This document shows positions 1 through 64,000 of a DNA stretch of 64,000 nt, piece after piece. The translations under genes were made by a program, and so were the position numbers. The stretch's first letter is position 1, and each line of letters starts with the position of its first letter. A model generated the notes under the pieces. That model saw only the letters and a program-made list of their open reading frames with translations, had not been told where the DNA came from and did no database searches. This stretch comes from Martinezella rhizogenes (GTDB taxonomy: Bacteria; Pseudomonadota; Alphaproteobacteria; Rhizobiales; Rhizobiaceae), in assembly GCF_007002745.1 (NCBI RefSeq), contig NZ_SGNY01000001.1, forward strand, positions 124,001 to 188,000, written 5' to 3'.

Positions 1-505
1 CGAGCGCCAGGCAGCGGCCCGGCTCGAGGCCGAGGCGCTTTGCTGCAGTGAGATAGGGCATGGGTGCGGGTTTCGGTTCGGTATAATCGCCGCGCGCCAC
101 GATGGTGTCGAAGCGCCTGAGAAGATCGTAAGGGCCGAGATGGCGTGTAACCGATGTGTGCTGCGAAGATGTTGCGATGGCGCGGCGGATGTCCAGCCGG
201 TCGAGAAGATCGAGGATTTCGGCGACGCCGGGTTTCAGCGCCACACCCTCCGCCATCATCACACCGAGATGCCGCAGCCACGCGTCGCGAAAAGCATCCA
301 TGGGAAAATCCGCGCCGTAATCGGCAAAGATGGTGCCGGTGATGACATCCCAGGGACTGCCACAGACCTTCTGATAGGTCTCGACCTGCATTCCATGGCC
401 GCCTTCCTCCGAAGCCGCCAGAAATGAATCGCGATAAAGCACCTCGCTTTCAATCAGCAATCCGTCCATGTCGAAAACAACCGCATGCGGGCGAAAGGGC
501 AACAT
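1..505 (-). CDS. HAD-superfamily phosphatase, C-terminus cut by window edge
   Basis: A reading frame enters from the window edge on the minus strand and starts at ATG 505. The N-terminus carries HAD motif I as VVFDMDGLLIESE, followed by a cap-like helical stretch and then IATSSQH, which fits motif II (S/T), and a Lys-Pro in EPKPAP that fits motif III. This is the beta-phosphoglucomutase/phosphoglycolate phosphatase-like HAD-IA family; the substrate cannot be told. The start lies only 4 bases after the stop of the upstream VOC gene, so the two are probably one transcript. About 168 residues are visible and the last part (motif IV, acidic pair) is outside the window. Confidence 0.85.
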   Translation of the reverse strand, partial: MLPFRPHAVVFDMDGLLIESEVLYRDSFLAASEEGGHGMQVETYQKVCGSPWDVITGTIFADYGADFPMDAFRDAWLRHLGVMMAEGVALKPGVAEILDLLDRLDIRRAIATSSQHTSVTRHLGPYDLLRRFDTIVARGDYTEPKPAPMPYLTAAKRLGLEPGRCLAL

Positions 506-509
506 GGGC

Positions 510-947
510 TTAACCGAACCGGAAGGGGCGTTCGCCCAGGCTCTCGAACGGGCGGATCAGATAACCGTCCGGATCGGCAACGATGAATTGCCGATTGCCG
601 ACCTCGACCGTGCCGCGCCTGTACCACTTCTCTTCCGGCGCCAGAACGAGGTCGATCGAAGACCGCTCCAGTCGCGTCAGAATGGGTTGCAGGGAAGGAA
701 CGGCGAGCTGCAGATTCATGCCGCGACCCAGCGGAAATTCTAGCCCGGCATTATCAGCCACGAAGGTCCGGGTCGCACCGATCTGGTCGATCATCACCTG
801 TGCTTCATCGAGGGCAAGATAGGCGAAGCCCTCTTCGGGACGCTCATAAACCACATGAAAACCGATCAGGTCGCAATAAAAGGCGCGGCTTTTCAGCCAG
901 TCGGTGACGGCAAGTTCCGGGACGAGGGCATTGCGTATGATGGTCAT
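510..947 (-). CDS. VOC-superfamily protein (glyoxalase/bleomycin-resistance type)
   Basis: The protein has 145 aa. I chose ATG 947 because AAGGAG stands 5-6 bases before it and the VOC fold starts immediately (PELAVTDWLKSRAFYCDLIGF). The paired pattern of 'F-Y-x-DLIGF' near the N-terminus and 'FIVADPDGYLIRPFE' near the C-terminus is typical of bleomycin-resistance/glyoxalase-like VOC proteins. Classical bleomycin-binding members act as dimers that sequester drug; most genomic members have unknown substrates, so no reaction is assigned. A longer frame reaching 1112 exists, but its extra N-terminus looks non-coding. It is followed after 4 bases by the HAD phosphatase. Confidence 0.8.
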   Translation of the reverse strand: MTIIRNALVPELAVTDWLKSRAFYCDLIGFHVVYERPEEGFAYLALDEAQVMIDQIGATRTFVADNAGLEFPLGRGMNLQLAVPSLQPILTRLERSSIDLVLAPEEKWYRRGTVEVGNRQFIVADPDGYLIRPFESLGERPFRFG

Positions 948-1121
948 GGTCTCCTTGTGCCACGCAGGCCCGGCGGTGGGAGGAGGGCCTGCCGTGAGGG
1001 TGATCTTATCGTCTTCTCGGTGAGGTGCCAGAGGAAACCTCATCATGGCAGCCATGTGCAAGGTTATGGGCTGGGATTGCTGCGGCAGGCTTAACATTTC
1101 GCGTGACCGCAACTATCTCTG

Positions 1122-1238
1122 CCGTCATGCCGGACTGGATAAGGCATCCGGCCAGCCCAAATCCTTGGGCGGACAACACGCTTCTCGCCGCACAGACGCG
1201 CGTCGGCTGGATACCGGCTCAGGGCCGGTATGGCGGCA
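1122..1238. repeat. Intergenic palindromic repeat, family B (degenerate copy)
   Basis: This lies in the 328-base gap between the VOC gene and tldD. The outer arms (gccgtcatgccgg... and ...ccggtatggcggca) are roughly inverted, and inside are 'ccagcccaaatccttgggc' and 'cgcgcgtcggctgga'. The same layout recurs at 17931-18042 and 41129-41240, so it is a dispersed element. It could fold into a long hairpin and act as a terminator or mRNA 3' end for tldD or the VOC gene. Nothing else is recognisable in the gap. Confidence 0.65.
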
Positions 1239-1275
1239 TTTGGGACAGACCGCAGTGATCCAAGCTCCGAATTCC

Positions 1276-2691
1276 TTACGCCTTCGTGCCGCCAACGGTG
1301 ATCTGGTCCATGCGCAGATGCGGTTGGCCAACGCCGACCGGCACCCACTGCCCGGCCTTGCCGCAATTGCCGATGCCCGTATCGAGTTTGGAATCATTGC
1401 CGATCATCGAGACGCGCTTCATCGCATCAGGTCCGTTGCCGATCAGCATGGCGCCCTTCACCGGCGCGCCGATCTTGCCGTTCTCGATGAGGTAAGCCTC
1501 GGTGCAGCCGAACACGAATTTGCCTGATGTAATATCCACCTGTCCGCCACCGAAGGAAACGGCATAGATGCCCTTTTTGACCGAGGCGATGATTTCTTCC
1601 GGCGTTTTGTCGCCTGATAACATGTAGGTATTGGTCATGCGCGGCATCGGCACATGCGAATAACCCTGCCGGCGGCCGTTGCCGGTGGCTTTTGCGCCCA
1701 TCAGCCGGGCGTTCTGGCGGTCCTGCATATAGCCCACCAGCCGGCCATTCTCGATCAGCACATTATAAGCGGATGGCGTGCCTTCGTCGTCGATGGTGAG
1801 CGAACCGCGACGGCTGTCGATGGTGCCGTCATCCACGACGGTGACGCCGGGGGCGGCCACCATCTCGCCCATCAGGCCGGCAAAGGCCGAGGTCTTCTTG
1901 CGGTTGAAATCGCCTTCCAGACCGTGACCGACGGCCTCATGCAGCATCACGCCCGGCCAGCCGGAGCCCAGCACCACATCCATGGTGCCGGCCGGTGCAT
2001 CGATGGCGGTGAGGTTGACGAGCGCCTGGCGCAGCGCTTCATCCGCGCCACGCTGCCAGCTTTCCGTTGTAATGAAGTCGCCGAAGCCAACGCGACCGCC
2101 AATGCCATAGGAGCCGCTTTCCTGCCGGTCGCCTTCGCCGGCAACGACGGAAATATTAATGCGGGTCATCGGGCGGATATCGCTGACGCGATGCCCATCG
2201 GCGCGCAGAATATCCACCACCTGCCAGCTTGCGGAAATCGTCGCCGTCACCTGCCGGACGTTTTCGTCCTTATCACGCAGATAGGCATCGATATCGGTGA
2301 GGAGCTTCACCTTTTCCTCAAAGCTCGGGCTGCCGATCGGGTTTTCGTCGCCATAGAGCTTCTTGTTGGTGCGCTGGGGTGCGGCGGCATAGGAGCCGGA
2401 ATAACCGCGGGTGACGGCGCCCACCGCATCCGAAGCGCGCTTCAGCGCGCTTTCGGAAAGCTCGCCGGCATGGGCGTAACCCACCGTCTCGCCGGCAACG
2501 GCGCGCAGGCCAAAACCCTGATCGGTGTTGAAGGAGCCGCCCTTGAGCCGGCCATTGTCGAAGGTCAGTGATTCGGCCTGGGCATGTTCGATGAACAGCT
2601 CGCCATCGTCAGCGCCGACGAGCGCCTCTCCGACGAGCTTGCGCAATTGCGTTTCATCGCAATCGAAGAGTTTTACAAGATCGTCGGTCAT
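1276..2691 (-). CDS. tldD: Metalloprotease TldD
   Basis: The protein has 471 aa, the normal TldD length. The family-defining HEAVGH (residues 251-256) supplies two zinc-ligand histidines, and the downstream 'GTPSAYNVLIENGRLVGYM' and 'GNGRRQGYSHVPMPRMTN' blocks are characteristic of TldD (peptidase U62). TldD forms a heterodimer with TldE/PmbA that degrades unfolded peptides and, in other bacteria, matures microcin B17 and helps degrade the CcdA antitoxin. The partner is not in this window. ATG 2691 is preceded by GGAG. The gene precedes the VOC/HAD pair on the same strand, but a repeat-containing gap separates them. Confidence 0.95.
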   Translation of the reverse strand: MTDDLVKLFDCDETQLRKLVGEALVGADDGELFIEHAQAESLTFDNGRLKGGSFNTDQGFGLRAVAGETVGYAHAGELSESALKRASDAVGAVTRGYSGSYAAAPQRTNKKLYGDENPIGSPSFEEKVKLLTDIDAYLRDKDENVRQVTATISASWQVVDILRADGHRVSDIRPMTRINISVVAGEGDRQESGSYGIGGRVGFGDFITTESWQRGADEALRQALVNLTAIDAPAGTMDVVLGSGWPGVMLHEAVGHGLEGDFNRKKTSAFAGLMGEMVAAPGVTVVDDGTIDSRRGSLTIDDEGTPSAYNVLIENGRLVGYMQDRQNARLMGAKATGNGRRQGYSHVPMPRMTNTYMLSGDKTPEEIIASVKKGIYAVSFGGGQVDITSGKFVFGCTEAYLIENGKIGAPVKGAMLIGNGPDAMKRVSMIGNDSKLDTGIGNCGKAGQWVPVGVGQPHLRMDQITVGGTKA

Positions 2692-2774
2692 GGGAGGCTC
2701 CAGTCATTATCGTTCAATGACCGATTTAGGCACTGGAGCGGGCAGACGCAAGGCTGCCCGTTGACGACGAGACG

Positions 2775-3299
2775 TTACGGCAGTGCGTCGTAGCCTTCGG
2801 CAAAGCCGGTGAGCTCGATCGGAATGCCGACACGGTCCTGATCGACGGATTCACGCAGCGCAAAAACGGCGGCCTTGCCGGCGCGCAGAACCTTCAGCAG
2901 CTCGTCGTCAATATCCACTTCCACATAGCAGCCTTCGGAGAAGCAGCGGGTGAAATAGGCGCGGCCGATATTATTATTGTCGATATAGAGCTCCATGCCA
3001 TCCTTCAGCAGAACGCCAAGCGGTGCGAGGATACGCAGGATGCGCGACTTGCGGTCGGCGGTCTTCAACACCACCACCGAAAGCCCCACTTCAGGGCGGT
3101 CGTCGGCAATGACGTTCTGCATCAGGGCGCATTGCTCTTCCGACGCGCCGGCCGGTTTGTCGCAGATGACAGACCATGCGCCATGCGTCGACTTCGGCGT
3201 GCCGGGCGGCTGCTGTTGCGCCAGCGCCGCAGCGGCGGGGGCGATGATGGCAAGACCGGCGGCGGCAAGAAAAGTGCGCGCGAGCGGGGAAAGACGCAT
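2775..3299 (-). CDS. Invasion-associated locus B (IalB) family secreted protein
   Basis: From ATG 3299 (AGAGG upstream) the product has 174 aa, with a Sec signal peptide of about 26 residues ending near AALAQ. The mature part has the IalB layout: 'HGAWSVICD', a Cys in 'EQCALMQ', and a second Cys pair in 'FTRCFSEGCYVEVDID'. IalB proteins are periplasmic or outer-membrane-associated proteins named after a Bartonella erythrocyte-invasion factor. In Rhizobiales they are abundant and mostly of unknown role. A longer frame reaching 3584 is open, but it overlaps the ctaC upstream region and has no signal sequence. The gene is divergent from ctaC. Confidence 0.82.
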   Translation of the reverse strand: MRLSPLARTFLAAAGLAIIAPAAAALAQQQPPGTPKSTHGAWSVICDKPAGASEEQCALMQNVIADDRPEVGLSVVVLKTADRKSRILRILAPLGVLLKDGMELYIDNNNIGRAYFTRCFSEGCYVEVDIDDELLKVLRAGKAAVFALRESVDQDRVGIPIELTGFAEGYDALP

Positions 3300-3712
3300 G
3301 GATACCTCTGGGATTCGAATCAGTGCGGCTATTTTGACGCCATAATCCGGAAAAAAAAGCCTTGGAACCTCAATTCCAGCGGAGTTGGGCGGAAATAGGA
3401 CCTTTCCGCTTTGTTCATGTGCGTAATTTCTCCGCCCGCCACCCCACCTCCGGCCTGGGCTGGCAGGCTGCAAAACCCTCTGAAAGAAGGGCCTGTGCCG
3501 CATTCTGACTGTTTGAAAGCGGTCGCAGCCTATCCATCGGGGTGCAGAGTGCGGGAAAGTCGACCGCCAATTGACCAATGGCAAAATTGGCTGACATCCG
3601 TGTCCCGACGCATATTGCGGCAGAGGACAAACTGTGGTTTGAAGTTAGTACCATTAGCATGGATTCTGCGTCTGTGATTGATCTAGATCAGACGCGTGAG
3701 GGAGAGGGTACC
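3300..3712. other. Divergent intergenic region between the ialB-like gene and ctaC
   Basis: This 413-base region must hold promoters for both divergent genes. It is mixed in composition, with an A-rich patch around 3345-3365 (candidate minus-strand promoter of the ialB-like gene). I see no gene in it. The only strong element is the FNR/FixK-like palindrome at 3678-3691, annotated separately. Short open frames here overlap both genes and have no ribosome-binding sites or family features. Confidence 0.5.
3678..3691. promoter_or_regulatory. FNR/FixK-type box (anaerobox-like) before ctaC
   Basis: The sequence TTGAT-CTAG-ATCAG matches the FNR/FixK/FnrN consensus TTGAT-N4-ATCAA at 9 of 10 defined positions. 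It ends 21 bases before the proposed GTG start of ctaC. That close position does not fit class II activation and would suit repression of the aa3 oxidase under low oxygen. Known: rhizobial FixK/FnrN control terminal oxidase choice. Inferred: action at this gene. A CRP-family relative could also bind. Confidence 0.5.
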
Positions 3713-6336
<2,624 letters not shown>

Positions 6337-6724
6337 ATGCCGGACCGGAAGGCGCGGGCGCTGCTCGCGCATTCCGGTTGCTGAAACAGGGGACGGCGTG
6401 GTTGCGTCCGTGCCGTTTCCAAAGGCGGGTTGGTCCATTACCGCGTGACATTTTGTCCAAGCGAAGCCTGACGTCCGACATGATACATGCCCGGATGTGA
6501 TAAATGCCAAGTTTGGCCTTTATGAATGAGCAGGCGCAGACGAATGGCGGGGTGGGCGCGGCGACAGGCCGGGCGAATGGTATCGGTTTTGGCCGATGCC
6601 GCCCATGTCGAAACGTTCGGACCCAATGAATTGACGCATCGCGCATGCCGGAAATCACCTTCGTTTTCGGGCCGGTGCAAGGGATGTCGCGGCAAGTGGC
6701 ATCTGAAGGAAAACAGGACAGGAA
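6337..6724 (+). terminator. Intergenic region ctaD-ctaB with a hairpin after ctaD
   Basis: This gap has 388 bases. At 6344-6378 an interrupted inverted repeat (accggaa...ttccggt, with an inner gcgcg/cgcgc stem) starts 8 bases after ctaD. It has no T-run, so it is more likely an mRNA-stabilising or attenuating hairpin than a full terminator. That would let the oxidase subunit I message exceed that of the assembly genes. A 41-codon open frame at 6504-6629 has no clear ribosome-binding site, and I do not call it. The rest shows nothing recognisable; ctaB may have its own promoter here. Confidence 0.35.
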
Positions 6725-7678
6725 ATGACCGTTATCGACAATCGCGACATGCTGGGTGTTGAAAGCTCCGAACTCTCGGAAGCCGGCGCGCGCGATTATT
6801 TCGAATTGCTGAAACCGCGCGTCATGTCGCTGGTCGTCTTCACGGCCTTTGCCGGCCTCGTGCTGGCGCCGGGCGAAATCAATCCGGTGCTTGGGCTGAT
6901 CGCCATTCTCTGTATCGCGGTCGGCGCCGGCGCATCCGGCGCGCTGAACATGTGGTACGATGCCGATATCGACGCCGTGATGAGCCGCACCGCAAAGCGG
7001 CCGATCCCTTCGGGTCGCATCGCGCCGCGTGAGGCCCTGGCCTTCGGGTTGACGCTGTCGGCCTTTTCGGTGGTCATCCTCGGCCTTGCAGTCAACTGGT
7101 TCTCCGCCGGCCTGCTCGCCTTCACCATCTTCTTTTACGCCGTCGTTTATACGATGTGGCTGAAGCGCTCGACGCCGCAGAATATCGTCATAGGTGGTGC
7201 TGCCGGCGCTTTCCCGCCCATGCTCGGCTGGGCCTGCGTCACCGGCGGCGTTTCGCTTGATAGCGTCATCCTGTTCCTCATCATCTTTTTGTGGACGCCT
7301 GCGCATTTCTGGGCGCTGGCGCTGTTCAAGATGCGCGATTACGGCTCCGTCGGCATTCCGATGATGCCGAATGTGGCGGGCGAACGCTCCACCAAGAACC
7401 AGATGATCGTTTACGCCGTGCTGACGGCCGCCGCTGCCGTCGCACCGTATTTCACGGGTCTGGCGAGCGCCGGTTACGGTATTTTCGCCGCGGTGCTGAG
7501 CGCTATCTTCGTTTATTGTTCGCTCGATGTCCGGCGCATGCCCGAGGGTGACGAGAAGATGCTGCCGGCCAAGAAGATGTTTGCCTATTCGGTGCTTTAC
7601 CTCTTCGCCATCTTTTCCGGCCTTCTGGCCGATCATTTCGCTCCGGCCCTGAAGGCCGTGATTTCGGGAGTTCTGTGA
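6725..7678 (+). CDS. ctaB: Protoheme IX farnesyltransferase (heme O synthase)
   Basis: This membrane prenyltransferase turns heme b into heme o, the first step toward heme a for the aa3 oxidase. The 317-aa product belongs to the UbiA superfamily with about nine membrane helices. The first Asp-rich motif is seen as '[19 protein letters not shown]' and the second conserved loop as '[17 protein letters not shown]'. ATG 6725 follows AGGACAGGAA. The stop overlaps the start of the next small gene (TGATG), so ctaB is translationally coupled to it. Confidence 0.95.
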
Positions 7679-7809
7679 TGGAAACGGTGGAACTGAGCGC
7701 GGCGCAGAAAAAGTCGAGACGCGGACGCAACATCGCGCTCGGCGTCCTGCTCGCCGGTCTGGTGGTGCTGTTCTACATCATCACCATCATCAAGATCGGC
7801 TCGCATTAA
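7678..7809 (+). CDS. Small single-span protein of the oxidase cluster (CtaF/CoxF-like)
   Basis: This 43-aa ORF is easily missed. ATG 7678 overlaps the ctaB stop as TGATG, and the frame ends at TAA 7809, 28 bases before ctaG. The product has a charged N-terminus (SAAQKKSRRGRN), one membrane helix (about residues 20-38, IALGVLLAGLVVLFYIITI) and a short polar tail. A one-helix protein at this place between ctaB and ctaG is a recurrent feature of alphaproteobacterial oxidase clusters, usually called CoxF/CtaF or hypothetical. Its role is unproven; assembly or stability of the oxidase is the natural guess. Confidence 0.75.
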   Translation: METVELSAAQKKSRRGRNIALGVLLAGLVVLFYIITIIKIGSH

Positions 7810-7837
7810 GGGCTGATTGAGGGGAGAGGAGGAGGAC

Positions 7838-8455
7838 ATGGCGAATATGGAAACGCAGACGGTGGGAACCGGCAGGCAAAGGGTGAGCAATCGCTCGATC
7901 CTGGTGCTTTGTCTCGTATTTTTCTGCGCCATGATCGGCATGGCCTATGCCGCCGTGCCGCTCTACACCCTGTTCTGCCGCGTCACCGGTTATAACGGCA
8001 CGACCCAGCGCGTCGAGCAATATTCCGACGTCATCCTCGACAAGACCATCAACGTCACCTTCGACGCCAACACGTCGAACGGCCTCAACTGGGATTTCCA
8101 GCCGGTCGACAGGATGGTCAAGCCGAAGATCGGCGAAACGGTGCAGGTGACGTTCAAGGCGACCAACCGCTCGCCCGTGGCGACCACGGGAACGGCGGTC
8201 TTCAACGTCACGCCGATGGAGGCGGGCGCTTATTTCAACAAGGTGGAGTGTTTCTGCTTTACCGAAACGACGCTGCAGCCGGGCGAAACACTGGAAATGC
8301 CGGTGGTTTTCTTTGTCGATCCCGACATCGCCACGGCGCGCGAAACCAAGAGCATTCATACTTTGACGCTGTCCTATACGTTTTATCCGGCCAAAACCGA
8401 AAAACCGGTTGCGTCCTTGCCGGTAAAGACTGAATCTGGCGAAAGCAAATTGTGA
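7838..8455 (+). CDS. ctaG: Cytochrome c oxidase assembly protein CtaG (Cox11)
   Basis: Cox11/CtaG delivers copper to the CuB site of subunit I. ATG 7838 with GGAGGA just upstream gives 205 aa; the frame also extends to an ATG at 7817, which I regard as leader. There is an N-terminal membrane anchor (about residues 18-40), then the periplasmic immunoglobulin-like domain. The copper-binding CFCF motif is present in '[16 protein letters not shown]', and a further Cys lies just after the anchor ([11 protein letters not shown]), as in the family. It sits between the small CtaF-like gene and ctaE. Confidence 0.95.
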
Positions 8456-8513
8456 GAGGAGATCTGGCCTTCTTGAGGCCGGATCAGGGAAGAGATACCA
8501 GGGGATTGTCGCA

Positions 8514-9389
8514 ATGGCAGACACGCATCAGAAGAACCACGACTACCACATCATAGACCCAAGCCCCTGGCCGCTTCTGGCCTCGATCGGCGCTTTCATC
8601 CTGACCTTCGGCGGCGTCTGTTACATGCGTTACCTGTCGGGCGGCTCGTTCAAGCTGTTCGGCGCGGAACTCGCCAACCCCTGGCTTTTCTATATCGGTC
8701 TCGTCATCGTGCTTTACACCATGTATGCGTGGTGGGCGGATACGATCAAGGAAGCCAATGAGGGCAGCCATACCCGCGTCGTGTCGCTGCATCTGCGTTA
8801 CGGCATGATCATGTTCATCGCTTCGGAAGTGATGTTCTTCGTGGCGTGGTTCTGGGCCTATTTTGATGCCAGCCTCTTCCCGCATGAGGCCATTCAGGCG
8901 TCCCGTCTTGAATATACCGGCGGTCAATGGCCGCCCAAGGGCATCGAAGTCATCGATCCCTGGCACCTGCCGCTCTACAACACCGTTATCCTGCTTCTGT
9001 CGGGCACCTGCGTCACCTGGGCGCACCATGCGCTGCTGCACAATGACCGCAAGGGCCTGATCAGCGGCCTCGCGCTCACCGTGGCGCTCGGCGTGTTGTT
9101 CTCCACCGTGCAGGTTTACGAATACATTCACGCCCCGTTCGATTTCAAGAACTCGATCTATGGCGCGACCTTCTTCATGGCTACCGGTTTCCACGGTTTC
9201 CACGTCTTCGTCGGCACGATCTTCCTTCTGGTCTGCCTGTTCCGCGCCATTGCTGGCGGTTTCACGCCCAAGCAGCACTTCGGCTTCGAAGCGGCTGCCT
9301 GGTACTGGCACTTCGTTGACGTCGTCTGGCTGTTCCTGTTCTTCGCCATCTACATCTGGGGTGGCTGGGGCGCGCCGGTCCACGGTTAA
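8514..9389 (+). CDS. ctaE: Cytochrome c oxidase subunit III
   Basis: The product has 291 aa and seven predicted membrane helices, the size of alphaproteobacterial and mitochondrial COX3. Recognisable blocks are 'HDYHIIDPSPWPLLAS' at the N-terminus, 'MIMFIASEVMFFVAWFWAYF' with the conserved Glu, and 'AAAWYWHFVDVVWLFLF' at the C-terminus. Subunit III is part of the core complex; it stabilises the active site against turnover inactivation. It starts 58 bases after ctaG. A RIME-like repeat follows the gene and probably marks the transcript end. Confidence 0.96.
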   Translation: MADTHQKNHDYHIIDPSPWPLLASIGAFILTFGGVCYMRYLSGGSFKLFGAELANPWLFYIGLVIVLYTMYAWWADTIKEANEGSHTRVVSLHLRYGMIMFIASEVMFFVAWFWAYFDASLFPHEAIQASRLEYTGGQWPPKGIEVIDPWHLPLYNTVILLLSGTCVTWAHHALLHNDRKGLISGLALTVALGVLFSTVQVYEYIHAPFDFKNSIYGATFFMATGFHGFHVFVGTIFLLVCLFRAIAGGFTPKQHFGFEAAAWYWHFVDVVWLFLFFAIYIWGGWGAPVHG

Positions 9390-9444
9390 ACGACGTCGGA
9401 TCGTCTACCACGTTGCTTCTGAATCGAGCGGGTACCGCACATCT

Positions 9445-9561
9445 CTTCTCCCCGCCGGGGAGAAGTCCGCGGCAACGGGATGAGGGGGCTACGGTGAAGA
9501 TAGGCCGATAGCTGGCCCCTTATCCGACCCTTCGGACCACCTTCTCCCCGGCGGGGAGAAG
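9445..9561. repeat. RIME-like mosaic element, copy 1
   Basis: Two near-identical 21-base palindromes, cttctccccgccggggagaag (9445-9465) and cttctccccggcggggagaag (9541-9561), flank a core containing 'gcaacgggatgagggggc' and 'ccgacccttcggaccacc'. This is the layout I know from Rhizobium-specific intergenic mosaic elements. A second copy in inverted orientation lies at 49592-49709. It lies downstream of ctaE and may act as a transcript-end hairpin. Confidence 0.8.
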
Positions 9562-9627
9562 AAAGTCGCGGCGCCGGCTCGCAACAAACAAGTGCCCGGG
9601 TTCTGAGGCAAGCTTCCAGGAGATAGG

Positions 9628-9706
9628 ACGTCATCCTCGGGCTTGTCTCGAGGATCCATAGCCCGCTGAAATCGTGGGTCCTCGGCTCAAGCCCGAGGCG
9701 GACGGG
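9628..9706. repeat. Intergenic palindromic repeat, family C (copy 1)
   Basis: It begins gacgtcatcctcgggcttg and has the inverted partner 'ggctcaagcccgaggcggac' near its end, with 'cgaggatccatagcccgctg' between. Further copies are at 13989-14021 (short form), 41306-41395 and 48264-48352. It lies just before the DUF983 gene, so with the RIME-like element it fills the 349-base gap after ctaE. Confidence 0.7.
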
Positions 9707-9738
9707 CGAGGGGTCAGGCAACTTCGCGGGAGGTCATC

Positions 9739-10125
9739 ATGTCAGAACCATCAAACGGCAATTTTGCGCCTGTTGATCCCATCAAGGTGGGCTTGAAAGG
9801 CTGCTGCCCGCGTTGTGGTAACGGCCGGCTGTTCGACGGTTTCCTGACGCCGAAACCGGCCTGCAGCGCCTGCGGACTGGATTATGGTTTCGCTGACGCG
9901 GGTGATGGTCCGGCGGTCTTCGTCATGTTGATCGTCGGTTTTCTGGTTGTCGGGCTGGCGCTGTGGTTCGACCAGCGTTTTGCGCCACCCGTCTGGGTGC
10001 ATGTCATGCTCTGGTTGCCGTTTACGGTGATTGTTTCGCTCGTGCTGCTGCGCAAGCTCAAGGGCATCATGATTGCGCTGCAATACCGCAACAATGCAAG
10101 CGAAGGCAGGCTTGATCGTGAATGA
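9739..10125 (+). CDS. DUF983 family zinc-ribbon membrane protein
   Basis: The protein has 128 aa. Two CxxC pairs make an N-terminal zinc ribbon (GCCPRCGNGRLFDGF...PACSACGLDY), followed by two membrane helices (about residues 53-73 and 80-100). DUF983 genes commonly sit between ctaE and surf1 in alphaproteobacteria, which suggests but does not prove a part in oxidase biogenesis. An AGG-containing site precedes ATG 9739, and the gene ends 10 bases before the SURF1 start. Function is unknown. Confidence 0.85.
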   Translation: MSEPSNGNFAPVDPIKVGLKGCCPRCGNGRLFDGFLTPKPACSACGLDYGFADAGDGPAVFVMLIVGFLVVGLALWFDQRFAPPVWVHVMLWLPFTVIVSLVLLRKLKGIMIALQYRNNASEGRLDRE

Positions 10126-10135
10126 GGTTTCCCAC

Positions 10136-10870
10136 ATGAAGGCGGCGGACAGACGGGTCTGGTTCGCCGCGCCGCTGGTGCTGCTGGCGCTTGCCATCCT
10201 TCTCGGGCTCGGCACCTGGCAGGTGAAACGGCTTTACTGGAAAGAAGCGCTTATGGCCGATATCGAGGAGCGGCTGAGCGCGAGCCCGGTTCCGCTTGCC
10301 GATATCGAGGCAATGGCGAAAAGCGGCGGCGATATCGAATATCGCAAGGTCAGGCTCTCAGGCACGTTCGATCACGGCGGCGAGCGCCATTTCTTCGCCA
10401 CCCACCAGGGCCGAACCGGTTATTACATCTATACGCCGCTGACGCTTGCCGATGGCCGCATCCTTTTCGTCAATCGCGGCTTTGTGCCCTTCGAGATGAA
10501 GGAACAGGCCAAACGGGCCGAAGGACAGGTAACCGGCGAGGTGGTAATAACAGGGCTGGCACGCGCGCCCCTGGTCGCAAAACCCTCCTCGCTGCTGCCG
10601 GATAACGATATCGCCAAGAACATCTTCTACTGGAAGGATCTGGCGGTGATGGCCTCGAGCGTCGATATTCCCTCCAACCGGCTGGTCAACCTCTTCGTGG
10701 ATGCCGACAATGCGCAAAATCCCGGCGGTTGGCCGCAGGGTGGCGTGACGCTGATAGATTTGCCCAACAATCACCTGCAATATGCGATAACGTGGTATGG
10801 CTTGGCGCTGGCCCTTGTCATCGTCGTTGGTTTTGCCTATTTCCGGAACCATAAGGCGCGCGACGAATAA
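10136..10870 (+). CDS. SURF1 family oxidase assembly protein
   Basis: SURF1/Shy1 proteins help insert heme a into subunit I of cytochrome oxidase. From ATG 10136 (GAGG about 9 bases upstream) the product has 244 aa. It begins with a membrane helix (about 10-28) and the family signature '[16 protein letters not shown]', and ends with a second helix ('[20 protein letters not shown]'). An in-frame GTG at 10118 is an alternative start overlapping the DUF983 stop. The mid-domain has the typical '[10 protein letters not shown]' strand. It closes the oxidase biogenesis block. Confidence 0.92.
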
Positions 10871-10946
10871 TGTGCGCCCCGCCCGGCAAGGGGCAGGCTA
10901 TCGGGCAAGGCATGGAGCACGCCAAGAAGCAGGCCAAGGAGCACGA

Positions 10947-11993
10947 ATGAACATCGCCGTTTCCAAACCCCCTTTGACAATAAGGCTGTGCGGACCGCGC
11001 GGCTTTTGCGCGGGCGTGGACAGGGCGATCCAGATCGTCGTGCTGGCGCTGAAGGCCTATGGTGCGCCGGTCTATGTCCGCCACGAAATCGTGCATAATC
11101 GCTATGTGGTGGAAGGGCTGGAAGCCAAGGGCGCGGTTTTCGTCGAGGAACTGCATGAAATCCCTGCCGAACATCGCGAACAGCCGGTGGTTTTTTCCGC
11201 CCATGGTGTGCCGAAATCCGTGCCTGAGGATGCGCAGGCGCGTAACCTGTTTTATCTCGATGCCACATGCCCGCTGGTCTCCAAGGTTCACAAGCAGGCC
11301 ATGCGCCACCAGCGCCTTGGCCGCCATGTGGTGCTGATTGGCCATGCCGGTCACCCGGAGGTCATCGGCACCATGGGCCAGCTGCCAGAAGGAACCGTCT
11401 CGCTGGTCGAAACCGTGGAAGACGCTGGCACATATGAACCGGTGGACCGTGAAAATCTCGGTTTCGTCACCCAGACGACGCTGTCGGTCGATGATACCGC
11501 CGGCGTCATTGCCCGTCTGCAGGAACGTTTCCCCGCCATTCAGGCGCCTGCCGCCGACAGCATCTGTTACGCAACCACCAACCGTCAGGATGCGGTGAAA
11601 CAGGCAGCACCCGGCTGCGACCTGTTCATCGTTGTCGGCGCACCCAATTCCTCCAACTCCAAGCGGCTGGTGGAAGTGGCGCTGCGGGCCGGGGCAAAGC
11701 ACTCCGTGCTGGTGCAGCGGGCGGCGGAAATCGACTGGAACGCGATCGGCGATATCCGCACCGTTGGTCTTTCGGCTGGCGCATCCGCGCCTGAAGTTAT
11801 CGTCGATGAAATCATCGAGGCCTTCAAGGCACGGTTCGACACCACGCTCGATCTTGCCGTGACGGTTGAGGAAACGGAACATTTCCTCGTCAACCGCGAG
11901 CTGCGCAGCATCGAGCTGACGACGGATGACATGGCGTTCGTCAACGGCAATGCCAGCAATGCGCTGCCGCCGAAGACCGCCGCCGGGGCCTAG
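10947..11993 (+). CDS. ispH: 4-hydroxy-3-methylbut-2-enyl diphosphate reductase
   Basis: IspH carries out the last step of the MEP isoprenoid pathway, making IPP and DMAPP from HMBPP with a 4Fe-4S cluster. ATG 10947 has AAGGAG at 10937-10941, giving 348 aa. The open frame reaches back to 10797 but overlaps the SURF1 gene. Cluster cysteines are visible in '[14 protein letters not shown]' (Cys21), '[13 protein letters not shown]' and '[11 protein letters not shown]'; substrate-binding His residues are in '[10 protein letters not shown]' and 'FSAHGVP'. The neighbouring ctaB uses farnesyl diphosphate, so the placement makes metabolic sense, though no direct link is shown. Confidence 0.97.
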
Positions 11994-12087
11994 AACAGGG
12001 TGATGGCGAGGTGAGCGCTTCTCGCCTTGCATCCGTCATTCCCACCCCCCGGGATTCTCATTCCATCCTTCATCAAGAGATTTTAAA

Positions 12088-13056
12088 TTGGCAGTTTATA
12101 CTGATATCACCGAAGATGATCTGAGGAATTTCCTCACGCAGTACGACACCGGCAGCCTCACTTCTTATAAAGGCATTGCCGAAGGCGTCGAAAACTCCAA
12201 TTTCCTGCTGCACACCACCAAGGAACCGCTGATCCTGACGCTTTATGAGAAGCGGGTGGAAAAAAACGATCTGCCATTCTTCCTCGGCCTCATGCAGCAT
12301 CTGGCGGCCAAGGGCCTGTCCTGCCCCTTGCCCCTGCCGCGCAGGGATGGCGAATTGCTGGGTGAATTGTCGGGCCGGCCGGCGGCGCTGATTTCTTTCC
12401 TTGAAGGCATGTGGCTGCGAAAGCCGGAGGCCAAACATTGCCGGGAAGTCGGCAAGGCATTGGCCGCCATGCATCTGGCGGGTGAGGGGTTCGAAATCAC
12501 GCGCCCCAACGCACTGTCCGTTGAAGGCTGGAAGGTGCTGTGGGACAAGTCGGAAGACCGCGCCGATGAGGTGGAGAAGGGTTTGAGGGACGAGATTCGT
12601 CCCGAGCTCGATTATCTCGCCGCCCATTGGCCGAAGGACCTGCCGGCCGGCGTCATCCATGCGGATCTGTTTCAGGACAATGTGTTTTTCCTTGGCGACG
12701 AACTCTCCGGCCTGATTGACTTCTATTTCGCCTGCAACGACCTGCTCGCCTATGACGTGTCGATCTGCCTCAATGCCTGGTGCTTCGAAAAGGATGGCGC
12801 CTATAACGTCACCAAGGGCAAGGCGCTGTTGGAAGGTTACCAGTCCGTGCGGCCGTTGAGCGAGGCGGAACTGGAAGCGCTGCCGCTGCTGGCGCGCGGT
12901 TCGGCGTTGCGCTTCTTCCTGACGCGGCTTTACGACTGGCTGACGACGCCGGAAGGCGCGCTGGTGGTGAAGAAAGACCCGCTGGAATATCTGCGCAAGC
13001 TGCGGTTCCACCGCTCGATCGCCAATGTCGCCGAATATGGGCTGGCCGGCGAATGA
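12088..13056 (+). CDS. thrB: Homoserine kinase (APH-fold type)
   Basis: The protein has 322 aa, starting at TTG 12088; no ATG fits, and a weak AAGAGA precedes it. It phosphorylates homoserine for threonine synthesis. It belongs to the aminoglycoside-phosphotransferase-fold type used by Rhizobiales and Pseudomonas, not the GHMP type. Seen in sequence: '[13 protein letters not shown]' (nucleotide loop), the catalytic loop '[14 protein letters not shown]' and the metal-binding '[15 protein letters not shown]'. Its stop overlaps the rnhA start by 4 bases (ATGA). The partner thrC is at 22952-24349 on the other strand. Confidence 0.95.
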
Positions 13057-13493
13057 AACATGTCGATATTTTCACCGATGGCGCCTGCTCCGGTAACCCC
13101 GGTCCGGGTGGCTGGGGCGCCGTGCTGCGTTATGGCGAGGTGGAGAAGGAACTGTCCGGCGGCGAGGCCGAGACCACCAATAACCGCATGGAACTGCTGG
13201 CGGCGATTTCGGCACTCAACGCGCTGAAAAGCCCCTGCGAGGTCGACCTTTATACCGACAGCGCCTATGTCAAAGACGGTATTACCAAGTGGATTTTCGG
13301 CTGGAAAAAGAAGGGCTGGAAGACTGCCGATAACAAGCCGGTCAAAAATGTCGAGCTATGGCAGGCGCTTGAGGCGGCACAGGAGCGTCACAAGGTTACC
13401 CTGCACTGGGTGAAGGGCCATGCCGGCCACCCGGAAAACGAGCGCGCCGACGAATTGGCGCGCAAGGGCATGGAGCCCTTCAAACGCCGGTAA
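13053..13493 (+). CDS. rnhA: Ribonuclease HI
   Basis: This enzyme degrades the RNA strand of RNA-DNA hybrids. The product has 146 aa. The four carboxylates of the DEDD active site are visible: Asp in '[15 protein letters not shown]', Glu in '[11 protein letters not shown]', Asp in '[13 protein letters not shown]' and Asp in '[14 protein letters not shown]'. The handle region '[16 protein letters not shown]' is also present. It overlaps thrB by 4 bases and is probably translated by coupling; the thrB-rnhA pair is common in Rhizobiales. Confidence 0.97.
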
Positions 13494-13635
13494 CGCAGGC
13501 CTGCTTTATTGCCGCTTGGCTCGGTCAGGGGCGATTTGACCCGGGCCGCATTTATCGGGGTTGTGAAAACCGAAACCCGACTTATCTTGTCGTCAAGGGC
13601 GCCTGCGTTGCGTCCAGCGGAGGAGAGGAATCCGG

Positions 13636-13944
13636 ATGATCCTGCATTGTGTATTTCTACGCTTCAAGGCTGCGACGGCATCCTCTGAAAAACACGCGAT
13701 ATTCGAGGCGATTGCAGCCCTGAAGGACGTGATACCCGGCATCATCGATGTGAAATACGGCCAGAATGTCTCGCCTGAAGGCCTGAACGGCGGTTTTGTC
13801 GACGGTTTCATCGTGACGCTGGAAAGCCCCGAGGCCCGCGACGACTATCTCGCCCATCCGCAGCATGTGGAAGTGGGCGAGCGCTTGGTGTCGCTCACCG
13901 ATGGCGGTCTGGCCGGTCTTCTGGTGTTTGATATGAATGTTTGA
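13636..13944 (+). CDS. Dabb (stress-responsive A/B barrel) domain protein
   Basis: The protein has 102 aa and is a single dimeric alpha-beta barrel domain. Seen: 'MILHCVFLRFKAATASSEKHAIF', 'ALKDVIPGIIDVKYGQNVSPEGLNG' and the barrel His in 'YLAHPQHVEVGE', in the usual Dabb order. Plant and bacterial members are stress-responsive, with mostly unknown activity. GGAGGAGAGG stands upstream of ATG 13636. It lies 142 bases after rnhA on the same strand; a family C repeat follows. Confidence 0.85.
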   Translation: MILHCVFLRFKAATASSEKHAIFEAIAALKDVIPGIIDVKYGQNVSPEGLNGGFVDGFIVTLESPEARDDYLAHPQHVEVGERLVSLTDGGLAGLLVFDMNV

Positions 13945-13988
13945 GAGGGCGGCGGGGCCGCTCTTCAATGTCTGGTCGCTCCACTTGC

Positions 13989-14021
13989 GACGTCATCCTC
14001 GGGCTTGACCCGAGGATGACG
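13989..14021. repeat. Family C palindrome (short form)
   Basis: A near-perfect palindrome, gacgtcatcctcgggcttg continuing into acccgaggatgacg, sits between the convergent Dabb and peroxiredoxin genes. It can form a strong hairpin on either strand and probably serves as a bidirectional transcript end. It is the same family as 9628, 41306 and 48264. Confidence 0.7.
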
Positions 14022-14055
14022 CCTTATCTAGGGCCAAGAGGCCACCTTCTTAACG

Positions 14056-14541
14056 TCAAAGCTGCTCGATCATCGCCGCAGCAGCGGAAACCGTCGCCTG
14101 ACCGGGATTTTCTTCCACGTTGAGCGACTTCACCACGCCGTCTTCAACCAGCATCGAATAACGCTTGGAGCGCACGCCGAGCCCGCCGCCGGAAAGGTCG
14201 GCATCGAGGCCGAGCGCCTTGGTGAAGGCCGCGTCCCAGTCGGCGAGGAAGTGAATCTTGCCCTGGCCGCCGGAGGATTGTGCCCATGCGCCCATGACGT
14301 GCCAGTCATTGACGGCGATCACGGCAATGTCATCCACGCCCTTGGCGAGAATGGCGTCGCGGTTTTCGAGGTAACCCGGCAGGTGGTTCAGCGAGCAGGT
14401 GGGGGTGAAAGCGCCGGGTACGGCGAAAAGAACGACCTTCTTGCCGCTGAAAAGCGCGTCCGTGGTGGTTTCCACCGGGCCGTCGGCCGTCTTTTCCTTG
14501 AAGGTTGCGGAAGGCAGTTTTTCGCCGATCTTGATGGTCAT
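14056..14541 (-). CDS. Peroxiredoxin (Prx5/AhpC-TSA type)
   Basis: The enzyme reduces peroxides with a catalytic cysteine. I chose ATG 14541 because AGGAG lies 7 bases before it; the ATG at 14547 is too close to that site. The product has 161 aa. The peroxidatic motif is 'PGAFTPTCSLNHLPGY', with Thr and Cys in place and the conserved Arg in 'GVRSKRYSML'. There is no second conserved Cys in the usual 2-Cys position, so it is likely a 1-Cys or atypical Prx5 enzyme with glutathione or glutaredoxin as reductant (inferred). Confidence 0.92.
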   Translation of the reverse strand: MTIKIGEKLPSATFKEKTADGPVETTTDALFSGKKVVLFAVPGAFTPTCSLNHLPGYLENRDAILAKGVDDIAVIAVNDWHVMGAWAQSSGGQGKIHFLADWDAAFTKALGLDADLSGGGLGVRSKRYSMLVEDGVVKSLNVEENPGQATVSAAAAMIEQL

Positions 14542-14663
14542 GTCCATGCTCCTGTGGTCGTTCGGTTGGCGCGACTATAGAGCACGGAAATGAAATCTGT
14601 CATGCGGTTTTCGAGGTAATTTCCAGAGTTGAGCCACCGGTTCGGGGACAACACAAGAAGCGC

Positions 14664-15512
14664 TCAGGGCTTTGGAAAATTCAGCATCGTCTCCATCGCC
14701 CGATCGCCGGATTTGACCAGAATGGGCCAGCTGTTGCCGGGCACCTGATAGGTTTTCGGCAGGCCCTTGATGTTCATGTAAAAGGACAGCTTGCGCTTGT
14801 CGCGCACCATGTTCTGCGGCTCGTAATAGGCAAAGCCAGAGGGGCCGGCGATGAAGATTTCCGTCTCCTTCGGCGCGTTTTCCGGCAATTGCAGCTGCAC
14901 GCCGAGCATGGTCTTGTCGGGCGTGATGTGGAAATCGATGACCTTGAAATCGTCGGAGGCGGCTTCGGGCAGCGTTTCGCGGGCTTCCTCCAGCAGACGC
15001 CGTTCCTCGCCGTCGTCGTCACCCGCATTGCCGCGGTCGATCGAGAATGTCGCCTCGAAGGGAATGCAGATATTCTGGCACACGCCGATAAAGGCGGTGA
15101 GGTCGATTTTTCCGCTGGCCGCCGGGTCGGTAGCTTTCAGCTGAAAGGGCAGGCTGACGGCATGGTCGTAGCCGATATCGGTAATGTCGCCATTTTCGAT
15201 GAGCTTGGGAACGGGATAGGCCATGGTGGTGAGCGTAACACCGCTTGCCGGATCAAGCGTGATTTGCGGCGGTATGCCGGCTTCGCCCGGCTCGCGCCAA
15301 TAGGTTATCCAGCCGTCCTTCGGCTCGATCTGCAAAACGCCGCGCACCACGCCGTCCGCATCCATGGCAAGGCTTGCCACGCGCATCTGGCCGCCTTCGC
15401 TCCTGGCCCAATCGGTAATTTCGGCCCGGGCGGCTTGCGCGCCGCCGAGGAGAGCGGCAAACAGGGCCGCGAAACGAAGATGTGAAAATCGGAAGAATGT
15501 CCTGGCGCTCAT
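14664..15512 (-). CDS. Secreted protein with DsbD N-terminal-like domain
   Basis: The protein has 282 aa with a signal peptide (SHLRFAALFAALLGGAQAARA). The mature part carries a DsbD-alpha-like immunoglobulin fold: 'GVLQIEPKDGWITYWREPGEAGIPPQI', and a CxxxC pair in 'FIGVCQNICIPFEATF'. Full DsbD has additional membrane and thioredoxin parts that are missing here, so this is a stand-alone periplasmic domain. These are annotated in Rhizobiales as DsbD-domain or cytochrome c biogenesis-like proteins. A role in periplasmic thiol or copper handling is a guess. ATG 15512 is divergent from the yqgE gene. Confidence 0.8.
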   Translation of the reverse strand: MSARTFFRFSHLRFAALFAALLGGAQAARAEITDWARSEGGQMRVASLAMDADGVVRGVLQIEPKDGWITYWREPGEAGIPPQITLDPASGVTLTTMAYPVPKLIENGDITDIGYDHAVSLPFQLKATDPAASGKIDLTAFIGVCQNICIPFEATFSIDRGNAGDDDGEERRLLEEARETLPEAASDDFKVIDFHITPDKTMLGVQLQLPENAPKETEIFIAGPSGFAYYEPQNMVRDKRKLSFYMNIKGLPKTYQVPGNSWPILVKSGDRAMETMLNFPKP

Positions 15513-15673
15513 GCTTCCCGTCTAACCCAACATTGCCCGGCCGACCAGTTACGAATTCGTGGGGTTCATCATTTTCGGTTGATTGATGGCACGCTATGCC
15601 GCATCCTGTCCCTTGTCGAAGTGCGAACGCCGTTTTCCGTTCAATCACGGAATTCGGTCTGCTGGAGGCGCCG

Positions 15674-16279
15674 GTGAGCTTTTCAACCCTGATGGACAAA
15701 CGCGAACGTGGCTTTCTCGACGGTCAGTTCCTCATGGCGATGCCGGGGCTGGACGACGGTAATTTTGCCCGTGCGGTGATCTATATCTGTGCCCATTCGG
15801 ATGCCGGCGCCATGGGCTTCATCATCAACCGGCCGCAGCAGATCACGTTTACGGACATTCTGCTGCATCTGAAACTGGTGGACAGCAACGACGCCATCAT
15901 GCTGCCCAACCGCACCCGCGAATTTCCAATCCAGTGCGGCGGCCCGGTCGAATCCGGCCGCGGTTTCGTGCTGCATTCCGATGATTATTTGAGCGAATCC
16001 AGTATTCCGGTCAGCGACGATATTTCGCTAACGGCGACGCTGGATATCGTCCGCGCCATATCCAACGGTCGCGGCCCGCAAAAGGCAACCATGCTGCTCG
16101 GTTACGCCGGCTGGGGACCCGGCCAGCTGGAAAACGAGATCGCCAATAATGGCTGGCTGAACTGCCCGGCGGCGGAAGAACTGATTTTCGATCGCGGGCT
16201 GGACAATAAATATGAGCGGGCGCTGGCCCTGATGGGCGTTGATGCCCGCATGCTCTCCACCGATGCCGGCCACGCCTAA
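15674..16279 (+). CDS. YqgE/AlgH family protein (UPF0301)
   Basis: The product has 201 aa from GTG 15674, which has GGAGG about 8 bases upstream; the open frame to 15596 has no supporting site. Family blocks are visible: '[22 protein letters not shown]', '[10 protein letters not shown]', '[18 protein letters not shown]' and '[16 protein letters not shown]'. UPF0301 proteins are cytosolic with no proven biochemical role; AlgH was linked to alginate regulation in Pseudomonas. It is monocistronic here and divergent from the DsbD-like gene. Confidence 0.92.
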
Positions 16280-16340
16280 ACCAGGAACGCCGGAATTTGG
16301 CGAGCGTATATTTTCTGCCGCCCACTTATCATTATAGGTG

Positions 16341-16366
16341 GGAACCAAATCCTGCCCCCTCACGTT
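16341..16366 (+). promoter_or_regulatory. EcfG-type general-stress promoter of the csbD-like gene
   Basis: GGAAC (16341-16345), 17 bases, then CGTT (16363-16366) matches the alphaproteobacterial EcfG/RpoE2 consensus GGAAC-N16-17-CGTT exactly. Transcription would start about 45 bases before the csbD-like ATG. Known: EcfG controls the general stress response and CsbD-like genes are typical targets in other bacteria. Direct control here is inferred. Confidence 0.7.
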
Positions 16367-16417
16367 ACTCACCCGGAAAGCCGGACAGACAGTACGGCTC
16401 AACTAGGGAGCAGTAAG

Positions 16418-16609
16418 ATGGGTAGCACATCAGACAAGATTTCCGGTACGGCAAACGAAGTTGCTGGCAAGGTCAAGAAGAACGTCGGCGAAGCCACCGG
16501 CAATAACGAGCTGCGCGCCAAGGGTGCCGCCCAGGAAACCAAGGGCAAGGTACAGAAGAGCGTCGGCAAGGCCAAGGATGCCGTCAAGGGCGCCGTTGAC
16601 CGGATGTAA
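16418..16609 (+). CDS. CsbD-family stress protein
   Basis: This 63-aa hydrophilic, Lys/Ala/Gly-rich protein has a CsbD domain: '[20 protein letters not shown]' and a second similar segment, '[20 protein letters not shown]'. CsbD was first seen as a SigmaB-dependent Bacillus protein; its molecular role is unknown and the fold is largely alpha-helical. GGGAGCAGTAAG precedes ATG 16418, an EcfG-type promoter lies upstream and a strong hairpin terminator follows. It is therefore a self-contained stress gene. Confidence 0.92.
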
Positions 16610-16652
16610 TACCGCCTGACGATCTTCCGCCTCTCAAACGATGCGGCGCTTG

Positions 16653-16684
16653 GAGCGCATGTGTTACCGCACATGCGCTCTTGT
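16653..16684 (+). terminator. Hairpin terminator after csbD-like gene
   Basis: A perfect 11-bp stem (gagcgcatgtg at 16653-16663, cacatgcgctc at 16670-16680) with a 6-base loop is followed by TTGT. It lies 44 bases after the csbD-like stop. The T-tract is short but the stem is strong. Confidence 0.7.
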
Positions 16685-16779
16685 CGTATGGGATGCCGGA
16701 ACGACGGGTTTGTTACGCCGTTCATGCCGACATCGTATGTTTTCCTTCGTTCAACTGATCCATCGCAAGGGTTTCATCA

Positions 16780-17886
16780 ATGAGACTTTTCTCCTGCGCA
16801 TCCTGCGGCCAGCCGGTCCATTTCGACAATCGTTTCTGCGTTTCCTGCGGCTATCGCCTTGCCTTCGTGCCGGAGCGCCTTTCCATGGAAGCGCTGGCGC
16901 CGGCCGGCGAACCGAACTGGCAGATCGTCGCGGAGCCGCAGAAACAGGTGCGTTTCTGCGCCAATGAAGTGAATGACATCTGCAACTGGTCGGTGCCGGC
17001 GGAAAGTGACAGCGCTTTCTGCCCGGCCTGCAGCCATAATCGTCTGGTGCCCGACATTGCGACGGAGCAGGGGATCGAACAGTGGCGCCGAATCAGCCAG
17101 GCGCAGAGGCACCTGTTTTATTCGATCCTGCGGCTCGGCCTGCCACATCCCAACCGTGATGTTGATCCGGCCGGCGGACTTGTCTTCGACTTTCTGGTCG
17201 ATGAGGTGGCGCCCGATGGTTCGGTTATTCCAGCGATGACCGGGCATGATGAAGGCCTGATCGCAATCCGCGCTGCGGAAGCCGACGATGTGACGCGCGA
17301 GCAGGTGCGTGCCAACATGAATGAGCCGTATCGCACCCTGCTAGGCCATTTCCGCCACGAGGTCGGGCATTTCATCTGGAACAAGCTGGTGCGTGATGCG
17401 AACCGACTGGAGGCCTGCCGCGCAGTGTTTGGCGATGATCGCGAGGATTATGGCGCGGCGCTGCAACGCAATTACGATGGGGGACCGCGTCCCGACTGGC
17501 AGGAAAGCTTCATAAGCTCTTACGCCTCAGTCCACCCCTGGGAAGATTTCGCCGAATGTTTCGCCCATTACCTGCATATCGTCGATACGCTCGAGACCGC
17601 CCGCGCCTTCGGCGTCGCAATTGATCCTGATGGACATGAGGAAATGGCGGCCGAGGTGACGTTTGATCCTTACAACGCCCGCAGCGCCGCACAGCTGGTC
17701 AAGGCGTGGATCCCCCTCAGTGTCGCCATCAATTCCATCCAGCGCAGCATGGGGGAGGCCGACCTCTACCCCTTCGTGCTGACACCGCCGGTGGTGGCGA
17801 AAATGGAGTTCATTCACGACCTGCTGCATGGGAAGGTGGCGGCGGATGAAGCGCCGATGGCAGGGCAGAATTCGGCAGTGCAGTGA
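16780..17886 (+). CDS. Putative zinc-binding peptidase with N-terminal zinc ribbons
   Basis: The protein has 368 aa. The N-terminus has zinc-ribbon cysteines (FSCASCGQPVHFDNRFCVSCGY) and a second set near residues 66-86 (RFCANEV...FCPACSHN). The core has HEVGH (193-197), a gluzincin-type HExxH, and a downstream Glu in 'SVHPWEDFAECFAHYLH' that can be the third ligand. This matches a family of putative zinc-binding metallopeptidases common in proteobacteria (DUF2248-type). No substrate is known and no signal peptide is seen, so it is likely cytosolic. It stands alone, and a family B repeat follows 44 bases after its stop. Confidence 0.82.
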   Translation: MRLFSCASCGQPVHFDNRFCVSCGYRLAFVPERLSMEALAPAGEPNWQIVAEPQKQVRFCANEVNDICNWSVPAESDSAFCPACSHNRLVPDIATEQGIEQWRRISQAQRHLFYSILRLGLPHPNRDVDPAGGLVFDFLVDEVAPDGSVIPAMTGHDEGLIAIRAAEADDVTREQVRANMNEPYRTLLGHFRHEVGHFIWNKLVRDANRLEACRAVFGDDREDYGAALQRNYDGGPRPDWQESFISSYASVHPWEDFAECFAHYLHIVDTLETARAFGVAIDPDGHEEMAAEVTFDPYNARSAAQLVKAWIPLSVAINSIQRSMGEADLYPFVLTPPVVAKMEFIHDLLHGKVAADEAPMAGQNSAVQ

Positions 17887-17930
17887 ATGCCTGGAGGCGG
17901 AGAGTCCTGGAAGCATCGTTTCCTTCTCCT

Positions 17931-18042
17931 GTCATTCCGGCCTTGAGCCGGTATCCAGCCAGCCCAAGTCCTTGGGCTGAAAAGAGTCCTTCCCGCCGGG
18001 CAGACGCCCGTTGGCTGGATTCCGGCTCAAGGCCGGAATGAC
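17931..18042. repeat. Intergenic palindromic repeat, family B (best copy)
   Basis: Outer arms gtcattccggccttgagccg and ttccggctcaaggccggaat are long inverted repeats. Inside is a second inverted pair: 'ccagccagcccaagtccttg' and 'ccgttggctgga'. It lies between the convergent zinc-peptidase and GGDEF/EAL genes. It shares its layout with 1122-1238 and 41129-41240 and can terminate both transcripts. Confidence 0.8.
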
Positions 18043-18086
18043 GGAGGTGGTGGGGCATCAGCCTTCATCACCTCAGGTCGGCCCCC

Positions 18087-21002
18087 TTACGAAGCCCGCT
18101 TCGTCGGCTGGAACCGTTCCCGCAGCAGCTTCAGCGCCGCATCGCCCGAGACCGGGGTGCCGAACAGGAAACTCTGGCCGAAATGGCAGTTCATGCGGGA
18201 AAGCTCGGCCGCATCTTCAGGCGTTTCGATGCCTTCCGCAACCACCTGCATGTCGAGCGCCCGCGCCATGGCGATGACGGAGCGCAGGAGCACATTGCGT
18301 TTGTCGCTGGTATTGGCAACCAGCGCCTTGTCGAGCTTGATCGTGTCGAAGGGGAAACGGGTCAGATAGGCGAGTGACGAATAGCCCGTGCCGAAATCGT
18401 CCATGGCGAGGCTCAGGCCGGTTTCCTTCAGCTTGGAAAGCACAAGCCGCGCCTGTTCCGGGTTTTCCATGACGACGGATTCCGTCAGTTCCAGCTTCAG
18501 CTGCTGCGGATTGCAGCGCGTGCGGGTCAGCATGCCGCGCACGTCGTTATACAATTCGTTGTTCAGCAATTGCGCGCTGGAAATATTGACGGAGATGAAG
18601 ATCGGCATCTTCTCGATGGCATGTTGCCAGTCCATCAGGTCGGTTGCCGCCCGTTCCAGCGCGAACATGCCGAGCGGCTCGATCAGGCCGGAGGCTTCCG
18701 CGATGGGGATGAATTCGCTTGGCGGAATATTGCCGCGCTTGGGGTGTTCCCAGCGCATCAGGGCTTCAAAACCGGCCAGCTCACCGTCATCAAGTTTGAC
18801 GATCGGCTGATAGGCAAGCGACAGCTCCTTGCGCTCGATGGCGCGGCGAAGGTCGCTTTCCATCTGCAACCGGTCGGTGCCTGATGTGCGGAAGGCGGGG
18901 CGGAACGGCTCGACGCGGTTGCCGCCGGCGCGCTTGGCGCGGTACATGGCCAGCTCCGCATCGCTGAGCAGACCGGCCGCACTTTCCTGCTGGTCGATCC
19001 ACGAGACGAGGCCGATGGAGGCGGTGAGGATGATTTCGCGGTTGGCGAAATTGATCGGCACCATGATCGCCTTGTTCACCGCATCGGCAAAATCGGCGAC
19101 CCGCTGCGGATCGCGCTCCGAGGTCAGGATAAGGCCGAATTCATCACCACCAAGACGCGCCAGCGTATCCTGCGGTTTCAGCAGCCGGCGCAGACGCCGC
19201 GTCAGCGCGATGAGAATATTGTCGCCGGCGGCGATGCCCAGCGTATCGTTGACCAGCTTGTAACGGTCGATATCGATCGCCATCACCGTCGGGCGTACGC
19301 CCTCGCTATCGGGCGAGAGATTGAGGATCGATTGCAGGCGGTCAAGGAAGACCTGCCGGTTCGGAAGCCCGGTCAGATTGTCGTTCATCGCATCCTGCAA
19401 CAGCCGCTCGACCGAATTTTTCTGCTCGGTAATATCGGTGATGGTGCCGACGCAGCGGATGATTTCGCCGTTGGAGCCGAGAACCGGGCGGGCGCGGATT
19501 TGCAGCCAGTGGAAATGTCCGTCTTCGGCGCGAATGCGGAATTCGTGGTTGAGGCGGCCCTTGCGATGGTCGAGCAGCACGTCGAGTGTCGCCTTGAACC
19601 GGTCGCGATCATCAGGATGCAGGCGTGGCAGCCAGTTGCGCGCCGCACCATGCATGGTGCCGGGTTCGAGCCCCAGCCGGTTGGAAATGTCGGGCGTGGT
19701 GACGATACGGTCACGCGTCACATCCCAGTCCCAGACGGTATCGCCGCTGCCTGTAAGGGCCAGCGACTGGCGTTCGAGGTCGGAGAACAGACCCTGCTGA
19801 TAGGCGCTGCCGGCAAAGGCGTGCTGGATGACGGTAAAGCCGATCAGAAGAACGATCAGCACCAGCCCGCCGCCGAGCGCCGGCTGCACGATGTCGTTGT
19901 CCAGTTGCCCGGTCACCGTCAGCCAGCTACCGAACAGCCAGACGAGGATCAGCGCCCAGGAGGGAACCAGCAAGATGGCCCGGTCATATTTGTTGAAACC
20001 GAGATAGATGATGAGCGCGATGCCGGCGGTCGCCGTCAGGGCGAAGGATACGCGGGCAATGCCTGATGCGACCGAGGGATCGTAAATGGCAACGCCGAAC
20101 AGCAGCGCCAGACCCACCACCCAGGCAAAGGTCGCATAACCCAGATGCGCATGCCATCGGTTGAGATTGAGATAGGTGAAGAGGAAGACCACGAAGCTGG
20201 AGGCGAGCGCCACTTCCGCGCCCGCCCTCCATATTCGCTGATCGCTTGAGGTGACCGTGATGAGCTTTTCGAGAAATCCGAAATCGACGCAGATATAGGC
20301 CAGAACCGCCCAGGCGAGTGCGGCGGAGGCCGGCAGGACCGAAGTGCCCTTGACCACGAAAAGGATGGTCAAAAGCACGGCCAGCAGGCCGGCAATGCCA
20401 AGCACGATGCCGCGATAGAGCGTAAAGGCGTTGATCGTGTCCTTGTAGGCTTCCGGTTCCCAAAGGTAAAGCTGCGGCAGCTGCGGCGTGGAAAGCTCGG
20501 CAACGAAGGTGATGACGGAGCCGGGGTTGAGTGTGATGCGGAACACGTCGGCGTCAGGGCTCGGCTGCCGGTCAAGCGCAAAGCCCTCACTCGGCGTGAT
20601 CGCCATGATGCGCTGCGAGCCGAGATCGGGCCAGAACAGCTTGGAATTCACGAGGCGGAAATGCGGGGCGACGATGACGCGCTCCAGCTGCTCTTCTGAC
20701 ACGTTGGCGAGCGCGAAAACCGCCCAGTCGCCCTGGTGGTCGGTGGAACTGGCGCGCACCTCGATACGGCGGCGGATGCCGTCGGGGCCGGGCGCGGTCG
20801 AGACCTGAAAGGCTTCGCCCTGATTGGCATAGATATCGGTGGTGGCAGTCAGATCAAGCGCCGTGTCGTCACGGGAAATTTTCACCGGCTCGAAGGCGTA
20901 GGAATAGGAGGAGAAAAGCAGAAACAGCAGGAAAAACGGCACGGCCAGCGCGATTGCCGCCAGACGTTTCGTGAGGCATGGCTCATGGTGAATGTAGGTC
21001 AT
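18087..21002 (-). CDS. Membrane GGDEF/EAL cyclic-di-GMP protein with PAS domain
   Basis: From ATG 21002 the product has 971 aa; the ATG overlaps the stop of the upstream GNAT gene (ATGA). The order is a signal/first helix (about 12-35), a periplasmic sensor domain to about 190, seven membrane helices (about 195-400, 7TMR-DISM-like), a PAS/PAC region (about 425-550), GGDEF at 618-622 (intact) and EAL (intact 'GFEALMRWEH', 'ELTESVV', 'DDFGTGYSSLAYL', 'VVAEGIET'). Both active sites look complete, so it may make and/or break cyclic-di-GMP in response to an outside signal. The signal is unknown. A longer open frame to 21272 lies inside the GNAT gene. Confidence 0.92.
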   Translation of the reverse strand: MTYIHHEPCLTKRLAAIALAVPFFLLFLLFSSYSYAFEPVKISRDDTALDLTATTDIYANQGEAFQVSTAPGPDGIRRRIEVRASSTDHQGDWAVFALANVSEEQLERVIVAPHFRLVNSKLFWPDLGSQRIMAITPSEGFALDRQPSPDADVFRITLNPGSVITFVAELSTPQLPQLYLWEPEAYKDTINAFTLYRGIVLGIAGLLAVLLTILFVVKGTSVLPASAALAWAVLAYICVDFGFLEKLITVTSSDQRIWRAGAEVALASSFVVFLFTYLNLNRWHAHLGYATFAWVVGLALLFGVAIYDPSVASGIARVSFALTATAGIALIIYLGFNKYDRAILLVPSWALILVWLFGSWLTVTGQLDNDIVQPALGGGLVLIVLLIGFTVIQHAFAGSAYQQGLFSDLERQSLALTGSGDTVWDWDVTRDRIVTTPDISNRLGLEPGTMHGAARNWLPRLHPDDRDRFKATLDVLLDHRKGRLNHEFRIRAEDGHFHWLQIRARPVLGSNGEIIRCVGTITDITEQKNSVERLLQDAMNDNLTGLPNRQVFLDRLQSILNLSPDSEGVRPTVMAIDIDRYKLVNDTLGIAAGDNILIALTRRLRRLLKPQDTLARLGGDEFGLILTSERDPQRVADFADAVNKAIMVPINFANREIILTASIGLVSWIDQQESAAGLLSDAELAMYRAKRAGGNRVEPFRPAFRTSGTDRLQMESDLRRAIERKELSLAYQPIVKLDDGELAGFEALMRWEHPKRGNIPPSEFIPIAEASGLIEPLGMFALERAATDLMDWQHAIEKMPIFISVNISSAQLLNNELYNDVRGMLTRTRCNPQQLKLELTESVVMENPEQARLVLSKLKETGLSLAMDDFGTGYSSLAYLTRFPFDTIKLDKALVANTSDKRNVLLRSVIAMARALDMQVVAEGIETPEDAAELSRMNCHFGQSFLFGTPVSGDAALKLLRERFQPTKRAS

Positions 21003-21598
21003 GTATCGTACTTCGTTCCGCCGGAGCTTTGCTTGTCGGCAAGAAGGGAAAACATCATATGATCCCGCCATTGGCCATTGATTTTCAGATATTCCCGCAA
21101 GAGGCCTTCCCGCTGGAAACCGGCATTTTCGAGAAGCCGGATGCTTTTGAAGTTTTCCGGAATACAGGCTGCCTCGATACGGTGCAACTGAAGTCCGTTG
21201 AAGATGTATGGTATTACCAATTTTAATGCGGCAGACATATGGCCTCGTGCCGCGTGCCGTTCGCCCGTCCAATAGCCAATCATGCAGCTCTGCGCGGCAC
21301 CCCGGCGGATATAACCAATGGTGATGCCGCCGACGAGCAGGGTCTCTTTTTCGAACAGCAAGAACGAGACGGCGGTGCCGGAGGAAAACTCCTGTCCGTT
21401 GCGCACCACGCGCATCCGAAACGAGCCTTCGGTCAGTTCATCAGGGCGCCAGGTGGGTTCCCAGGGCTGAAGAAACTGCCGGCTTTCGGAGCGCAGCACA
21501 TGCCATTGCTTGAAATCGCTGTAGCGCGGCAGTCTGAGAAGATGGTCGGCGCTGCGCAGTTCAGGCGTGTCGTTATGTCGGGAAAGAAAACGCAGCAT
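20999..21598 (-). CDS. GNAT N-acetyltransferase (RimJ/RimL type)
   Basis: The protein has 199 aa. It has the Acetyltransf_3 layout: 'LRLPRYSDFKQWHVLR' at the start, 'GGITIGYIRRGAAQSCMIGYW', an acetyl-CoA region 'ARGHMSAALKLVIPYIF' and 'LHRIEAACIPENFKSIRLLENAGF', which is a typical RimJ/RimL C-terminal signature. These enzymes acetylate ribosomal protein N-termini or other amines; the target here is unknown. It overlaps the GGDEF/EAL gene by 4 bases, an odd pairing that suggests co-translation. It starts 33 bases after the M16 peptidase gene. Confidence 0.9.
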   Translation of the reverse strand: MLRFLSRHNDTPELRSADHLLRLPRYSDFKQWHVLRSESRQFLQPWEPTWRPDELTEGSFRMRVVRNGQEFSSGTAVSFLLFEKETLLVGGITIGYIRRGAAQSCMIGYWTGERHAARGHMSAALKLVIPYIFNGLQLHRIEAACIPENFKSIRLLENAGFQREGLLREYLKINGQWRDHMMFSLLADKQSSGGTKYDT

Positions 21599-21631
21599 TC
21601 ACCATCCCTGTGCGGAAGAAACCGCCATGTC

Positions 21632-22930
21632 TCAGCCGTTCGCCTTTATCCTTGCAGGCTGCTGCGCAGAAAGCGCGGCAGTGATGTCTGAAAGAGGCGG
21701 CAGATGTTCAAGCGGGCCAATTGCGGACAATGTTGGAACTGTATCGAAAAACAGCCGTCCCGCAAGATCGGTCAGGCGTTCACGCGTGATGTCGCCGAGG
21801 CGCTCCATCATCTCCTCATTGGGAATGGGCCGGCCGTAAAGCATCATCTGCCGGGCCATCTGGCCGGCACGGGCGGCCGGGCTTTCCTGACCCATCAGCA
21901 ATTGCGCGCGGATCTGCGCCCGGGCGCGGTCGATTTCTTCCTGATGGATGGTCTGCGACGATTTGCGCAGCTCATCGAGTATGACGGGCACCAGTTCCGG
22001 CAGGTCGTTGGCGCCGGTCGCCGCATGCACGCCGAAGATGCCGGTATCGGAAAAGCCCCAATGGAAGGCATAGACCGAATAGCAGAGGCCGCGATATTCG
22101 CGCACTTCCTGGAACAGGCGGGAGGACATGCCGCCGCCGAGAATATTGGCAAGGATCTGCGAGCAATAAAAATCGCGGGCGTGATAGGCCTTGCCCTCGA
22201 AGCCCAGCAGCACCTGCGCGTCCATGAGATCGCGGGTTTCGCGGATTTCGCCACCGGTATAGATCGCTTTTTCCATGACCGGCGTGGCAATGGGCATCTG
22301 CGGCAGCGAGGCGAAACGCTCTTCCACCTGCTTGACGAAGCTTTCGTGATCGACAGCACCGGCCGCGACGACGAAGATGCGATCCGTCGTGTAATTGCGG
22401 GCGAGATAATGCCTGATCTGGCCTGTCGTGAAGGATTGTACGGTATCAGGCGTGCCGAGGATCGGCCGGCCGATTGTCTGGTCGCGATAGGCGACACCGG
22501 AGAAATTGTCGAAGATCACGTCATCGGGCGTATCGGTCGCAGCGCCGATCTCCTGGAGGATGACGTTTTTCTCCCGCTCCAGTTCCTCTTCGTCGAAGAG
22601 CGATTCCGTCAGGATGTCGGCAAGGATATCGACGGCGAGCGGAACATGGTCCTTGAGGACGCGGGCGTAGTAGGAGGTGGTTTCCGTCGATGTCGCGGCG
22701 TTGACTTCGCCGCCGACATTTTCGATCTCTTCGGCGATCTGCCGGGCGGTGCGCCGCGCCGTGCCCTTGAACGCCATATGCTCGAGTAGATGGGCGATGC
22801 CGTGTTCGGCAGTCGTCTCGTTGCGGGACCCGGATTTGATCCACACCCCAAGAGCAACGCTTTCGAGATGCGGCATTCTTTCCGTCACAACGGTCAACCC
22901 GGACGAAAGCCGGGTCACATTAACTCTCAT
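21632..22930 (-). CDS. M16 family zinc peptidase (mitochondrial processing peptidase-like)
   Basis: The protein has 432 aa. The inverted zinc motif HxxEH is HLLEH (His47, Glu50, His51) within 'EHGIAHLLEHMAFKGTARR', and a downstream Glu is in 'EVNAATSTETTSYYARVL'. This is the pitrilysin/MPP-beta-like single-domain pair architecture of alphaproteobacterial M16B enzymes. ATG 22930 is preferred over TTG 22936 because a GGAAAGA site precedes it. It lies 21 bases after thrC on the same strand, a conserved Rhizobiales pair. The physiological substrate is not known. Confidence 0.93.
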   Translation of the reverse strand: MRVNVTRLSSGLTVVTERMPHLESVALGVWIKSGSRNETTAEHGIAHLLEHMAFKGTARRTARQIAEEIENVGGEVNAATSTETTSYYARVLKDHVPLAVDILADILTESLFDEEELEREKNVILQEIGAATDTPDDVIFDNFSGVAYRDQTIGRPILGTPDTVQSFTTGQIRHYLARNYTTDRIFVVAAGAVDHESFVKQVEERFASLPQMPIATPVMEKAIYTGGEIRETRDLMDAQVLLGFEGKAYHARDFYCSQILANILGGGMSSRLFQEVREYRGLCYSVYAFHWGFSDTGIFGVHAATGANDLPELVPVILDELRKSSQTIHQEEIDRARAQIRAQLLMGQESPAARAGQMARQMMLYGRPIPNEEMMERLGDITRERLTDLAGRLFFDTVPTLSAIGPLEHLPPLSDITAALSAQQPARIKANG

Positions 22931-22951
22931 ACTCAACGTCTTTCCGCGTCT

Positions 22952-24349
22952 CTATTTGCCGGCGCGTGCATGTTGGCCGATGAAGGTTTCCACGGCTTTC
23001 AGCTCTGCGTCCAGAATGTCGAAACGCTCCTCCCGGTTCATAATGTCAGCTAGCCATACTGGAAGCGCCGGGTCGATTGCGCAAGCGGATTTTACAGCGG
23101 CCGGGAATTTAGCCGGGTGGGCGGTAGACAGAACCACCATCGGGCTTCCCGCTTTTTCGTGCTTTTCCGCCACGAAAACACCGGTCGCCGTATGCGGGTC
23201 GATCAGGTATCCGGTTTTCTCAAGCGTCTCGCGAATAGTCGCCGCCACCTGCTTTTCGGTGGCGCGGCCGGCGCGGAAATCCTTCTTGATGAATTTCAGT
23301 GCCTTCGGCGGAATTTCAAACGCGCCGGACTGCTTCAGACCGTCCATAGATGCCTTCACCGCCGCGGAATCGCGGTCATAGGCTTCAAACAGCAGGCGTT
23401 CGAAGTTGGACGAAATCTGGATGTCCATCGAAGGCGAGGTGGTGGGCTTGACGCCGCGCATCTCGTAACGGCCGGTCTTCAGGGTGCGCGCCAGAATGTC
23501 GTTGTCATTGGTGGCGATGACCAGCTTGTCGATCGGCAGGCCCATCTTCTTGGCGACGTAACCCGCAAAGATATCGCCGAAATTGCCGGTCGGAACGGTG
23601 AAGGACACCTTCCGGTCAGGGCCGCCGAGCGACAGCGACGCGGTGAAGTAATAAACCACCTGCGCCATGATGCGCGCCCAGTTGATGGAGTTGACGCCGG
23701 AAAGCTTCACGCCGTCGCGGAACTTCACGTCGTTGAACATTTCTTTGACCAGCGTCTGGCAATCGTCGAAATTGCCGTTGATCGCCAGCGCATGCACGTT
23801 GGAAGCGGTGGAGGTCGTCATCTGGCGCTGTTGCACCGGGGAAACCTTGCCGTTCGGGAAAAGGATGAAGATGTCAGTGCGCTCGCGCCCGGCAAAGGCG
23901 TCGATCGCAGCGCCACCGGTGTCGCCGGACGTGGCGCCGACGATGGTGGCGCGTTCGCCGCGCTCAGTCAGCGTATAGTCCATCAGGCGGGCGAGAAGCT
24001 GCATCGCCACGTCCTTGAAGGCGAGCGTGGTGCCGTGGAAAAGCTCCAGCACGAAAGTGTTCGGGCCGGTCTGCGTCAGCGGCACGACGGCCGGATGGCG
24101 GAACGTCGAATAGGCGTCGTCGATCATCGCCCTGAACTTGTCGGCCGGAATTTCGCCGCCGGTGAAGCGATAGAGAACCTCGAATGCGACGTCCTGATAG
24201 GATTTGCCGCGCAGGTTGCGGATTTCCTTCTTCGTCATGGAAGGCCACTCACGCGGCACGTAAAGCCCGCCGTCACGGCCAAGGCCCGCCAGAAGCGCGT
24301 CGCAGAAACCAAGCGAAGGGGCGGCACCCCGGGTCGATACATATTTCAC
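22952..24349 (-). CDS. thrC: Threonine synthase
   Basis: This PLP enzyme converts O-phosphohomoserine to threonine. The product has 465 aa, the long type with an N-terminal extension ('KYVSTRGAAPSLGFCDALLA'). The PLP lysine is in 'TTLAFKDVAMQLL', the Ser/Thr-Gly phosphate loop is 'VGATSGDTGGAAIDAF', and 'VPTGNFGDIFAGYVAKKMG' is the second PLP-phosphate loop. The start is GTG 24349. A perfect 16-base tandem duplication lies directly upstream and holds AAGGACAAGGGA, possibly doubling the ribosome-binding region. Its pathway partner thrB is at 12088. Confidence 0.96.
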   Translation of the reverse strand: MKYVSTRGAAPSLGFCDALLAGLGRDGGLYVPREWPSMTKKEIRNLRGKSYQDVAFEVLYRFTGGEIPADKFRAMIDDAYSTFRHPAVVPLTQTGPNTFVLELFHGTTLAFKDVAMQLLARLMDYTLTERGERATIVGATSGDTGGAAIDAFAGRERTDIFILFPNGKVSPVQQRQMTTSTASNVHALAINGNFDDCQTLVKEMFNDVKFRDGVKLSGVNSINWARIMAQVVYYFTASLSLGGPDRKVSFTVPTGNFGDIFAGYVAKKMGLPIDKLVIATNDNDILARTLKTGRYEMRGVKPTTSPSMDIQISSNFERLLFEAYDRDSAAVKASMDGLKQSGAFEIPPKALKFIKKDFRAGRATEKQVAATIRETLEKTGYLIDPHTATGVFVAEKHEKAGSPMVVLSTAHPAKFPAAVKSACAIDPALPVWLADIMNREERFDILDAELKAVETFIGQHARAGK

Positions 24350-24358
24350 GAGATAGTC

Positions 24359-24390
24359 CCTTGTCCTTAACCGGCCTTGTCCTTAACCGG
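24359..24390 (-). repeat. 16-base tandem duplication in the thrC leader
   Basis: CCTTGTCCTTAACCGG occurs twice in direct tandem (24359-24374 and 24375-24390), 9 bases from the thrC start. On the thrC strand each copy reads ccggttaaggacaagg, so an AAGGA-like site is duplicated. It may be a recent slippage event or a regulatory site. I see no threonine leader peptide or known riboswitch near it. Confidence 0.6.
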
Positions 24391-24610
24391 TATGTCCGTC
24401 GCCGATCTTCGGCATCTTTTCCAGCAGCGTCTCACGGAAATGAGGCGATTGGCGAGGTAATGAAGGGCTTTTTTGAAAATTCAAGCAAAACCGAACATGC
24501 CAATCGATTTTTTCCGGCGTCGCTGCTATAGACCATCGCCAACCTGCGTGAAAGGTCAATAAACAGCGTCTCCGGTTCGGTTCCGGGACAATGGAGAGGG
24601 AATTAGAAGA

Positions 24611-25183
24611 GTGTCAGGGAATTTCTTGCGTTTGTCCGCCGCGATGTCGCTTCTGGCCGTCGTTGCAGGGTGCAATTCCTCCAATCCAGCGGACTCGCTT
24701 GCCGTCAACCCTCCGGCGGCGCAGGCCAATGCCGTTGCCCCCGTGGTGCAGGCCAACTGCCCGACGGTCACGGTTCTCGACGCCAGCGCCGTCCACCGCG
24801 TTTATGCCGGCGGCGCCAAGGATGATCCGCAGAAGCTTGCCTATCAGGTCTCGCTGTCAGATACGACGCGCTCCTGCACCGCAAACGAAACGACGCTGAC
24901 CGTGAACGTGCTGGCCCAGGGCCGTCTCGTTCCCGGCCCGATGGCCAAGCCCGGCCGCGTGACGGTTCCGATCCGCGTGACGGTGAAGGACGGTGACGGC
25001 GAAATCTACGGCGAAACGACCAATTTCGCCATCGATGTCCCAGCAGGCGCCGCCGGCACGCAGTTCATCTTCAACAATGACCACGTTGCCATTCCCAATG
25101 GACCGGGCGGCGCACCGAAGTCGGTCAACGTCTATATCGGCTTCGGCGGCGAGAGCGCCAAGGCAAAGACCAGGCGCCGGTGA
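24611..25183 (+). CDS. Lipoprotein of unknown function
   Basis: The protein has 190 aa from GTG 24611. The signal peptide ends in a lipobox, LAVVAGC, so Cys is lipidated. The mature part is a low-complexity Ala/Pro linker followed by a beta-rich region with two further cysteines ('ANCPTVTVLDAS' and 'TTRSCTANETTLTV'). A final segment ('GTQFIFNNDHVAIPNG') resembles conserved rhizobial lipoproteins. I cannot name the family. It is divergent from thrC and convergent with brnA. Confidence 0.8.
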   Translation: MSGNFLRLSAAMSLLAVVAGCNSSNPADSLAVNPPAAQANAVAPVVQANCPTVTVLDASAVHRVYAGGAKDDPQKLAYQVSLSDTTRSCTANETTLTVNVLAQGRLVPGPMAKPGRVTVPIRVTVKDGDGEIYGETTNFAIDVPAGAAGTQFIFNNDHVAIPNGPGGAPKSVNVYIGFGGESAKAKTRRR

Positions 25184-25251
25184 TTTGAAGGGCTAGATGA
25201 AAAAAACCGGAGGCTGCTTTTGCAGGCTCCGGCCTTGAACGGAATATGGGG

Positions 25252-25566
25252 TTAAATTCCAGCAGCCTTTCGTAGCGCGTCATTGATGCGGCTCTGCCAC
25301 CCTCTGCCGCCCTCGCGGAAACTCTCCAGCACGTCCTCATCGAGACGTAAAGTCACCTGTTTTTTTGGCTTATCAAGCGCAGGGCGACCACGTGACTTTC
25401 GGTACTCGTCGACGGCCTCGAAGAAGGCGGGGGGAAGAACGTCGCGCGCGGGGCGCATATTAGAAAGTTCCTCTTCCGTCATTTCCGGGAAGTCGACCGC
25501 GTTCCAGTCCGCTTCGGTATAGCCGAGTCCGGGTTTGAATTCTTTCAGTTTTGCAGCTTTGGCCAT
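25252..25566 (-). CDS. brnA: BrnA-type antitoxin
   Basis: From ATG 25566 (AGAAGG upstream) the product has 104 aa. Its C-terminal half, 'KKQVTLRLDEDVLESFREGGRGWQSRIN', is a ribbon-helix-helix DNA-binding domain typical of BrnA antitoxins, and the N-terminal half would wrap the toxin. It overlaps the brnT gene by 22 bases on the same strand. By analogy with known BrnTA systems it neutralises BrnT and autoregulates the operon through operator repeats (see 25829-25866). A frame extension to 25599 lies inside brnT. Confidence 0.88.
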   Translation of the reverse strand: MAKAAKLKEFKPGLGYTEADWNAVDFPEMTEEELSNMRPARDVLPPAFFEAVDEYRKSRGRPALDKPKKQVTLRLDEDVLESFREGGRGWQSRINDALRKAAGI

Positions 25567-25823
25567 GGCAGCATCCTTCTTTCCTGGGAACTCGCCCAAC
25601 GGAAGCTGATGATGGATATCGCTTCTGTTCCGACAGTCGCAAAAATAACAGCCACAGTCCCGTTCCGGAAATGTCCTATCGCCTTGAAGCGCGAACTTCC
25701 CGATCCGGCCTGGCTTTTCTCGATGATGGCGTTCTCCCAGTCAAAGCCATCGATATCTGCAAAGTCGAAGCCGTGCTTCTCGATATTGGCGAGCCTCTTG
25801 GGCTCGTCCCATATGACTTTCAT
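25545..25823 (-). CDS. brnT: BrnT-type ribonuclease toxin
   Basis: The protein has 92 aa. Family features: 'WDEPKRLANIEKHGFDFADID' at the start (BrnT N-terminal signature with K-H), 'RFKAIGHFRNGTVAVIFATVG' in the middle and 'ISIISFRWASSQERRML' at the end. BrnT has a RelE-like fold and cuts RNA without needing the ribosome. It is first in the operon with brnA overlapping downstream, the standard BrnTA order. The region upstream is AT-rich with paired palindromes. Confidence 0.9.
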   Translation of the reverse strand: MKVIWDEPKRLANIEKHGFDFADIDGFDWENAIIEKSQAGSGSSRFKAIGHFRNGTVAVIFATVGTEAISIISFRWASSQERRMLPWPKLQN

Positions 25824-25828
25824 GAATT

Positions 25829-25866
25829 AATGTAGCTACATTTATTAAAAGATCAATGTAGCTATT
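25829..25866 (-). promoter_or_regulatory. Candidate BrnA operator: paired TGTAGCTA sites
   Basis: AATGTAGCTACATT (25829-25842) is a perfect 14-base palindrome. A second near copy, AATGTAGCTATT, lies at 25855-25866; the core repeats are 26 bases apart. Both are just upstream of brnT in an AT-rich island (ttattaaaag). This is what a ribbon-helix-helix autoregulator such as BrnA would bind; binding is inferred. Confidence 0.65.
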
Positions 25867-25894
25867 CAGATCATGAAAGAAGCGCTTTCACAAC

Positions 25895-26584
25895 TCAGAA
25901 AGCGCCTTCCCACTCCGCCATTGCCGCAATCACGGCGGGCAGGTCCTGCATGCGCGAAATCACCGTTTCCGCGCCGGCATCGGTCAGCCGGTCGGCGTGG
26001 CTCGGATAGGTGTGGGATGCGCCAGTAAAGCCGATGACGCGCATGCCTGCGGCCCTCGCGCCATGGATGCCGTGTACGGAATCCTCGATGACGACCGCGC
26101 GATCGGGCGAGACGCCGAACTGGGTGGCACCATGCAGGAAGATGTCGGGCTTCGGCTTCACGCGGTCGGCGCCGAGGTCCTTGGCAGAATAGATATGCGG
26201 CGCGAAATAGGGCTTCAGGCCGACTTTCGTCAGCATCATGTCGAGGCGGTGGCTGGAAGAGTTCGAGCAGATGCAGCGCGGTGTCGTCAGGCGCGACAGC
26301 GCGAATTTAACACCCTCGATGATCTTCACGTCGCGTTCCAGCCGCATGTCGAGCAGCTTTTCCGACTTGTCGAGCAGCGACGCGGAGAGCGGAATGCTGG
26401 CTTCGCTTTCCACCTGCAGAAGAATGTTCTTCCAGGTCATGCCGGCAAAGCGCTCGCCCATTTCTTCGACGGAGATCGGATAACCGGCCTCGGTCAGAAG
26501 GCGGGATTCCACCTGCGCCGCGATGATTTCGGAATCGACCAGAACGCCGTCGCAGTCGAAAATAATGAGGTCGAAGCCGCTCAT
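25895..26584 (-). CDS. HAD-superfamily phosphatase
   Basis: The protein has 229 aa. Motif I is 'LIIFDCDGVLVDSEIIAA', motif II is 'RCICSNSSSHRLDMM', motif III has Lys-Pro in 'ADRVKPKPDIFLH', and motif IV is 'AVVIEDSVHGIHGARAAGM'. All four HAD motifs are intact with an alpha-helical cap (subfamily IA, beta-phosphoglucomutase/6-phosphogluconate phosphatase-like). The substrate is not determined. GGGAGCGCCC precedes ATG 26584. It is not clearly in an operon; brnT lies downstream on the same strand beyond a short regulatory gap. Confidence 0.9.
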   Translation of the reverse strand: MSGFDLIIFDCDGVLVDSEIIAAQVESRLLTEAGYPISVEEMGERFAGMTWKNILLQVESEASIPLSASLLDKSEKLLDMRLERDVKIIEGVKFALSRLTTPRCICSNSSSHRLDMMLTKVGLKPYFAPHIYSAKDLGADRVKPKPDIFLHGATQFGVSPDRAVVIEDSVHGIHGARAAGMRVIGFTGASHTYPSHADRLTDAGAETVISRMQDLPAVIAAMAEWEGAF

Positions 26585-26817
26585 GGGCGCTCCCTGTATC
26601 GAATGTGCCTGGAAAAAGTGATGCCGGGCTTTTAGACCATGTCCGCGCCAAGCTCAACCGGCTCACCCGCAAGGGTCGGTCCCGCCGGGCTCATAGCTTG
26701 CCAGTGCCGGACACGGGGAACGCATAAGCGGCTGAGGGATCTAGAATATTCGCCATTGCTTTTTCCCGCCTGTAAAAACCGCTACACAGTCGCGCGGCAT
26801 ATGCGTTATGGGATATT

Positions 26818-27498
26818 ATGCCCAAGCCAGTAAAAACCGCACCTGAAGACACCATTGCCGCACGCATCAGCCGGACGCTCGCCGACCGCATCGTCCGCGG
26901 TGAACTGTCGCCGGGTGAACGGCTGCGGCAGGATCACATCGCCGCCGAATTCGGCGCGTCGCATGTGCCGGTGCGCGAGGCGTTTCGCCGGTTGGAAGCG
27001 CAGGGGCTGGCCGCCAGCATTCCGCGCCGGGGTGTCCGGGTGGCGGATTTCGGCCTTGAGGATGTGCGCGAAGTGGCGGAAATGCGCGCCGCCCTTGAGG
27101 TTCTGGCGCTGCGCCACGCCATTCCCAACATGACGTCAGCCATTCTCGATCAGGCCGAGGCGGCGACGCTGGAAGGTGACAGCGCCGTTGACGTGCAGCA
27201 CTGGGAAGAGGCCAATCGCCGCTTCCATCGCCTCATCACCGCGCCCTGCAACATGCCGCGCCTGATGGAGGCGATCGACGGCCTGCATGCCGCAAGCGCC
27301 CGTTTCCTGTTTTCCGCCTGGCGGGCCGGCTGGGAGCGCCGCACCGATACTGACCACCGCGCAATCATCGACGCGCTGCGCGGCGGCAGGGCAGAGGAGG
27401 CGGTACGCATTCTCGACGGACATGTGCAATGGATCGGCCGCAAGGCCATCCGCACCTCGTCCGGCTCGGTACGCGACGCCTTCGCGATTGTCGGATAG
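26818..27498 (+). CDS. GntR-family transcriptional regulator (FCD type)
   Basis: The protein has 226 aa. The N-terminal winged helix is clear: 'LADRIVRGELSPGERLRQDHIAAEFGAS', then 'VPVREAFRRLEAQGL'. The C-terminal FCD ligand domain has 'VREVAEMRAALEVLALRHA', 'FHRLITAPCNMPRL' and the metal-type His pair in 'TDTDHRAIIDALRGG'. FCD GntR proteins sense small organic acids and regulate adjacent catabolic genes; no such gene is next to it. The DUF1284 remnant follows after 10 bases and may share the transcript. Confidence 0.93.
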   Translation: MPKPVKTAPEDTIAARISRTLADRIVRGELSPGERLRQDHIAAEFGASHVPVREAFRRLEAQGLAASIPRRGVRVADFGLEDVREVAEMRAALEVLALRHAIPNMTSAILDQAEAATLEGDSAVDVQHWEEANRRFHRLITAPCNMPRLMEAIDGLHAASARFLFSAWRAGWERRTDTDHRAIIDALRGGRAEEAVRILDGHVQWIGRKAIRTSSGSVRDAFAIVG

Positions 27499-27508
27499 GC
27501 GGCGGCGC

Positions 27509-28021
27509 TTGACTGTCCGGCTCCGCCCCCACCATCTTCTGTGTATGCTGACCTATGTCGGCAAGGGCTATACTTCCGGCTTCGTCGAAAATTACGACCG
27601 TGTCGCCGCCCGGCTGAATACAGGCGAAGAGGATATCGAGCTGGTGGATGGACCGGACGATATCTGCACCGGCCTGCTCTGCTAAAGCCATGCGCACTGT
27701 TTTAACGAAGGCGTGGTGCAGCGGGACGAGACGGCGCGGGGTTCAGTGTCGACGCTCTTGAACGAGACGCTTGCCCCCGGAAAACGGCTGCGGGCAACGC
27801 CGGACTTTCTTGCAAGAATGCGTCTCGCCTTCGCCGCCGGAGACATCCGGCAGGCCTGTCGTGGTTGCCAGTGGATAAGGCTTTGCGACCGTATCGCAGC
27901 ATCAGGCTTTGCGGGCGTGAAAATCGGCGAGCCGTTGCAGATGGTGCCGAAAGATGCGGCGCGTTTTTCGAAGCATCCGATGCTCAGTCCCAAATATGGG
28001 TTGGATGGCCGGAAATTGTGA
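27509..28021 (+). pseudogene. DUF1284 protein interrupted by one in-frame TAA
   Basis: One open frame of 170 codons runs from TTG 27509 to 28021 except for a single TAA at 27683-27685 (codon 59). Before it: 'VRLRPHHLLCMLTYVGKGY' through 'DDICTGLLC'. After it, in the same frame: 'SHAHCFNEGVVQRD', then 'CRGCQWIRLCDRIA'. These are the two halves of a normal DUF1284 protein with its conserved Cys and His. A single-base change (for example CAA or GAA to TAA) explains the break. TAA does not code selenocysteine or pyrrolysine, so I call it a pseudogene, or a sequence error. Confidence 0.75.
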
Positions 28022-28086
28022 TGCCTTCTCTTTCCTCATTCCTGTGACAGGCACAGGAATGAGGTGGGTGCGGGGAGGTGAGATGG

Positions 28087-29187
28087 CTACTCCGGCACAT
28101 TCGTCTCGGTCCGCTCTGCCGCCTTCACCGTTGCCTTGATCTCCTTCGGGTCGCGCCCGGACTTCTTGTCGTAACTTACCTTAACCGAATAATCGCCGGG
28201 ATGCAGCGTTTCCTGATGCTGTGTGCCGTAGCGACCGGAAATTTCCTTCTGCGTGCCCTGCAGATCCTTGGTTGTCTCGACGATATCGATCCGCTCCGCA
28301 CCGGGGGCGGTGATGGCAAGAACACCGGCATCGAGATCAAGGGTGATTTCCGAGCGTTTTCCGGCGGTCACCGTGAAAGGTTGCTCCACTGTCACCTTGC
28401 CCAGACGGGCCCGCATGACGAAATCGCCTGCCGGCATTTCCATCATCTTGCCCGTGCCGTAAATGCCGTTGATGGTCTGGCGCGTGCCATCAAGGGTTTC
28501 CTTGGCTGACATCGCCTCGAAACGAATGTCGTCGGTTTCAACCGCTTTGCCGCCCTGGGCATAAACCGCCTTGGCAATCACCACGCCGCTCGGGATGACA
28601 AGGTCGTGGCTGATCGTTTCGCCCGCCTTGACGGCAAGTGTTTCCTGCACCCGCGCCGGACCGATGCTGCCGGTGAGAACAATCTCGCCCGCCGGCACGA
28701 AAACGGCATTCTGGCCGTAGACGCTGTCCTTGAAATCGCCCTTGGTGATTTCGGTTTTCGCCTGAGTTTCCACATCGCCATCCGGGCTGCGTTTCGGCAC
28801 GACAGTCAGTTCCGCCGCATCGAAATTCACCTTCGGCCTTGCGACGCTGCCATCCTTCACCTCGAAGGCAATTTCGCGGGTCACATTGCCCAGCGCCGCA
28901 ACACCGACATATTTGCCGGCCGGCAGTTTTGCCTCGAAGGTGGCGTCATAGGAGCCGCCGGCATTCTCATCGGTTCGTGCTCCAGCCCGGTCGGTCTTGT
29001 AGAAATCCCAACGCACCTTGTTGCTGTTGCCAAGCGAGGGGCCGCCATTAAACAGCACCGCATCCGTCGCCACGTTAAATTGCGCCGAGGGCGCCTGCGC
29101 CCGCAATGGCGACGGCAGCGCCGCAACGGCAAGCGCAGCGCATGCGACATTTACGGAAAAAGAAGCCATTTTCATCATCGACCCCAT
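28087..29187 (-). CDS. Secreted protein with tandem beta-rich repeats
   Basis: The protein has 366 aa with a signal peptide (SVNVACAALAVAALPSPLRA). The mature part looks like three to four repeats of about 85-95 residues, each with a strand pair 'Y/VxxPAGxxxxxxxxGxxxxxxxFxVxxGxxxxxxxxL', for example 'PAGKYVGVAALGNVTREIAF', 'PAGEIVLTGSIGPARVQETL' and 'PAGDFVMRARLGKVTVEQPF'. Similar modules occur at the C-termini of some rhizobial VWA-domain proteins, so a surface or envelope role is likely. No catalytic motif is seen. Alternative starts at 29178 or 29169 are possible. It is divergent from ccrM. Confidence 0.75.
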   Translation of the reverse strand: MGSMMKMASFSVNVACAALAVAALPSPLRAQAPSAQFNVATDAVLFNGGPSLGNSNKVRWDFYKTDRAGARTDENAGGSYDATFEAKLPAGKYVGVAALGNVTREIAFEVKDGSVARPKVNFDAAELTVVPKRSPDGDVETQAKTEITKGDFKDSVYGQNAVFVPAGEIVLTGSIGPARVQETLAVKAGETISHDLVIPSGVVIAKAVYAQGGKAVETDDIRFEAMSAKETLDGTRQTINGIYGTGKMMEMPAGDFVMRARLGKVTVEQPFTVTAGKRSEITLDLDAGVLAITAPGAERIDIVETTKDLQGTQKEISGRYGTQHQETLHPGDYSVKVSYDKKSGRDPKEIKATVKAAERTETNVPE

Positions 29188-29361
29188 TGCGGATCACCCC
29201 TTGCCATTGCCGTCTTCCTGCCGCGTCGAACTGCGCGACAGACCAACCCGTTGCGCACAACGTTTTTGTGCCGCTTCGGGTTCCCCGCCCGTCGCCGCAA
29301 ATCCCACATCGCGGCCGCTACAGCCATTTATTTTGCGTTTTCCGTGACTTGTTCAGGCTTT

Positions 29362-29383
29362 GATAACCATCTTCGGTAACCAT
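29362..29383 (+). promoter_or_regulatory. Two CtrA half-site-like motifs before ccrM
   Basis: gataaccat (29362-29370) and gtaaccat (29376-29383) are two TAACCAT-type motifs in the same orientation, 13 bases apart, shortly before ccrM. CtrA half sites in alphaproteobacteria read (T)TAACCAT. Known: CtrA activates ccrM in Caulobacter and relatives. Binding here is inferred; the first base deviates from the consensus in both copies. Confidence 0.45.
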
Positions 29384-29385
29384 AA

Positions 29386-30567
<1,182 letters not shown>

Positions 30568-30666
30568 TCGAAAGCCCAAAAGGCTGAAGACGGACGATCC
30601 ACCGCCCGCCCTTGTCAGAATACGTCTCTGTCCGGTTTAGTACCTTCAGTCCCGGATGGAGAACGA

Positions 30667-30704
30667 CCAACGCCCGGCACCCTGGTGTCGGGCGTTGGTA
30701 TTTT
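30667..30704 (+). terminator. Strong hairpin terminator of ccrM
   Basis: Arms ccaacgcccggcacc (30667-30681) and ggtgtcgggcgttgg (30684-30698) pair almost perfectly with one mismatch, followed by TATTTT. It lies 100 bases after ccrM. The innermost pairs must open to form a loop. Confidence 0.8.
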
Positions 30705-30739
30705 CGAATATAAAACTTTAGCCAGACAAGTTTCGCGCA

Positions 30740-30886
30740 AGAGACGGCCCATACTGTCTGGGTCAAAGCAGTGGTTGTGGAAATCCGGTTCGGACAGATC
30801 ACGAAAACACTGCTGTCCCATGCCGCTTGCGGCAGGACTGGCGCAGGCTGGAGACCGCCATTTCCGCCTGCGCCAATTTTCTTTTT
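30740..30886 (+). ncRNA. Candidate small RNA ending in its own terminator
   Basis: A second terminator (stem ggcgcaggc/gcctgcgcc at 30840-30848 and 30866-30874, then aattttcttttt) lies downstream of the ccrM terminator with no ORF in between. An AT-rich stretch at 30699-30722 (attttcgaatataaaacttt) could be a promoter. The simplest reading is an independent small RNA of about 100-150 nt. The 5' end is a guess, and I recognise no Rfam-type family. Confidence 0.35.
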
Positions 30887-31180
30887 GGGGTTCCCCAGGC
30901 TTTCCGGCGCCCCCAGATAACGGCTCTACGTCCAAAAAAATCATGAGAACAGGGCAATAAAGCACGCCCTTGATTCCGTTTAGTCAGGATGTGCTCTGGT
31001 GGCCAAGTCTTAACAATAGATGTCCGGCGCGTTACGGAAGATTAACGTGACGCTACACATGGCGGGGAGTACATATTCTTCCAGGCTGAGTGTCGCCGGC
31101 GACCAAAAACGATCGCGACGCGACGATGCGAGACAGCCGGATTCGCGGGCCATTGCCTGTGATGAACAAGGAGGCGTGCC

Positions 31181-31693
31181 ATGCGCTCGCTTTTAAAAAC
31201 AGTCACAATAGCATCCTTCATTCTGGCAGTTGCCTCGGGCGGCGCGTTCGCGGCCGAGCACGGTGGTCACGGTGGCGGTCATGGTGGGGAGCACAGTGAC
31301 GGGGCCCACGGTTTCCATGACAGCGACCGGGGCGGCGGTTTCCATGGTGACCGTGATCGGGGTTTCTTCAAGTCCGACAACTATGTCGACTGGGGTGACC
31401 TTGCCACCGGCTATTATAATGCCCCTCCGATGAGCTACAGCTATCAGGGACCACATCATCTGGCCCGCGTTCTGAATGAAGTGCGCGTCGCCGATCACCG
31501 GATCGATCTCGAACGTCAGCAGGGCAAGCTGACGGCCAGCTCTTTCAGCAAGTTGGAAAAAGAGGCCGCGGGTATCCGCACGCAGGCCTTGAAAACAGCC
31601 GACATGCATCGCGGCGGCATTCCTTTCAAGACATTCGCCGCGCTTCAAGGTGAAGTCCGGCAGCTTGATCGGAATATCGTGCGCATGAGCTGA
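31181..31693 (+). CDS. Small secreted His/Gly-rich protein
   Basis: The protein has 170 aa with a Sec signal peptide (TVTIASFILAVASGGAFA). Directly after it comes a His/Gly/Asp-rich segment (about residues 25-65) of 'HGGHGGGHGGEHSDG' type that could bind metal ions. The C-terminal half is helical ('RVLNEVRVADHRIDLERQQG', 'LEKEAAGIRTQAL'). AAGGAGG precedes ATG 31181. A GATCCTCG/CGAGGATC hairpin follows at 31705-31726. The family is not recognised; envelope metal or stress buffering is only a guess, and the degP-like gene follows. Confidence 0.75.
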   Translation: MRSLLKTVTIASFILAVASGGAFAAEHGGHGGGHGGEHSDGAHGFHDSDRGGGFHGDRDRGFFKSDNYVDWGDLATGYYNAPPMSYSYQGPHHLARVLNEVRVADHRIDLERQQGKLTASSFSKLEKEAAGIRTQALKTADMHRGGIPFKTFAALQGEVRQLDRNIVRMS

Positions 31694-31977
31694 CCGGGAC
31701 GTTTCGATCCTCGTTTCCGAGGATCGGGCTTCCCCTCGGAAAGCAAAGCATCGGGAGGGTGCGCCGGTGAGACCCGCCCTCCTAACTCCAGGGCCCGGTA
31801 GGGAAAACCTGCCGATTTTCTAGAGACATGTAACACAAGGCACCGTGCGTCCCCATCGGGATGCACGAGGATTTGGCATTGCCCATCTTATGCGCAGCCG
31901 GGATCTGGTTGCCGAAAGGGCATCGTATAGCGACGGCGCGGTTTCGGCTGCGCATGTCCTCACAAAGGAGAAACGTC

Positions 31978-33492
31978 ATGTCCGGCATTCTACGCAGATA
32001 TCGCATTGCAGCTTTGCTTGGCGCAGCCTTTGTCGCCGCACCGCTTGTGCTGCCCGTCTTTCTGCATAACACACCCGCTTTTGCCCAGGCCGGATTGTCG
32101 GCCGTTCCCGGCCCGGTGGCGTCGGGCGGTTCCTTCGCCGGGATCGTTGCCGCCGACAAGCCGGCGGTGGTGACCGTCACCACCGAAATGAAAACGCAGG
32201 AACAGGCGACCGATGATACCACGCCGTTCGACCAGCAGTTTCGGCAGTTCTTCGGCGAGCAGGGCATTCCCCTGCCGCAACAGCAGCCGCAGCAGCGCCA
32301 ATCCCAGACCGCGGAAGCACTGGGTTCCGGCTTCATCATCTCGCCGGACGGCTATATCGTCACCAATAATCACGTCATCGACAATGCCACTTCCATCAAG
32401 GTGACACTGGATGACGGCACGGAGCTTCCCGCCACGCTTGTCGGCGCCGATCCGAAATCGGATCTGGCCGTCCTCAAGATCACCGCTTCCAAGCCTCTGG
32501 CAGTGATTTCCTGGGGAGATTCCGACAGGCTGAAGGCCGGCGATCAGATATTGGCGATCGGCAATCCGTTCGGCATAGGTACCACGGTCACGGCCGGTAT
32601 CGTCTCGGCCCGCGGGCGTGACCTGCACAGCGGACCCTATGACGATTTTATCCAGATCGACGCGCCGATCAATCACGGCAATTCCGGTGGTCCGCTGGTC
32701 GATGTCGAAGGCAAGGTCGTTGGCATCAACACGGCGATCTATTCGCCGAATGGCGGCAGCGTCGGTGTCGGTTTCGCCATCCCCTCCGATCAGGCGCAGA
32801 ATGTCGTCGTCCGCCTCATGAAGGATGGGTCGATCCACCACGGCTTCATTGGCGTTCAGATACAGCCGGTGACCTCTGACGTGGCCAACGCCATCGGCCT
32901 TGCCACGCCGGAAGGCGCGCTGGTCGCCAAGGTGGAAGCGAGCACACCCGCAGGCCGCGCCGGCATCAGGACCGGCGACGTGATTACCGCGCTCGGCGGA
33001 CAGACGATCAAGTCCCCGCGCGATCTGTCGCGCATGGTCGCAGATCTGTCGCCGGGCCAGAAGGAACACGTCACGGTCTGGCGTCAGGGCGAGACCCGCG
33101 ACCTGCTTCTCACCGTGGGTGGCAATGATGGCCAGAGCGCACAGGCATCCCCTGACAATGGCCAGCAGAAGGGCGATGCCTCATCGCAAGCCCTGCCAAT
33201 GATCGGTATCGGACTGGCGGATATCACCCCGGCGATCCGTGAAGCCCTCAATCTCCCGCAGAATGAAAAGGGCACGATCGTCGAAAGCGTGACACCCTCC
33301 AAACCCGCCGCCGAGGCCGGTTTGCAGGCAGGCGACGTGATCGTTTCGGTCAATCAGACGGCGGTGAAATCGGCGGGTGATGCCAAGGCGGCCATTGCGC
33401 AGGCGGGCAAGGCTGGTCGCAAATCCGTTCTGCTGCTCATCCAGCGCGGCGATTCGCAGACCTATGTCGCCGTGCCCTTCGCACAGGGCTGA
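31978..33492 (+). CDS. degP: Do/DegP-family periplasmic serine protease
   Basis: This trypsin-like protease/chaperone clears misfolded envelope proteins. From ATG 31978 (AAAGGAG 8 bases upstream) it has 504 aa with a signal peptide to about residue 36. The catalytic triad is His132 (NNHVID), Asp162 (KSDLAVLK) and Ser236 (GNSGGPLVD). Two PDZ domains follow, about 300-390 ('ALVAKVEASTPAGRAGIRTG') and 410-500 ('GTIVESVTPSKPAAEAGLQA'). An upstream open frame to 31861 lacks a ribosome-binding site. Which of the several rhizobial Deg paralogues it is cannot be fixed from sequence alone. Confidence 0.95.
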   Translation: MSGILRRYRIAALLGAAFVAAPLVLPVFLHNTPAFAQAGLSAVPGPVASGGSFAGIVAADKPAVVTVTTEMKTQEQATDDTTPFDQQFRQFFGEQGIPLPQQQPQQRQSQTAEALGSGFIISPDGYIVTNNHVIDNATSIKVTLDDGTELPATLVGADPKSDLAVLKITASKPLAVISWGDSDRLKAGDQILAIGNPFGIGTTVTAGIVSARGRDLHSGPYDDFIQIDAPINHGNSGGPLVDVEGKVVGINTAIYSPNGGSVGVGFAIPSDQAQNVVVRLMKDGSIHHGFIGVQIQPVTSDVANAIGLATPEGALVAKVEASTPAGRAGIRTGDVITALGGQTIKSPRDLSRMVADLSPGQKEHVTVWRQGETRDLLLTVGGNDGQSAQASPDNGQQKGDASSQALPMIGIGLADITPAIREALNLPQNEKGTIVESVTPSKPAAEAGLQAGDVIVSVNQTAVKSAGDAKAAIAQAGKAGRKSVLLLIQRGDSQTYVAVPFAQG

Positions 33493-33519
33493 ACCCCGGT
33501 TTTCCGGTAAAATCGCAAG

Positions 33520-33550
33520 GAACGGGCAACTCCATCGGAGCTGCCCGTTC
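33520..33550. terminator. Bidirectional hairpin between degP-like and HAD genes
   Basis: gaacgggca (33520-33528) pairs with tgcccgttc (33542-33550), with a further CTCC/GGAG inner stem. T-rich sequence follows on the plus strand (tgtcatttt) and A-rich sequence precedes it (aaaatcgc), so it can end both convergent genes. It is one of the clearest terminators in the window. Confidence 0.8.
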
Positions 33551-33558
33551 TGTCATTT

Positions 33559-34170
33559 TCAGACATCCACCCCATAATCCCGCAGATCCTGCCGCAGCTT
33601 TTCCGCGCCGGTGAAGTGCACCGCCTGCCAGCCGGCCTGCTTTGCGCCCTCCACATTCGCCAGCGTATCGTCGATGAAGATGCTGGCCGCGGGGTTGAGG
33701 CCGAATTCCTTTGCGTGCAGATCGTAGATCGCCACGTCAGGCTTCAGGAGCTTCACATCGCCGGAGACCGTCACGCCGCGCGGCAGGGTAAGGAAGGGGA
33801 ACATCTTCTGCGCTTCACGAAAGGTGTCGGAAGCGAAGTTGGTCAGCATCGTCACGTCGTGGCCGCTGTCGATCAGGGCAACCATGATCGCGACGCTCTC
33901 GTCATAGGAATGCGAGACCATTTCGTGCCAGAACTTGCGGAAGGCGCGAATATGCTCTTCCCGCTCGGGAAATTGCTCCAGCAACAGCGCTTCGGCGTCC
34001 TCCCAGCGGCGACCGCGATCCTGTTCGAGGTTCCAGTCATGGGTGCAGACATTCTCGAAGAACCATTTGCGCTCGTCGGCATCGGGAATGAGGCGGCTAT
34101 AGGGAATATGCGGATCGTAATGGATCAGCACCTTGCCGATGTCGAATACGATATGCTCAATCTTGGTCAT
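33559..34170 (-). CDS. HAD-superfamily hydrolase (YihX-like)
   Basis: The protein has 203 aa. Motif I is 'HIVFDIGKVLIHYDP', where the second Asp of DxD is Gly, as in YihX-type HAD-IA enzymes (glucose-1-phosphatase-like). Motif II is 'VTMLTNFASDTF', motif III is a Lys in 'DVKLLKPDVAIYDLHA', and motif IV is 'ASIFIDDTLANVEGA'. The protein is therefore probably an active phosphatase of unknown substrate. It stands between the degP-like gene and mutY on the minus strand, and AAGGAAGTTTCG-like sequence precedes ATG 34170. Confidence 0.88.
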   Translation of the reverse strand: MTKIEHIVFDIGKVLIHYDPHIPYSRLIPDADERKWFFENVCTHDWNLEQDRGRRWEDAEALLLEQFPEREEHIRAFRKFWHEMVSHSYDESVAIMVALIDSGHDVTMLTNFASDTFREAQKMFPFLTLPRGVTVSGDVKLLKPDVAIYDLHAKEFGLNPAASIFIDDTLANVEGAKQAGWQAVHFTGAEKLRQDLRDYGVDV

Positions 34171-34250
34171 CGAAACTTCCTGCTTTCATCGAACATAAGC
34201 GCGTCTTTCAAACGCTCTAAATCTTTGAGTTGCATCGTCCCTGTCGAAAA

Positions 34251-35360
34251 TCAATTTCGATTTTCGGGCCGATACGCGGATGGAATAGCTTGGATGATGA
34301 CTTTTTTCATCACCGTTGGCAGCGCCTGCGCGTCAAGATTTGTAACCGGCTCCCACCATCCGTCATCCGGGCCGGTTTTGAGGCTATCCGGCACCTGCGC
34401 GCGATAGACGGTTAGCCGCAGTTCGAAATGGGTGAAGACATGCACGATGACGCCCGCCGCCTGCCAGCCGGCGGCAAAGGGCGCGTGGCTCGCCTCCGTG
34501 CCGCCATCCACACGGGCAGTCCACGCCGTTGTCGGTACCTCGGTCATGCCGCCGAGAAGCCCGCTTTCGATGCGCCGCCGCAGCAGGATTTCGCCGCTCG
34601 GATTCACCGCCACGAAGGCGGCGCCGAGCCGCACGGGTTTGGCCTTCTTCGCCGCCTTCACCGGAAAACGCTCCGGCTCGTCACGCGCAAGCGCCAGACA
34701 GGCGCCATTGAACGGACAGAGTGCGCAGGCCGGCCGCTTCGGCGTGCAGATCGTCGCGCCGAGATCCATCATCGCCTGAGCAAAGTCGCCGGGTCGGTCG
34801 GCTGGCGTGAGCGCGGCCACCTTCGCTTTCATGGCCGGTTTGGAACCGGGCAGGGGAGCATCTATGACGAAGAGCCGGGAAATGACGCGCTCCACATTGC
34901 CGTCCATCACTGCCGCCTGCCGGTTAAACGCGATCGCCGCCACGGCGGCGGCGGTATAATCGCCGATGCCGGGCAGCTCTTTCAGGCCTGCCTCGCTGTC
35001 CGGAAAAATGCCGCCATGGTCACGCGCCACGGCTTCCGCGCATTTCTTGAGGTTGCGGGCGCGGGCATAATAACCAAGCCCTGCCCATGCCGCCATGACG
35101 TCTTCGACCGGTGCCGCCGCCAGATCGCTGACGGTCGGCCAGGCGGCGAGAAACTTCAGGAAATAAGGCTTTACCGCCTGCACCGTCGTCTGCTGCAGCA
35201 TCACCTCCGACAGCCATACGTGATAGGGATCGGCGCGTTTTCCCTGTGCCGCCATGGCCGGAGACGTGCGCCACGGCAGCTCGCGATGGTGCCGGTCGTA
35301 CCATGCCAGAAGTTGTTCCGCCGTCGGATGTGATATTTGTTGTCGCGCATATGTGTTCAT
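34251..35360 (-). CDS. mutY: A/G-specific adenine DNA glycosylase
   Basis: MutY removes A mispaired with 8-oxoguanine. From ATG 35360 the product has 369 aa; the frame stays open to 35648, but that part is not MutY-like. Features: 'LPWRTSP', catalytic Glu in 'WLSEVMLQQTTVQAV', helix-hairpin-helix with catalytic Asp 'LPGIGDYTAAAVAAIAFN', the 4Fe-4S loop CTPKRPACALCPFNGAC, and a C-terminal NUDIX-like 8-oxoG recognition domain ('GEILLRRRIESGLLGGMTEV'). The neighbouring DUF721 and dsbA genes are divergent; this arrangement is recurrent in Rhizobiales (from memory). Confidence 0.96.
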   Translation of the reverse strand: MNTYARQQISHPTAEQLLAWYDRHHRELPWRTSPAMAAQGKRADPYHVWLSEVMLQQTTVQAVKPYFLKFLAAWPTVSDLAAAPVEDVMAAWAGLGYYARARNLKKCAEAVARDHGGIFPDSEAGLKELPGIGDYTAAAVAAIAFNRQAAVMDGNVERVISRLFVIDAPLPGSKPAMKAKVAALTPADRPGDFAQAMMDLGATICTPKRPACALCPFNGACLALARDEPERFPVKAAKKAKPVRLGAAFVAVNPSGEILLRRRIESGLLGGMTEVPTTAWTARVDGGTEASHAPFAAGWQAAGVIVHVFTHFELRLTVYRAQVPDSLKTGPDDGWWEPVTNLDAQALPTVMKKVIIQAIPSAYRPENRN

Positions 35361-35486
35361 CGCCGCTGAACATAGAGACGGCGCGGCAATCTGCAACAGC
35401 AGCCTGTCGTGGCGAGGCGGAAAACCGCATCCGGCGGTGAACGCCATCACATCGAGACCCACCATCTGTTTCAGGAGGACCAACCC

Positions 35487-35951
35487 ATGCCGAACGCGCT
35501 GCTGGAAAACATACCTCAACCGCTCCTTCATATTGTCGGAGCTCTTCTCGCATTGTGCCTGATCATCAGCCTGCTGAACCGCATCGGTCGGCTGTGCTTT
35601 GGCACGCAGAACGGGGTCGCCCTGGTAACGGCGCGGGTAATCCGGCACATTCGTGAGCTGGAAATGACGCGGGAAAAACCGTCACGCCGCTTTCGGATTT
35701 TTGAATCGGGTTTCTGGGCGATTTTTTGCCATGGCCTGTGGATATATCTGTTCGTCGTTCTGGCCTGCATGTTGGTGATTGCTTTTATCTCGGATAAGCC
35801 GGGCATCCTTCATCTGAAGATTTTGGCTGCGGGCTATTTCCTCTTTGGATGTTGGGTGGCGGGAATGATACGCTTGGGCGCCCGCCGGGACTGGCGACGA
35901 TTCCGTGCGCTGTTGCGCGGCGAAGAAGGTGACGACGGCGCGATCGCTTGA
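35487..35951 (+). CDS. Small three-helix membrane protein
   Basis: The protein has 154 aa from ATG 35487 with CAGGAGG upstream. Three hydrophobic segments are seen at about 12-30 (VGALLALCLIISLL), 76-98 (ICHGLWIYLFVVLACMLVIAF-like) and 110-128. The last is followed by an Arg-rich cytoplasmic tail (RLGARRDWRRFRALLRG). No known family comes to mind. It sits between divergent mutY and the dciA-like gene, 26 bases before the latter, so it may be co-transcribed with it. Confidence 0.7.
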   Translation: MPNALLENIPQPLLHIVGALLALCLIISLLNRIGRLCFGTQNGVALVTARVIRHIRELEMTREKPSRRFRIFESGFWAIFCHGLWIYLFVVLACMLVIAFISDKPGILHLKILAAGYFLFGCWVAGMIRLGARRDWRRFRALLRGEEGDDGAIA

Positions 35952-35977
35952 GGTCGTTTGCCTCTGTCGAGGAGAGC

Positions 35978-36499
35978 ATGAAGAAACCTGCAGATTCGTT
36001 CCGCAAGGGCGTCGTACAGATCGCCGAAGTCGCCAACGGCATTATGGATCCCGTGCTGTCGAAGCGGGCGGGCATCAACACGGCGTTGCTCGGCTCCTGG
36101 GACGAGATCGCCGGCGATGACTTTGCCGATTGCACCCGGCCGGAAAAAATCACTTGGCCGCGCCGCGACGAGGGGCCGGATCGCGGCGGTTACCAGCCCG
36201 GCGTGCTGACCATCGCCTGCGAAGGGGCGCGCGCCTTGTTCCTCACCCATGCACAGGGCGAACTCATCGCCCGCATCAACGGTTTTTTCGGCTTTCCGGC
36301 GGTGCGCCAGATCCGGATCGTGCAGAAGCCGGTTTCGCAAACCATTGCCCGCAAAAGAAAACCGCCGCCGCTGCGTGGCGATGCGGCAAAACGTCTCGAT
36401 GACATGATGCAAGGCATCGAGAGCGAGGCGCTGCGCAAGGCGGTGGAGCGGCTTGGCACGGCGGTGTTGCAGAAAAAGCCGCCGCGCAGGACGATTTGA
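35978..36499 (+). CDS. DciA-like protein (DUF721)
   Basis: The protein has 173 aa from ATG 35978 with GAGGAGAG upstream. The N-terminal DUF721 core is visible: 'GINTALLGSWDEIAGDDFADCT', then 'GVLTIACEGARALFLTHAQGELIARIN'. DciA is the ancestral bacterial loader of the replicative helicase DnaB. Rhizobiales lack DnaC/DnaI and use DciA-type proteins, so a replication-loading role is plausible. The C-terminal half is Lys/Arg-rich (KRKPPPLRGDAAKRL), fit for DNA or helicase contact. Confidence 0.8.
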   Translation: MKKPADSFRKGVVQIAEVANGIMDPVLSKRAGINTALLGSWDEIAGDDFADCTRPEKITWPRRDEGPDRGGYQPGVLTIACEGARALFLTHAQGELIARINGFFGFPAVRQIRIVQKPVSQTIARKRKPPPLRGDAAKRLDDMMQGIESEALRKAVERLGTAVLQKKPPRRTI

Positions 36500-36627
36500 T
36501 GAAAGGCGCTGTCCTTGACTGGTCACAATTCTTTGACAAGAAGAGTTCAAAACCCCGCTTGTGATGAACAGGCCGTCGCTATATCGGAATCAACAGACAA
36601 TAGAGTCTATTACCAACAGGTGCTTTC

Positions 36628-37308
36628 ATGCATTTTCCCGAACTGACCATTTCCCGTCGCGGCCTTCTCGGCGGTGTTGCCCTTGCTGCCGTTGCTGCGG
36701 CCCTGCCGTTTGCCTTCACGCCCGGTATTGCCGAGGCGCAGGAATTGCCTGAATCCACCGGCGATGTGGATATGGCTGCGGTGATGAAACCCGGCCCGCT
36801 GCCGGAAGCAGCGCTCGGTGATGCCAACGCACCCGTCAAGATCGTCGAATACATGTCGATGACCTGCCCGCACTGCGCCAACTTCCACAACAAGACCTTC
36901 GAAGAGATCAAGAAAAAATACATCGATACCGGCAAGGTCTATTTCGTGCTGCGCGAATTCCCGTTCGATCCGCGCGCTGCTGCCGCCTTCATGCTGGCGC
37001 GCTGCGCCCCTGAAGGCCAGTATTTCCCCTTCGTTTCCATGCTGTTCAAGCAGCAGCAGAGCTGGGCTGTAGCCCAGGATGCGCGTGCCGCCCTGCTGCA
37101 ATTGTCGAAAATGGCCGGTTTCTCACAGGAGTCTTTCGAGGCCTGCTTGACGAACCAGAAACTTCTGGATGATGTGAACGCAACCATGCAACGCGGTGCG
37201 ACGGAATTCGGCATCAACTCCACGCCGACTTTCATCATCAACGGCAAGAAATACGCGGGAGACATGTCGGTTGAAAACATGTCGGCTGTCATCGACAAGC
37301 TGCTCTGA
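36628..37308 (+). CDS. DsbA-family thiol-disulfide oxidoreductase with Tat-like signal
   Basis: The protein has 226 aa. The signal region has a twin-arginine pattern (ISRRGLLGGVALAAV...) and ends near EAQ. The active site is Cys80-Pro-His-Cys83 in 'MSMTCPHCANFHNKTFEEI', the DsbA type, with the cis-Pro loop in 'NSTPTFIINGKKYAG'. It catalyses disulfide formation in the periplasm. This single-domain thioredoxin_4 form lies beside mutY/DUF721 in Rhizobiales. A terminator follows at 37327-37364, immediately before smc. Confidence 0.92.
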   Translation: MHFPELTISRRGLLGGVALAAVAAALPFAFTPGIAEAQELPESTGDVDMAAVMKPGPLPEAALGDANAPVKIVEYMSMTCPHCANFHNKTFEEIKKKYIDTGKVYFVLREFPFDPRAAAAFMLARCAPEGQYFPFVSMLFKQQQSWAVAQDARAALLQLSKMAGFSQESFEACLTNQKLLDDVNATMQRGATEFGINSTPTFIINGKKYAGDMSVENMSAVIDKLL

Positions 37309-37326
37309 TCGCCGAACCCTGAAAGA

Positions 37327-37364
37327 AACGGGCGGCGGGTACTTCCGTTCGCCCGTTTTTTATT
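37327..37364 (+). terminator. Terminator after dsbA-like gene
   Basis: aacgggcg (37327-37334) pairs with cgcccgtt (37350-37357), with a 15-base loop, followed by TTTTATT. It separates the dsbA-like gene from smc, whose start lies 28 bases further on, so smc has its promoter near or inside this hairpin. Confidence 0.75.
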
Positions 37365-37392
37365 GCCTGTCGTCCGACCGGAGCATGACGGC

Positions 37393-40300
37393 ATGAAGTT
37401 CAACAAGCTGCGCGTTGTCGGTTTCAAATCCTTCGTTGAACCTTCCGAATTCATCATCGAGCCGGGGCTCACCGGTGTCGTCGGCCCGAATGGCTGCGGC
37501 AAGTCCAATCTGGTGGAAGCGCTTCGCTGGGTGATGGGCGAAAACTCCTACAAGAACATGCGCGCCTCCGGCATGGATGACGTGATCTTCTCCGGTTCCG
37601 GCAATCGCCCGGCGCGCAACACCGCCGAAGTCGGCCTCTATCTCGACAATTCCGACCGCACCGCGCCCGCCGCCTTCAATGATGCCGATGAAATTCAGGT
37701 GACGCGGCGCATCGAGCGCGAAAACGGCTCGGTCTACCGCATCAACGGCAAGGAAGCCCGCGCCAAGGATGTGCAGCTGCTGTTTGCCGACGCCTCCACC
37801 GGCGCGCGCTCGCCCTCCATGGTGGGGCAGGGGCGTATCGGCGAACTCATCAATGCCAAGCCGCAGGCCCGCCGCCAGCTGCTGGAAGAGGCGGCCGGCA
37901 TTTCCGGCCTGCATTCCCGCCGCCATGAGGCCGAGCTTCGCCTGCGCGCCGCCGAGACCAATCTGGAGCGGCTGGAAGATGTGACCGCCCAGCTGGAAAG
38001 CCAGATCGAAAGCCTCAAACGCCAGGCGCGCCAAGCCAACCGTTTCAAGATGCTGTCCGCCGATATCCGCGCCCGCGAGGCGACCCTTCTGCACATCCGC
38101 TGGGTGGAGGCGAAGGAAGCCGAAGGCGAGGCGGAAAGCGCGCTTAATCAGGCGACCAACATCGTCGCCGAAAAGGCGCAAGGGCAGATGGAAGCGGCCA
38201 AGCAGCAGGGCATTGCCAGCCTGAAACTGCCGGAACTGCGCGAGGACGAGGCCCGCGTTGCCGCCGCCCTGCAACGCCTGCAGATTGCCCGCACCCAGCT
38301 GGATGACGAGGCGAACCGCCTGCTGCGCCGCCGCGACGAGCTGGCGCGCCGTCTGTCGCAGCTTGGCGAGGACATCGTCCGCGAGGAACGGCTTGTCTCC
38401 GACAATGCCCAGATACTCGCGCGGCTGGATGAGGAAGAGGCCGAACTCCTCGAAATCCTGTCCGATTCCGGCCGCCATGCCGACGAAATGCGCGAAGCCT
38501 TCGAAGCCGCCGCCGTCAAGCTGGCGGAAAGCGAAGCCATTTTCACGGCCATCACCGCCGAGCGCGCCGAGGCGGCTGCCGGCCGTCAGCAGCTGGAGCG
38601 GGCGATCCGCGATCTTTCAGACCGCAAGCTAAGGCTCGAACGGCAATCGCAGGAAGCAACGGCCGAGATCGAGGCCATCGACGAAAAACTCTCCGGCCTT
38701 CCCGACCCCGCAGAACGGCGTGAAGCGGTCGAGGCGGCTGAGATCGCCGTCGAGGATGCATTGATCGTGGCGGAGGAGGCCGAGGCCGCCGTTGCCGAGG
38801 CACGTTCGGCCGAAGCGCTGGCGCGCGGGCCGCTGGAAACGGCGAAGAATCGGCTGAACGCGCTGGATACCGAAGCGCGCACCATCACCAAAATCCTCGC
38901 CTCCAGTGCCGCTGCCAATGGCAGCTTCACGCCGGTGGCGGAAGAAATGACGGTGGAACGCGGTTATGAGGCCGCCCTTGGCGCGGCGCTTGGCGATGAC
39001 CTCGAAAGCCCGCTCGATGCCGCAGCACCTGCCTATTGGGGCGGCAATGGCGACGGTGCTGGCGATCCCGCCCTGCCGCAGGGTGCAAAACCGCTTCTGG
39101 ATTATGCGCAGGCACCCGATGCGCTTAGACGTGCCCTTGCACAGATCGGCGTCGTTGCAGACGTATCGGAAGCCCGGCGCCTGTTGCCTTCACTCAAGGC
39201 CGGCCAGCGGCTGGTAACGCGCGAAGGCGCCCTGTTCCGCTGGGATGGCCACATCGCCAGCGCCGATGCACCGGGTGCTGCAGCACTTCGCCTGTCGCAG
39301 AAGAACCGCCTTGCCGAAATTGAGACCGAACTGGATGAGGCCCGCTCCATTCTGGATGAGGCCGAAGACCAGCTTGCCGCGAAAACCGAGGCCATCAGAA
39401 GCAGCGAATTGCAGCTTTCGGATGTGCGCGACCGGAGCCGGCTCGCGACCCGTCAGCTTGCCGAGGCACGCGAGGCGCTGACATCAGCCGAACGGGCCTC
39501 GGGCGATCTGCTGCGCCGCCGGGATATCGTTTCCGAAGCTCTGAACCAGATCGGCGCGCAGATCGACGAGATCGCCGTTCAGGAAGAAAACGCCCGCATC
39601 GAAATGGAAGACGCGCCGGATCTTTCCGTGCTCGATCTGCGGCTGCGCGAAAGTCAGCTCGAAGTCGCGACCGACCGCGGCCTTCTGGCGGAAGCCCGCG
39701 CGCGCCATGAGGGCGTGAGCCGCGAGGCGGAAAGCCGCCAGCGCAGAATACAGGCAATCGCGCAGGAGCGTTTCACCTGGCAATCGCGAGCGGCAAGTGC
39801 GGCCGATCACATCGCCACGCTGCGCGCGCGTGAGGAAGAGGCGCGCGAGGAAATCGCCGAGCTTGATATTGCGCCGGAGGAGTTCGACGAGAAACGCCGC
39901 AACCTCCTCAATGAATTGCAGAAGACCGAGGACGCCCGCCGCGAGGCCGCCGACCGGTTGGCCGAGGCGGAAAACCTGCAGCGTGCCGCAGACCGTGTGG
40001 CCGCAACGGCGCTTTCCGAACTGGCTGAGGCCCGCGAAAAACGTGGACGTGCCGAAGAACGTCTGGTTTCTGCTCGCGAAAAGCGGCAGGAGACTGAACA
40101 CCGCATCCGCGAAACACTGAATACCGAGCCGCATATGGCCCTGCGCCTGACTGGCCTTGGCCCGGACCAGCCGAAGCCCGATATTCGCGATGTCGAGCGT
40201 GATCTCGACCGGCTGAAGATCGAACGCGAAAGGCTTGGCGCGGTCAATCTGCGTGCCGAGGAAGAGCAGGCCGAGCTTACCGCCAAGCTCGAGGCGCTCA

Positions 40301-40860
40301 TCAAGGAGCGCGACGATATCATCGATGCCGTGCGCAAGCTGCGGGCCGGCATCCAGAACCTCAACCGCGAGGGCCGTGAGCGGCTGATCGCCGCCTTCGA
40401 CGTGGTCAATTCGCAGTTCCAGCGACTGTTTACTCATCTGTTCGGCGGTGGCACGGCCGAATTGCAGCTGATCGAATCCGACGATCCACTGGAGGCGGGG
40501 CTGGAAATTCTCGCCCGTCCGCCGGGCAAAAAACCACAGACCATGACATTGCTTTCCGGCGGCGAGCAGGCGCTGACAGCCATGGCGCTGATCTTTGCCG
40601 TCTTCCTCACCAATCCCGCGCCGATCTGCGTGCTGGACGAGGTGGATGCCCCGCTCGACGACCACAATGTCGAGCGCTACTGCAACCTGATGGACGAGAT
40701 GGTGGCCTCTACGGAGACCCGCTTCGTCATCATCACCCACAATCCCATCACCATGGCGCGCATGAACCGCCTCTTCGGTGTCACCATGGCCGAACAGGGT
40801 GTATCGCAGCTTGTGTCGGTGGACTTGCAGACTGCCGAACAGCTGCGCGAAGCCGTCTGA
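37393..40860 (+). CDS. smc: Chromosome segregation protein SMC
   Basis: This condensin ATPase organises the chromosome. The product has 1155 aa from ATG 37393. Walker A is GPNGCGKSN (31-39), followed by coiled coil (about 165-490), a hinge (about 500-640 with a Gly-rich patch 'YWGGNGDGAGD'), a second coiled coil (about 650-980) and the C-terminal head. The head has signature 'LLSGGEQALTAMALIF' and Walker B 'PICVLDEVDAPLDDHN'. An in-frame start at 37363 lies in the dsbA terminator. The hinge is short and divergent, as in alphaproteobacterial SMC. ScpA/ScpB are not in the window. Confidence 0.97.
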   Translation: MKFNKLRVVGFKSFVEPSEFIIEPGLTGVVGPNGCGKSNLVEALRWVMGENSYKNMRASGMDDVIFSGSGNRPARNTAEVGLYLDNSDRTAPAAFNDADEIQVTRRIERENGSVYRINGKEARAKDVQLLFADASTGARSPSMVGQGRIGELINAKPQARRQLLEEAAGISGLHSRRHEAELRLRAAETNLERLEDVTAQLESQIESLKRQARQANRFKMLSADIRAREATLLHIRWVEAKEAEGEAESALNQATNIVAEKAQGQMEAAKQQGIASLKLPELREDEARVAAALQRLQIARTQLDDEANRLLRRRDELARRLSQLGEDIVREERLVSDNAQILARLDEEEAELLEILSDSGRHADEMREAFEAAAVKLAESEAIFTAITAERAEAAAGRQQLERAIRDLSDRKLRLERQSQEATAEIEAIDEKLSGLPDPAERREAVEAAEIAVEDALIVAEEAEAAVAEARSAEALARGPLETAKNRLNALDTEARTITKILASSAAANGSFTPVAEEMTVERGYEAALGAALGDDLESPLDAAAPAYWGGNGDGAGDPALPQGAKPLLDYAQAPDALRRALAQIGVVADVSEARRLLPSLKAGQRLVTREGALFRWDGHIASADAPGAAALRLSQKNRLAEIETELDEARSILDEAEDQLAAKTEAIRSSELQLSDVRDRSRLATRQLAEAREALTSAERASGDLLRRRDIVSEALNQIGAQIDEIAVQEENARIEMEDAPDLSVLDLRLRESQLEVATDRGLLAEARARHEGVSREAESRQRRIQAIAQERFTWQSRAASAADHIATLRAREEEAREEIAELDIAPEEFDEKRRNLLNELQKTEDARREAADRLAEAENLQRAADRVAATALSELAEAREKRGRAEERLVSAREKRQETEHRIRETLNTEPHMALRLTGLGPDQPKPDIRDVERDLDRLKIERERLGAVNLRAEEEQAELTAKLEALIKERDDIIDAVRKLRAGIQNLNREGRERLIAAFDVVNSQFQRLFTHLFGGGTAELQLIESDDPLEAGLEILARPPGKKPQTMTLLSGGEQALTAMALIFAVFLTNPAPICVLDEVDAPLDDHNVERYCNLMDEMVASTETRFVIITHNPITMARMNRLFGVTMAEQGVSQLVSVDLQTAEQLREAV

Positions 40861-40934
40861 GGCGGCTTGTCCGGGAGCAGCCCCGACTTTTGCTCAATGT
40901 GAATTTATCTGGCCGTATCACCCATTCGGGTGAG

Positions 40935-41065
40935 CGACATCACGCGGCATTTTGCTATGTTTTTCGGAACAACCAAGGGCTCTCACCAGACCCCACCATC
41001 CGGTTTCCTGTACCGGATGGAATGCCTTGCGAGGCCACTGCCGTGGCCTCGCAAGGCTTTCTTTT
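40935..41065 (+). ncRNA. Candidate small RNA with two hairpins and terminator
   Basis: Hairpin 1 is ccatccggt-ttcctgt-accggatgg (40996-41020, 9-bp perfect stem). Hairpin 2 is a perfect 15-bp stem gccttgcgaggccac/gtggcctcgcaaggc (41024-41057) with loop tgcc, followed by tttctttt. A hairpin just before an ideal terminator, with no ORF, is the usual shape of alphaproteobacterial trans-acting sRNAs. The 5' end is not known. The alternative is simply the smc terminator, but it is 165 bases after smc. Confidence 0.45.
41024..41065 (+). terminator. Ideal rho-independent terminator
   Basis: A 15-bp perfect stem (41024-41038 with 41043-41057), loop TGCC and T-rich tail TTTCTTTT. It is the strongest terminator in the window. 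It ends either the candidate sRNA at 40935 or the smc transcript. Confidence 0.85.
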
Positions 41066-41128
41066 CCGGGTTCAGAGGGCGATGTGGCTGCATGGCTGGT
41101 AATCGTTTCCGGGGCGCAAACCTCCTCC

Positions 41129-41240
41129 GTCATTCAGACCTTGCGCCGAAATCCAGCCAGCCCAGGTCCTTGGGCTGAAAAGAGTCCTTCCCGACGCGCA
41201 GACCCGCGTCGGCTGGATTCCTGCGCAAGGCTACTGCCGT
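41129..41240. repeat. Intergenic palindromic repeat, family B (copy 3)
   Basis: It begins gtcattcagaccttgcgccg and holds 'ccagcccaggtccttgggct' and 'cgcgtcggctgga', ending in 'gcgcaaggctactgccgt'. The outer arms are looser than in the copy at 17931, consistent with decay. The internal segment is almost identical between the two copies (ggctgaaaagagtccttccc). Confidence 0.75.
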
Positions 41241-41305
41241 CCCGTTTAAATTTATGGATACCTTATATGGCTTGGAAGCTAGCGGTGAACGTTGCGCATT
41301 TTCTC

Positions 41306-41395
41306 GACGTCATCCTTGGGCTTGTCCCAAGGATCCAAACACGTCAAAAAAATCAATCCGTTGCAGATCCTCGGGACAGGCCCGAGGATGACGTC
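41306..41395. repeat. Intergenic palindromic repeat, family C (copy 3)
   Basis: gacgtcatccttgggcttgt at the start and its inverted partner 'gggacaggcccgaggatgac' at the end flank about 45 bases with 'aaaaaatcaatccgttgcag'. It has the same overall form as 48264-48352. Confidence 0.75.
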
Positions 41396-41599
41396 GGAGT
41401 GTTTGGCGAGGTTTGCCATTTATAGGACGACGGCCATACGTCATTCCTGTCCCAATGCTCGAAATTTAAACCGGACAGTAGCGTTTCAAGGCCGGAATGT
41501 CGCAAGGAGATGATGCTGCGAAGCCCTCTAAACGCTTAACCCGCCGTAACCTTCAATCGCGCAGTGTGCTCCGCGCATGATACGGAGACCCACGACCAC

Positions 41600-42577
41600 T
41601 CACCCCGGCACCAGCCGCAGTCGCGTGCCCCATGGGTCGATTGCCTCCACCACATTGTTCTCCATCTCCACCAGCACATAAGCGGCGGCCCGCAGCCGGG
41701 TCTTCTGCGCCTCAAGATCGTCGGGATTTCGGACGGTGAGGGAAAACCAGTCGAGGCCGGTTTCGGTGGCGTTGCGTTCCTTCGCCCCCCGGCTGTTCCA
41801 CGTATTCACCGCCAGATGATGATGATACCCGCCGGAAGAGAGAAACGAGGCATCGGAGCGCGCATCCTGCGTCGGTTGCAGGCCGACGGCCTGCTCATAA
41901 AAGCCACGGGCGGCGGCGATTTCTCCGACCCGCAGGTGAATATGGCCGATGCGCATTCCGGCCGGGGCAACCTCGTAATGATCGGTTTTGGTGTCGGTCA
42001 GCGCCACGAGATTATCGACATCCAGCGGTTCGGTGCCCATTTTCACCACCCGGCCGCTCCAGACCCATGCGTCTTTCGGGCGATCGCTGTAAACCTCGAT
42101 ACCGTTGCCTTCGGGATCGTTGAGATAGACCGCTTCGCTGACATTATGATCGGCAAAACCCGATAGTGGCACCTGCCGGAGCGCCGCATGCACCAGCCAG
42201 CGGGCGAGATCCTCGCGGGTGGGCATCAGATAGGCGATGTGGAACAGGCCGGCGGAAGTGGGGCTTTCGAAATCTGCCGCCGGTTTGTGGACGAGATCGA
42301 GCAGCGGCACGCTTCCGACGCCGAGCGTCACGCCTCTCGCCGAGCGTCCCACCTCCTTCATGCCAAGCACCGAGCGGTAATAATCGATCATCGGATCAAG
42401 GTCGCGCACCCGAAGTGCGGCCTGGCCAATATGCATGGGTGTCGTCAAGGCAAAGGGCAGGGCGGTGGCGGCATTTGCGGCGGGCGGGCCGCCCTCGGCC
42501 TTTAGCGCACCGGCCAGCGCCGTGGCGGCGCAAGAAATTCCGGCAAATTTCAACGTGTGGCGGCGAGTAAATTGCAT
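41600..42577 (-). CDS. Exported two-domain VOC protein (ring-cleavage dioxygenase-like)
   Basis: From ATG 42577 (AAGAG upstream) the product has 325 aa. It begins with a Tat-like signal (FTRRHTLKFAGISCAAT). Two VOC domains follow: 'IGQAALRVRDLDPMIDYYRS' with His and 'GNGIEVYSDRP' with Glu (domain 1), then 'IGHIHLRVGEIAAARGFYEQ' and 'HHHLAVNTW' (domain 2). This is the CatE/extradiol-dioxygenase-like arrangement with metal ligands H, H, E. The Tat export signal is unusual for this family, which is normally cytosolic. It is divergent from ppdK. Confidence 0.82.
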   Translation of the reverse strand: MQFTRRHTLKFAGISCAATALAGALKAEGGPPAANAATALPFALTTPMHIGQAALRVRDLDPMIDYYRSVLGMKEVGRSARGVTLGVGSVPLLDLVHKPAADFESPTSAGLFHIAYLMPTREDLARWLVHAALRQVPLSGFADHNVSEAVYLNDPEGNGIEVYSDRPKDAWVWSGRVVKMGTEPLDVDNLVALTDTKTDHYEVAPAGMRIGHIHLRVGEIAAARGFYEQAVGLQPTQDARSDASFLSSGGYHHHLAVNTWNSRGAKERNATETGLDWFSLTVRNPDDLEAQKTRLRAAAYVLVEMENNVVEAIDPWGTRLRLVPG

Positions 42578-42805
42578 GAATAATCTCTTTGTCGGCGATG
42601 ATAATGGCTTAGGGAACACTCCGTTTCTGCGCACTACACGAATGCGTCAGTCCTGCTGTTATTTTGTGTTTGCGGCAATTCTGGCGCGCAATTTGCCGCA
42701 ATTATGCTGCACTGCGATGTAAACTGCACGTTGCGGCGTTCCCAACATGCTGGCAATGCTGTAGATGATAGAAAAATGACAACGCTTCTGGGTGGAGAGC
42801 GTGGA

Positions 42806-45532
42806 ATGAAAAAATGGGTTTATACCTTCGGCAATGGTGCTGCCGAAGGCAGGGCAGGTGACGTTGCAATATTGGGCGGCAAGGGTGCGAACCTTGCCGA
42901 AATGGCAAGTCTCGGCCTACCCGTTCCCCCCGGCCTCACCATCATTACAGATGCCTGCGCCCTTTATCACAAGAACGGCCGCGATCTTCCCGAGGAATTG
43001 AAGCTGCAGGTCATGGCCGGCCTGCACGGCATGGAAGCCGTGACCGGCAAGACCTTCGGCGGCAGCCAGTCGCCGCTGCTTCTTTCCGTCCGCTCCGGCG
43101 CGCGCGCCTCCATGCCGGGCATGATGGATACCGTCCTTAATCTCGGCCTCAACGACCGCACGGTCGAGGCGCTGGGCCACGATGCCGGCGACGCCCGTTT
43201 TGCCTGGGACAGCTACCGCCGCTTCATCCAGATGTATGCCGATGTTGTCATGGGCCTCGATCATGAACTGTTCGAGGAAATTCTCGAGGATGAAAAAGGC
43301 CGGCTCGGCCACGAATACGATACCGACATGTCGGCGGTCGAATGGCAGCACGTCGTTTCGCTTTACAAGAAGCTGATCGAGGACGAGCTGGGCGAAGCCT
43401 TCCCGCAGGACTGTCACGTGCAGCTCTGGGGCGCCATCGGTGCTGTTTTCGCCAGCTGGACCAACCACCGCGCCGTGACCTACCGGCATCTGCACAATAT
43501 TCCGGGTGACTGGGGTACGGCGGTCAACGTTCAGGCCATGGTCTTCGGCAATCTCGGTTCGTCTTCGGCAACCGGCGTCGCCTTCACCCGCAATCCTTCC
43601 ACCGGCGAAGCGGAGCTTTACGGGGAATTCCTCGTCAATGCTCAGGGGGAAGACGTGGTAGCGGGCATCCGCACGCCGCAGTCGATCACCGAGGCTGCGC
43701 GGCTGGCATCGGGTTCCGACAAGCCCTCCATGGAAAAGCTGATGCCGGAGGCGTTCAGTGAGTTCCTGGCCATCTGCAAGCGGCTGGAAAACCATTATCG
43801 CGACATGCAGGATCTGGAATTCACCATCGAGCGCGGCAAGCTCTGGATGCTGCAGACCCGTTCCGGCAAACGCACCACCCGCGCCGCCATGAAGATTGCC
43901 GTCGATATGGTGGAAGCAGGCACGATTTCGCAGGAGGAGGCGGTCTGCCGCATCGAGCCCTCATCGCTCGACCAGCTGTTGCACCCGACGATTGATCCGG
44001 GCATTTCCCGCCCCGTCATCGGTTCCGGCCTGCCGGCCTCTCCGGGAGCTGCTACGGGTGAGATCGTCTTCACCTCGGAAGAGGCGGTTGCAGCGGAAGC
44101 CGAAGGCCGCCGGGTTATTCTGGTGCGCATCGAAACCAGCCCGGAAGATATTCACGGCATGCACGCCGCCGAAGGCATTCTGACGACGCGTGGTGGCATG
44201 ACCAGCCACGCCGCCGTGGTGGCGCGCGGCATGGGTATCCCCTGCGTCACCGGTGCCGGCTCCATGCGTGTCGACATGCGCAACAAGGTGCTGATCGGCG
44301 TCGGCTGTATGCTCAAGCGCGGCGATATCATCACCATCGATGGCTCTTCCGGCCGGGTGCTGAAGGGCGAAGTGCCGATGACGCAGCCGGAACTGTCTGG
44401 CGATTTCGGCAAGCTGATGATCTGGGCCGACAATCTGCGCCGCATGACGGTGCGGACCAATGCCGACACCCCGGCCGACGCCCGCGCCGCCCGTGCCTTC
44501 GGTGCCGAAGGTATTGGCCTCTGCCGCACCGAACACATGTTCTTTGAGGGCGACCGTATCCATGTGATGCGCGAAATGATCCTCGCCGAAAGCGAAAGGG
44601 GCAGGCGGGCAGCGCTTGACGAGCTTCTGCCGATGCAGCGTTCGGATTTCACCGAACTGTTCCAGATCATGCATGGCCTGCCGGTGACGATCCGCCTGCT
44701 CGATCCGCCGCTGCACGAATTCCTGCCGAAGACCGATGGCGAAATCGTCGAGGTGGCGGCCGCCATGGGCATGCCGCAGACCGTGTTCCGCCAGCGGCTG
44801 GATGCGCTGCATGAATTTAACCCCATGCTCGGCCATCGCGGCTGCCGTCTCGCCATTTCTTACCCCGAGATCGCCGAAATGCAGGCCCGCGCCATTTTCG
44901 AAGCCGCCGTTGAGGCAGCGCGCATCACCGGCGCGCCCGTTGTGCCTGAGATCATGGTGCCGCTGGTCGGCCTGCGCTCTGAGCTGGATTATGTCACCGA
45001 GGTCATCGATCGTGTCGCCGCCGCGGTGGCGCAGGAAACCGGCATGGAGATCGAATATCTGACCGGCACCATGATCGAACTGCCGCGCGCTGCACTGCGC
45101 GCCCATGTCATCGCCGAAGCCGCGGAATTTTTCTCCTTCGGCACCAACGATTTGACGCAGACGACCTTCGGCATTTCCCGCGATGACGCGGCGCGCTTCA
45201 TCAACACCTATCAGCGCAAGGGCATCATCGAGCGCGACCCGTTCATCTCGCTCGATTTTGATGGTGTGGGGGAGTTGATCCGCATCGCCGCCGAACGCGG
45301 CCGCCAGACACGACCGGAACTGAAGCTCGGCATTTGCGGCGAACATGGCGGCGATCCGGCCTCGATCCATTTCTGCGAGGATGCGGATCTCGATTACGTG
45401 TCCTGTTCGCCCTTCCGCGTGCCGATTGCCCGCCTTGCCGCCGCGCAGGCAACGCTTGCTGCGCGGGCGAAGGAGGGGCAGGTGGCAAGCAATGTCGCCT
45501 TCATTCCGGTCAGGGGTTCTGTCGGACGATGA
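42806..45532 (+). CDS. ppdK: Pyruvate, phosphate dikinase
   Basis: The enzyme interconverts pyruvate + ATP + Pi and PEP + AMP + PPi, for gluconeogenesis or PEP balance. I prefer ATG 42806 because GGAG lies 8 bases upstream; ATG 42776 is possible. The product has 908 aa. The ATP-grasp N-terminus has 'LGGKGANLAEMASLGLPVPPG', the swivelling His is His468 in 'GGMTSHAAVVARGMG', and the PEP-binding TIM barrel has 'GLCRTEHMFF' and catalytic Cys in 'LKLGICGEHGGDP'. The last 23 bases overlap the convergent lipoprotein gene. Confidence 0.97.
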   Translation: MKKWVYTFGNGAAEGRAGDVAILGGKGANLAEMASLGLPVPPGLTIITDACALYHKNGRDLPEELKLQVMAGLHGMEAVTGKTFGGSQSPLLLSVRSGARASMPGMMDTVLNLGLNDRTVEALGHDAGDARFAWDSYRRFIQMYADVVMGLDHELFEEILEDEKGRLGHEYDTDMSAVEWQHVVSLYKKLIEDELGEAFPQDCHVQLWGAIGAVFASWTNHRAVTYRHLHNIPGDWGTAVNVQAMVFGNLGSSSATGVAFTRNPSTGEAELYGEFLVNAQGEDVVAGIRTPQSITEAARLASGSDKPSMEKLMPEAFSEFLAICKRLENHYRDMQDLEFTIERGKLWMLQTRSGKRTTRAAMKIAVDMVEAGTISQEEAVCRIEPSSLDQLLHPTIDPGISRPVIGSGLPASPGAATGEIVFTSEEAVAAEAEGRRVILVRIETSPEDIHGMHAAEGILTTRGGMTSHAAVVARGMGIPCVTGAGSMRVDMRNKVLIGVGCMLKRGDIITIDGSSGRVLKGEVPMTQPELSGDFGKLMIWADNLRRMTVRTNADTPADARAARAFGAEGIGLCRTEHMFFEGDRIHVMREMILAESERGRRAALDELLPMQRSDFTELFQIMHGLPVTIRLLDPPLHEFLPKTDGEIVEVAAAMGMPQTVFRQRLDALHEFNPMLGHRGCRLAISYPEIAEMQARAIFEAAVEAARITGAPVVPEIMVPLVGLRSELDYVTEVIDRVAAAVAQETGMEIEYLTGTMIELPRAALRAHVIAEAAEFFSFGTNDLTQTTFGISRDDAARFINTYQRKGIIERDPFISLDFDGVGELIRIAAERGRQTRPELKLGICGEHGGDPASIHFCEDADLDYVSCSPFRVPIARLAAAQATLAARAKEGQVASNVAFIPVRGSVGR

Positions 45533-45782
45533 TCTGACGCTCGACGACAACCGGCCTGTAGAACATGTCGCGGTTCATCTGCGCCTGCCATGCACGGTTA
45601 TCGGCGCGGCGATCCATTTCCAGATCGAGAAGGCAACCCGCCATCGGGTCGGTGCCGGGGCGGAAACCATAACCCCGGCAAGTCGCCTCGTCCCGCGCCC
45701 GCCGCTCTTCCGGCGTCAGCGTCTGGCAGGCGGTCAGCGCCAGCATGGCGGCAAGCGAACCGAGGACGATGGAAACACGCAT
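45510..45782 (-). CDS. Small lipoprotein
   Basis: From ATG 45782 the product has 90 aa with a signal peptide ending in a lipobox (AAMLALTAC; Cys near 19). The mature part has two more cysteines ('EATCRGYGFRPGTDPMAGCLLDLE') and an Arg/Asp-rich helix ('MDRRADNRAWQAQM'). This resembles small conserved rhizobial lipoproteins of unknown role. The frame extends to 45851 without a signal. Its 3' end overlaps ppdK by 23 bases tail to tail. Confidence 0.75.
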   Translation of the reverse strand: MRVSIVLGSLAAMLALTACQTLTPEERRARDEATCRGYGFRPGTDPMAGCLLDLEMDRRADNRAWQAQMNRDMFYRPVVVERQIIVRQNP

Positions 45783-45934
45783 CTTGTTTCTCCCTTGAAC
45801 ATGACAGCCGTACGGCACTTTTATTGCCGCGATTGATACGCCTGTTTTCATATGGGGAAAAGCCGCATTGGTGCGGAAAGTTGCATCAATTGACCGCCAG
45901 ACAATGGCTGCGCCCGGCCCAGCGGGACGGACCT

Positions 45935-46342
45935 CTATCCAGTTTCAGAACCGGACAAAAAAGAGGGAGGGAAAAAGCCCTGCAGAATGAGCCAGTCACT
46001 CAATAACAGCGTGAGGATGGCGGCGAGAAAGATGCCACCCATGAAGGCGATGAGGCCGAGCGTGGCGCGTGTCCACCGGCGGGTCTGATAAAGATAGATG
46101 GCAAGGCCAACAGGCGCGAGCAGAATGGTTGCGACTTTGGCGGCAGAACTGCGCCGGATATCTCGCTTTTCGGCATCTTCTATCTGCCACCAGGCAAACA
46201 GCGTGATGATGCCGATCATCTGGACGAGATCGTTTGCGGTAAAGGAACTTGGAGGTCCGGCGGGCCAGATGGCGGCGTCGATCAAGAGGCCGAGGGAGAG
46301 GAAGGCGAGCAGGGCGACATAAATCCAGTTACGTTTCGCCAT
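45935..46342 (-). CDS. Small four-helix membrane protein
   Basis: From ATG 46342 the product has 135 aa. Hydrophobic segments are at about 6-24, 36-52, 68-86 and 96-120. Basic residues between them (KRDIRRSSAAK, QTRRWTRA) fix the topology. No family is recognised; it has no catalytic motif. An in-frame TTG at 46348 is less likely. It lies downstream of the symporter on the same strand but after a hairpin. Confidence 0.65.
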   Translation of the reverse strand: MAKRNWIYVALLAFLSLGLLIDAAIWPAGPPSSFTANDLVQMIGIITLFAWWQIEDAEKRDIRRSSAAKVATILLAPVGLAIYLYQTRRWTRATLGLIAFMGGIFLAAILTLLLSDWLILQGFFPPSFLSGSETG

Positions 46343-46449
46343 ACGCAAGTCCCGCCGAAAGATGCATTGTTGTCTGTGCCGATATTGCTATCGACGAAAC
46401 CATCTCCGTCAATCCCAAACTCTTATGGAGCAACGGAAGTGGCACGCAT

Positions 46450-46479
46450 GGGGCGTTTCCTTTTCACTGGAAACGCCCC
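46450..46479 (-). terminator. Perfect hairpin after the symporter gene
   Basis: ggggcgtttcc (46450-46460) pairs with ggaaacgcccc (46469-46479), an 11-bp perfect stem and 8-base loop. It starts 13 bases after the symporter stop on the minus strand. There is no long T-run on that strand, so termination may be partial. Confidence 0.6.
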
Positions 46480-46492
46480 ACGATTATCGTGA

Positions 46493-47857
46493 TCAGGCCG
46501 GCGCCACTTCCCGGTCATCGAGCGCGTCGATGTCCTTGGCGTTGTTGTAGACGGCCTCATTGAGAATGCCTTCGCGCTTGGCGACGATGGTCGGCACCAG
46601 CGCCTGACCGGCAACGTTGACCGCCGTGCGGCCCATGTCGAGGATCGGGTCGATGGCGAGCAGCAGGCCCACACCTTCGAGTGGCAGCCCAAGCGTGGAG
46701 AGCGTCAGCGTCAGCATCACCACCGCGCCCGTGAGACCCGCTGTTGCAGCCGAACCCAGCACCGAAACGAAGACGATCAGCACATATTCCTGAATGCCGA
46801 GCGGCACCTGGAAGAACTGCGCGATGAAGATCGCCGAAATCGCCGGATAGATGGCAGCACAGCCGTCCATCTTGGTGGTGGCGCCGAGCGGCACGGAGAA
46901 GGCGGCATATTCGCGCGGCACGCCGAGGCTCCTTTCCGTCACGGTTTCGGTGACGGGCAGCGTGCCGATCGACGAGCGCGATACGAAAGCGAGCTGGATG
47001 GCCGGCCACGCGCCCGCAAAGAAGCGTGACGGCTTCAGGCCATGGGCGATCAGCAGCGCCGGATAGACCACGAAGAGCACCAGCGCGAGACCAATATAGA
47101 CGGCCGCCGCATACCAGCCGAGCTGCGAAAGCGTCGTCCAGCCGTATTGGTCAACCGCACGCCCGAGCAGGCCGATGGTGCCGATGGGGGTGAGGCGGAT
47201 GACCCACCACAGGATTTTACGCACGATGGCAAGCAGCGACTGGTTGAAGGCAAGGAATGGCTCCGCCGCCTTGCCAGCTTTCAGCGCCGCAACACCAAAG
47301 GCAATCGACACCACCAGCAGCTGCAGAACGTTGAAGTTCAGCGAGGTGCTGCCGGAACCGTTATTGATTTTGGTAGAGGCTTCAAGTCCGAAGACGTTGG
47401 CGGGAACGAGACCCTTAAGGAAGTCCAGCCAGGAGCCGGTGGAGGAGGGGGCTGCCGCTGCCGTATTGGCAATCGCCGTGTTGACACCCGGCTGAATGAC
47501 GAGGCCGAGCACGATGCCGATGACCACGGCGATAAGCGCCGTGATGGCGAACCACAAAAGCGTCTGCCAGACGAGCTTTGCCGCATTGGAAAGGTTCTTG
47601 AGATTGGCGATGGAGGCGACGATGGCCGTGAAGATCAGCGGCGGCACTAGCGCTCGCAGGAGCTGCACGAAAATGCTGCCGATGGTCTGCAGCGTCACCG
47701 AAAGCCCGTTCGGGCTGCCGGCGGCATCGGGACCGATGTTGCGCGCAACGAGCCCGAGCAGCAGGCCGATGACCATGGCGATCAGAACCTGAAAGCCGAA
47801 ATTGCGATAAAAGGGTTTAGGCCCGGAGGGGCCGGCGGACGTCGTTGCCTGTGACAT
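46493..47857 (-). CDS. Dicarboxylate/amino acid:cation symporter (DAACS family)
   Basis: From ATG 47857 (AAAGAGA upstream) the product has 454 aa. It shows about eight helices plus two re-entrant loops and the family motifs 'SRSSIGTLPVTETVTE' (HP1) and 'GATTKMDGCAAIYPAISAIF' (TM7, Na+/substrate site). The TM8 region is 'LAIDPILDMGRTAVNVAGQ', with the conserved Asp and a Thr-Asn-type end. The substrate may be C4-dicarboxylate, glutamate or a similar amino acid; the sequence does not decide. A long signal-less frame to 47953 is rejected. Confidence 0.93.
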   Translation of the reverse strand: MSQATTSAGPSGPKPFYRNFGFQVLIAMVIGLLLGLVARNIGPDAAGSPNGLSVTLQTIGSIFVQLLRALVPPLIFTAIVASIANLKNLSNAAKLVWQTLLWFAITALIAVVIGIVLGLVIQPGVNTAIANTAAAAPSSTGSWLDFLKGLVPANVFGLEASTKINNGSGSTSLNFNVLQLLVVSIAFGVAALKAGKAAEPFLAFNQSLLAIVRKILWWVIRLTPIGTIGLLGRAVDQYGWTTLSQLGWYAAAVYIGLALVLFVVYPALLIAHGLKPSRFFAGAWPAIQLAFVSRSSIGTLPVTETVTERSLGVPREYAAFSVPLGATTKMDGCAAIYPAISAIFIAQFFQVPLGIQEYVLIVFVSVLGSAATAGLTGAVVMLTLTLSTLGLPLEGVGLLLAIDPILDMGRTAVNVAGQALVPTIVAKREGILNEAVYNNAKDIDALDDREVAPA

Positions 47858-48614
47858 GACATGTCTCTTTATTGTGCAAGAAAACGAGAATGTTGCACTT
47901 TTTACACGCATTCTCGAGGGAGGTCGCTGAGGATACGCCGATTTCCTCAGCAATTAAGGGATGAGCTTGCGTATTTGTTGCATTGCCGGGGAATTATTCT
48001 CTTAAGCGGCGATAATGAGGAAAAATATTCCCGCTTCCTTTTGCCGTGGCCGCTCAGTCTGCCGGAGCGACACCGGAGGCCGGAGAGCGTCTGCATTTGG
48101 CAGGAGCGTTGCGCACCCCGGGCCATGTCCACTGCTGCCCGATTTAAGTTTCTGGATGAGGCACAAGACTCTCATTCGAATAGGCTTTCCGGATTCTCGC
48201 CTTAACCGGACACCAAAGAAGAGCAGCGTCGTCCGATGGGAAGGAAAGCATGCCAATTGCGCCGACGTCATCCTCGGGCCTGTCCCAGGATCTGCCAACG
48301 TATTGATTTTATTCAACGTGATTAGATCCTCGGCATAAGGCCGAGGATGACGTTGAGTGAATGTTCACCCTTCATCATCGACTTCAAGGCGACAGCGACC
48401 TGTCCGGAAGTTTAACCCGACAGCCGTGGATCATGTCCGGCATGACGGAAGAGAGGTCTTCGGAGGTTGTGAGCACGCTTTACCCGCAGATCGGCTCCCT
48501 CCTTTGTTTTCCTCGCCGCAAATCCGGTCTATGACATCATATGCAGGTGATTCCCTTGCCAGATTTCGGGTGCAACGCTTTTACGCCAATGCGATCTTAC
48601 GGATATCCGCTTCC
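47858..48614. other. 757-base intergenic region before the DUF1499 gene
   Basis: It holds a family C repeat at 48264-48352 and scattered pieces shared with the smc downstream region ('gcccgatttaagtttctgga', 'ggaagtttaacccgacagcc'). The part 47870-48000 is AT-rich (ttttacacgcattctcgagg, gcaattaagg) and probably carries the symporter promoter. No protein gene is supported. Confidence 0.5.
48264..48352. repeat. Intergenic palindromic repeat, family C (copy 4)
   Basis: gacgtcatcctcgggcctgt and its inverted partner 'gcataaggccgaggatgacg' flank about 45 bases with an AT-rich centre (tattgattttattcaacgtg). It closely parallels the copy at 41306-41395, including the AT-rich middle. Confidence 0.75.
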
Positions 48615-49535
48615 ATGACTGTGCGTTTCGTCCGGCCTTTTTCGGTTGCAGCCTATCTTTCCCGCTATCTCGGTCTGGCGGCGCTGGCGCTATTTCTGAT
48701 CGCCGCCTGTGTCCACCGGTTTGGACCACTGACGACGCCTGACCTCGTGGGGTTGCTGATAATTGCCGCCGGCATCGCGTTGGCGGCGGTGCTTCTGGCG
48801 CTGATCGGCCTTGAGCGACTGTGGACAAAGGGCGCGCGGGGCGGGCTTTCGGCGCTTGCCGCTCTTCTCCTGTCGGCCCTGCCGCTCGGTGTGGTCGGTT
48901 ACGGCGCATATCTTTATTGGCAGCAGCCGAAGATCTACGACATTTCGACCGACCTGACCGACGTGCCGGAATGGCTGGTGACGCCGGTGGCGAACCAGCA
49001 ATGGCTGGCAAGGCCCGCCATGGTGGCAAAGGAAGACCGGGACGCGCAGGCGATTGCCTATGCCAGCCTCGCCGGCCGCCGTTATGAAGGCGCGATCGAT
49101 CGCATCTATGCCGCCGCCAAGAAGATGGCCGCTGCCCAGAATATCCGCATCAGCCACACAAGAGGCGTCATCGGCGCGGAGGAAGCGCCCTCCACCGGCA
49201 TTCCAGAACAGGACAAGACGCCCCCGGCTGAAGAGGGGCCCGTGGAAGACCTGCCCTCCATTGTGCCGGTGCCCACGGCCCGGCCGGCCGAGGCGCCGCA
49301 GCCCACCTTCTTTAATGGCAGCGGCGTGGTGTTGATGCAGGGCGAAACGCGCACCCGCATCTGGGGCCTGCGTTTTGATATCCTCATCCGCCTCAGGGAA
49401 GAGGCGGAAACCACCATCGTCGATATCCGCGTCGCCTCGCGTTATGCCCCGCATGATCTCGGCATGGGGGCGGCCATCGCCGAGGCCTATCTCGATGCGC
49501 TGGATGCGGAAATGCAGGGGTTGAACGACAATTGA
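48615..49535 (+). CDS. DUF1499 membrane protein
   Basis: From ATG 48615 the product has 306 aa. Three membrane helices fill the first 100 residues (about 18-35, 45-65, 78-98). A DUF1499 domain follows: 'PKIYDISTDLTDVPEW', 'YEGAIDRIYAAAKKMAA' and 'IWGLRFDILIRLREEAETTI...VASRYAPHDLG'. A Pro-rich insertion lies in the middle (TPPAEEGPVEDLPSIVPVPT). Function is unknown; DUF1499 proteins resemble plastid and cyanobacterial proteins of membrane environments. The longer frame to 48357 runs through a repeat and is rejected. Confidence 0.8.
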   Translation: MTVRFVRPFSVAAYLSRYLGLAALALFLIAACVHRFGPLTTPDLVGLLIIAAGIALAAVLLALIGLERLWTKGARGGLSALAALLLSALPLGVVGYGAYLYWQQPKIYDISTDLTDVPEWLVTPVANQQWLARPAMVAKEDRDAQAIAYASLAGRRYEGAIDRIYAAAKKMAAAQNIRISHTRGVIGAEEAPSTGIPEQDKTPPAEEGPVEDLPSIVPVPTARPAEAPQPTFFNGSGVVLMQGETRTRIWGLRFDILIRLREEAETTIVDIRVASRYAPHDLGMGAAIAEAYLDALDAEMQGLNDN

Positions 49536-49591
49536 GGTGTAGTTGACGCTACGCGTCGTCTTGATGGAGGACGAGAGGTCGCCACCTCTTT

Positions 49592-49709
49592 CTTCTCCCC
49601 GAGGGGGAGAAGGTGGCCCGAAGGGTCGGATGAGGGGGCAACGTTGCCGAATATATCTACCCTTGCCCCCTCATCCCGCTGCCGCGGACTTCTCCCCGGC
49701 GGGGAGAAG
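49592..49709. repeat. RIME-like mosaic element, copy 2 (inverted)
   Basis: cttctccccgagggggagaag (49592-49612) and cttctccccggcggggagaag (49689-49709) flank a core read in the opposite sense to copy 1: 'cccgaagggtcggatgaggg' then 'ccctcatcccgctgccgcgg'. It lies between the convergent DUF1499 and MBL genes and fills most of that gap. Confidence 0.8.
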
Positions 49710-49787
49710 AAACAAGTGGCATCCGCTCGTTCCCCAACGGGGCGTAAGCGGCGAAAGTATCTTGAGAATTCGCGCCTCAAAACCCCG

Positions 49788-50696
49788 TCAGGCCGGAAAA
49801 TACGCGCCCAAGAGCGAAGGCGTACCATCCGTCCGCACGTCGCCCTTTTCGATCAGGTCTTCGATATGCGCCAGCACCGAAAGTGCGGCTGCCCCGTGCA
49901 GGCGCTTGTCGGTGCTGGCATAGATCACCTTCACCATATCGGCGATCAGCCTGTCCCCGTCCCGGATACGCTTCAGAACCGCCTTTTCCCGCATGCGGCG
50001 GTGGGCGCGTAAGCCCCGCATGAAGGCGGCGGGATCGGTGACCGGTCCGCCATGGCCGGGCAGGAACAGCCGGTCGTCGCGGGTGAGCAGCCGCTCCAGC
50101 GAGGTCATGTAATCGCTCATCGCCCCATCCGGCGGTGCGACGATGGTGGTGGCCCAGGCCATCACATGATCGGCGGAAAAGACGATGCCGCTGCCATCAA
50201 GCGCAAAGGCGGCGTGATTGGCGGTGTGGCCCGGCGTATGCAGGGCGGTCAATGTCCAGCCATCGCCGGAAAGGCTCTGCCCGTCACCAAGCGCGATATC
50301 GGGCACGAAGGCCGTATCGGAGCTTTCGGCAAAGGGGTTGGTTTCACCCGCATAGAGCGGCCGGGCGGCGCGGTGCGGACCTTCCGCCACCGTCAATGCC
50401 CCGGTCACCTGCTTCAGCCGCCGGGCAAGCGGCGAGTGATCGCGATGGGTGTGGCTGACGAAGATGTGGGTGACCTCGCGGCCGTCAAGCGCCGTCATCA
50501 GCGCCTGAAAATGCGCCTCATCCTCCGGGCCGGGATCGATGACGGCGACGGAACGGTCGCCGACGATATAGCTGTTGGTGCCATGGAAGGTGAAGGCGGA
50601 AGGATTGTTAACGGTGAGGCGCTGGACCAGCGGGGCGACAGGAACCGCCTCGCCATAGGCCGGCTTGAAATCGAGATCGAATGCCGGGTCCGCCAT
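49788..50696 (-). CDS. MBL-fold metallohydrolase (LACTB2-like)
   Basis: From ATG 50696 (CAGGAGG upstream, the best ribosome-binding site in this region) the product has 302 aa. The metal-binding motif is 'FVSHTHRDHSPLAR' (HxHxDH), followed by His in 'LHTPGHTANH' and Asp in 'FSADHVMAWATTIV', then 'LFLPGHGGPVTDP'. The C-terminal winged-helix region 'RLHGAAALSVLAHIEDLIEK' is that of LACTB2-type hydrolases. The substrate is unknown; it may be a thioester or an RNA-type substrate. A longer frame to 50768 is not needed. Confidence 0.9.
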   Translation of the reverse strand: MADPAFDLDFKPAYGEAVPVAPLVQRLTVNNPSAFTFHGTNSYIVGDRSVAVIDPGPEDEAHFQALMTALDGREVTHIFVSHTHRDHSPLARRLKQVTGALTVAEGPHRAARPLYAGETNPFAESSDTAFVPDIALGDGQSLSGDGWTLTALHTPGHTANHAAFALDGSGIVFSADHVMAWATTIVAPPDGAMSDYMTSLERLLTRDDRLFLPGHGGPVTDPAAFMRGLRAHRRMREKAVLKRIRDGDRLIADMVKVIYASTDKRLHGAAALSVLAHIEDLIEKGDVRTDGTPSLLGAYFPA

Positions 50697-50899
50697 CAAG
50701 ACCTCCTGAATGAACGCCATGCCGCCAGTGCCGGCGGCGCCCGCCGCACAATCGCCAAGCCCTATCATGCCGTCTGCGGCACAGCATCCAAAAAGCTTGG
50801 GTTTTGTGAAAAAATTGGTCGCCGGGTCATTGCCGCGCCCGTCCGGCTTTGCTAATCAGGCGCGGTTCAGGCAGCGGCTTTTCGCTTTCGCTGCCCTGT

Positions 50900-50974
50900 T
50901 GGGGCGTCGCCAAGCGGTAAGGCACCGGTTTTTGGTACCGGCATTCCCAGGTTCGAATCCTGGCGCCCCAGCCA
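50900..50974 (+). tRNA. tRNA-Gln (UUG)
   Basis: It folds as a full cloverleaf: acceptor TGGGGCG (50900-50906) pairs with CGCCCCA (50964-50970), then G and an encoded CCA (50972-50974). The D arm is GCC...GGC, the anticodon stem CCGGT/ACCGG with loop TTTTGGT gives anticodon TTG (50932-50934), and the T arm is CCAGG/CCTGG with loop TTCGAAT. Anticodon UUG reads CAA/CAG, glutamine. An upstream TTGTGA/GCTAAT-like promoter is visible near 50807-50855. The integrase gene lies 166 bases downstream, so the 3' end is the likely attachment site. Confidence 0.95.
50941..50974 (+). other. Probable attachment site (attL) in the tRNA 3' end
   Basis: Tyrosine recombinases of integrative elements commonly use tRNA 3' halves as cores, and the int gene lies next to this tRNA. 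The T arm/acceptor sequence 'ggttcgaatcctggcgcccc' is a reasonable core. The matching right end is not inside the window, so the exact core cannot be drawn. Inferred from position only. Confidence 0.5.
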
Positions 50975-51044
50975 AGTTTCCCTTTTCAAGCCAGAATCAC
51001 GGTTTCTCAGCACATCCGAGTTAGCTGGGAATCGAATTCGAGGC

Positions 51045-51096
51045 ACTGTCGTACCGGACTGTCTTACACGACTGTCGTACACAGCTGTCTTACGGG
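51045..51096. repeat. Four 13-bp tandem repeats between tRNA and integrase
   Basis: Units: actgtcgtaccgg (51045), actgtcttacacg (51058), actgtcgtacaca (51071), gctgtcttacggg (51084). All share (A/G)CTGTC(G/T)TAC at exact 13-base spacing, alternating G/T at position 7. They lie between attL and int, where arm-type binding sites of tyrosine recombinases and excisionases are found. A role as Int/Xis sites or an int operator is inferred. Confidence 0.7.
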
Positions 51097-51140
51097 AAGG
51101 CGAACCAAGTCCTGCTCACCCTCTTAGGAAAGGGTTTAGC

Positions 51141-53198
51141 ATGGCAACGATTCAACACGTCTACAAGCGCGGTTCGGTCTACTGGTGGCGACGGCGTTTA
51201 CCACTTGGAACAGGTGTCCATGCTTGGGTGAGGCTCGAAATCAGCCTGCACACCAAGGAACTGGAACGGGTGCGGGTCGTCGCTCCGGAGGTGACGCTTG
51301 CCAGCCATCGTCTCCTGCCCAGCCTGAGACAAAAGATGATATCGCCGGAAGACGCAAAGAAAATCCTGATACACGCCGCCAAGCAGCACAGCTTCCATCT
51401 GGATTCGATGATGGCGGCCGGTTCCAGAACAGGCGTCGACGCAGCAAGTAAGCGTTTAACGGAAATTCAGAGCGGTTGGGCGTTACGCCTGTTCGCCGCC
51501 CAAGGGATCAATGCAAGGATTGGTCCCGACGAAGAGCGCCAAATGCGCGCTGCCGGACTTGATGACGAGATGATCCACGGCGTTCGTGAGACAATGGGGT
51601 TCCTCAGTACCAATGGATTTGGCCAAATCGGTCGCCGTCAGCTGGAGGCTATCCTCCAGGACCACAACATCGCGCCGGCGGAAACGCACATCCTCCAAGC
51701 AGAGCAGCTTTGCTTGCGCGGCATGTCGGCAGCGTTGCTCAATACCGAACGGCGATGGTCCGGCGTCCGACCTGATGATATTGCCCTCCTCAATGCGGCG
51801 CTTGTCGGCGATACCGCAGCGACGGCTGTATCGCACGCTGCTTCGTCTCAATCCGTGTCGCAGCGAACGTCGGTAGCACCATTTGGAAGTCGAACTGTAC
51901 CGTCGTTTTCGCAACCTTACACACCTCTTGAGAAGGTGCCTGCATCTGTTCGTACGATCGCGGTTGCCGCCCCTCCGGTTGAAACCGAGGACGAATTCGA
52001 TCTCGACGATGAGGATGAAGCGGAACTGGAACTGCAGGATTCGGACAAGGGACTTGTCGAAATCGTCCAACTGGCAGCGGAGGAGAGGGTCGCAACCAAA
52101 GAATGGCGTCACAAGATGATTAAGCAACACGTGAGTATTGCCAAGTTGTTGGTTCGATTCGTCGGACACGACCAGCCGGCACGCTTGAGGCAGCGAAACA
52201 TCTCGGAATTCCGAAGCATGCTGTTCAAGCTTCCGAAAAATCATGGAAAGTCGCCGAACGACCATATCATGCCCCTCAGCGAGCTTCTGGCTCGTGCCAC
52301 GACGTTGCCGCCCGAGGAGGTTGGCTTGTCGCCCGCGACGATAAATCGCTACATGACCCAAATGGGCAACATCGTGGACATCTGCAAACACGCCGGATTT
52401 CCATTCGGGAATTTCGAGGGCGTTTCCGGCCTGCGAACCAAGAGGAAGGGCGACGTCAGAAACGAGCGTGGACGTTTCTCAACCGAGGAACTGCAGACCA
52501 TCTTCTCGCTGCCAGTGTGGGAGGGGTCGAGTAGCTTCGACGAGCGCTTCGGCGGCGGAGACGAAATCTTCCATGACGCGGCCTATTGGGTTCCTTTACT
52601 GGCGATCTATGTCGGAACTCGTCGTGAAGAGATGTGTGGCTTGCTCCTCGATGAGGTCGAGACCCATTTTGAGCTTCCGTGCATCCGCATTGAGGAAAAC
52701 TTCGTCCGCAAGCTGAAAAACGCTCAATCGAAGCGGCGCGTGCCCATCCACCCAGAGCTGCTTCGCCTCGGATTCCTTGAATACGTTGATGAGCTTCGCA
52801 ATCTCGGTCACGTCCTGTTGTTCCCCGAACTGAAGGCTGCATCCCCTACGACGCCGATGGGTGACGTGTTTGATGACAGCTGGCAAAAAATACGATCGAC
52901 AGCGCTGCCCAAGGCCAAGGATGATGGGAAGGTCCTGCATTCGCTGCGCCATTGGTGCAACAATGAAATGAAGCAGGCCGGCATTCGGGAGGAGTACCGA
53001 AAGGACATCCTGGGGCACACCAACGAGGGTGTGAATGAGGGGCGTTACACCGATCCGGCGCGGCTGCGTGTCATGGCCGATGCACTGTCAACATTGCCTT
53101 TACCGACCGCGCATTTGAAAGCTCATCCAATCCGACCGATCGAGTCAGTCCTGACGCATTCTTCCCGACCGGCACGAACCAAGAAAACTGCGACGTAA
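51141..53198 (+). CDS. Tyrosine recombinase/integrase of the island
   Basis: The protein has 685 aa, long for this family. It starts MATIQHVYKRGSVYWWRRRL, the DUF6538-type N-terminus seen in island integrases. The middle (about 150-300) includes an acidic low-complexity linker (ETEDEFDLDDEDEAELELQD). The catalytic domain has Arg494 (GTRREE), His600-x-x-Arg603 (HSLRHW), His626 (LGHTNEG) and Tyr636 (EGRYTD), so all key residues are present. It should integrate and excise the element at the tRNA-Gln. AGGAAAGG precedes ATG 51141. Confidence 0.9.
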   Translation: MATIQHVYKRGSVYWWRRRLPLGTGVHAWVRLEISLHTKELERVRVVAPEVTLASHRLLPSLRQKMISPEDAKKILIHAAKQHSFHLDSMMAAGSRTGVDAASKRLTEIQSGWALRLFAAQGINARIGPDEERQMRAAGLDDEMIHGVRETMGFLSTNGFGQIGRRQLEAILQDHNIAPAETHILQAEQLCLRGMSAALLNTERRWSGVRPDDIALLNAALVGDTAATAVSHAASSQSVSQRTSVAPFGSRTVPSFSQPYTPLEKVPASVRTIAVAAPPVETEDEFDLDDEDEAELELQDSDKGLVEIVQLAAEERVATKEWRHKMIKQHVSIAKLLVRFVGHDQPARLRQRNISEFRSMLFKLPKNHGKSPNDHIMPLSELLARATTLPPEEVGLSPATINRYMTQMGNIVDICKHAGFPFGNFEGVSGLRTKRKGDVRNERGRFSTEELQTIFSLPVWEGSSSFDERFGGGDEIFHDAAYWVPLLAIYVGTRREEMCGLLLDEVETHFELPCIRIEENFVRKLKNAQSKRRVPIHPELLRLGFLEYVDELRNLGHVLLFPELKAASPTTPMGDVFDDSWQKIRSTALPKAKDDGKVLHSLRHWCNNEMKQAGIREEYRKDILGHTNEGVNEGRYTDPARLRVMADALSTLPLPTAHLKAHPIRPIESVLTHSSRPARTKKTAT

Positions 53199-53253
53199 GG
53201 GAATTGAATCAATCAAAGGTTGAATTAGTAATCACGTAATTAAAATGCGAACT

Positions 53254-53296
53254 AAAAAAAATGCCGCGTTGAATTCATTGAGGAATCCAGCGCGGC
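53254..53296 (-). terminator. Minus-strand terminator in AT-rich spacer
   Basis: gccgcgttg (53263-53271) and cagcgcggc (53288-53296) form a stem with one wobble pair. On the minus strand the hairpin is followed by eight T residues (the plus-strand A-run at 53254-53261). It would end a leftward transcript arising in 53297-53442, where no minus-strand protein gene exists. Confidence 0.6.
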
Positions 53297-53442
53297 AAAT
53301 GGCGGAAAACTCTTGTATATAGAGAAAAATCTTTAAATTACATAATGTTGGCAATCTCGGTTGTAACGCGTTTTTGAAATTCGTGTCACCATTATCTCAC
53401 GGTCGCTGATGAAGACCGGATGAAAACGGAGACAAGAAACGA

Positions 53443-54531
53443 ATGACAAAATACACCCATAAGAAGAGGGCGGCTGTTGCCCAGACCAAGCCGGGGCCGA
53501 CCATCAGCCCTGCCCAGGAGGACGAACTGAAGTGGCTACGGGACGCGTTCCAGTCGCTCGGACGCCGGACGACAGCGCAGGCCTTCGAGATCGGCGGCTA
53601 CCTCGTGCGCGCAAAGTCCATTCTCCCGGACAAGGCGTTGGGCGCATGGATCAAGGCGGTGTGCAAGTTCACGCCGAAGACCGGCCGCAACTACATGGCA
53701 GTCCAGGCGAACCTGGCGGACTATAAAGAGCGGCTCGAGGCAGCGGCGGTTGCTCCGACGGTCCTCTTCGTGCTGGCCTACGCCGAACAGCCGGAGGTCG
53801 AACGGGTCATCTCGGCGATCGAGGCTGGCGAACAACTGACTGTGGCTCAGGTCAAAGCGACGGTGGGCGTCGAGGCAAAGCGAAAGGTCGCTACCACCCA
53901 CGATGCTCTCAATGTTGGCGGCCTCGCCGGCTTGCGTAAGGCTGCCGAGTTGAAGATCACGCAGGACGTTACTGAGTTCCACGGGCTAATGTCCGCAGTC
54001 CTCAAGCGAGTTGAGAAGGCCATGGAGCCGATCGCCAGAGGCAGGGCGGTGAAGAAGGGGCTGCTCCAGGATGCGATTGTGTACGATTGCCGTCACGCCC
54101 ACGATCTTCTCAACAGCATCGCCGCGCCGATGAAGGTGGAAATGGTTTCACATGTGAACTGGCGGCCGGCGCGTCTGCCCGAAGGCAGCGCATGGCGCAC
54201 GGTACAGGCATTGCTTCACCGTATGGGCGGCGCTGACGACTGGCCGGATCGGACCGAGTTTGTCAGCTGGCTTCAGGACGAAGTCATTCCGGCGTTACGC
54301 TTCGTGGTCCATGGGGAGGCGCTTACCTCGACGGAGGAGGAAATAGAGAGCGCCGATGCGGGTGATGACCTTGCGTCACAGGAACCGGCAGAGGCCAGCG
54401 ACCGGGTGCAAAGGGGAGAAGAGGCGACGCTGGCTCGCATCAACAGCGTGTTCAATGGGATGATCGCGCAGGCGTCATCGGTCGGAAAATCCCGGGAGCG
54501 CCGTTCCGTACCCTCGGCGGTCGCGGCGTAA
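53443..54531 (+). CDS. DUF3102-like island protein
   Basis: The protein has 362 aa. The segment about 35-90 ('AFEIGGYLVRAKSILPDKALGAWIKAVCKF', shown in parts: AFEIGGYLVRAK, GAWIKAVCKFTPKTGRNYM) matches DUF3102, found in plasmid and island proteins near replication or partition genes. The rest is helical, with a Lys-rich N-terminus (TKYTHKKRAAVAQTKPG) and an acidic C-terminal stretch. No catalytic motif is seen. A strong terminator follows at 54558, so it is its own transcript. Possible roles are DNA binding or a regulator, both inferred. Confidence 0.7.
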   Translation: MTKYTHKKRAAVAQTKPGPTISPAQEDELKWLRDAFQSLGRRTTAQAFEIGGYLVRAKSILPDKALGAWIKAVCKFTPKTGRNYMAVQANLADYKERLEAAAVAPTVLFVLAYAEQPEVERVISAIEAGEQLTVAQVKATVGVEAKRKVATTHDALNVGGLAGLRKAAELKITQDVTEFHGLMSAVLKRVEKAMEPIARGRAVKKGLLQDAIVYDCRHAHDLLNSIAAPMKVEMVSHVNWRPARLPEGSAWRTVQALLHRMGGADDWPDRTEFVSWLQDEVIPALRFVVHGEALTSTEEEIESADAGDDLASQEPAEASDRVQRGEEATLARINSVFNGMIAQASSVGKSRERRSVPSAVAA

Positions 54532-54557
54532 CGATCCCGGCAAAGACGACACCCATG

Positions 54558-54583
54558 GCCCCGCTCGCGCGGGGCTATTTTTT
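54558..54583 (+). terminator. Terminator after the DUF3102-like gene
   Basis: gccccgc (54558-54564), loop tcgc, gcggggc (54569-54575), then TATTTTTT. It is a classical GC stem plus T-run, 27 bases after the stop. Confidence 0.85.
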
Positions 54584-55066
54584 GTCCGCTGGTCGCCGCG
54601 TGTCCCGTTAACCATACCGGAGCTCTGTCGTTCCGGAAGTGTTCTTGCCGGCTTGCCGGACACAATTCTCCGGGCTATGTCGACAGGGTCAGCAGAAACC
54701 GAATATCTGCAGACACTTAGCGGCCCCCGCCGGTGGTGGAACACCGAACGAGGGCCTGACCCGCAACCTTGTGTTCTAAGGAATTGGGCTATGTCGACCC
54801 ATATCTGCTTCGCTTCCGAACGGGAAGCTTTCTCGTCTCCTGATCCTGTTGACGATCGTGCGTCGCCGCGGCGCCGGTTGGCGTGCTTCACGATCCCGTG
54901 CGCCTTCGGACTGGCACTCGCCAGATTCTAACGGCTGATCATCCCTGACTTCGGACACAGCTTCATTTGAAGCCAGCCGGCCACCGGATGGGGAAATCAT
55001 TTCCGCATCGGACGCCGTGCGCCTGAAGTTTGCCGGCCGGTCGCCTCCGTCAACAGGAGCAATATC
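54584..55066. other. 483-base gap before the PD-(D/E)XK-like gene
   Basis: A 13-base direct repeat, gggctatgtcgac, occurs at 54672-54684 and 54786-54798. A 46-codon open frame (ATG 54791 to 54931) has AAGGA about 9 bases before it, but no family likeness and an odd composition, so I only mention it. The rest is without recognisable features. A promoter for the following operon must lie here. Confidence 0.4.
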
Positions 55067-55978
55067 ATGACGACCATTCTTTCCGGTGCGCCTGGCGCGC
55101 CAGCCTATCCGCATGCCGTCGATCTCGACACCCTTCAGTCCCGTTTCGACGTCCTCATCGACGCACTTTCGTCGCAGTCCTTCTCCGCCGTCGCTCTTTC
55201 CAAGGCGCTTGCCGGCGGTGTCTCTGAAGCCGCGGCAATCCTGCGCGCCATTCCCATCCAGGAAGGGAGGCTGCTCGAGCGCGGCATCGGTATCATCGCC
55301 GACCTGAACCCGGACCTCGTGGTGCTGACGCAAAATCTGCGGCTGCCGGTCACGAAGACGGCGCTCGAGCTGGTCGAGAAAAACGATCCGAAACACTTTC
55401 GATCGCTGACGCTCGACGCCGACATCGGCGGACGCAAAACGTATACGCCGGACCTGATCATCGTGAACCGGAAGACGAAGCTTGCCCACGTCATCGACGT
55501 CAAGCGCAGCCTCGGCTCGTACGAAGTCTCGCGGATCAACGAGCTGAAGAGCCGCATGCTGGCCGCAGCACTCGTCGTTCCCGATCTTCTCTACCGCGAA
55601 CATCATCGGCTGGTGGCCGAAGAAGTCCGCGTCGTCATCTTGAATGCAGAAAACCAGCGCTCGGACATTGCCGGTGGCGTCTGGCCCCTTAGCGATCTCG
55701 ATCATCTCGTCGAGGTTTGCGGGGCGGGGAAGGCGATCGGCATGCTGCGTGAACGTTTCCATGGCCGGATCGACGAGAACTGGAAACTGGCTAGGAATGC
55801 CTTTGCCGGACCGATGGAGGAACGGGTACGTCGCGGTGGCTCTGCGGACATCACTGGCGTGAATGAAAACGAGACGACCGATCCCGCCGCTGGCTCGACC
55901 ACGGAGGTCCATCAGCCAGCCGGTCGTGGCCAAATCCGTGTCGGCTTCGCCCGCATCCCACGGGCCGGCACGGGCTGA
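55067..55978 (+). CDS. PD-(D/E)XK nuclease-like protein
   Basis: The protein has 303 aa. The visible core is 'YTPDLIIVNRKTKLAHVIDVKRS': Pro128-Asp129, then Asp144-Val-Lys146, the PD...(D/E)xK pattern of restriction-like nucleases, with hydrophobic beta-strands on both sides. The N-terminal 100 residues are helical, the C-terminus is low-complexity. AGGAG precedes ATG 55067. The family was recognised only by motif, so activity is inferred. It is first of a run of plus-strand genes leading to the AAA+ ATPase. Confidence 0.65.
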   Translation: MTTILSGAPGAPAYPHAVDLDTLQSRFDVLIDALSSQSFSAVALSKALAGGVSEAAAILRAIPIQEGRLLERGIGIIADLNPDLVVLTQNLRLPVTKTALELVEKNDPKHFRSLTLDADIGGRKTYTPDLIIVNRKTKLAHVIDVKRSLGSYEVSRINELKSRMLAAALVVPDLLYREHHRLVAEEVRVVILNAENQRSDIAGGVWPLSDLDHLVEVCGAGKAIGMLRERFHGRIDENWKLARNAFAGPMEERVRRGGSADITGVNENETTDPAAGSTTEVHQPAGRGQIRVGFARIPRAGTG

Positions 55979-56060
55979 CCGGCCCTCTCACGTTCCTTTC
56001 CGCTTTCTATTCCATTCGTTCGCGCCGAACCGTGCTGTTCGGCGACAGGAGACGCCTGTC

Positions 56061-56480
56061 ATGAGCCGACACACTTCTAACGTGATCCCTTTCCCAAACA
56101 ACCTCCCGCACGAAGCACCTCCGACGCCGAAGCCATCCAGCCGGATGAAGCGACTGGCGAAGTTGCAAGAGGCGACGAGCTGCGGGGCGACTTCCATGTC
56201 ACAAGCCATTCCTCAGGCCATGGCCATGTGCGCGGCAAAGCCAGATGCCTCGCCCGATCCGGCGATCGTCGCCCAGGTCGTGATCGGTTTTGCCCGACGC
56301 AAAGGTATCGCCATGACCAGCGTCCCGAAAATCTTCCGTGAACAACTCCTCACGCTGTGTGCGGTCAGCGATCCGACTGCGCTGATGTTACGCGACTGGC
56401 TTGAGGGCAATCGCAAGCTGCTGGGCGTCATTGGTATGCCGACACCTCACGGTATTCATGGAACGGAGGAGGGCGCGTGA
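56061..56480 (+). CDS. Small unknown protein upstream of the AAA+ ATPase
   Basis: From ATG 56061 (AGGAG upstream) the product has 139 aa. It begins with a basic, Pro-rich segment (SNVIPFPNNLPHEAPPTPKP) and then a helical part ('ATSCGATSMSQAIPQAMAM', 'AQVVIGFARRKGIAMTSVPK', 'TALMLRDWLEGNRK'). The stop overlaps the ATPase start (TGATG), which suggests translational coupling and a functional link. No known domain. The frame is open from 55863, but that part overlaps the nuclease-like gene. Confidence 0.65.
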   Translation: MSRHTSNVIPFPNNLPHEAPPTPKPSSRMKRLAKLQEATSCGATSMSQAIPQAMAMCAAKPDASPDPAIVAQVVIGFARRKGIAMTSVPKIFREQLLTLCAVSDPTALMLRDWLEGNRKLLGVIGMPTPHGIHGTEEGA

Positions 56481-58516
56481 TGGAAACGCTCACTGATCGC
56501 ATCACGCGTTATCTGTTTGCCCGCATCCGCCGGCTGGCCATCCTCGATCTTTACGAGCGCGCCTCAGTCGTCGGATTGCTGGAGGCGGACTTCATCGTCG
56601 CTGGGGATGAGACGACCGGTACGGTCTGGCGTGTCCCGGAGCAATCCCTGCGATTGCTCGACGCCGACCCGGCTTGGGCGCGCGCCGAACTCATGCGGCG
56701 TCTCGGGAAAGCGCCATATAGGACGACGGCAATCGACGTGCTGATCCGGGACATTCCAGGAGAACCGCCACATGAAAACGTCCGTTCCGCCCCGAAGGGC
56801 AGGACCGATCGGGAAAACCATGCCGCATGCCGCCGCCCGAAATCGGGAGCCGATGCTGCATCGAGCGTTTCTGAAGCACCATCGGCGTCCAGCGAATTTC
56901 TGGCGCTGCTTCGCGAGCAGCTTGCTCCGCCAAGCGTCGCCCATGTCGCAGTCGCCCTATTGGTCGCCCGTGCCGTTGGTTCAAGCGTTCCCGACCTGTC
57001 GGTGCTCTCGGCCGCACTTCGGAACCCGGGAGCCTTCGTCTTGATCAAAGCACCGGTTGGCCGTTTCGAACGCCGCTTCGGTCTGATGCTCGAAGATGGC
57101 TTGATCCTGCCGTACTGGACGAAACTCGAAGACGTTCATCGCAGCAGCCCGCTCTCGGACGGATACGGTGATCGCCGCCGGGGAAAGACCCGTAAGACGA
57201 TCAAGACACTAGCCGGCACCGATGTGCCGAAGGCGGTCGAGCGATCGTTGAGCCGGTTCCTCGTGGATGTCCTGCTGGAGCGGTCAGCGCCCGTGGTTCT
57301 TGCCGATGAGACAAAGACCGCGCTTCCGCCCTTTGTGTCGATGACGGCCGATCTCGTTCTCGAGAGCGGTGGCCTCGATCATGAACTGATCGCGGAACTC
57401 CTGCAGACGTGTTGCGGTATCGCGCCGAAGCAGTCGCTGCGGCAGATGGAGAAGATGGCGCTTGATCTTGAAGGGCTTTCGATCGATGCGCTGGCGCTGG
57501 CTGTTCGTCCCGGACGTGGTCTCGATAGCATCCTGTCAATCCTCGAAGTCCTCGGCGAACGGGCGCGCTCCTCCGACAAGTCGGACGATGATGACGATGA
57601 CGGTCGCAACTCCGGGCGCGGTAGCGATCGGTCGGGGCGGCCGAAGGTCAAGAGCCGGTTTTTGATCAAGGACGGTGATGACCCACCAAAATCCGTGGAT
57701 GGGATCGATGTCGTTCAGCCGGAGAAGCTGGCGGAGACATCCGGGAAGGAGGGCAGCGGCAGCGCATCCGTTGATCCGGCCAATCCGGAACACAGCCGGC
57801 TGCGTCAGCTGCGGGTCGAGAGACTCTCGGGCTATGGCGACGCACACGGTTGGGCGCTCGACCTCAAGACAGACCTTCAGCTCTGGCGCGACGGTGGGCT
57901 GGCCTGGAGCGAGATGAGTACGAAACTAATGCTGTCGGGATCGCCCGGCACCGGCAAGACGACCTATGCCCGCGCGCTTTGCAATACGTTGCAGGTTCCG
58001 CTGCTGGTGACGTCGGTAGCCTCCTGGCTTGAGCCTGGTTATCTCGGTGACGTTCTCAAGCGCATGTCCAAGGCGTTCGAGCTGGCACGGGAAAATGCTC
58101 CGGTCATCCTGTTCATCGACGAAATCGACAACATCGGAAGCCGGTCCGCAGGTCGACGGGAGCAGCACGATGACTACTGGCACTCGCTGATCAATCGGCT
58201 GCTTGAGCTTCTCGATGGAACCTCGAAGACCGATGGCGTGATCGTCATTGCCGCGACGAACCTCCCCGAAAAGATTGATCCGGCACTGTTGCGATCGGGC
58301 CGACTGGAAAAGCATGTCGCGATCCCTTTGCCGGATATGGAGGCACTGGCCGGCATCCTCGCTCATCATCTCGGTGACGATCTGGCTGGTGTGTTGGCGT
58401 CTGCGCCGTCATGCCGTCCCAAAACGATCGAAACAGCACGGCAACAACAGGTCCATGTCGGCGGTGATGCAGATGTCATCGACCAGTCCAATCGCGGAGT
58501 ATCCCAAGATGCCTGA
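56480..58516 (+). CDS. AAA+ ATPase, FtsH-like core without lid
   Basis: The product has 678 aa. The N-terminal 400 residues have no clear family. A low-complexity acidic linker (DKSDDDDDDG) comes at about 375. The AAA+ core has Walker A GSPGTGKT (487-494), Walker B 'VILFIDEIDN' (about 542-551), sensor-1 'IAATNLPEK' and arginine-finger region 'LLRSGRLEKH'. After 'GILAHHLGDDLAGVLASAP' the frame runs into a tail unlike FtsH and stops at 58516. The expected helical lid is found instead in the next reading frame (58509). No membrane helix is seen, unlike FtsH. Either a frameshift or a two-gene system. Confidence 0.8.
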   Translation: METLTDRITRYLFARIRRLAILDLYERASVVGLLEADFIVAGDETTGTVWRVPEQSLRLLDADPAWARAELMRRLGKAPYRTTAIDVLIRDIPGEPPHENVRSAPKGRTDRENHAACRRPKSGADAASSVSEAPSASSEFLALLREQLAPPSVAHVAVALLVARAVGSSVPDLSVLSAALRNPGAFVLIKAPVGRFERRFGLMLEDGLILPYWTKLEDVHRSSPLSDGYGDRRRGKTRKTIKTLAGTDVPKAVERSLSRFLVDVLLERSAPVVLADETKTALPPFVSMTADLVLESGGLDHELIAELLQTCCGIAPKQSLRQMEKMALDLEGLSIDALALAVRPGRGLDSILSILEVLGERARSSDKSDDDDDDGRNSGRGSDRSGRPKVKSRFLIKDGDDPPKSVDGIDVVQPEKLAETSGKEGSGSASVDPANPEHSRLRQLRVERLSGYGDAHGWALDLKTDLQLWRDGGLAWSEMSTKLMLSGSPGTGKTTYARALCNTLQVPLLVTSVASWLEPGYLGDVLKRMSKAFELARENAPVILFIDEIDNIGSRSAGRREQHDDYWHSLINRLLELLDGTSKTDGVIVIAATNLPEKIDPALLRSGRLEKHVAIPLPDMEALAGILAHHLGDDLAGVLASAPSCRPKTIETARQQQVHVGGDADVIDQSNRGVSQDA

Positions 58517-59258
58517 AGCCAGCCAGACGATTACACCTGAGCAGCATCCCGATCTTCGACGGCTGGCCTTGCTGGCGACCGGCAGCACCGGAGCCGACAT
58601 AGAACGACTTGTGCGTGACGTTCGCCGGAAAACCAGAAGGCAGCAGCGGTCGCTGACTTGGGGCGATCTTGAGCATGCCTTGCTGGCCGGCCAGGTGAAA
58701 CTCTCCGACGATGTGCGCTGGCGTACCGCCATCCACGAGGCGGGACATGCGATCGCCTTCTGTGACATGGGGATCGCAGAGGTCATCACCGCAAGCATCG
58801 GGATCGGAGGAATGGGGCAGGTGGTCAGCCGGCAAGGTCAACATCTCCCGCAGACGCAGGACTGGCTGATGCGCAGCATCGCCTGCATGCTGGCCGGGCG
58901 TACGGCAGAGCTGCTCATCTTTGGCGACACGGTGGCCGGGGCAGGTGGATACGATGATAGCGATCTGGCCAGGGCCACCGAACATGCGGTCGCCGCCGAG
59001 ACCCGGCTCGGATTCTCCAATCATCAGCCGTTGCTCTATCGGTCAGTGGCAGGAAGCATCAACGAGCTCAGTCTCGACCGGCATCTGGCTGAGCGGGTCA
59101 ACAGTCGCCTGATGGAAGCCGAAGCGATGGCCCGCAGTCTGCTGGAGAACAGGCGGGACGCGCTGGTCGCCATCGCCACGCGGTTGAAGGACGTCGGGGT
59201 CATGACGGGCGAGGAGATCACGCACCTGCTCGTCGCGTCCGCTGGTCCACCGACCTGA
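58509..59258 (+). CDS. M41-type zinc peptidase with AAA+ lid, in overlapping frame
   Basis: From ATG 58509 the product has 249 aa, starting 8 bases before the ATPase stop, with GGAG about 9 bases upstream. It opens with an AAA+ lid-like segment ('LRRLALLATGSTGADIERLV') and continues into a peptidase M41 domain: HEAGH (76-80) and a downstream Asp in 'GGYDDSDLARATEHA' that fits the third zinc ligand. So the ligands look intact. The reading frame is +1 relative to the ATPase and is also open from 58248. It could be separately translated, reached by frameshifting, or a broken remnant. Confidence 0.75.
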   Translation: MPEASQTITPEQHPDLRRLALLATGSTGADIERLVRDVRRKTRRQQRSLTWGDLEHALLAGQVKLSDDVRWRTAIHEAGHAIAFCDMGIAEVITASIGIGGMGQVVSRQGQHLPQTQDWLMRSIACMLAGRTAELLIFGDTVAGAGGYDDSDLARATEHAVAAETRLGFSNHQPLLYRSVAGSINELSLDRHLAERVNSRLMEAEAMARSLLENRRDALVAIATRLKDVGVMTGEEITHLLVASAGPPT

Positions 59259-59286
59259 CGAAACCCGACGGGGAGCTCTGAAACCG

Positions 59287-59391
59287 CGATTCCTGCCGGC
59301 GCCACGGCGATTCACCGTTCCCAAATGCCGATTCCGAAGTCGCGGAAATCGATTCCGATCTGCGGAAGTTCGATTCCCGCTCCGGTACCGG
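59287..59391. repeat. Five-copy 21-base periodic repeat
   Basis: CGATTC(C/A) recurs at 59287, 59308, 59329, 59350 and 59371, exactly 21 bases apart each time; the other 14-15 positions vary. On the minus strand it spells repeated Glu-Ser heptads (ESxxxxx) in an open frame at 59218-59616. It may be a degenerate heptad-coding relic or protein-binding iterons in the island. Confidence 0.65.
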
Positions 59392-59907
59392 CACCGCGGG
59401 GACGAGTTCGGGTGACCTGCCATCGGCAGCCGTCCGAGGTGGCGATGGTTGCAAGAAGACGATGACGCGGTGCATCGAGTGACCCGGTCGATACACCACC
59501 ACAAAACAGCCGGAAAGGCAGTTGGAAAGGTTCAGGATGTTGTCGAGAGTTGTGATGCTGTCCACCCCGCGAAAGCGGCATCTCAACGTGCGGCAATGCG
59601 CTTCACGCCGGATCAAGTCTTCTGCAAATCAATTCCTCTCAGATCAAAGTACCATGCCTTGGCCTACGTTCCGGGCAACTCGAAATACATCATCTCAATT
59701 TACGCTTCCGCGATTCCTGTTCCAGTTTTCTCGTTGCCAACGTCCCAATCAGTGATTCCGGCAAACCGCGTTTGCAGGCCGAAGCCGTCTGGCTGGCGAT
59801 TAGAGACGAGCCAGCCCTCCCTGTCCGAAATGTCAACATAGGCAGACGACGCTTGTCCCTTGCATGGCCGGCACCGAGGCTGAGGCTCCACAACAAGGAG
59901 ACAGGCA
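59392..59907. other. Gap between the repeat and the next small gene
   Basis: Several overlapping short frames exist (for example plus 59449-59841 and minus 59218-59616), none with both a ribosome-binding site and a recognisable domain. The sequence around 59690-59760 is lower in GC than its neighbours (ctcaatttacgcttccgcga). A promoter for the small gene at 59908 should lie here. Confidence 0.35.
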
Positions 59908-60243
59908 ATGCCCCGGAAATCGAAGAAACAACGCAATGCAGAACAGGTCGCCCGGCAGCAGCGAGTGAGGGATGCGGCCAAGGTCCGACGTCGGCCGTCT
60001 CGCGACGATTTCGCGAGGGTGCTGCTCTGGCAGATGATCACGGCCGCTCACGGACGAGAAGATGCGCGGCTCGCCCTGGATAAGCTCAGCGAAGCCATCG
60101 TCGGCGGACTGGAACGTCAGGGATTCGATGCCCGCGAAAGCGAGGATGTCTTCGAGGAGCTGGCCGATCGGTACTCGGATGGCCTGTTTCCGTTCCGGCC
60201 TAAATGGCATCTCAAGTCTCAGCCTACGGTCTGCCAGCCATGA
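59908..60243 (+). CDS. Small basic island protein of unknown function
   Basis: The protein has 111 aa from ATG 59908 with AAGGAGAC 6-8 bases upstream. The N-terminus is very basic (MPRKSKKQRNAEQVARQQRV), the rest helical ('FARVLLWQMITAAHGREDAR', 'SEDVFEELADRYSDGLFPFR'). It may bind nucleic acid, but no domain is recognised. It is convergent with the helicase gene. Confidence 0.6.
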   Translation: MPRKSKKQRNAEQVARQQRVRDAAKVRRRPSRDDFARVLLWQMITAAHGREDARLALDKLSEAIVGGLERQGFDARESEDVFEELADRYSDGLFPFRPKWHLKSQPTVCQP

Positions 60244-60394
60244 CGTTGATGGCGCGGTGCCGCGATGTCAGTTCGCTTTCCCTGAAGGCTTGCAGCATCC
60301 TCCCGCAAACGGCGTTCCTTTATTGCCCAACGTCTTCCCCCCATTACTCCCGATCACGGCGTTTGCAGAGGAATCGCGGGCGGAGACAATCCGA

Positions 60395-62491
60395 TCAAAC
60401 GTGAAGCAAGTCCTCCAGGAACTCTGAACCGGGCCCAACCGCGGAGACGAAGAGATGATCCCGGGCGCGGGTTGCGGCGACGTAGAGCAGTTGTCGTTCT
60501 GTCGCCACGACCTCGTCCAACTCGAACTCGTCGGCGACGTCATCGATGCGCGCCGCCAACGGCAACACACCTTCATCGCAGGCGACGATTAATACAGCAC
60601 GGAATTCTAATCCCTTTGCGAGATGCATCGTACCGATGAGCATTGCCTCTTCAGGGCCTCGCCCAGCAAGCGATGAAACTGTCTCGACGGCTGCCAGTTC
60701 GGCGACCTTCGATGCACGAGCTATCTGCTCGTTTGATCGGCAGAAGATGCCGATCTCGTTTGCTTTAATTCCCTGTTCCAGAAGGTTGCGAAGGAATTGC
60801 GAGGCAGCCGTAGCCTCTTCCTCAATTGTTGGTGCGACGACGATAACAGGCTCGACGCCATCGAATACCGATACCGTACCCTTGCGCAGGTCCTCCTCAC
60901 CGTCGACGTCTCGGACACTTTCGGGAAGCAGCCGGTCCGCCATCCTTCTTATCTGATGCGAGGTGCGATAGTTGACCTTGAGCGTGAAAGACCGCCCGCG
61001 CACGTCGATACCCAGCCCCTTCCAGGAAAATGGTTGCTGAAAGATGCGCTGGCCGATGTCTCCGGCGAAGAAGAGCGAGTCCGGTCGGTTGGGCACGATG
61101 GCGCTCAGGAACCGCAGTTCGGCGACGCCGAGGTCCTGGGCCTCATCGACGACTACATGCGTGTAAGGCTTTTCGGTGCGGTCTTCGAAATGCTTGGTGA
61201 CCACGGTGAACAGGTCCGCAGAGGTCAGTAGAGCTTTCGTTCGCAACTGCTTGCAGACCTCCGAGAAGACTGTCCAGAGCTCTTCGCGTTGCTTCGAGCC
61301 AAGCCGGTTCTTACGTCCCATCCTCGGTACTGTTGCATAGGTTTCGGCGCTGTCGATCTGCCAAGCGTCGATCACATGCTCCCATTCTGAATTGAGAAAC
61401 TGAGGAGTATACCTCGTCACGTTCACCGCCTTCGTGGAGTCGGCGATAAGTGCCCTCAGTTTTTCTCGGCCGACCAGATAGGCCTTCCGACCCGTCATGA
61501 GCGCGAACAGGTCAGCTGCCGCTTGTTCGAATGACGATATGGTCACCCTGTCGGCGAGAGAGGGGCTGTCGGCAAGGAGCACGCCAAGCTTGCGCTTCAG
61601 CGCGGCGGCAAGCGGCTCCGAGAAGGTCGTCAAGAGCACCTTCGCCTGAGGCTCGTTGCGGAGAATGCGTGCGACCCGGTGTAAGGCGACCACGGTCTTT
61701 CCGGTGCCAGCCGAGCCGACCACGCGCACCGGTCCAGAAAAGTCCCGGTCCACCAACGCCCGCTGTGACGGATGAAGGAACACCGACCATTTTTCGAATG
61801 GCTGGTCGAGCGCCGCGGCCAGTTCCTCATGCCCTTCCAGGATACGGAACCGCCGTTGCGCATCAGGATGGCTATAGGGATCGGTGGTAACCGGCGCCGG
61901 CTTACTCAGAACACCTGTTGCGGCATATTCCAGCAAGGCCTCGGCGGCTTCCTGCGGTAAATGACCGGCGAGCGTGAAGAATTTGTCTTCGCTTGCGTCG
62001 AGGACGTCCCTGATCCAGTCCTCTGGGACACCGATCGACAGTGCGTCGTCGGTGGATAATTTCGAAAAAAGCGGCAGTGTCGAAACCGACGGCGTAGCTG
62101 GAACGAGGAACGGCAACTCTGGCTGTCGTGCCGGCGCCGGCTGGACCACGATCTCTTCGACCCGTTCGCGCACTTCGACGATCTGAAGTGCACCTGTGCG
62201 CGAATGGGTCTCGATCCGGCGTCGTTCTGCCCATTTGTAGGCGTCGTCGTGGTGGTCGACATAGGCGAGCATGACGCTGTCGCCGGTCTTATGGATGATG
62301 ATCCGGAGATCGCGATTGACCCGGACCGACCAGAAGTTCGGGTCCTTGGACGCATCGATCCTGTGGAACTGCAGGCCTGGCCGGTTCGGATCGGTCTGCA
62401 GGTCGAACGCCGTCAGCTTCACCTGTTTCTGCTCGTCATTGGTCAGCTTGGCCAAGGATGCGGTAAAGCTGTCGGCGAGGATGGTGGGCAT
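60395..62491 (-). CDS. UvrD-like SF1 helicase with RelE/ParE-like N-terminal domain
   Basis: The protein has 698 aa. Residues about 1-95 look like a RelE/ParE-fold domain: 'FTASLAKLTNDEQKQVKL', 'FWSVRVNRDLRIIIHKTG' and 'LAYVDHHDDAYKWAERR'. The helicase follows: Walker A 'GSAGTGKTVVALHR' (about 258), motif II 'VVVDEAQDLG', motif IV-like 'VNYRTSHQIRRMA', motif V 'IGTMHLAKGLEFRAVLI' and motif VI 'LLYVAATRARDHLFV'. It overlaps the HNH gene by 1 base (TGATG) and should be made together with it. A nuclease-coupled anti-phage or DNA-repair role is inferred; Gabija uses a similar nuclease + UvrD logic. Confidence 0.85.
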   Translation of the reverse strand: MPTILADSFTASLAKLTNDEQKQVKLTAFDLQTDPNRPGLQFHRIDASKDPNFWSVRVNRDLRIIIHKTGDSVMLAYVDHHDDAYKWAERRRIETHSRTGALQIVEVRERVEEIVVQPAPARQPELPFLVPATPSVSTLPLFSKLSTDDALSIGVPEDWIRDVLDASEDKFFTLAGHLPQEAAEALLEYAATGVLSKPAPVTTDPYSHPDAQRRFRILEGHEELAAALDQPFEKWSVFLHPSQRALVDRDFSGPVRVVGSAGTGKTVVALHRVARILRNEPQAKVLLTTFSEPLAAALKRKLGVLLADSPSLADRVTISSFEQAAADLFALMTGRKAYLVGREKLRALIADSTKAVNVTRYTPQFLNSEWEHVIDAWQIDSAETYATVPRMGRKNRLGSKQREELWTVFSEVCKQLRTKALLTSADLFTVVTKHFEDRTEKPYTHVVVDEAQDLGVAELRFLSAIVPNRPDSLFFAGDIGQRIFQQPFSWKGLGIDVRGRSFTLKVNYRTSHQIRRMADRLLPESVRDVDGEEDLRKGTVSVFDGVEPVIVVAPTIEEEATAASQFLRNLLEQGIKANEIGIFCRSNEQIARASKVAELAAVETVSSLAGRGPEEAMLIGTMHLAKGLEFRAVLIVACDEGVLPLAARIDDVADEFELDEVVATERQLLYVAATRARDHLFVSAVGPGSEFLEDLLHV

Positions 62492-63348
62492 CAGTATGGT
62501 CCCCGTGATTCTTCGGCTTTTCGAAACTCTTCGAATCGATACAGTAAAATGTCTGGATCGGGGCGAGATGCCTCATCGTTGATCGCATTTACCAACAGCC
62601 CATCATGAGCTGCGTATTCAGATCGCGCGATGCGCTTGGAAACAACCACCTTCAGGCGATTGTTGATCGGCTCAAAGCCGATCAGTTGTTTGTCAAAGAG
62701 CACATGCACATCTGCCCGGAGCGCAATCCCGTTGCGGACGTCATTTGTCTTCGGACCAAGGTATCTGAAGAGATGTGCGGCCTCGACAACTGCTGAGGTC
62801 CGAGACCGAGTAACTGCGCATCGCTTCCAGGCCAATAGTACCTGCTTGCGGAAATCTCGCTGGCCTTCGCGAACAACGTTGAGAGACTCGGTTCGCCTGC
62901 GTTCATCCACTGGATCAGCCAAGTTGAAATCCAGGCCGGATAGAAGAGGGAGTGGTCCTGGCGACACCCGCCGCACCAACTCGCGACGTAGAAGTTCGAG
63001 TCTCGACAGGAGGCGGGGCCCTGGAGTCGCTGCCAAGATCGTCCGATCTGACGATAAGTGAAAATGAATGTGTTCGCTTCCACGGTTGGCGAGAAATTTG
63101 ATACAGCCGGCATCGAGGGATCGTACCTCGCCGTCAATCGTCCTGAAGGCATAGGGGACGGGAGCGCCGAGCTTCCAGAAGAGGCCGACGAAAACCTTCT
63201 CGAAGAAGTCGGTTCGGGCCGTTTTCCCAAGCGCCTTATCCCCGAGCGTCTCTGGAGTGTAGAATTTTGGGTTCTGACCGCGGGAGAAAGGGTGACTCGG
63301 CTCTCGCCAGTCGGGGATTGAAACAGGTAATTGGGGAAATTCCTCCAT
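62491..63348 (-). CDS. HNH endonuclease
   Basis: The protein has 285 aa. The C-terminal half carries an HNH_2-like domain at about 177-225: 'CAVTRSRTSAVVEAAHLFRY', then 'NDVRNGIALRADVHVLFD', with the His pair, Asn and His in order. The N-terminal half is helical/beta with 'LDAGCIKFLANRGSEHIHFHL' and no known domain. It is co-directional with the helicase, one base overlapping, and 144 bases downstream of another minus-strand gene. Known HNH proteins cut DNA; the target here is unknown. Confidence 0.82.
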   Translation of the reverse strand: MEEFPQLPVSIPDWREPSHPFSRGQNPKFYTPETLGDKALGKTARTDFFEKVFVGLFWKLGAPVPYAFRTIDGEVRSLDAGCIKFLANRGSEHIHFHLSSDRTILAATPGPRLLSRLELLRRELVRRVSPGPLPLLSGLDFNLADPVDERRRTESLNVVREGQRDFRKQVLLAWKRCAVTRSRTSAVVEAAHLFRYLGPKTNDVRNGIALRADVHVLFDKQLIGFEPINNRLKVVVSKRIARSEYAAHDGLLVNAINDEASRPDPDILLYRFEEFRKAEESRGPY

Positions 63349-63492
63349 CCCTAAACATCAGACCTTATATATCCAGACCAATCGCATCTTAGGATTGATC
63401 AAAATCCGTTAAGATATAATCCTCTTGGAACGCCTCGTACCGCCGCCACTGCCGCAGTTGACTATTCTCTACCGAACGCAAACGTGAGCCGA

Positions 63493-64000
63493 TCAGTGGG
63501 TTGCTGGCCATGAAAAATCAAATCGGCCGACGTATAGCGTGTCATGCAGACGCTGCAGATCATGTTCCCATTCGCCAATCGCCCGACGATAGGAGGGGTT
63601 TTGCCGGCGCTTGGCGTTTCGAACAAACGCGGCGATGGTTTCCGCCAGTTTGTGTAGCCTGCGTAGCGAATTTGGCGTGCCCCAGAGTGCCATATGCGGA
63701 CTCGGCAGGACAGGAGGCAGAGCAATTCTGAATACCCGATCGAGTATCGCGTATCTCATCGAAGGGGTAAGCACGCTTAGTTGGCCTACTTTGTATCCAA
63801 AGAAGGATAGAACGCCATCTTCAGGCGCATCAAACGAGTTTAAGCTTCCGTTGCCCTTTAGAGCGTCTGTGGACGGCCATTTGAAATATTCCCCGTCGAG
63901 TGCGAGTAGTTGTTCCTCAATCCTCGCAAGCTGCTCGAGCGCCTTCTTTCTGACCTCCTCACTTGCTGTTTGATTAAGAGATAAATTCAACTGCCTTAAC
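63493..64000 (-). CDS. Unknown protein, N-terminus outside the window
   Basis: The frame ends at 63493 and is open to the window edge; TTG 63990 is only one possible start, so it may begin outside. The visible part (about 168 aa) contains 'FFGYKVGQLSVLTPSMRYAI', 'LPSPHMALWGTPNSLRRLHK' and 'AIGEWEHDLQRLHDTLYV'. The pattern 'GYxVG...R..IL...' with 'WG.P.S..RL' and 'W..DL..L' recurs at the ends of bacterial nuclease/helicase-type proteins, I believe, but I cannot name it. It precedes the HNH-helicase pair and may belong to the same operon. Confidence 0.6.
   Translation of the reverse strand, partial: LRQLNLSLNQTASEEVRKKALEQLARIEEQLLALDGEYFKWPSTDALKGNGSLNSFDAPEDGVLSFFGYKVGQLSVLTPSMRYAILDRVFRIALPPVLPSPHMALWGTPNSLRRLHKLAETIAAFVRNAKRRQNPSYRRAIGEWEHDLQRLHDTLYVGRFDFSWPATH

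What the first reader, a model, noticed from the sequence alone, without database searches (positions are those of the whole stretch)
60395..64000. Nuclease-helicase operon: HNH + RelE/ParE-UvrD fusion + unknown partner
Seen: three minus-strand genes in order, the last two overlapping by one base (TGATG). An HNH nuclease is paired with an SF1 helicase that carries a RelE/ParE-like fold at its N-terminus, directly in a tRNA-bound island. Known: Gabija combines a nuclease with a UvrD-like helicase, and RelE folds are toxins or RNases. Inferred: a defence module in which the helicase senses DNA and the HNH and/or RelE-like part acts. The combination does not match a named system I know.
Basis: partly seen in the sequence, partly recalled or inferred. 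Interest (0 to 1): 0.85.

Follow-up and report, generated by a model that had tools for sequence, protein, structure and literature searches.

The report
Restriction operon with RelE-helicase and swappable nucleases
Three genes seen at the window edge are the tail of a larger bacterial operon, probably an anti-phage variant of a Type III restriction-modification system, that carries a fused RelE-like/helicase protein and exchangeable extra genes, several of them DNA-cutting enzymes.

Summary
The genes are real but not a free-standing three-gene system. They are the 3' end of an eight-gene operon that runs off the window: Res (SF2 helicase-nuclease), GmrSD, REase-ARP, beta-flower-like protein, Type III-like Mod methyltransferase, unknown, HNH, RelE-UvrD. 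It lies beside a complete type I Zorya, in an island at tRNA-Gln. The RelE-UvrD fusion is already published as ArmD of ARMADA II (PMC12458937). What I did not find in print is its second home. In two genome draws 48 genomes carry it: 34 have Mod upstream on the same strand, 7 have ARMADA II-like neighbours, 4 are cut by contig ends, 3 have neither. The Mod-linked helicases fall in one supported clade. Some loci are just Res-Mod-RelE-UvrD; others carry extra genes, nucleases and unknowns, in two slots. The HNH and the 63493 gene are such cargo, absent from the nearest relative's operon. The HNH domain resembles modification-dependent restriction enzymes. Best reading: a Type III-like R-M variant with an ArmD-type helicase plus back-up nucleases. 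New variant of a known kind; RelE activity untested.

The parts
60395..62491 (-). RelE-UvrD fusion (ArmD-type SF1 helicase), 698 aa; last gene of the operon
   Evidence: ArmD precedent PMC12458937
62207..62491 (-). N-terminal RelE/HigB-like domain (residues 1-95); R63, H81, D82, A84, Y85, W87 identical in 37 of 37, D61 and H80 in 36 of 37
   Evidence: PF05015 E=0.0032; PDB profile hits RelE3 E=0.012 and HigB E=0.099; conservation; model topology
62491..63348 (-). HNH endonuclease with a conserved N-terminal domain (285 aa); slot-B cargo gene
62671..62820 (-). HNH_2 nuclease motif (residues 177-226)
   Evidence: PF13391 E=3e-12; H192, N206, H215 in the list of invariant columns of a 39-row alignment
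62959..63348 (-). N-terminal domain of the HNH protein (residues 1-130), which also occurs alone as a protein of about 141 aa in the same operon slot elsewhere
63493..64000 (-). 3' part of the 63493 gene; the full protein is about 356 aa if it starts at L003:1564 (G000:C1:188563). C-terminal domain of about 150 aa shared with WYL and Mrr_N fusions
   Evidence: relative between Mod and helicase of L156
50900..50974 (+). tRNA-Gln at the left edge of the island
51141..53198 (+). Phage_integrase-type ORF (685 aa) next to the tRNA
   Evidence: PF00589 E=2.5e-5, 24.5 bits, cut-off 27.1

Best explanation
The three genes are the tail of a Type III-like restriction-modification operon whose conserved core is Res - Mod - RelE-UvrD. 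Mod methylates the host's own sites. Res, an SF2 motor with a PD-(D/E)XK-like end, attacks incoming DNA that lacks the mark. The RelE-UvrD helicase translocates on or unwinds the attacked DNA and is needed for full defence, as its relative ArmD is in ARMADA II; its RelE part probably cuts or binds RNA or DNA at that site. Between the core genes sit two cargo slots. Here they hold GmrSD, REase-ARP and a beta-flower-like protein (slot A), and the 63493 protein and an HNH nuclease (slot B). The cargo nucleases most likely catch phages whose modified DNA escapes the core. Shown here: gene content, order, conservation, clade structure, slot exchange, kinship of the HNH domain to modification-dependent enzymes. 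Inferred: division of labour, RelE activity, anti-phage effect.
Against: No activity was tested. Three genomes (G359, G369, G106) carry RelE-UvrD with no Res or Mod match in the stretch fetched. Eight Mod-positive order genomes lack RelE-UvrD: six have the classical Mod-Res order, but G277 (L122, Mod incomplete) has Res-GmrSD-Mod without it, and G334 has only a Mod fragment; a second Res-Mod locus of G203 (L114) also lacks it. So the core can occur without the helicase. Res has no PDB relative by single-sequence search, and its RE_endonuc match is only E=0.01, so 'Type III' rests mainly on Mod and motifs. The RelE match is statistically weak on its own. Cap5, a CBASS HNH effector, ties with EcoKMcrA in the HNH fold comparison. 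Neighbourhood does not prove a shared mechanism.
Confidence: 0.7

Rival explanations
1. The RelE domain is an abortive-infection effector: when the core is defeated, the helicase senses stalled or cut DNA and frees RelE to cleave mRNA, stopping the cell.
For: RelE/HigB-like fold and strictly conserved R63, H81 and Y85 in 37 of 37 proteins, four of them from ARMADA-like loci; the profile alignment puts R63 and H81 on an Arg and a His of HigB.
Against: ARMADA II with the related ArmD protects without growth arrest (PMC12458937). No antitoxin family appeared among the operon proteins scanned.
Confidence: 0.2
2. The RelE-like domain is only a docking or DNA-binding fold that ties the helicase to Mod-bound DNA and has no nuclease activity.
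For: It is found next to two different methyltransferase systems; invariant W87, A84 and D82 are not classical RelE catalytic residues (recalled).
Against: Residues at catalytic positions are also invariant.
Confidence: 0.35
3. One reading: HNH, RelE-UvrD and the 63493 protein form their own three-gene nuclease-helicase system.
For: One-base overlap HNH/helicase.
Against: 8 of 39 operons, window included, hold a member of this cluster in slot B (L155 could not be measured); three of the 8 are N-domain only, without HNH; the nearest relative's operon has neither HNH nor the 63493 gene.
Confidence: 0.08
4. The helicase is a repair or recombination enzyme that shelters in defence islands.
For: UvrD/Rep/PcrA fold.
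Against: Present in 25 of 397 order genomes and 26 of 398 phylum genomes, so not core; tightly linked to Mod.
Confidence: 0.05

Closest known systems
ARMADA Type II (ArmABCD), ArmD subunit (PMC12458937)
   Same: RelE-like N-terminus fused to a GajB/UvrD-like SF1 helicase, encoded last in the operon after a methyltransferase gene; the preprint reports it beside Zorya in E. coli islands, and a Zorya stands here too.
   Different: No YprA (ArmC), BrxHII-like (ArmA) or PglX-like (ArmB) gene in the 19 kb read: tblastn of Allomeiothermus ArmA, B and C finds only a weak ArmA match inside ZorD. Res and a Type III Mod take their place. ARMADA-like helicases are 28-37% identical to the window's over the RelE-linker part.
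Type III restriction-modification (EcoP15I-like Mod/Res)
   Same: Mod of the Type III kind and an SF2 ResIII helicase with a PD-(D/E)XK-like end.
   Different: Gene order Res-Mod instead of Mod-Res, an added SF1 RelE-helicase, and two cargo slots.
Gabija (GajAB)
   Same: GajB-like UvrD helicase (PADLOC GajB E=1.3e-30).
   Different: No GajA found; different partners; RelE domain added.
Modification-dependent HNH enzymes VcaM4I, TagI, EcoKMcrA, ScoMcrA
   Different: The N-terminal part gave no SRA, EVE or SBD match in the lists; only weak winged-helix-like matches.
GmrSD/BrxU Type IV enzymes next to BREX
   Same: GmrSD-like nuclease as add-on to a methylation-based system (BrxU as described in passages of PMC10952713).
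   Different: Sits inside a Res-Mod operon slot and is replaced by other genes in relatives.

Membership tests
ARMADA Type II | RelE-UvrD (ArmD) as last gene | tested here: met
   compared with the preprint's description and with ARMADA-like loci, not with the E. coli ArmD sequence itself
ARMADA Type II | YprA helicase (ArmC), BrxHII-like (ArmA) and PglX-like (ArmB) genes in the operon | tested here: not met
   tblastn of Allomeiothermus ArmA/B/C on L003: one weak ArmA match, inside ZorD; the same queries find L171 and L175. The queries match DrmD/BrxHII, DrmMI and DruE models, as expected for ARMADA
Type III restriction-modification | Mod methyltransferase of Type III kind | tested here: met
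   PDLC03632 1189 bits; PF01555; PDB Mod matches; DPPY and FDPTCGSG motifs
Type III restriction-modification | Res: SF2 helicase plus PD-(D/E)XK endonuclease, next to Mod | tested here: met
   PF04851 E=6e-9; NF046055 restriction endonuclease; motifs. Weak points: RE_endonuc only E=0.01, PADLOC REase_III 1.4e-6, no PDB match
Type III restriction-modification | Cleavage needing two unmethylated inverted sites | not testable with these tools
   biochemistry needed
Gabija | GajA (OLD-like ATPase/TOPRIM nuclease) next to GajB | tested here: not met
   no GajA model among the hits of the HNH and 63493 proteins or of Res, GmrSD, REase-ARP, flower and the unknown protein; Mod's list showed its best 25 of 58, all methyltransferases
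RelE/HigB toxin superfamily | RelE fold in residues 1-95 | tested here: met
   PF05015 E=0.0032, below cut-off; of 7 PDB profile hits at E 0.012-0.49, 6 are toxins and one (EngB) is not; model topology helix-helix-4 strands-helix; the preprint calls ArmD RelE-like. The fold search of the model was filled by helicases and did not test this part
RelE/HigB toxin superfamily | RNase active site and toxicity | tested here: inconclusive
   R63, H81, D82, Y85 identical in 37 of 37; activity not testable
Modification-dependent HNH restriction enzymes | HNH domain of this kind | tested here: met
Modification-dependent HNH restriction enzymes | Modified-base reader domain (SRA, EVE or SBD) | tested here: inconclusive

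The most novel reading that the evidence does not exclude
RelE-UvrD is a portable defence module that two different methylation-based systems have taken up as a regular partner. In the Res-Mod form it turns a Type III enzyme into a modular platform with two gene slots for exchangeable, modification-sensing nucleases. The RelE part acts on RNA at the attacked DNA, for example on phage transcripts or R-loops met by the helicase, so that DNA restriction and RNA cutting are coupled without killing the cell.
Probability: 0.2. Interest if true: 0.82.

Novelty: new variant of a known kind. Interest (0 to 1): 0.58.

Why it matters
It shows that the ArmD-type RelE-helicase of ARMADA II also belongs, as one clade, to a Res-Mod operon, so its role can be compared in two different machines. 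A minimal three-gene form exists (Res-Mod-RelE-UvrD), which makes the question of what RelE does in a defence system testable with few genes. The two cargo slots are also a source of uncharacterised nucleases and small proteins linked to restriction.

Tried and rejected
Gabija membership: no GajA found. ARMADA membership: ArmA/B/C not found. HNH as the fixed partner of the helicase: its cluster fills slot B in 8 of 39 operons and is absent from the nearest relative's operon. The genome-contig scan with the HNH alignment gave only 4 loci, because a single short pattern was used; the genome search was used instead. Of the 25 order genomes with an HNH match, 4 have RelE-UvrD within the short flanks fetched; most of the others match over the HNH part only. 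Fold search of the full RelE-UvrD model was filled by helicases and says nothing about residues 1-234; the model is only moderate (pLDDT 70.7, pTM 0.43). Second att copy: none at the pattern used. The Ralstonia survey PMC7251935 lists the domains in separate rows. Literature searches in which I saw no Res-Mod-RelE-UvrD system: (openly licensed PMC papers only; I judged most papers by their listing). Of PMC12458937 I read parts 1-4 of 8 and passages, not its supplement. Of PMC5512222, PMC12839542, PMC10853773, PMC10952713 and PMC7251935 I saw passages only. Recalled, from no call: TagI as SRA-HNH, VcaM4I as EVE-HNH and modification-dependent, the RelE/HigB catalytic residues, classical Type III mechanism.

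Limits of the counts: the 48 genomes are a union of two draws (397 and 398 genomes) whose positives share G000, G042 and G301; the draws share other genomes too. The 71 slot proteins of 100 aa or more in 42 clusters overestimate the number of families and may include false ORFs; slot B of L155 was not measured, and slot A not in L095, L106, L110 and L155. ARMADA labels are mine, from layout and from matches to Allomeiothermus genes that I chose by layout; 5 of the 7 counted loci show ArmA-, ArmB- and ArmC-like genes, 2 (L113, L174, short stretches) only ArmC-like. ORF starts were taken as the first possible start, so Res may begin later than L003:10995. Zorya-like genes near several loci have no control.

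Full report
Observation. The three ORFs exist as described: RelE-UvrD 60395-62491, HNH 62491-63348 and an ORF ending at 63493, all on the minus strand, the first two sharing base 62491. The window ends inside the third gene. The window is G000:C1:124001-188000, so I read on (L003; window position = L003 position + 62999). The 63493 protein is about 356 aa if it starts at L003:1564.

The whole operon. On the same strand upstream lie Mod (L003:1582-4488, 968 aa), a beta-flower-like protein (4504-4842; PF21786 E=7e-5, under its cut-off), REase-ARP (4892-5860, PF22558 E=1.7e-44), a GmrSD/DUF262 protein with DGQQR and HHIFP motifs (5864-7774) and Res (7771-10995). Gaps between these five are -4, 3, 49 and 15 bp. 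Res belongs to NF046055 (1274 bits), Mod to a PADLOC Type III methyltransferase model (1189 bits), with Type III Mod proteins as its best PDB relatives. Divergent from the Res ORF, 167 bp away, stands a complete Zorya type I set, ZorA to ZorD. To the left the island starts at tRNA-Gln with an integrase ORF.

The RelE-UvrD protein. Residues from about 240 on are an SF1 helicase. Residues 1-95 are RelE/HigB-like: weak by sequence (PF05015 E=0.0032; RelE3 E=0.012, HigB E=0.099), with the expected order of helices and strands in the model. R63, H81, D82, A84, Y85 and W87 are identical in all 37 proteins aligned, four of them from ARMADA-like loci. The fusion is published as ArmD of ARMADA Type II, where all four genes and the ArmD Walker A lysine were needed and protection was non-abortive (PMC12458937). 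I saw no RelE mutant in the parts read.

Two homes. In a draw of 397 genomes of the order, 25 carry the RelE-plus-linker part and 27 carry the Mod; 19 have both (Fisher p = 2.8e-21). In a draw of 398 genomes of the phylum 26 carry it. The union is 48 genomes; I fetched stretches around the other 47 besides the window's own. In 34 (window included) Mod lies upstream on the same strand; in 30 of these Res was also found upstream in the stretch. In 7 the neighbours are ARMADA II-like: ArmA-, ArmB- and ArmC-like in 5, ArmC-like only in 2 (L113, L174). In 4 the contig ends too soon (G042, G181, G190, G496). In 3 (G359, G369, G106) neither was seen. Named plasmids show the same two layouts: Pseudomonas amygdali, Rhizobium leguminosarum and Shinella (Res-Mod), Thermus and Allomeiothermus (ARMADA II-like). 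The Allomeiothermus genes that I used as ArmA, ArmB and ArmC queries best match PADLOC models DrmD, DrmMI and DruE, in keeping with the preprint's description. In a 54-row tree the Mod-linked helicases lie in one clade with 100/100 support (42 rows: 39 linked, 2 unlinked, 1 contig edge); the 10 ARMADA-linked ones and L111 lie outside it. Against a simple story: 8 of the 27 Mod-positive order genomes lack RelE-UvrD. Six of these have the classical Mod-Res order; G277 (L122) has Res-GmrSD-Mod, with Mod incomplete, and no helicase; G334 (L121) shows only a Mod fragment. A second Res-Mod locus of G203 (L114) also has no helicase.

Cargo slots. In 38 Mod-linked loci besides the window I looked at the gaps. 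Five have at most 99 bp between the core genes on both sides (L092, L094, L096, L161, L164): a three-gene core, though the Mod of L092 is interrupted. The others carry genes between Res and Mod (slot A), between Mod and helicase (slot B) or both, where this could be measured. Together with the window's five cargo genes, 71 proteins of 100 aa or more fall into 42 BLAST clusters, an upper bound. Of ten slot proteins scanned against Pfam, three had a nuclease match above cut-off (PDDEXK_4, GmrSD, SNase), one a nuclease match below it (Mrr_cat), one a weak membrane-type match and five none; one of those five matches the PADLOC candidate PDC-S42. The window's cargo has relatives in the same slots elsewhere: GmrSD in L101, L103, L104, L131 and L165; REase-ARP (52%) and the 63493 protein (33%) in L156.

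63493 protein. Fifty proteins matched, one of them the window's own. Fifteen, the window's own included, cover 77% or more of the query, many from Rhizobium; several lie on contigs whose lengths equal those of listed RelE-UvrD homologues (for example 5139379, 5695028, 1043994 and 225505 bp). The rest match mainly a C-terminal domain of about 150 aa, which also occurs fused to Mrr_N (P0238) or WYL (P0248) domains. No Pfam family was found for it at E up to 0.1.

Mechanism. Mod marks host DNA; Res attacks unmarked DNA; RelE-UvrD works on that DNA or on RNA next to it; cargo nucleases cover phages with altered DNA. The first two steps follow from established Type III enzymes, the third from ArmD by analogy, the fourth from the kinship of GmrSD and HNH to Type IV enzymes. 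None was tested. The RelE part could be an RNase, a fail-safe toxin or a docking fold; conservation favours a function of the active-site positions, and the non-abortive phenotype of ARMADA II argues against a routine suicide role.

Novelty. The fusion protein is known; the kind of system (Type III-like R-M plus accessory nucleases) is known in outline; the recurring Res-Mod-RelE-UvrD core with two cargo slots was not seen in the searches named under Tried and rejected. I rate it a new variant of a known kind.

Noticed in passing
L003:11163-18605 (window position = L003 position + 62999, outside the window): Complete Zorya type I set (ZorA-ZorD), divergent from the Res-Mod operon. By tblastn, Zorya-like genes also lie in the fetched stretch at L102 (all four), L099 and L100 (all four, distant), L104 and L109 (ZorD only), L105 and L106 (ZorA-like only). 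The preprint reports Zorya-Druantia-ARMADA arrays in E. coli.
   Followed up: partly
window 56477-59258 (+): An AAA ATPase ORF (PF00004; PADLOC IetA match) overlapped in another frame by an ORF with a peptidase M41 domain: an FtsH-like pair of domains divided between two frames, or two overlapping genes.
   Followed up: partly
L125 (G358:C129): A stand-alone copy of the HNH protein's N-terminal domain (150-aa frame, one internal TAG) with no Res, Mod or helicase relative on the 11-kb contig.
   Followed up: partly
L111 (G106:C1): A divergent RelE-UvrD (41% identical) with neither Res-Mod nor a full ARMADA set beside it, next to an SNF2-like ORF on the other strand; its place in the tree is unsure (long branch).
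   Followed up: partly
L131:9405-10220 and L158 slot A: A shared slot-A cargo cluster (271 and 249 aa) without a name in my calls, next to GmrSD in the Shinella plasmid.
   Followed up: no
L006, L092, L102, L107, L160: Mod or helicase genes interrupted by stops or frame changes in several relatives, which may mean decay of the system or assembly errors.
   Followed up: no
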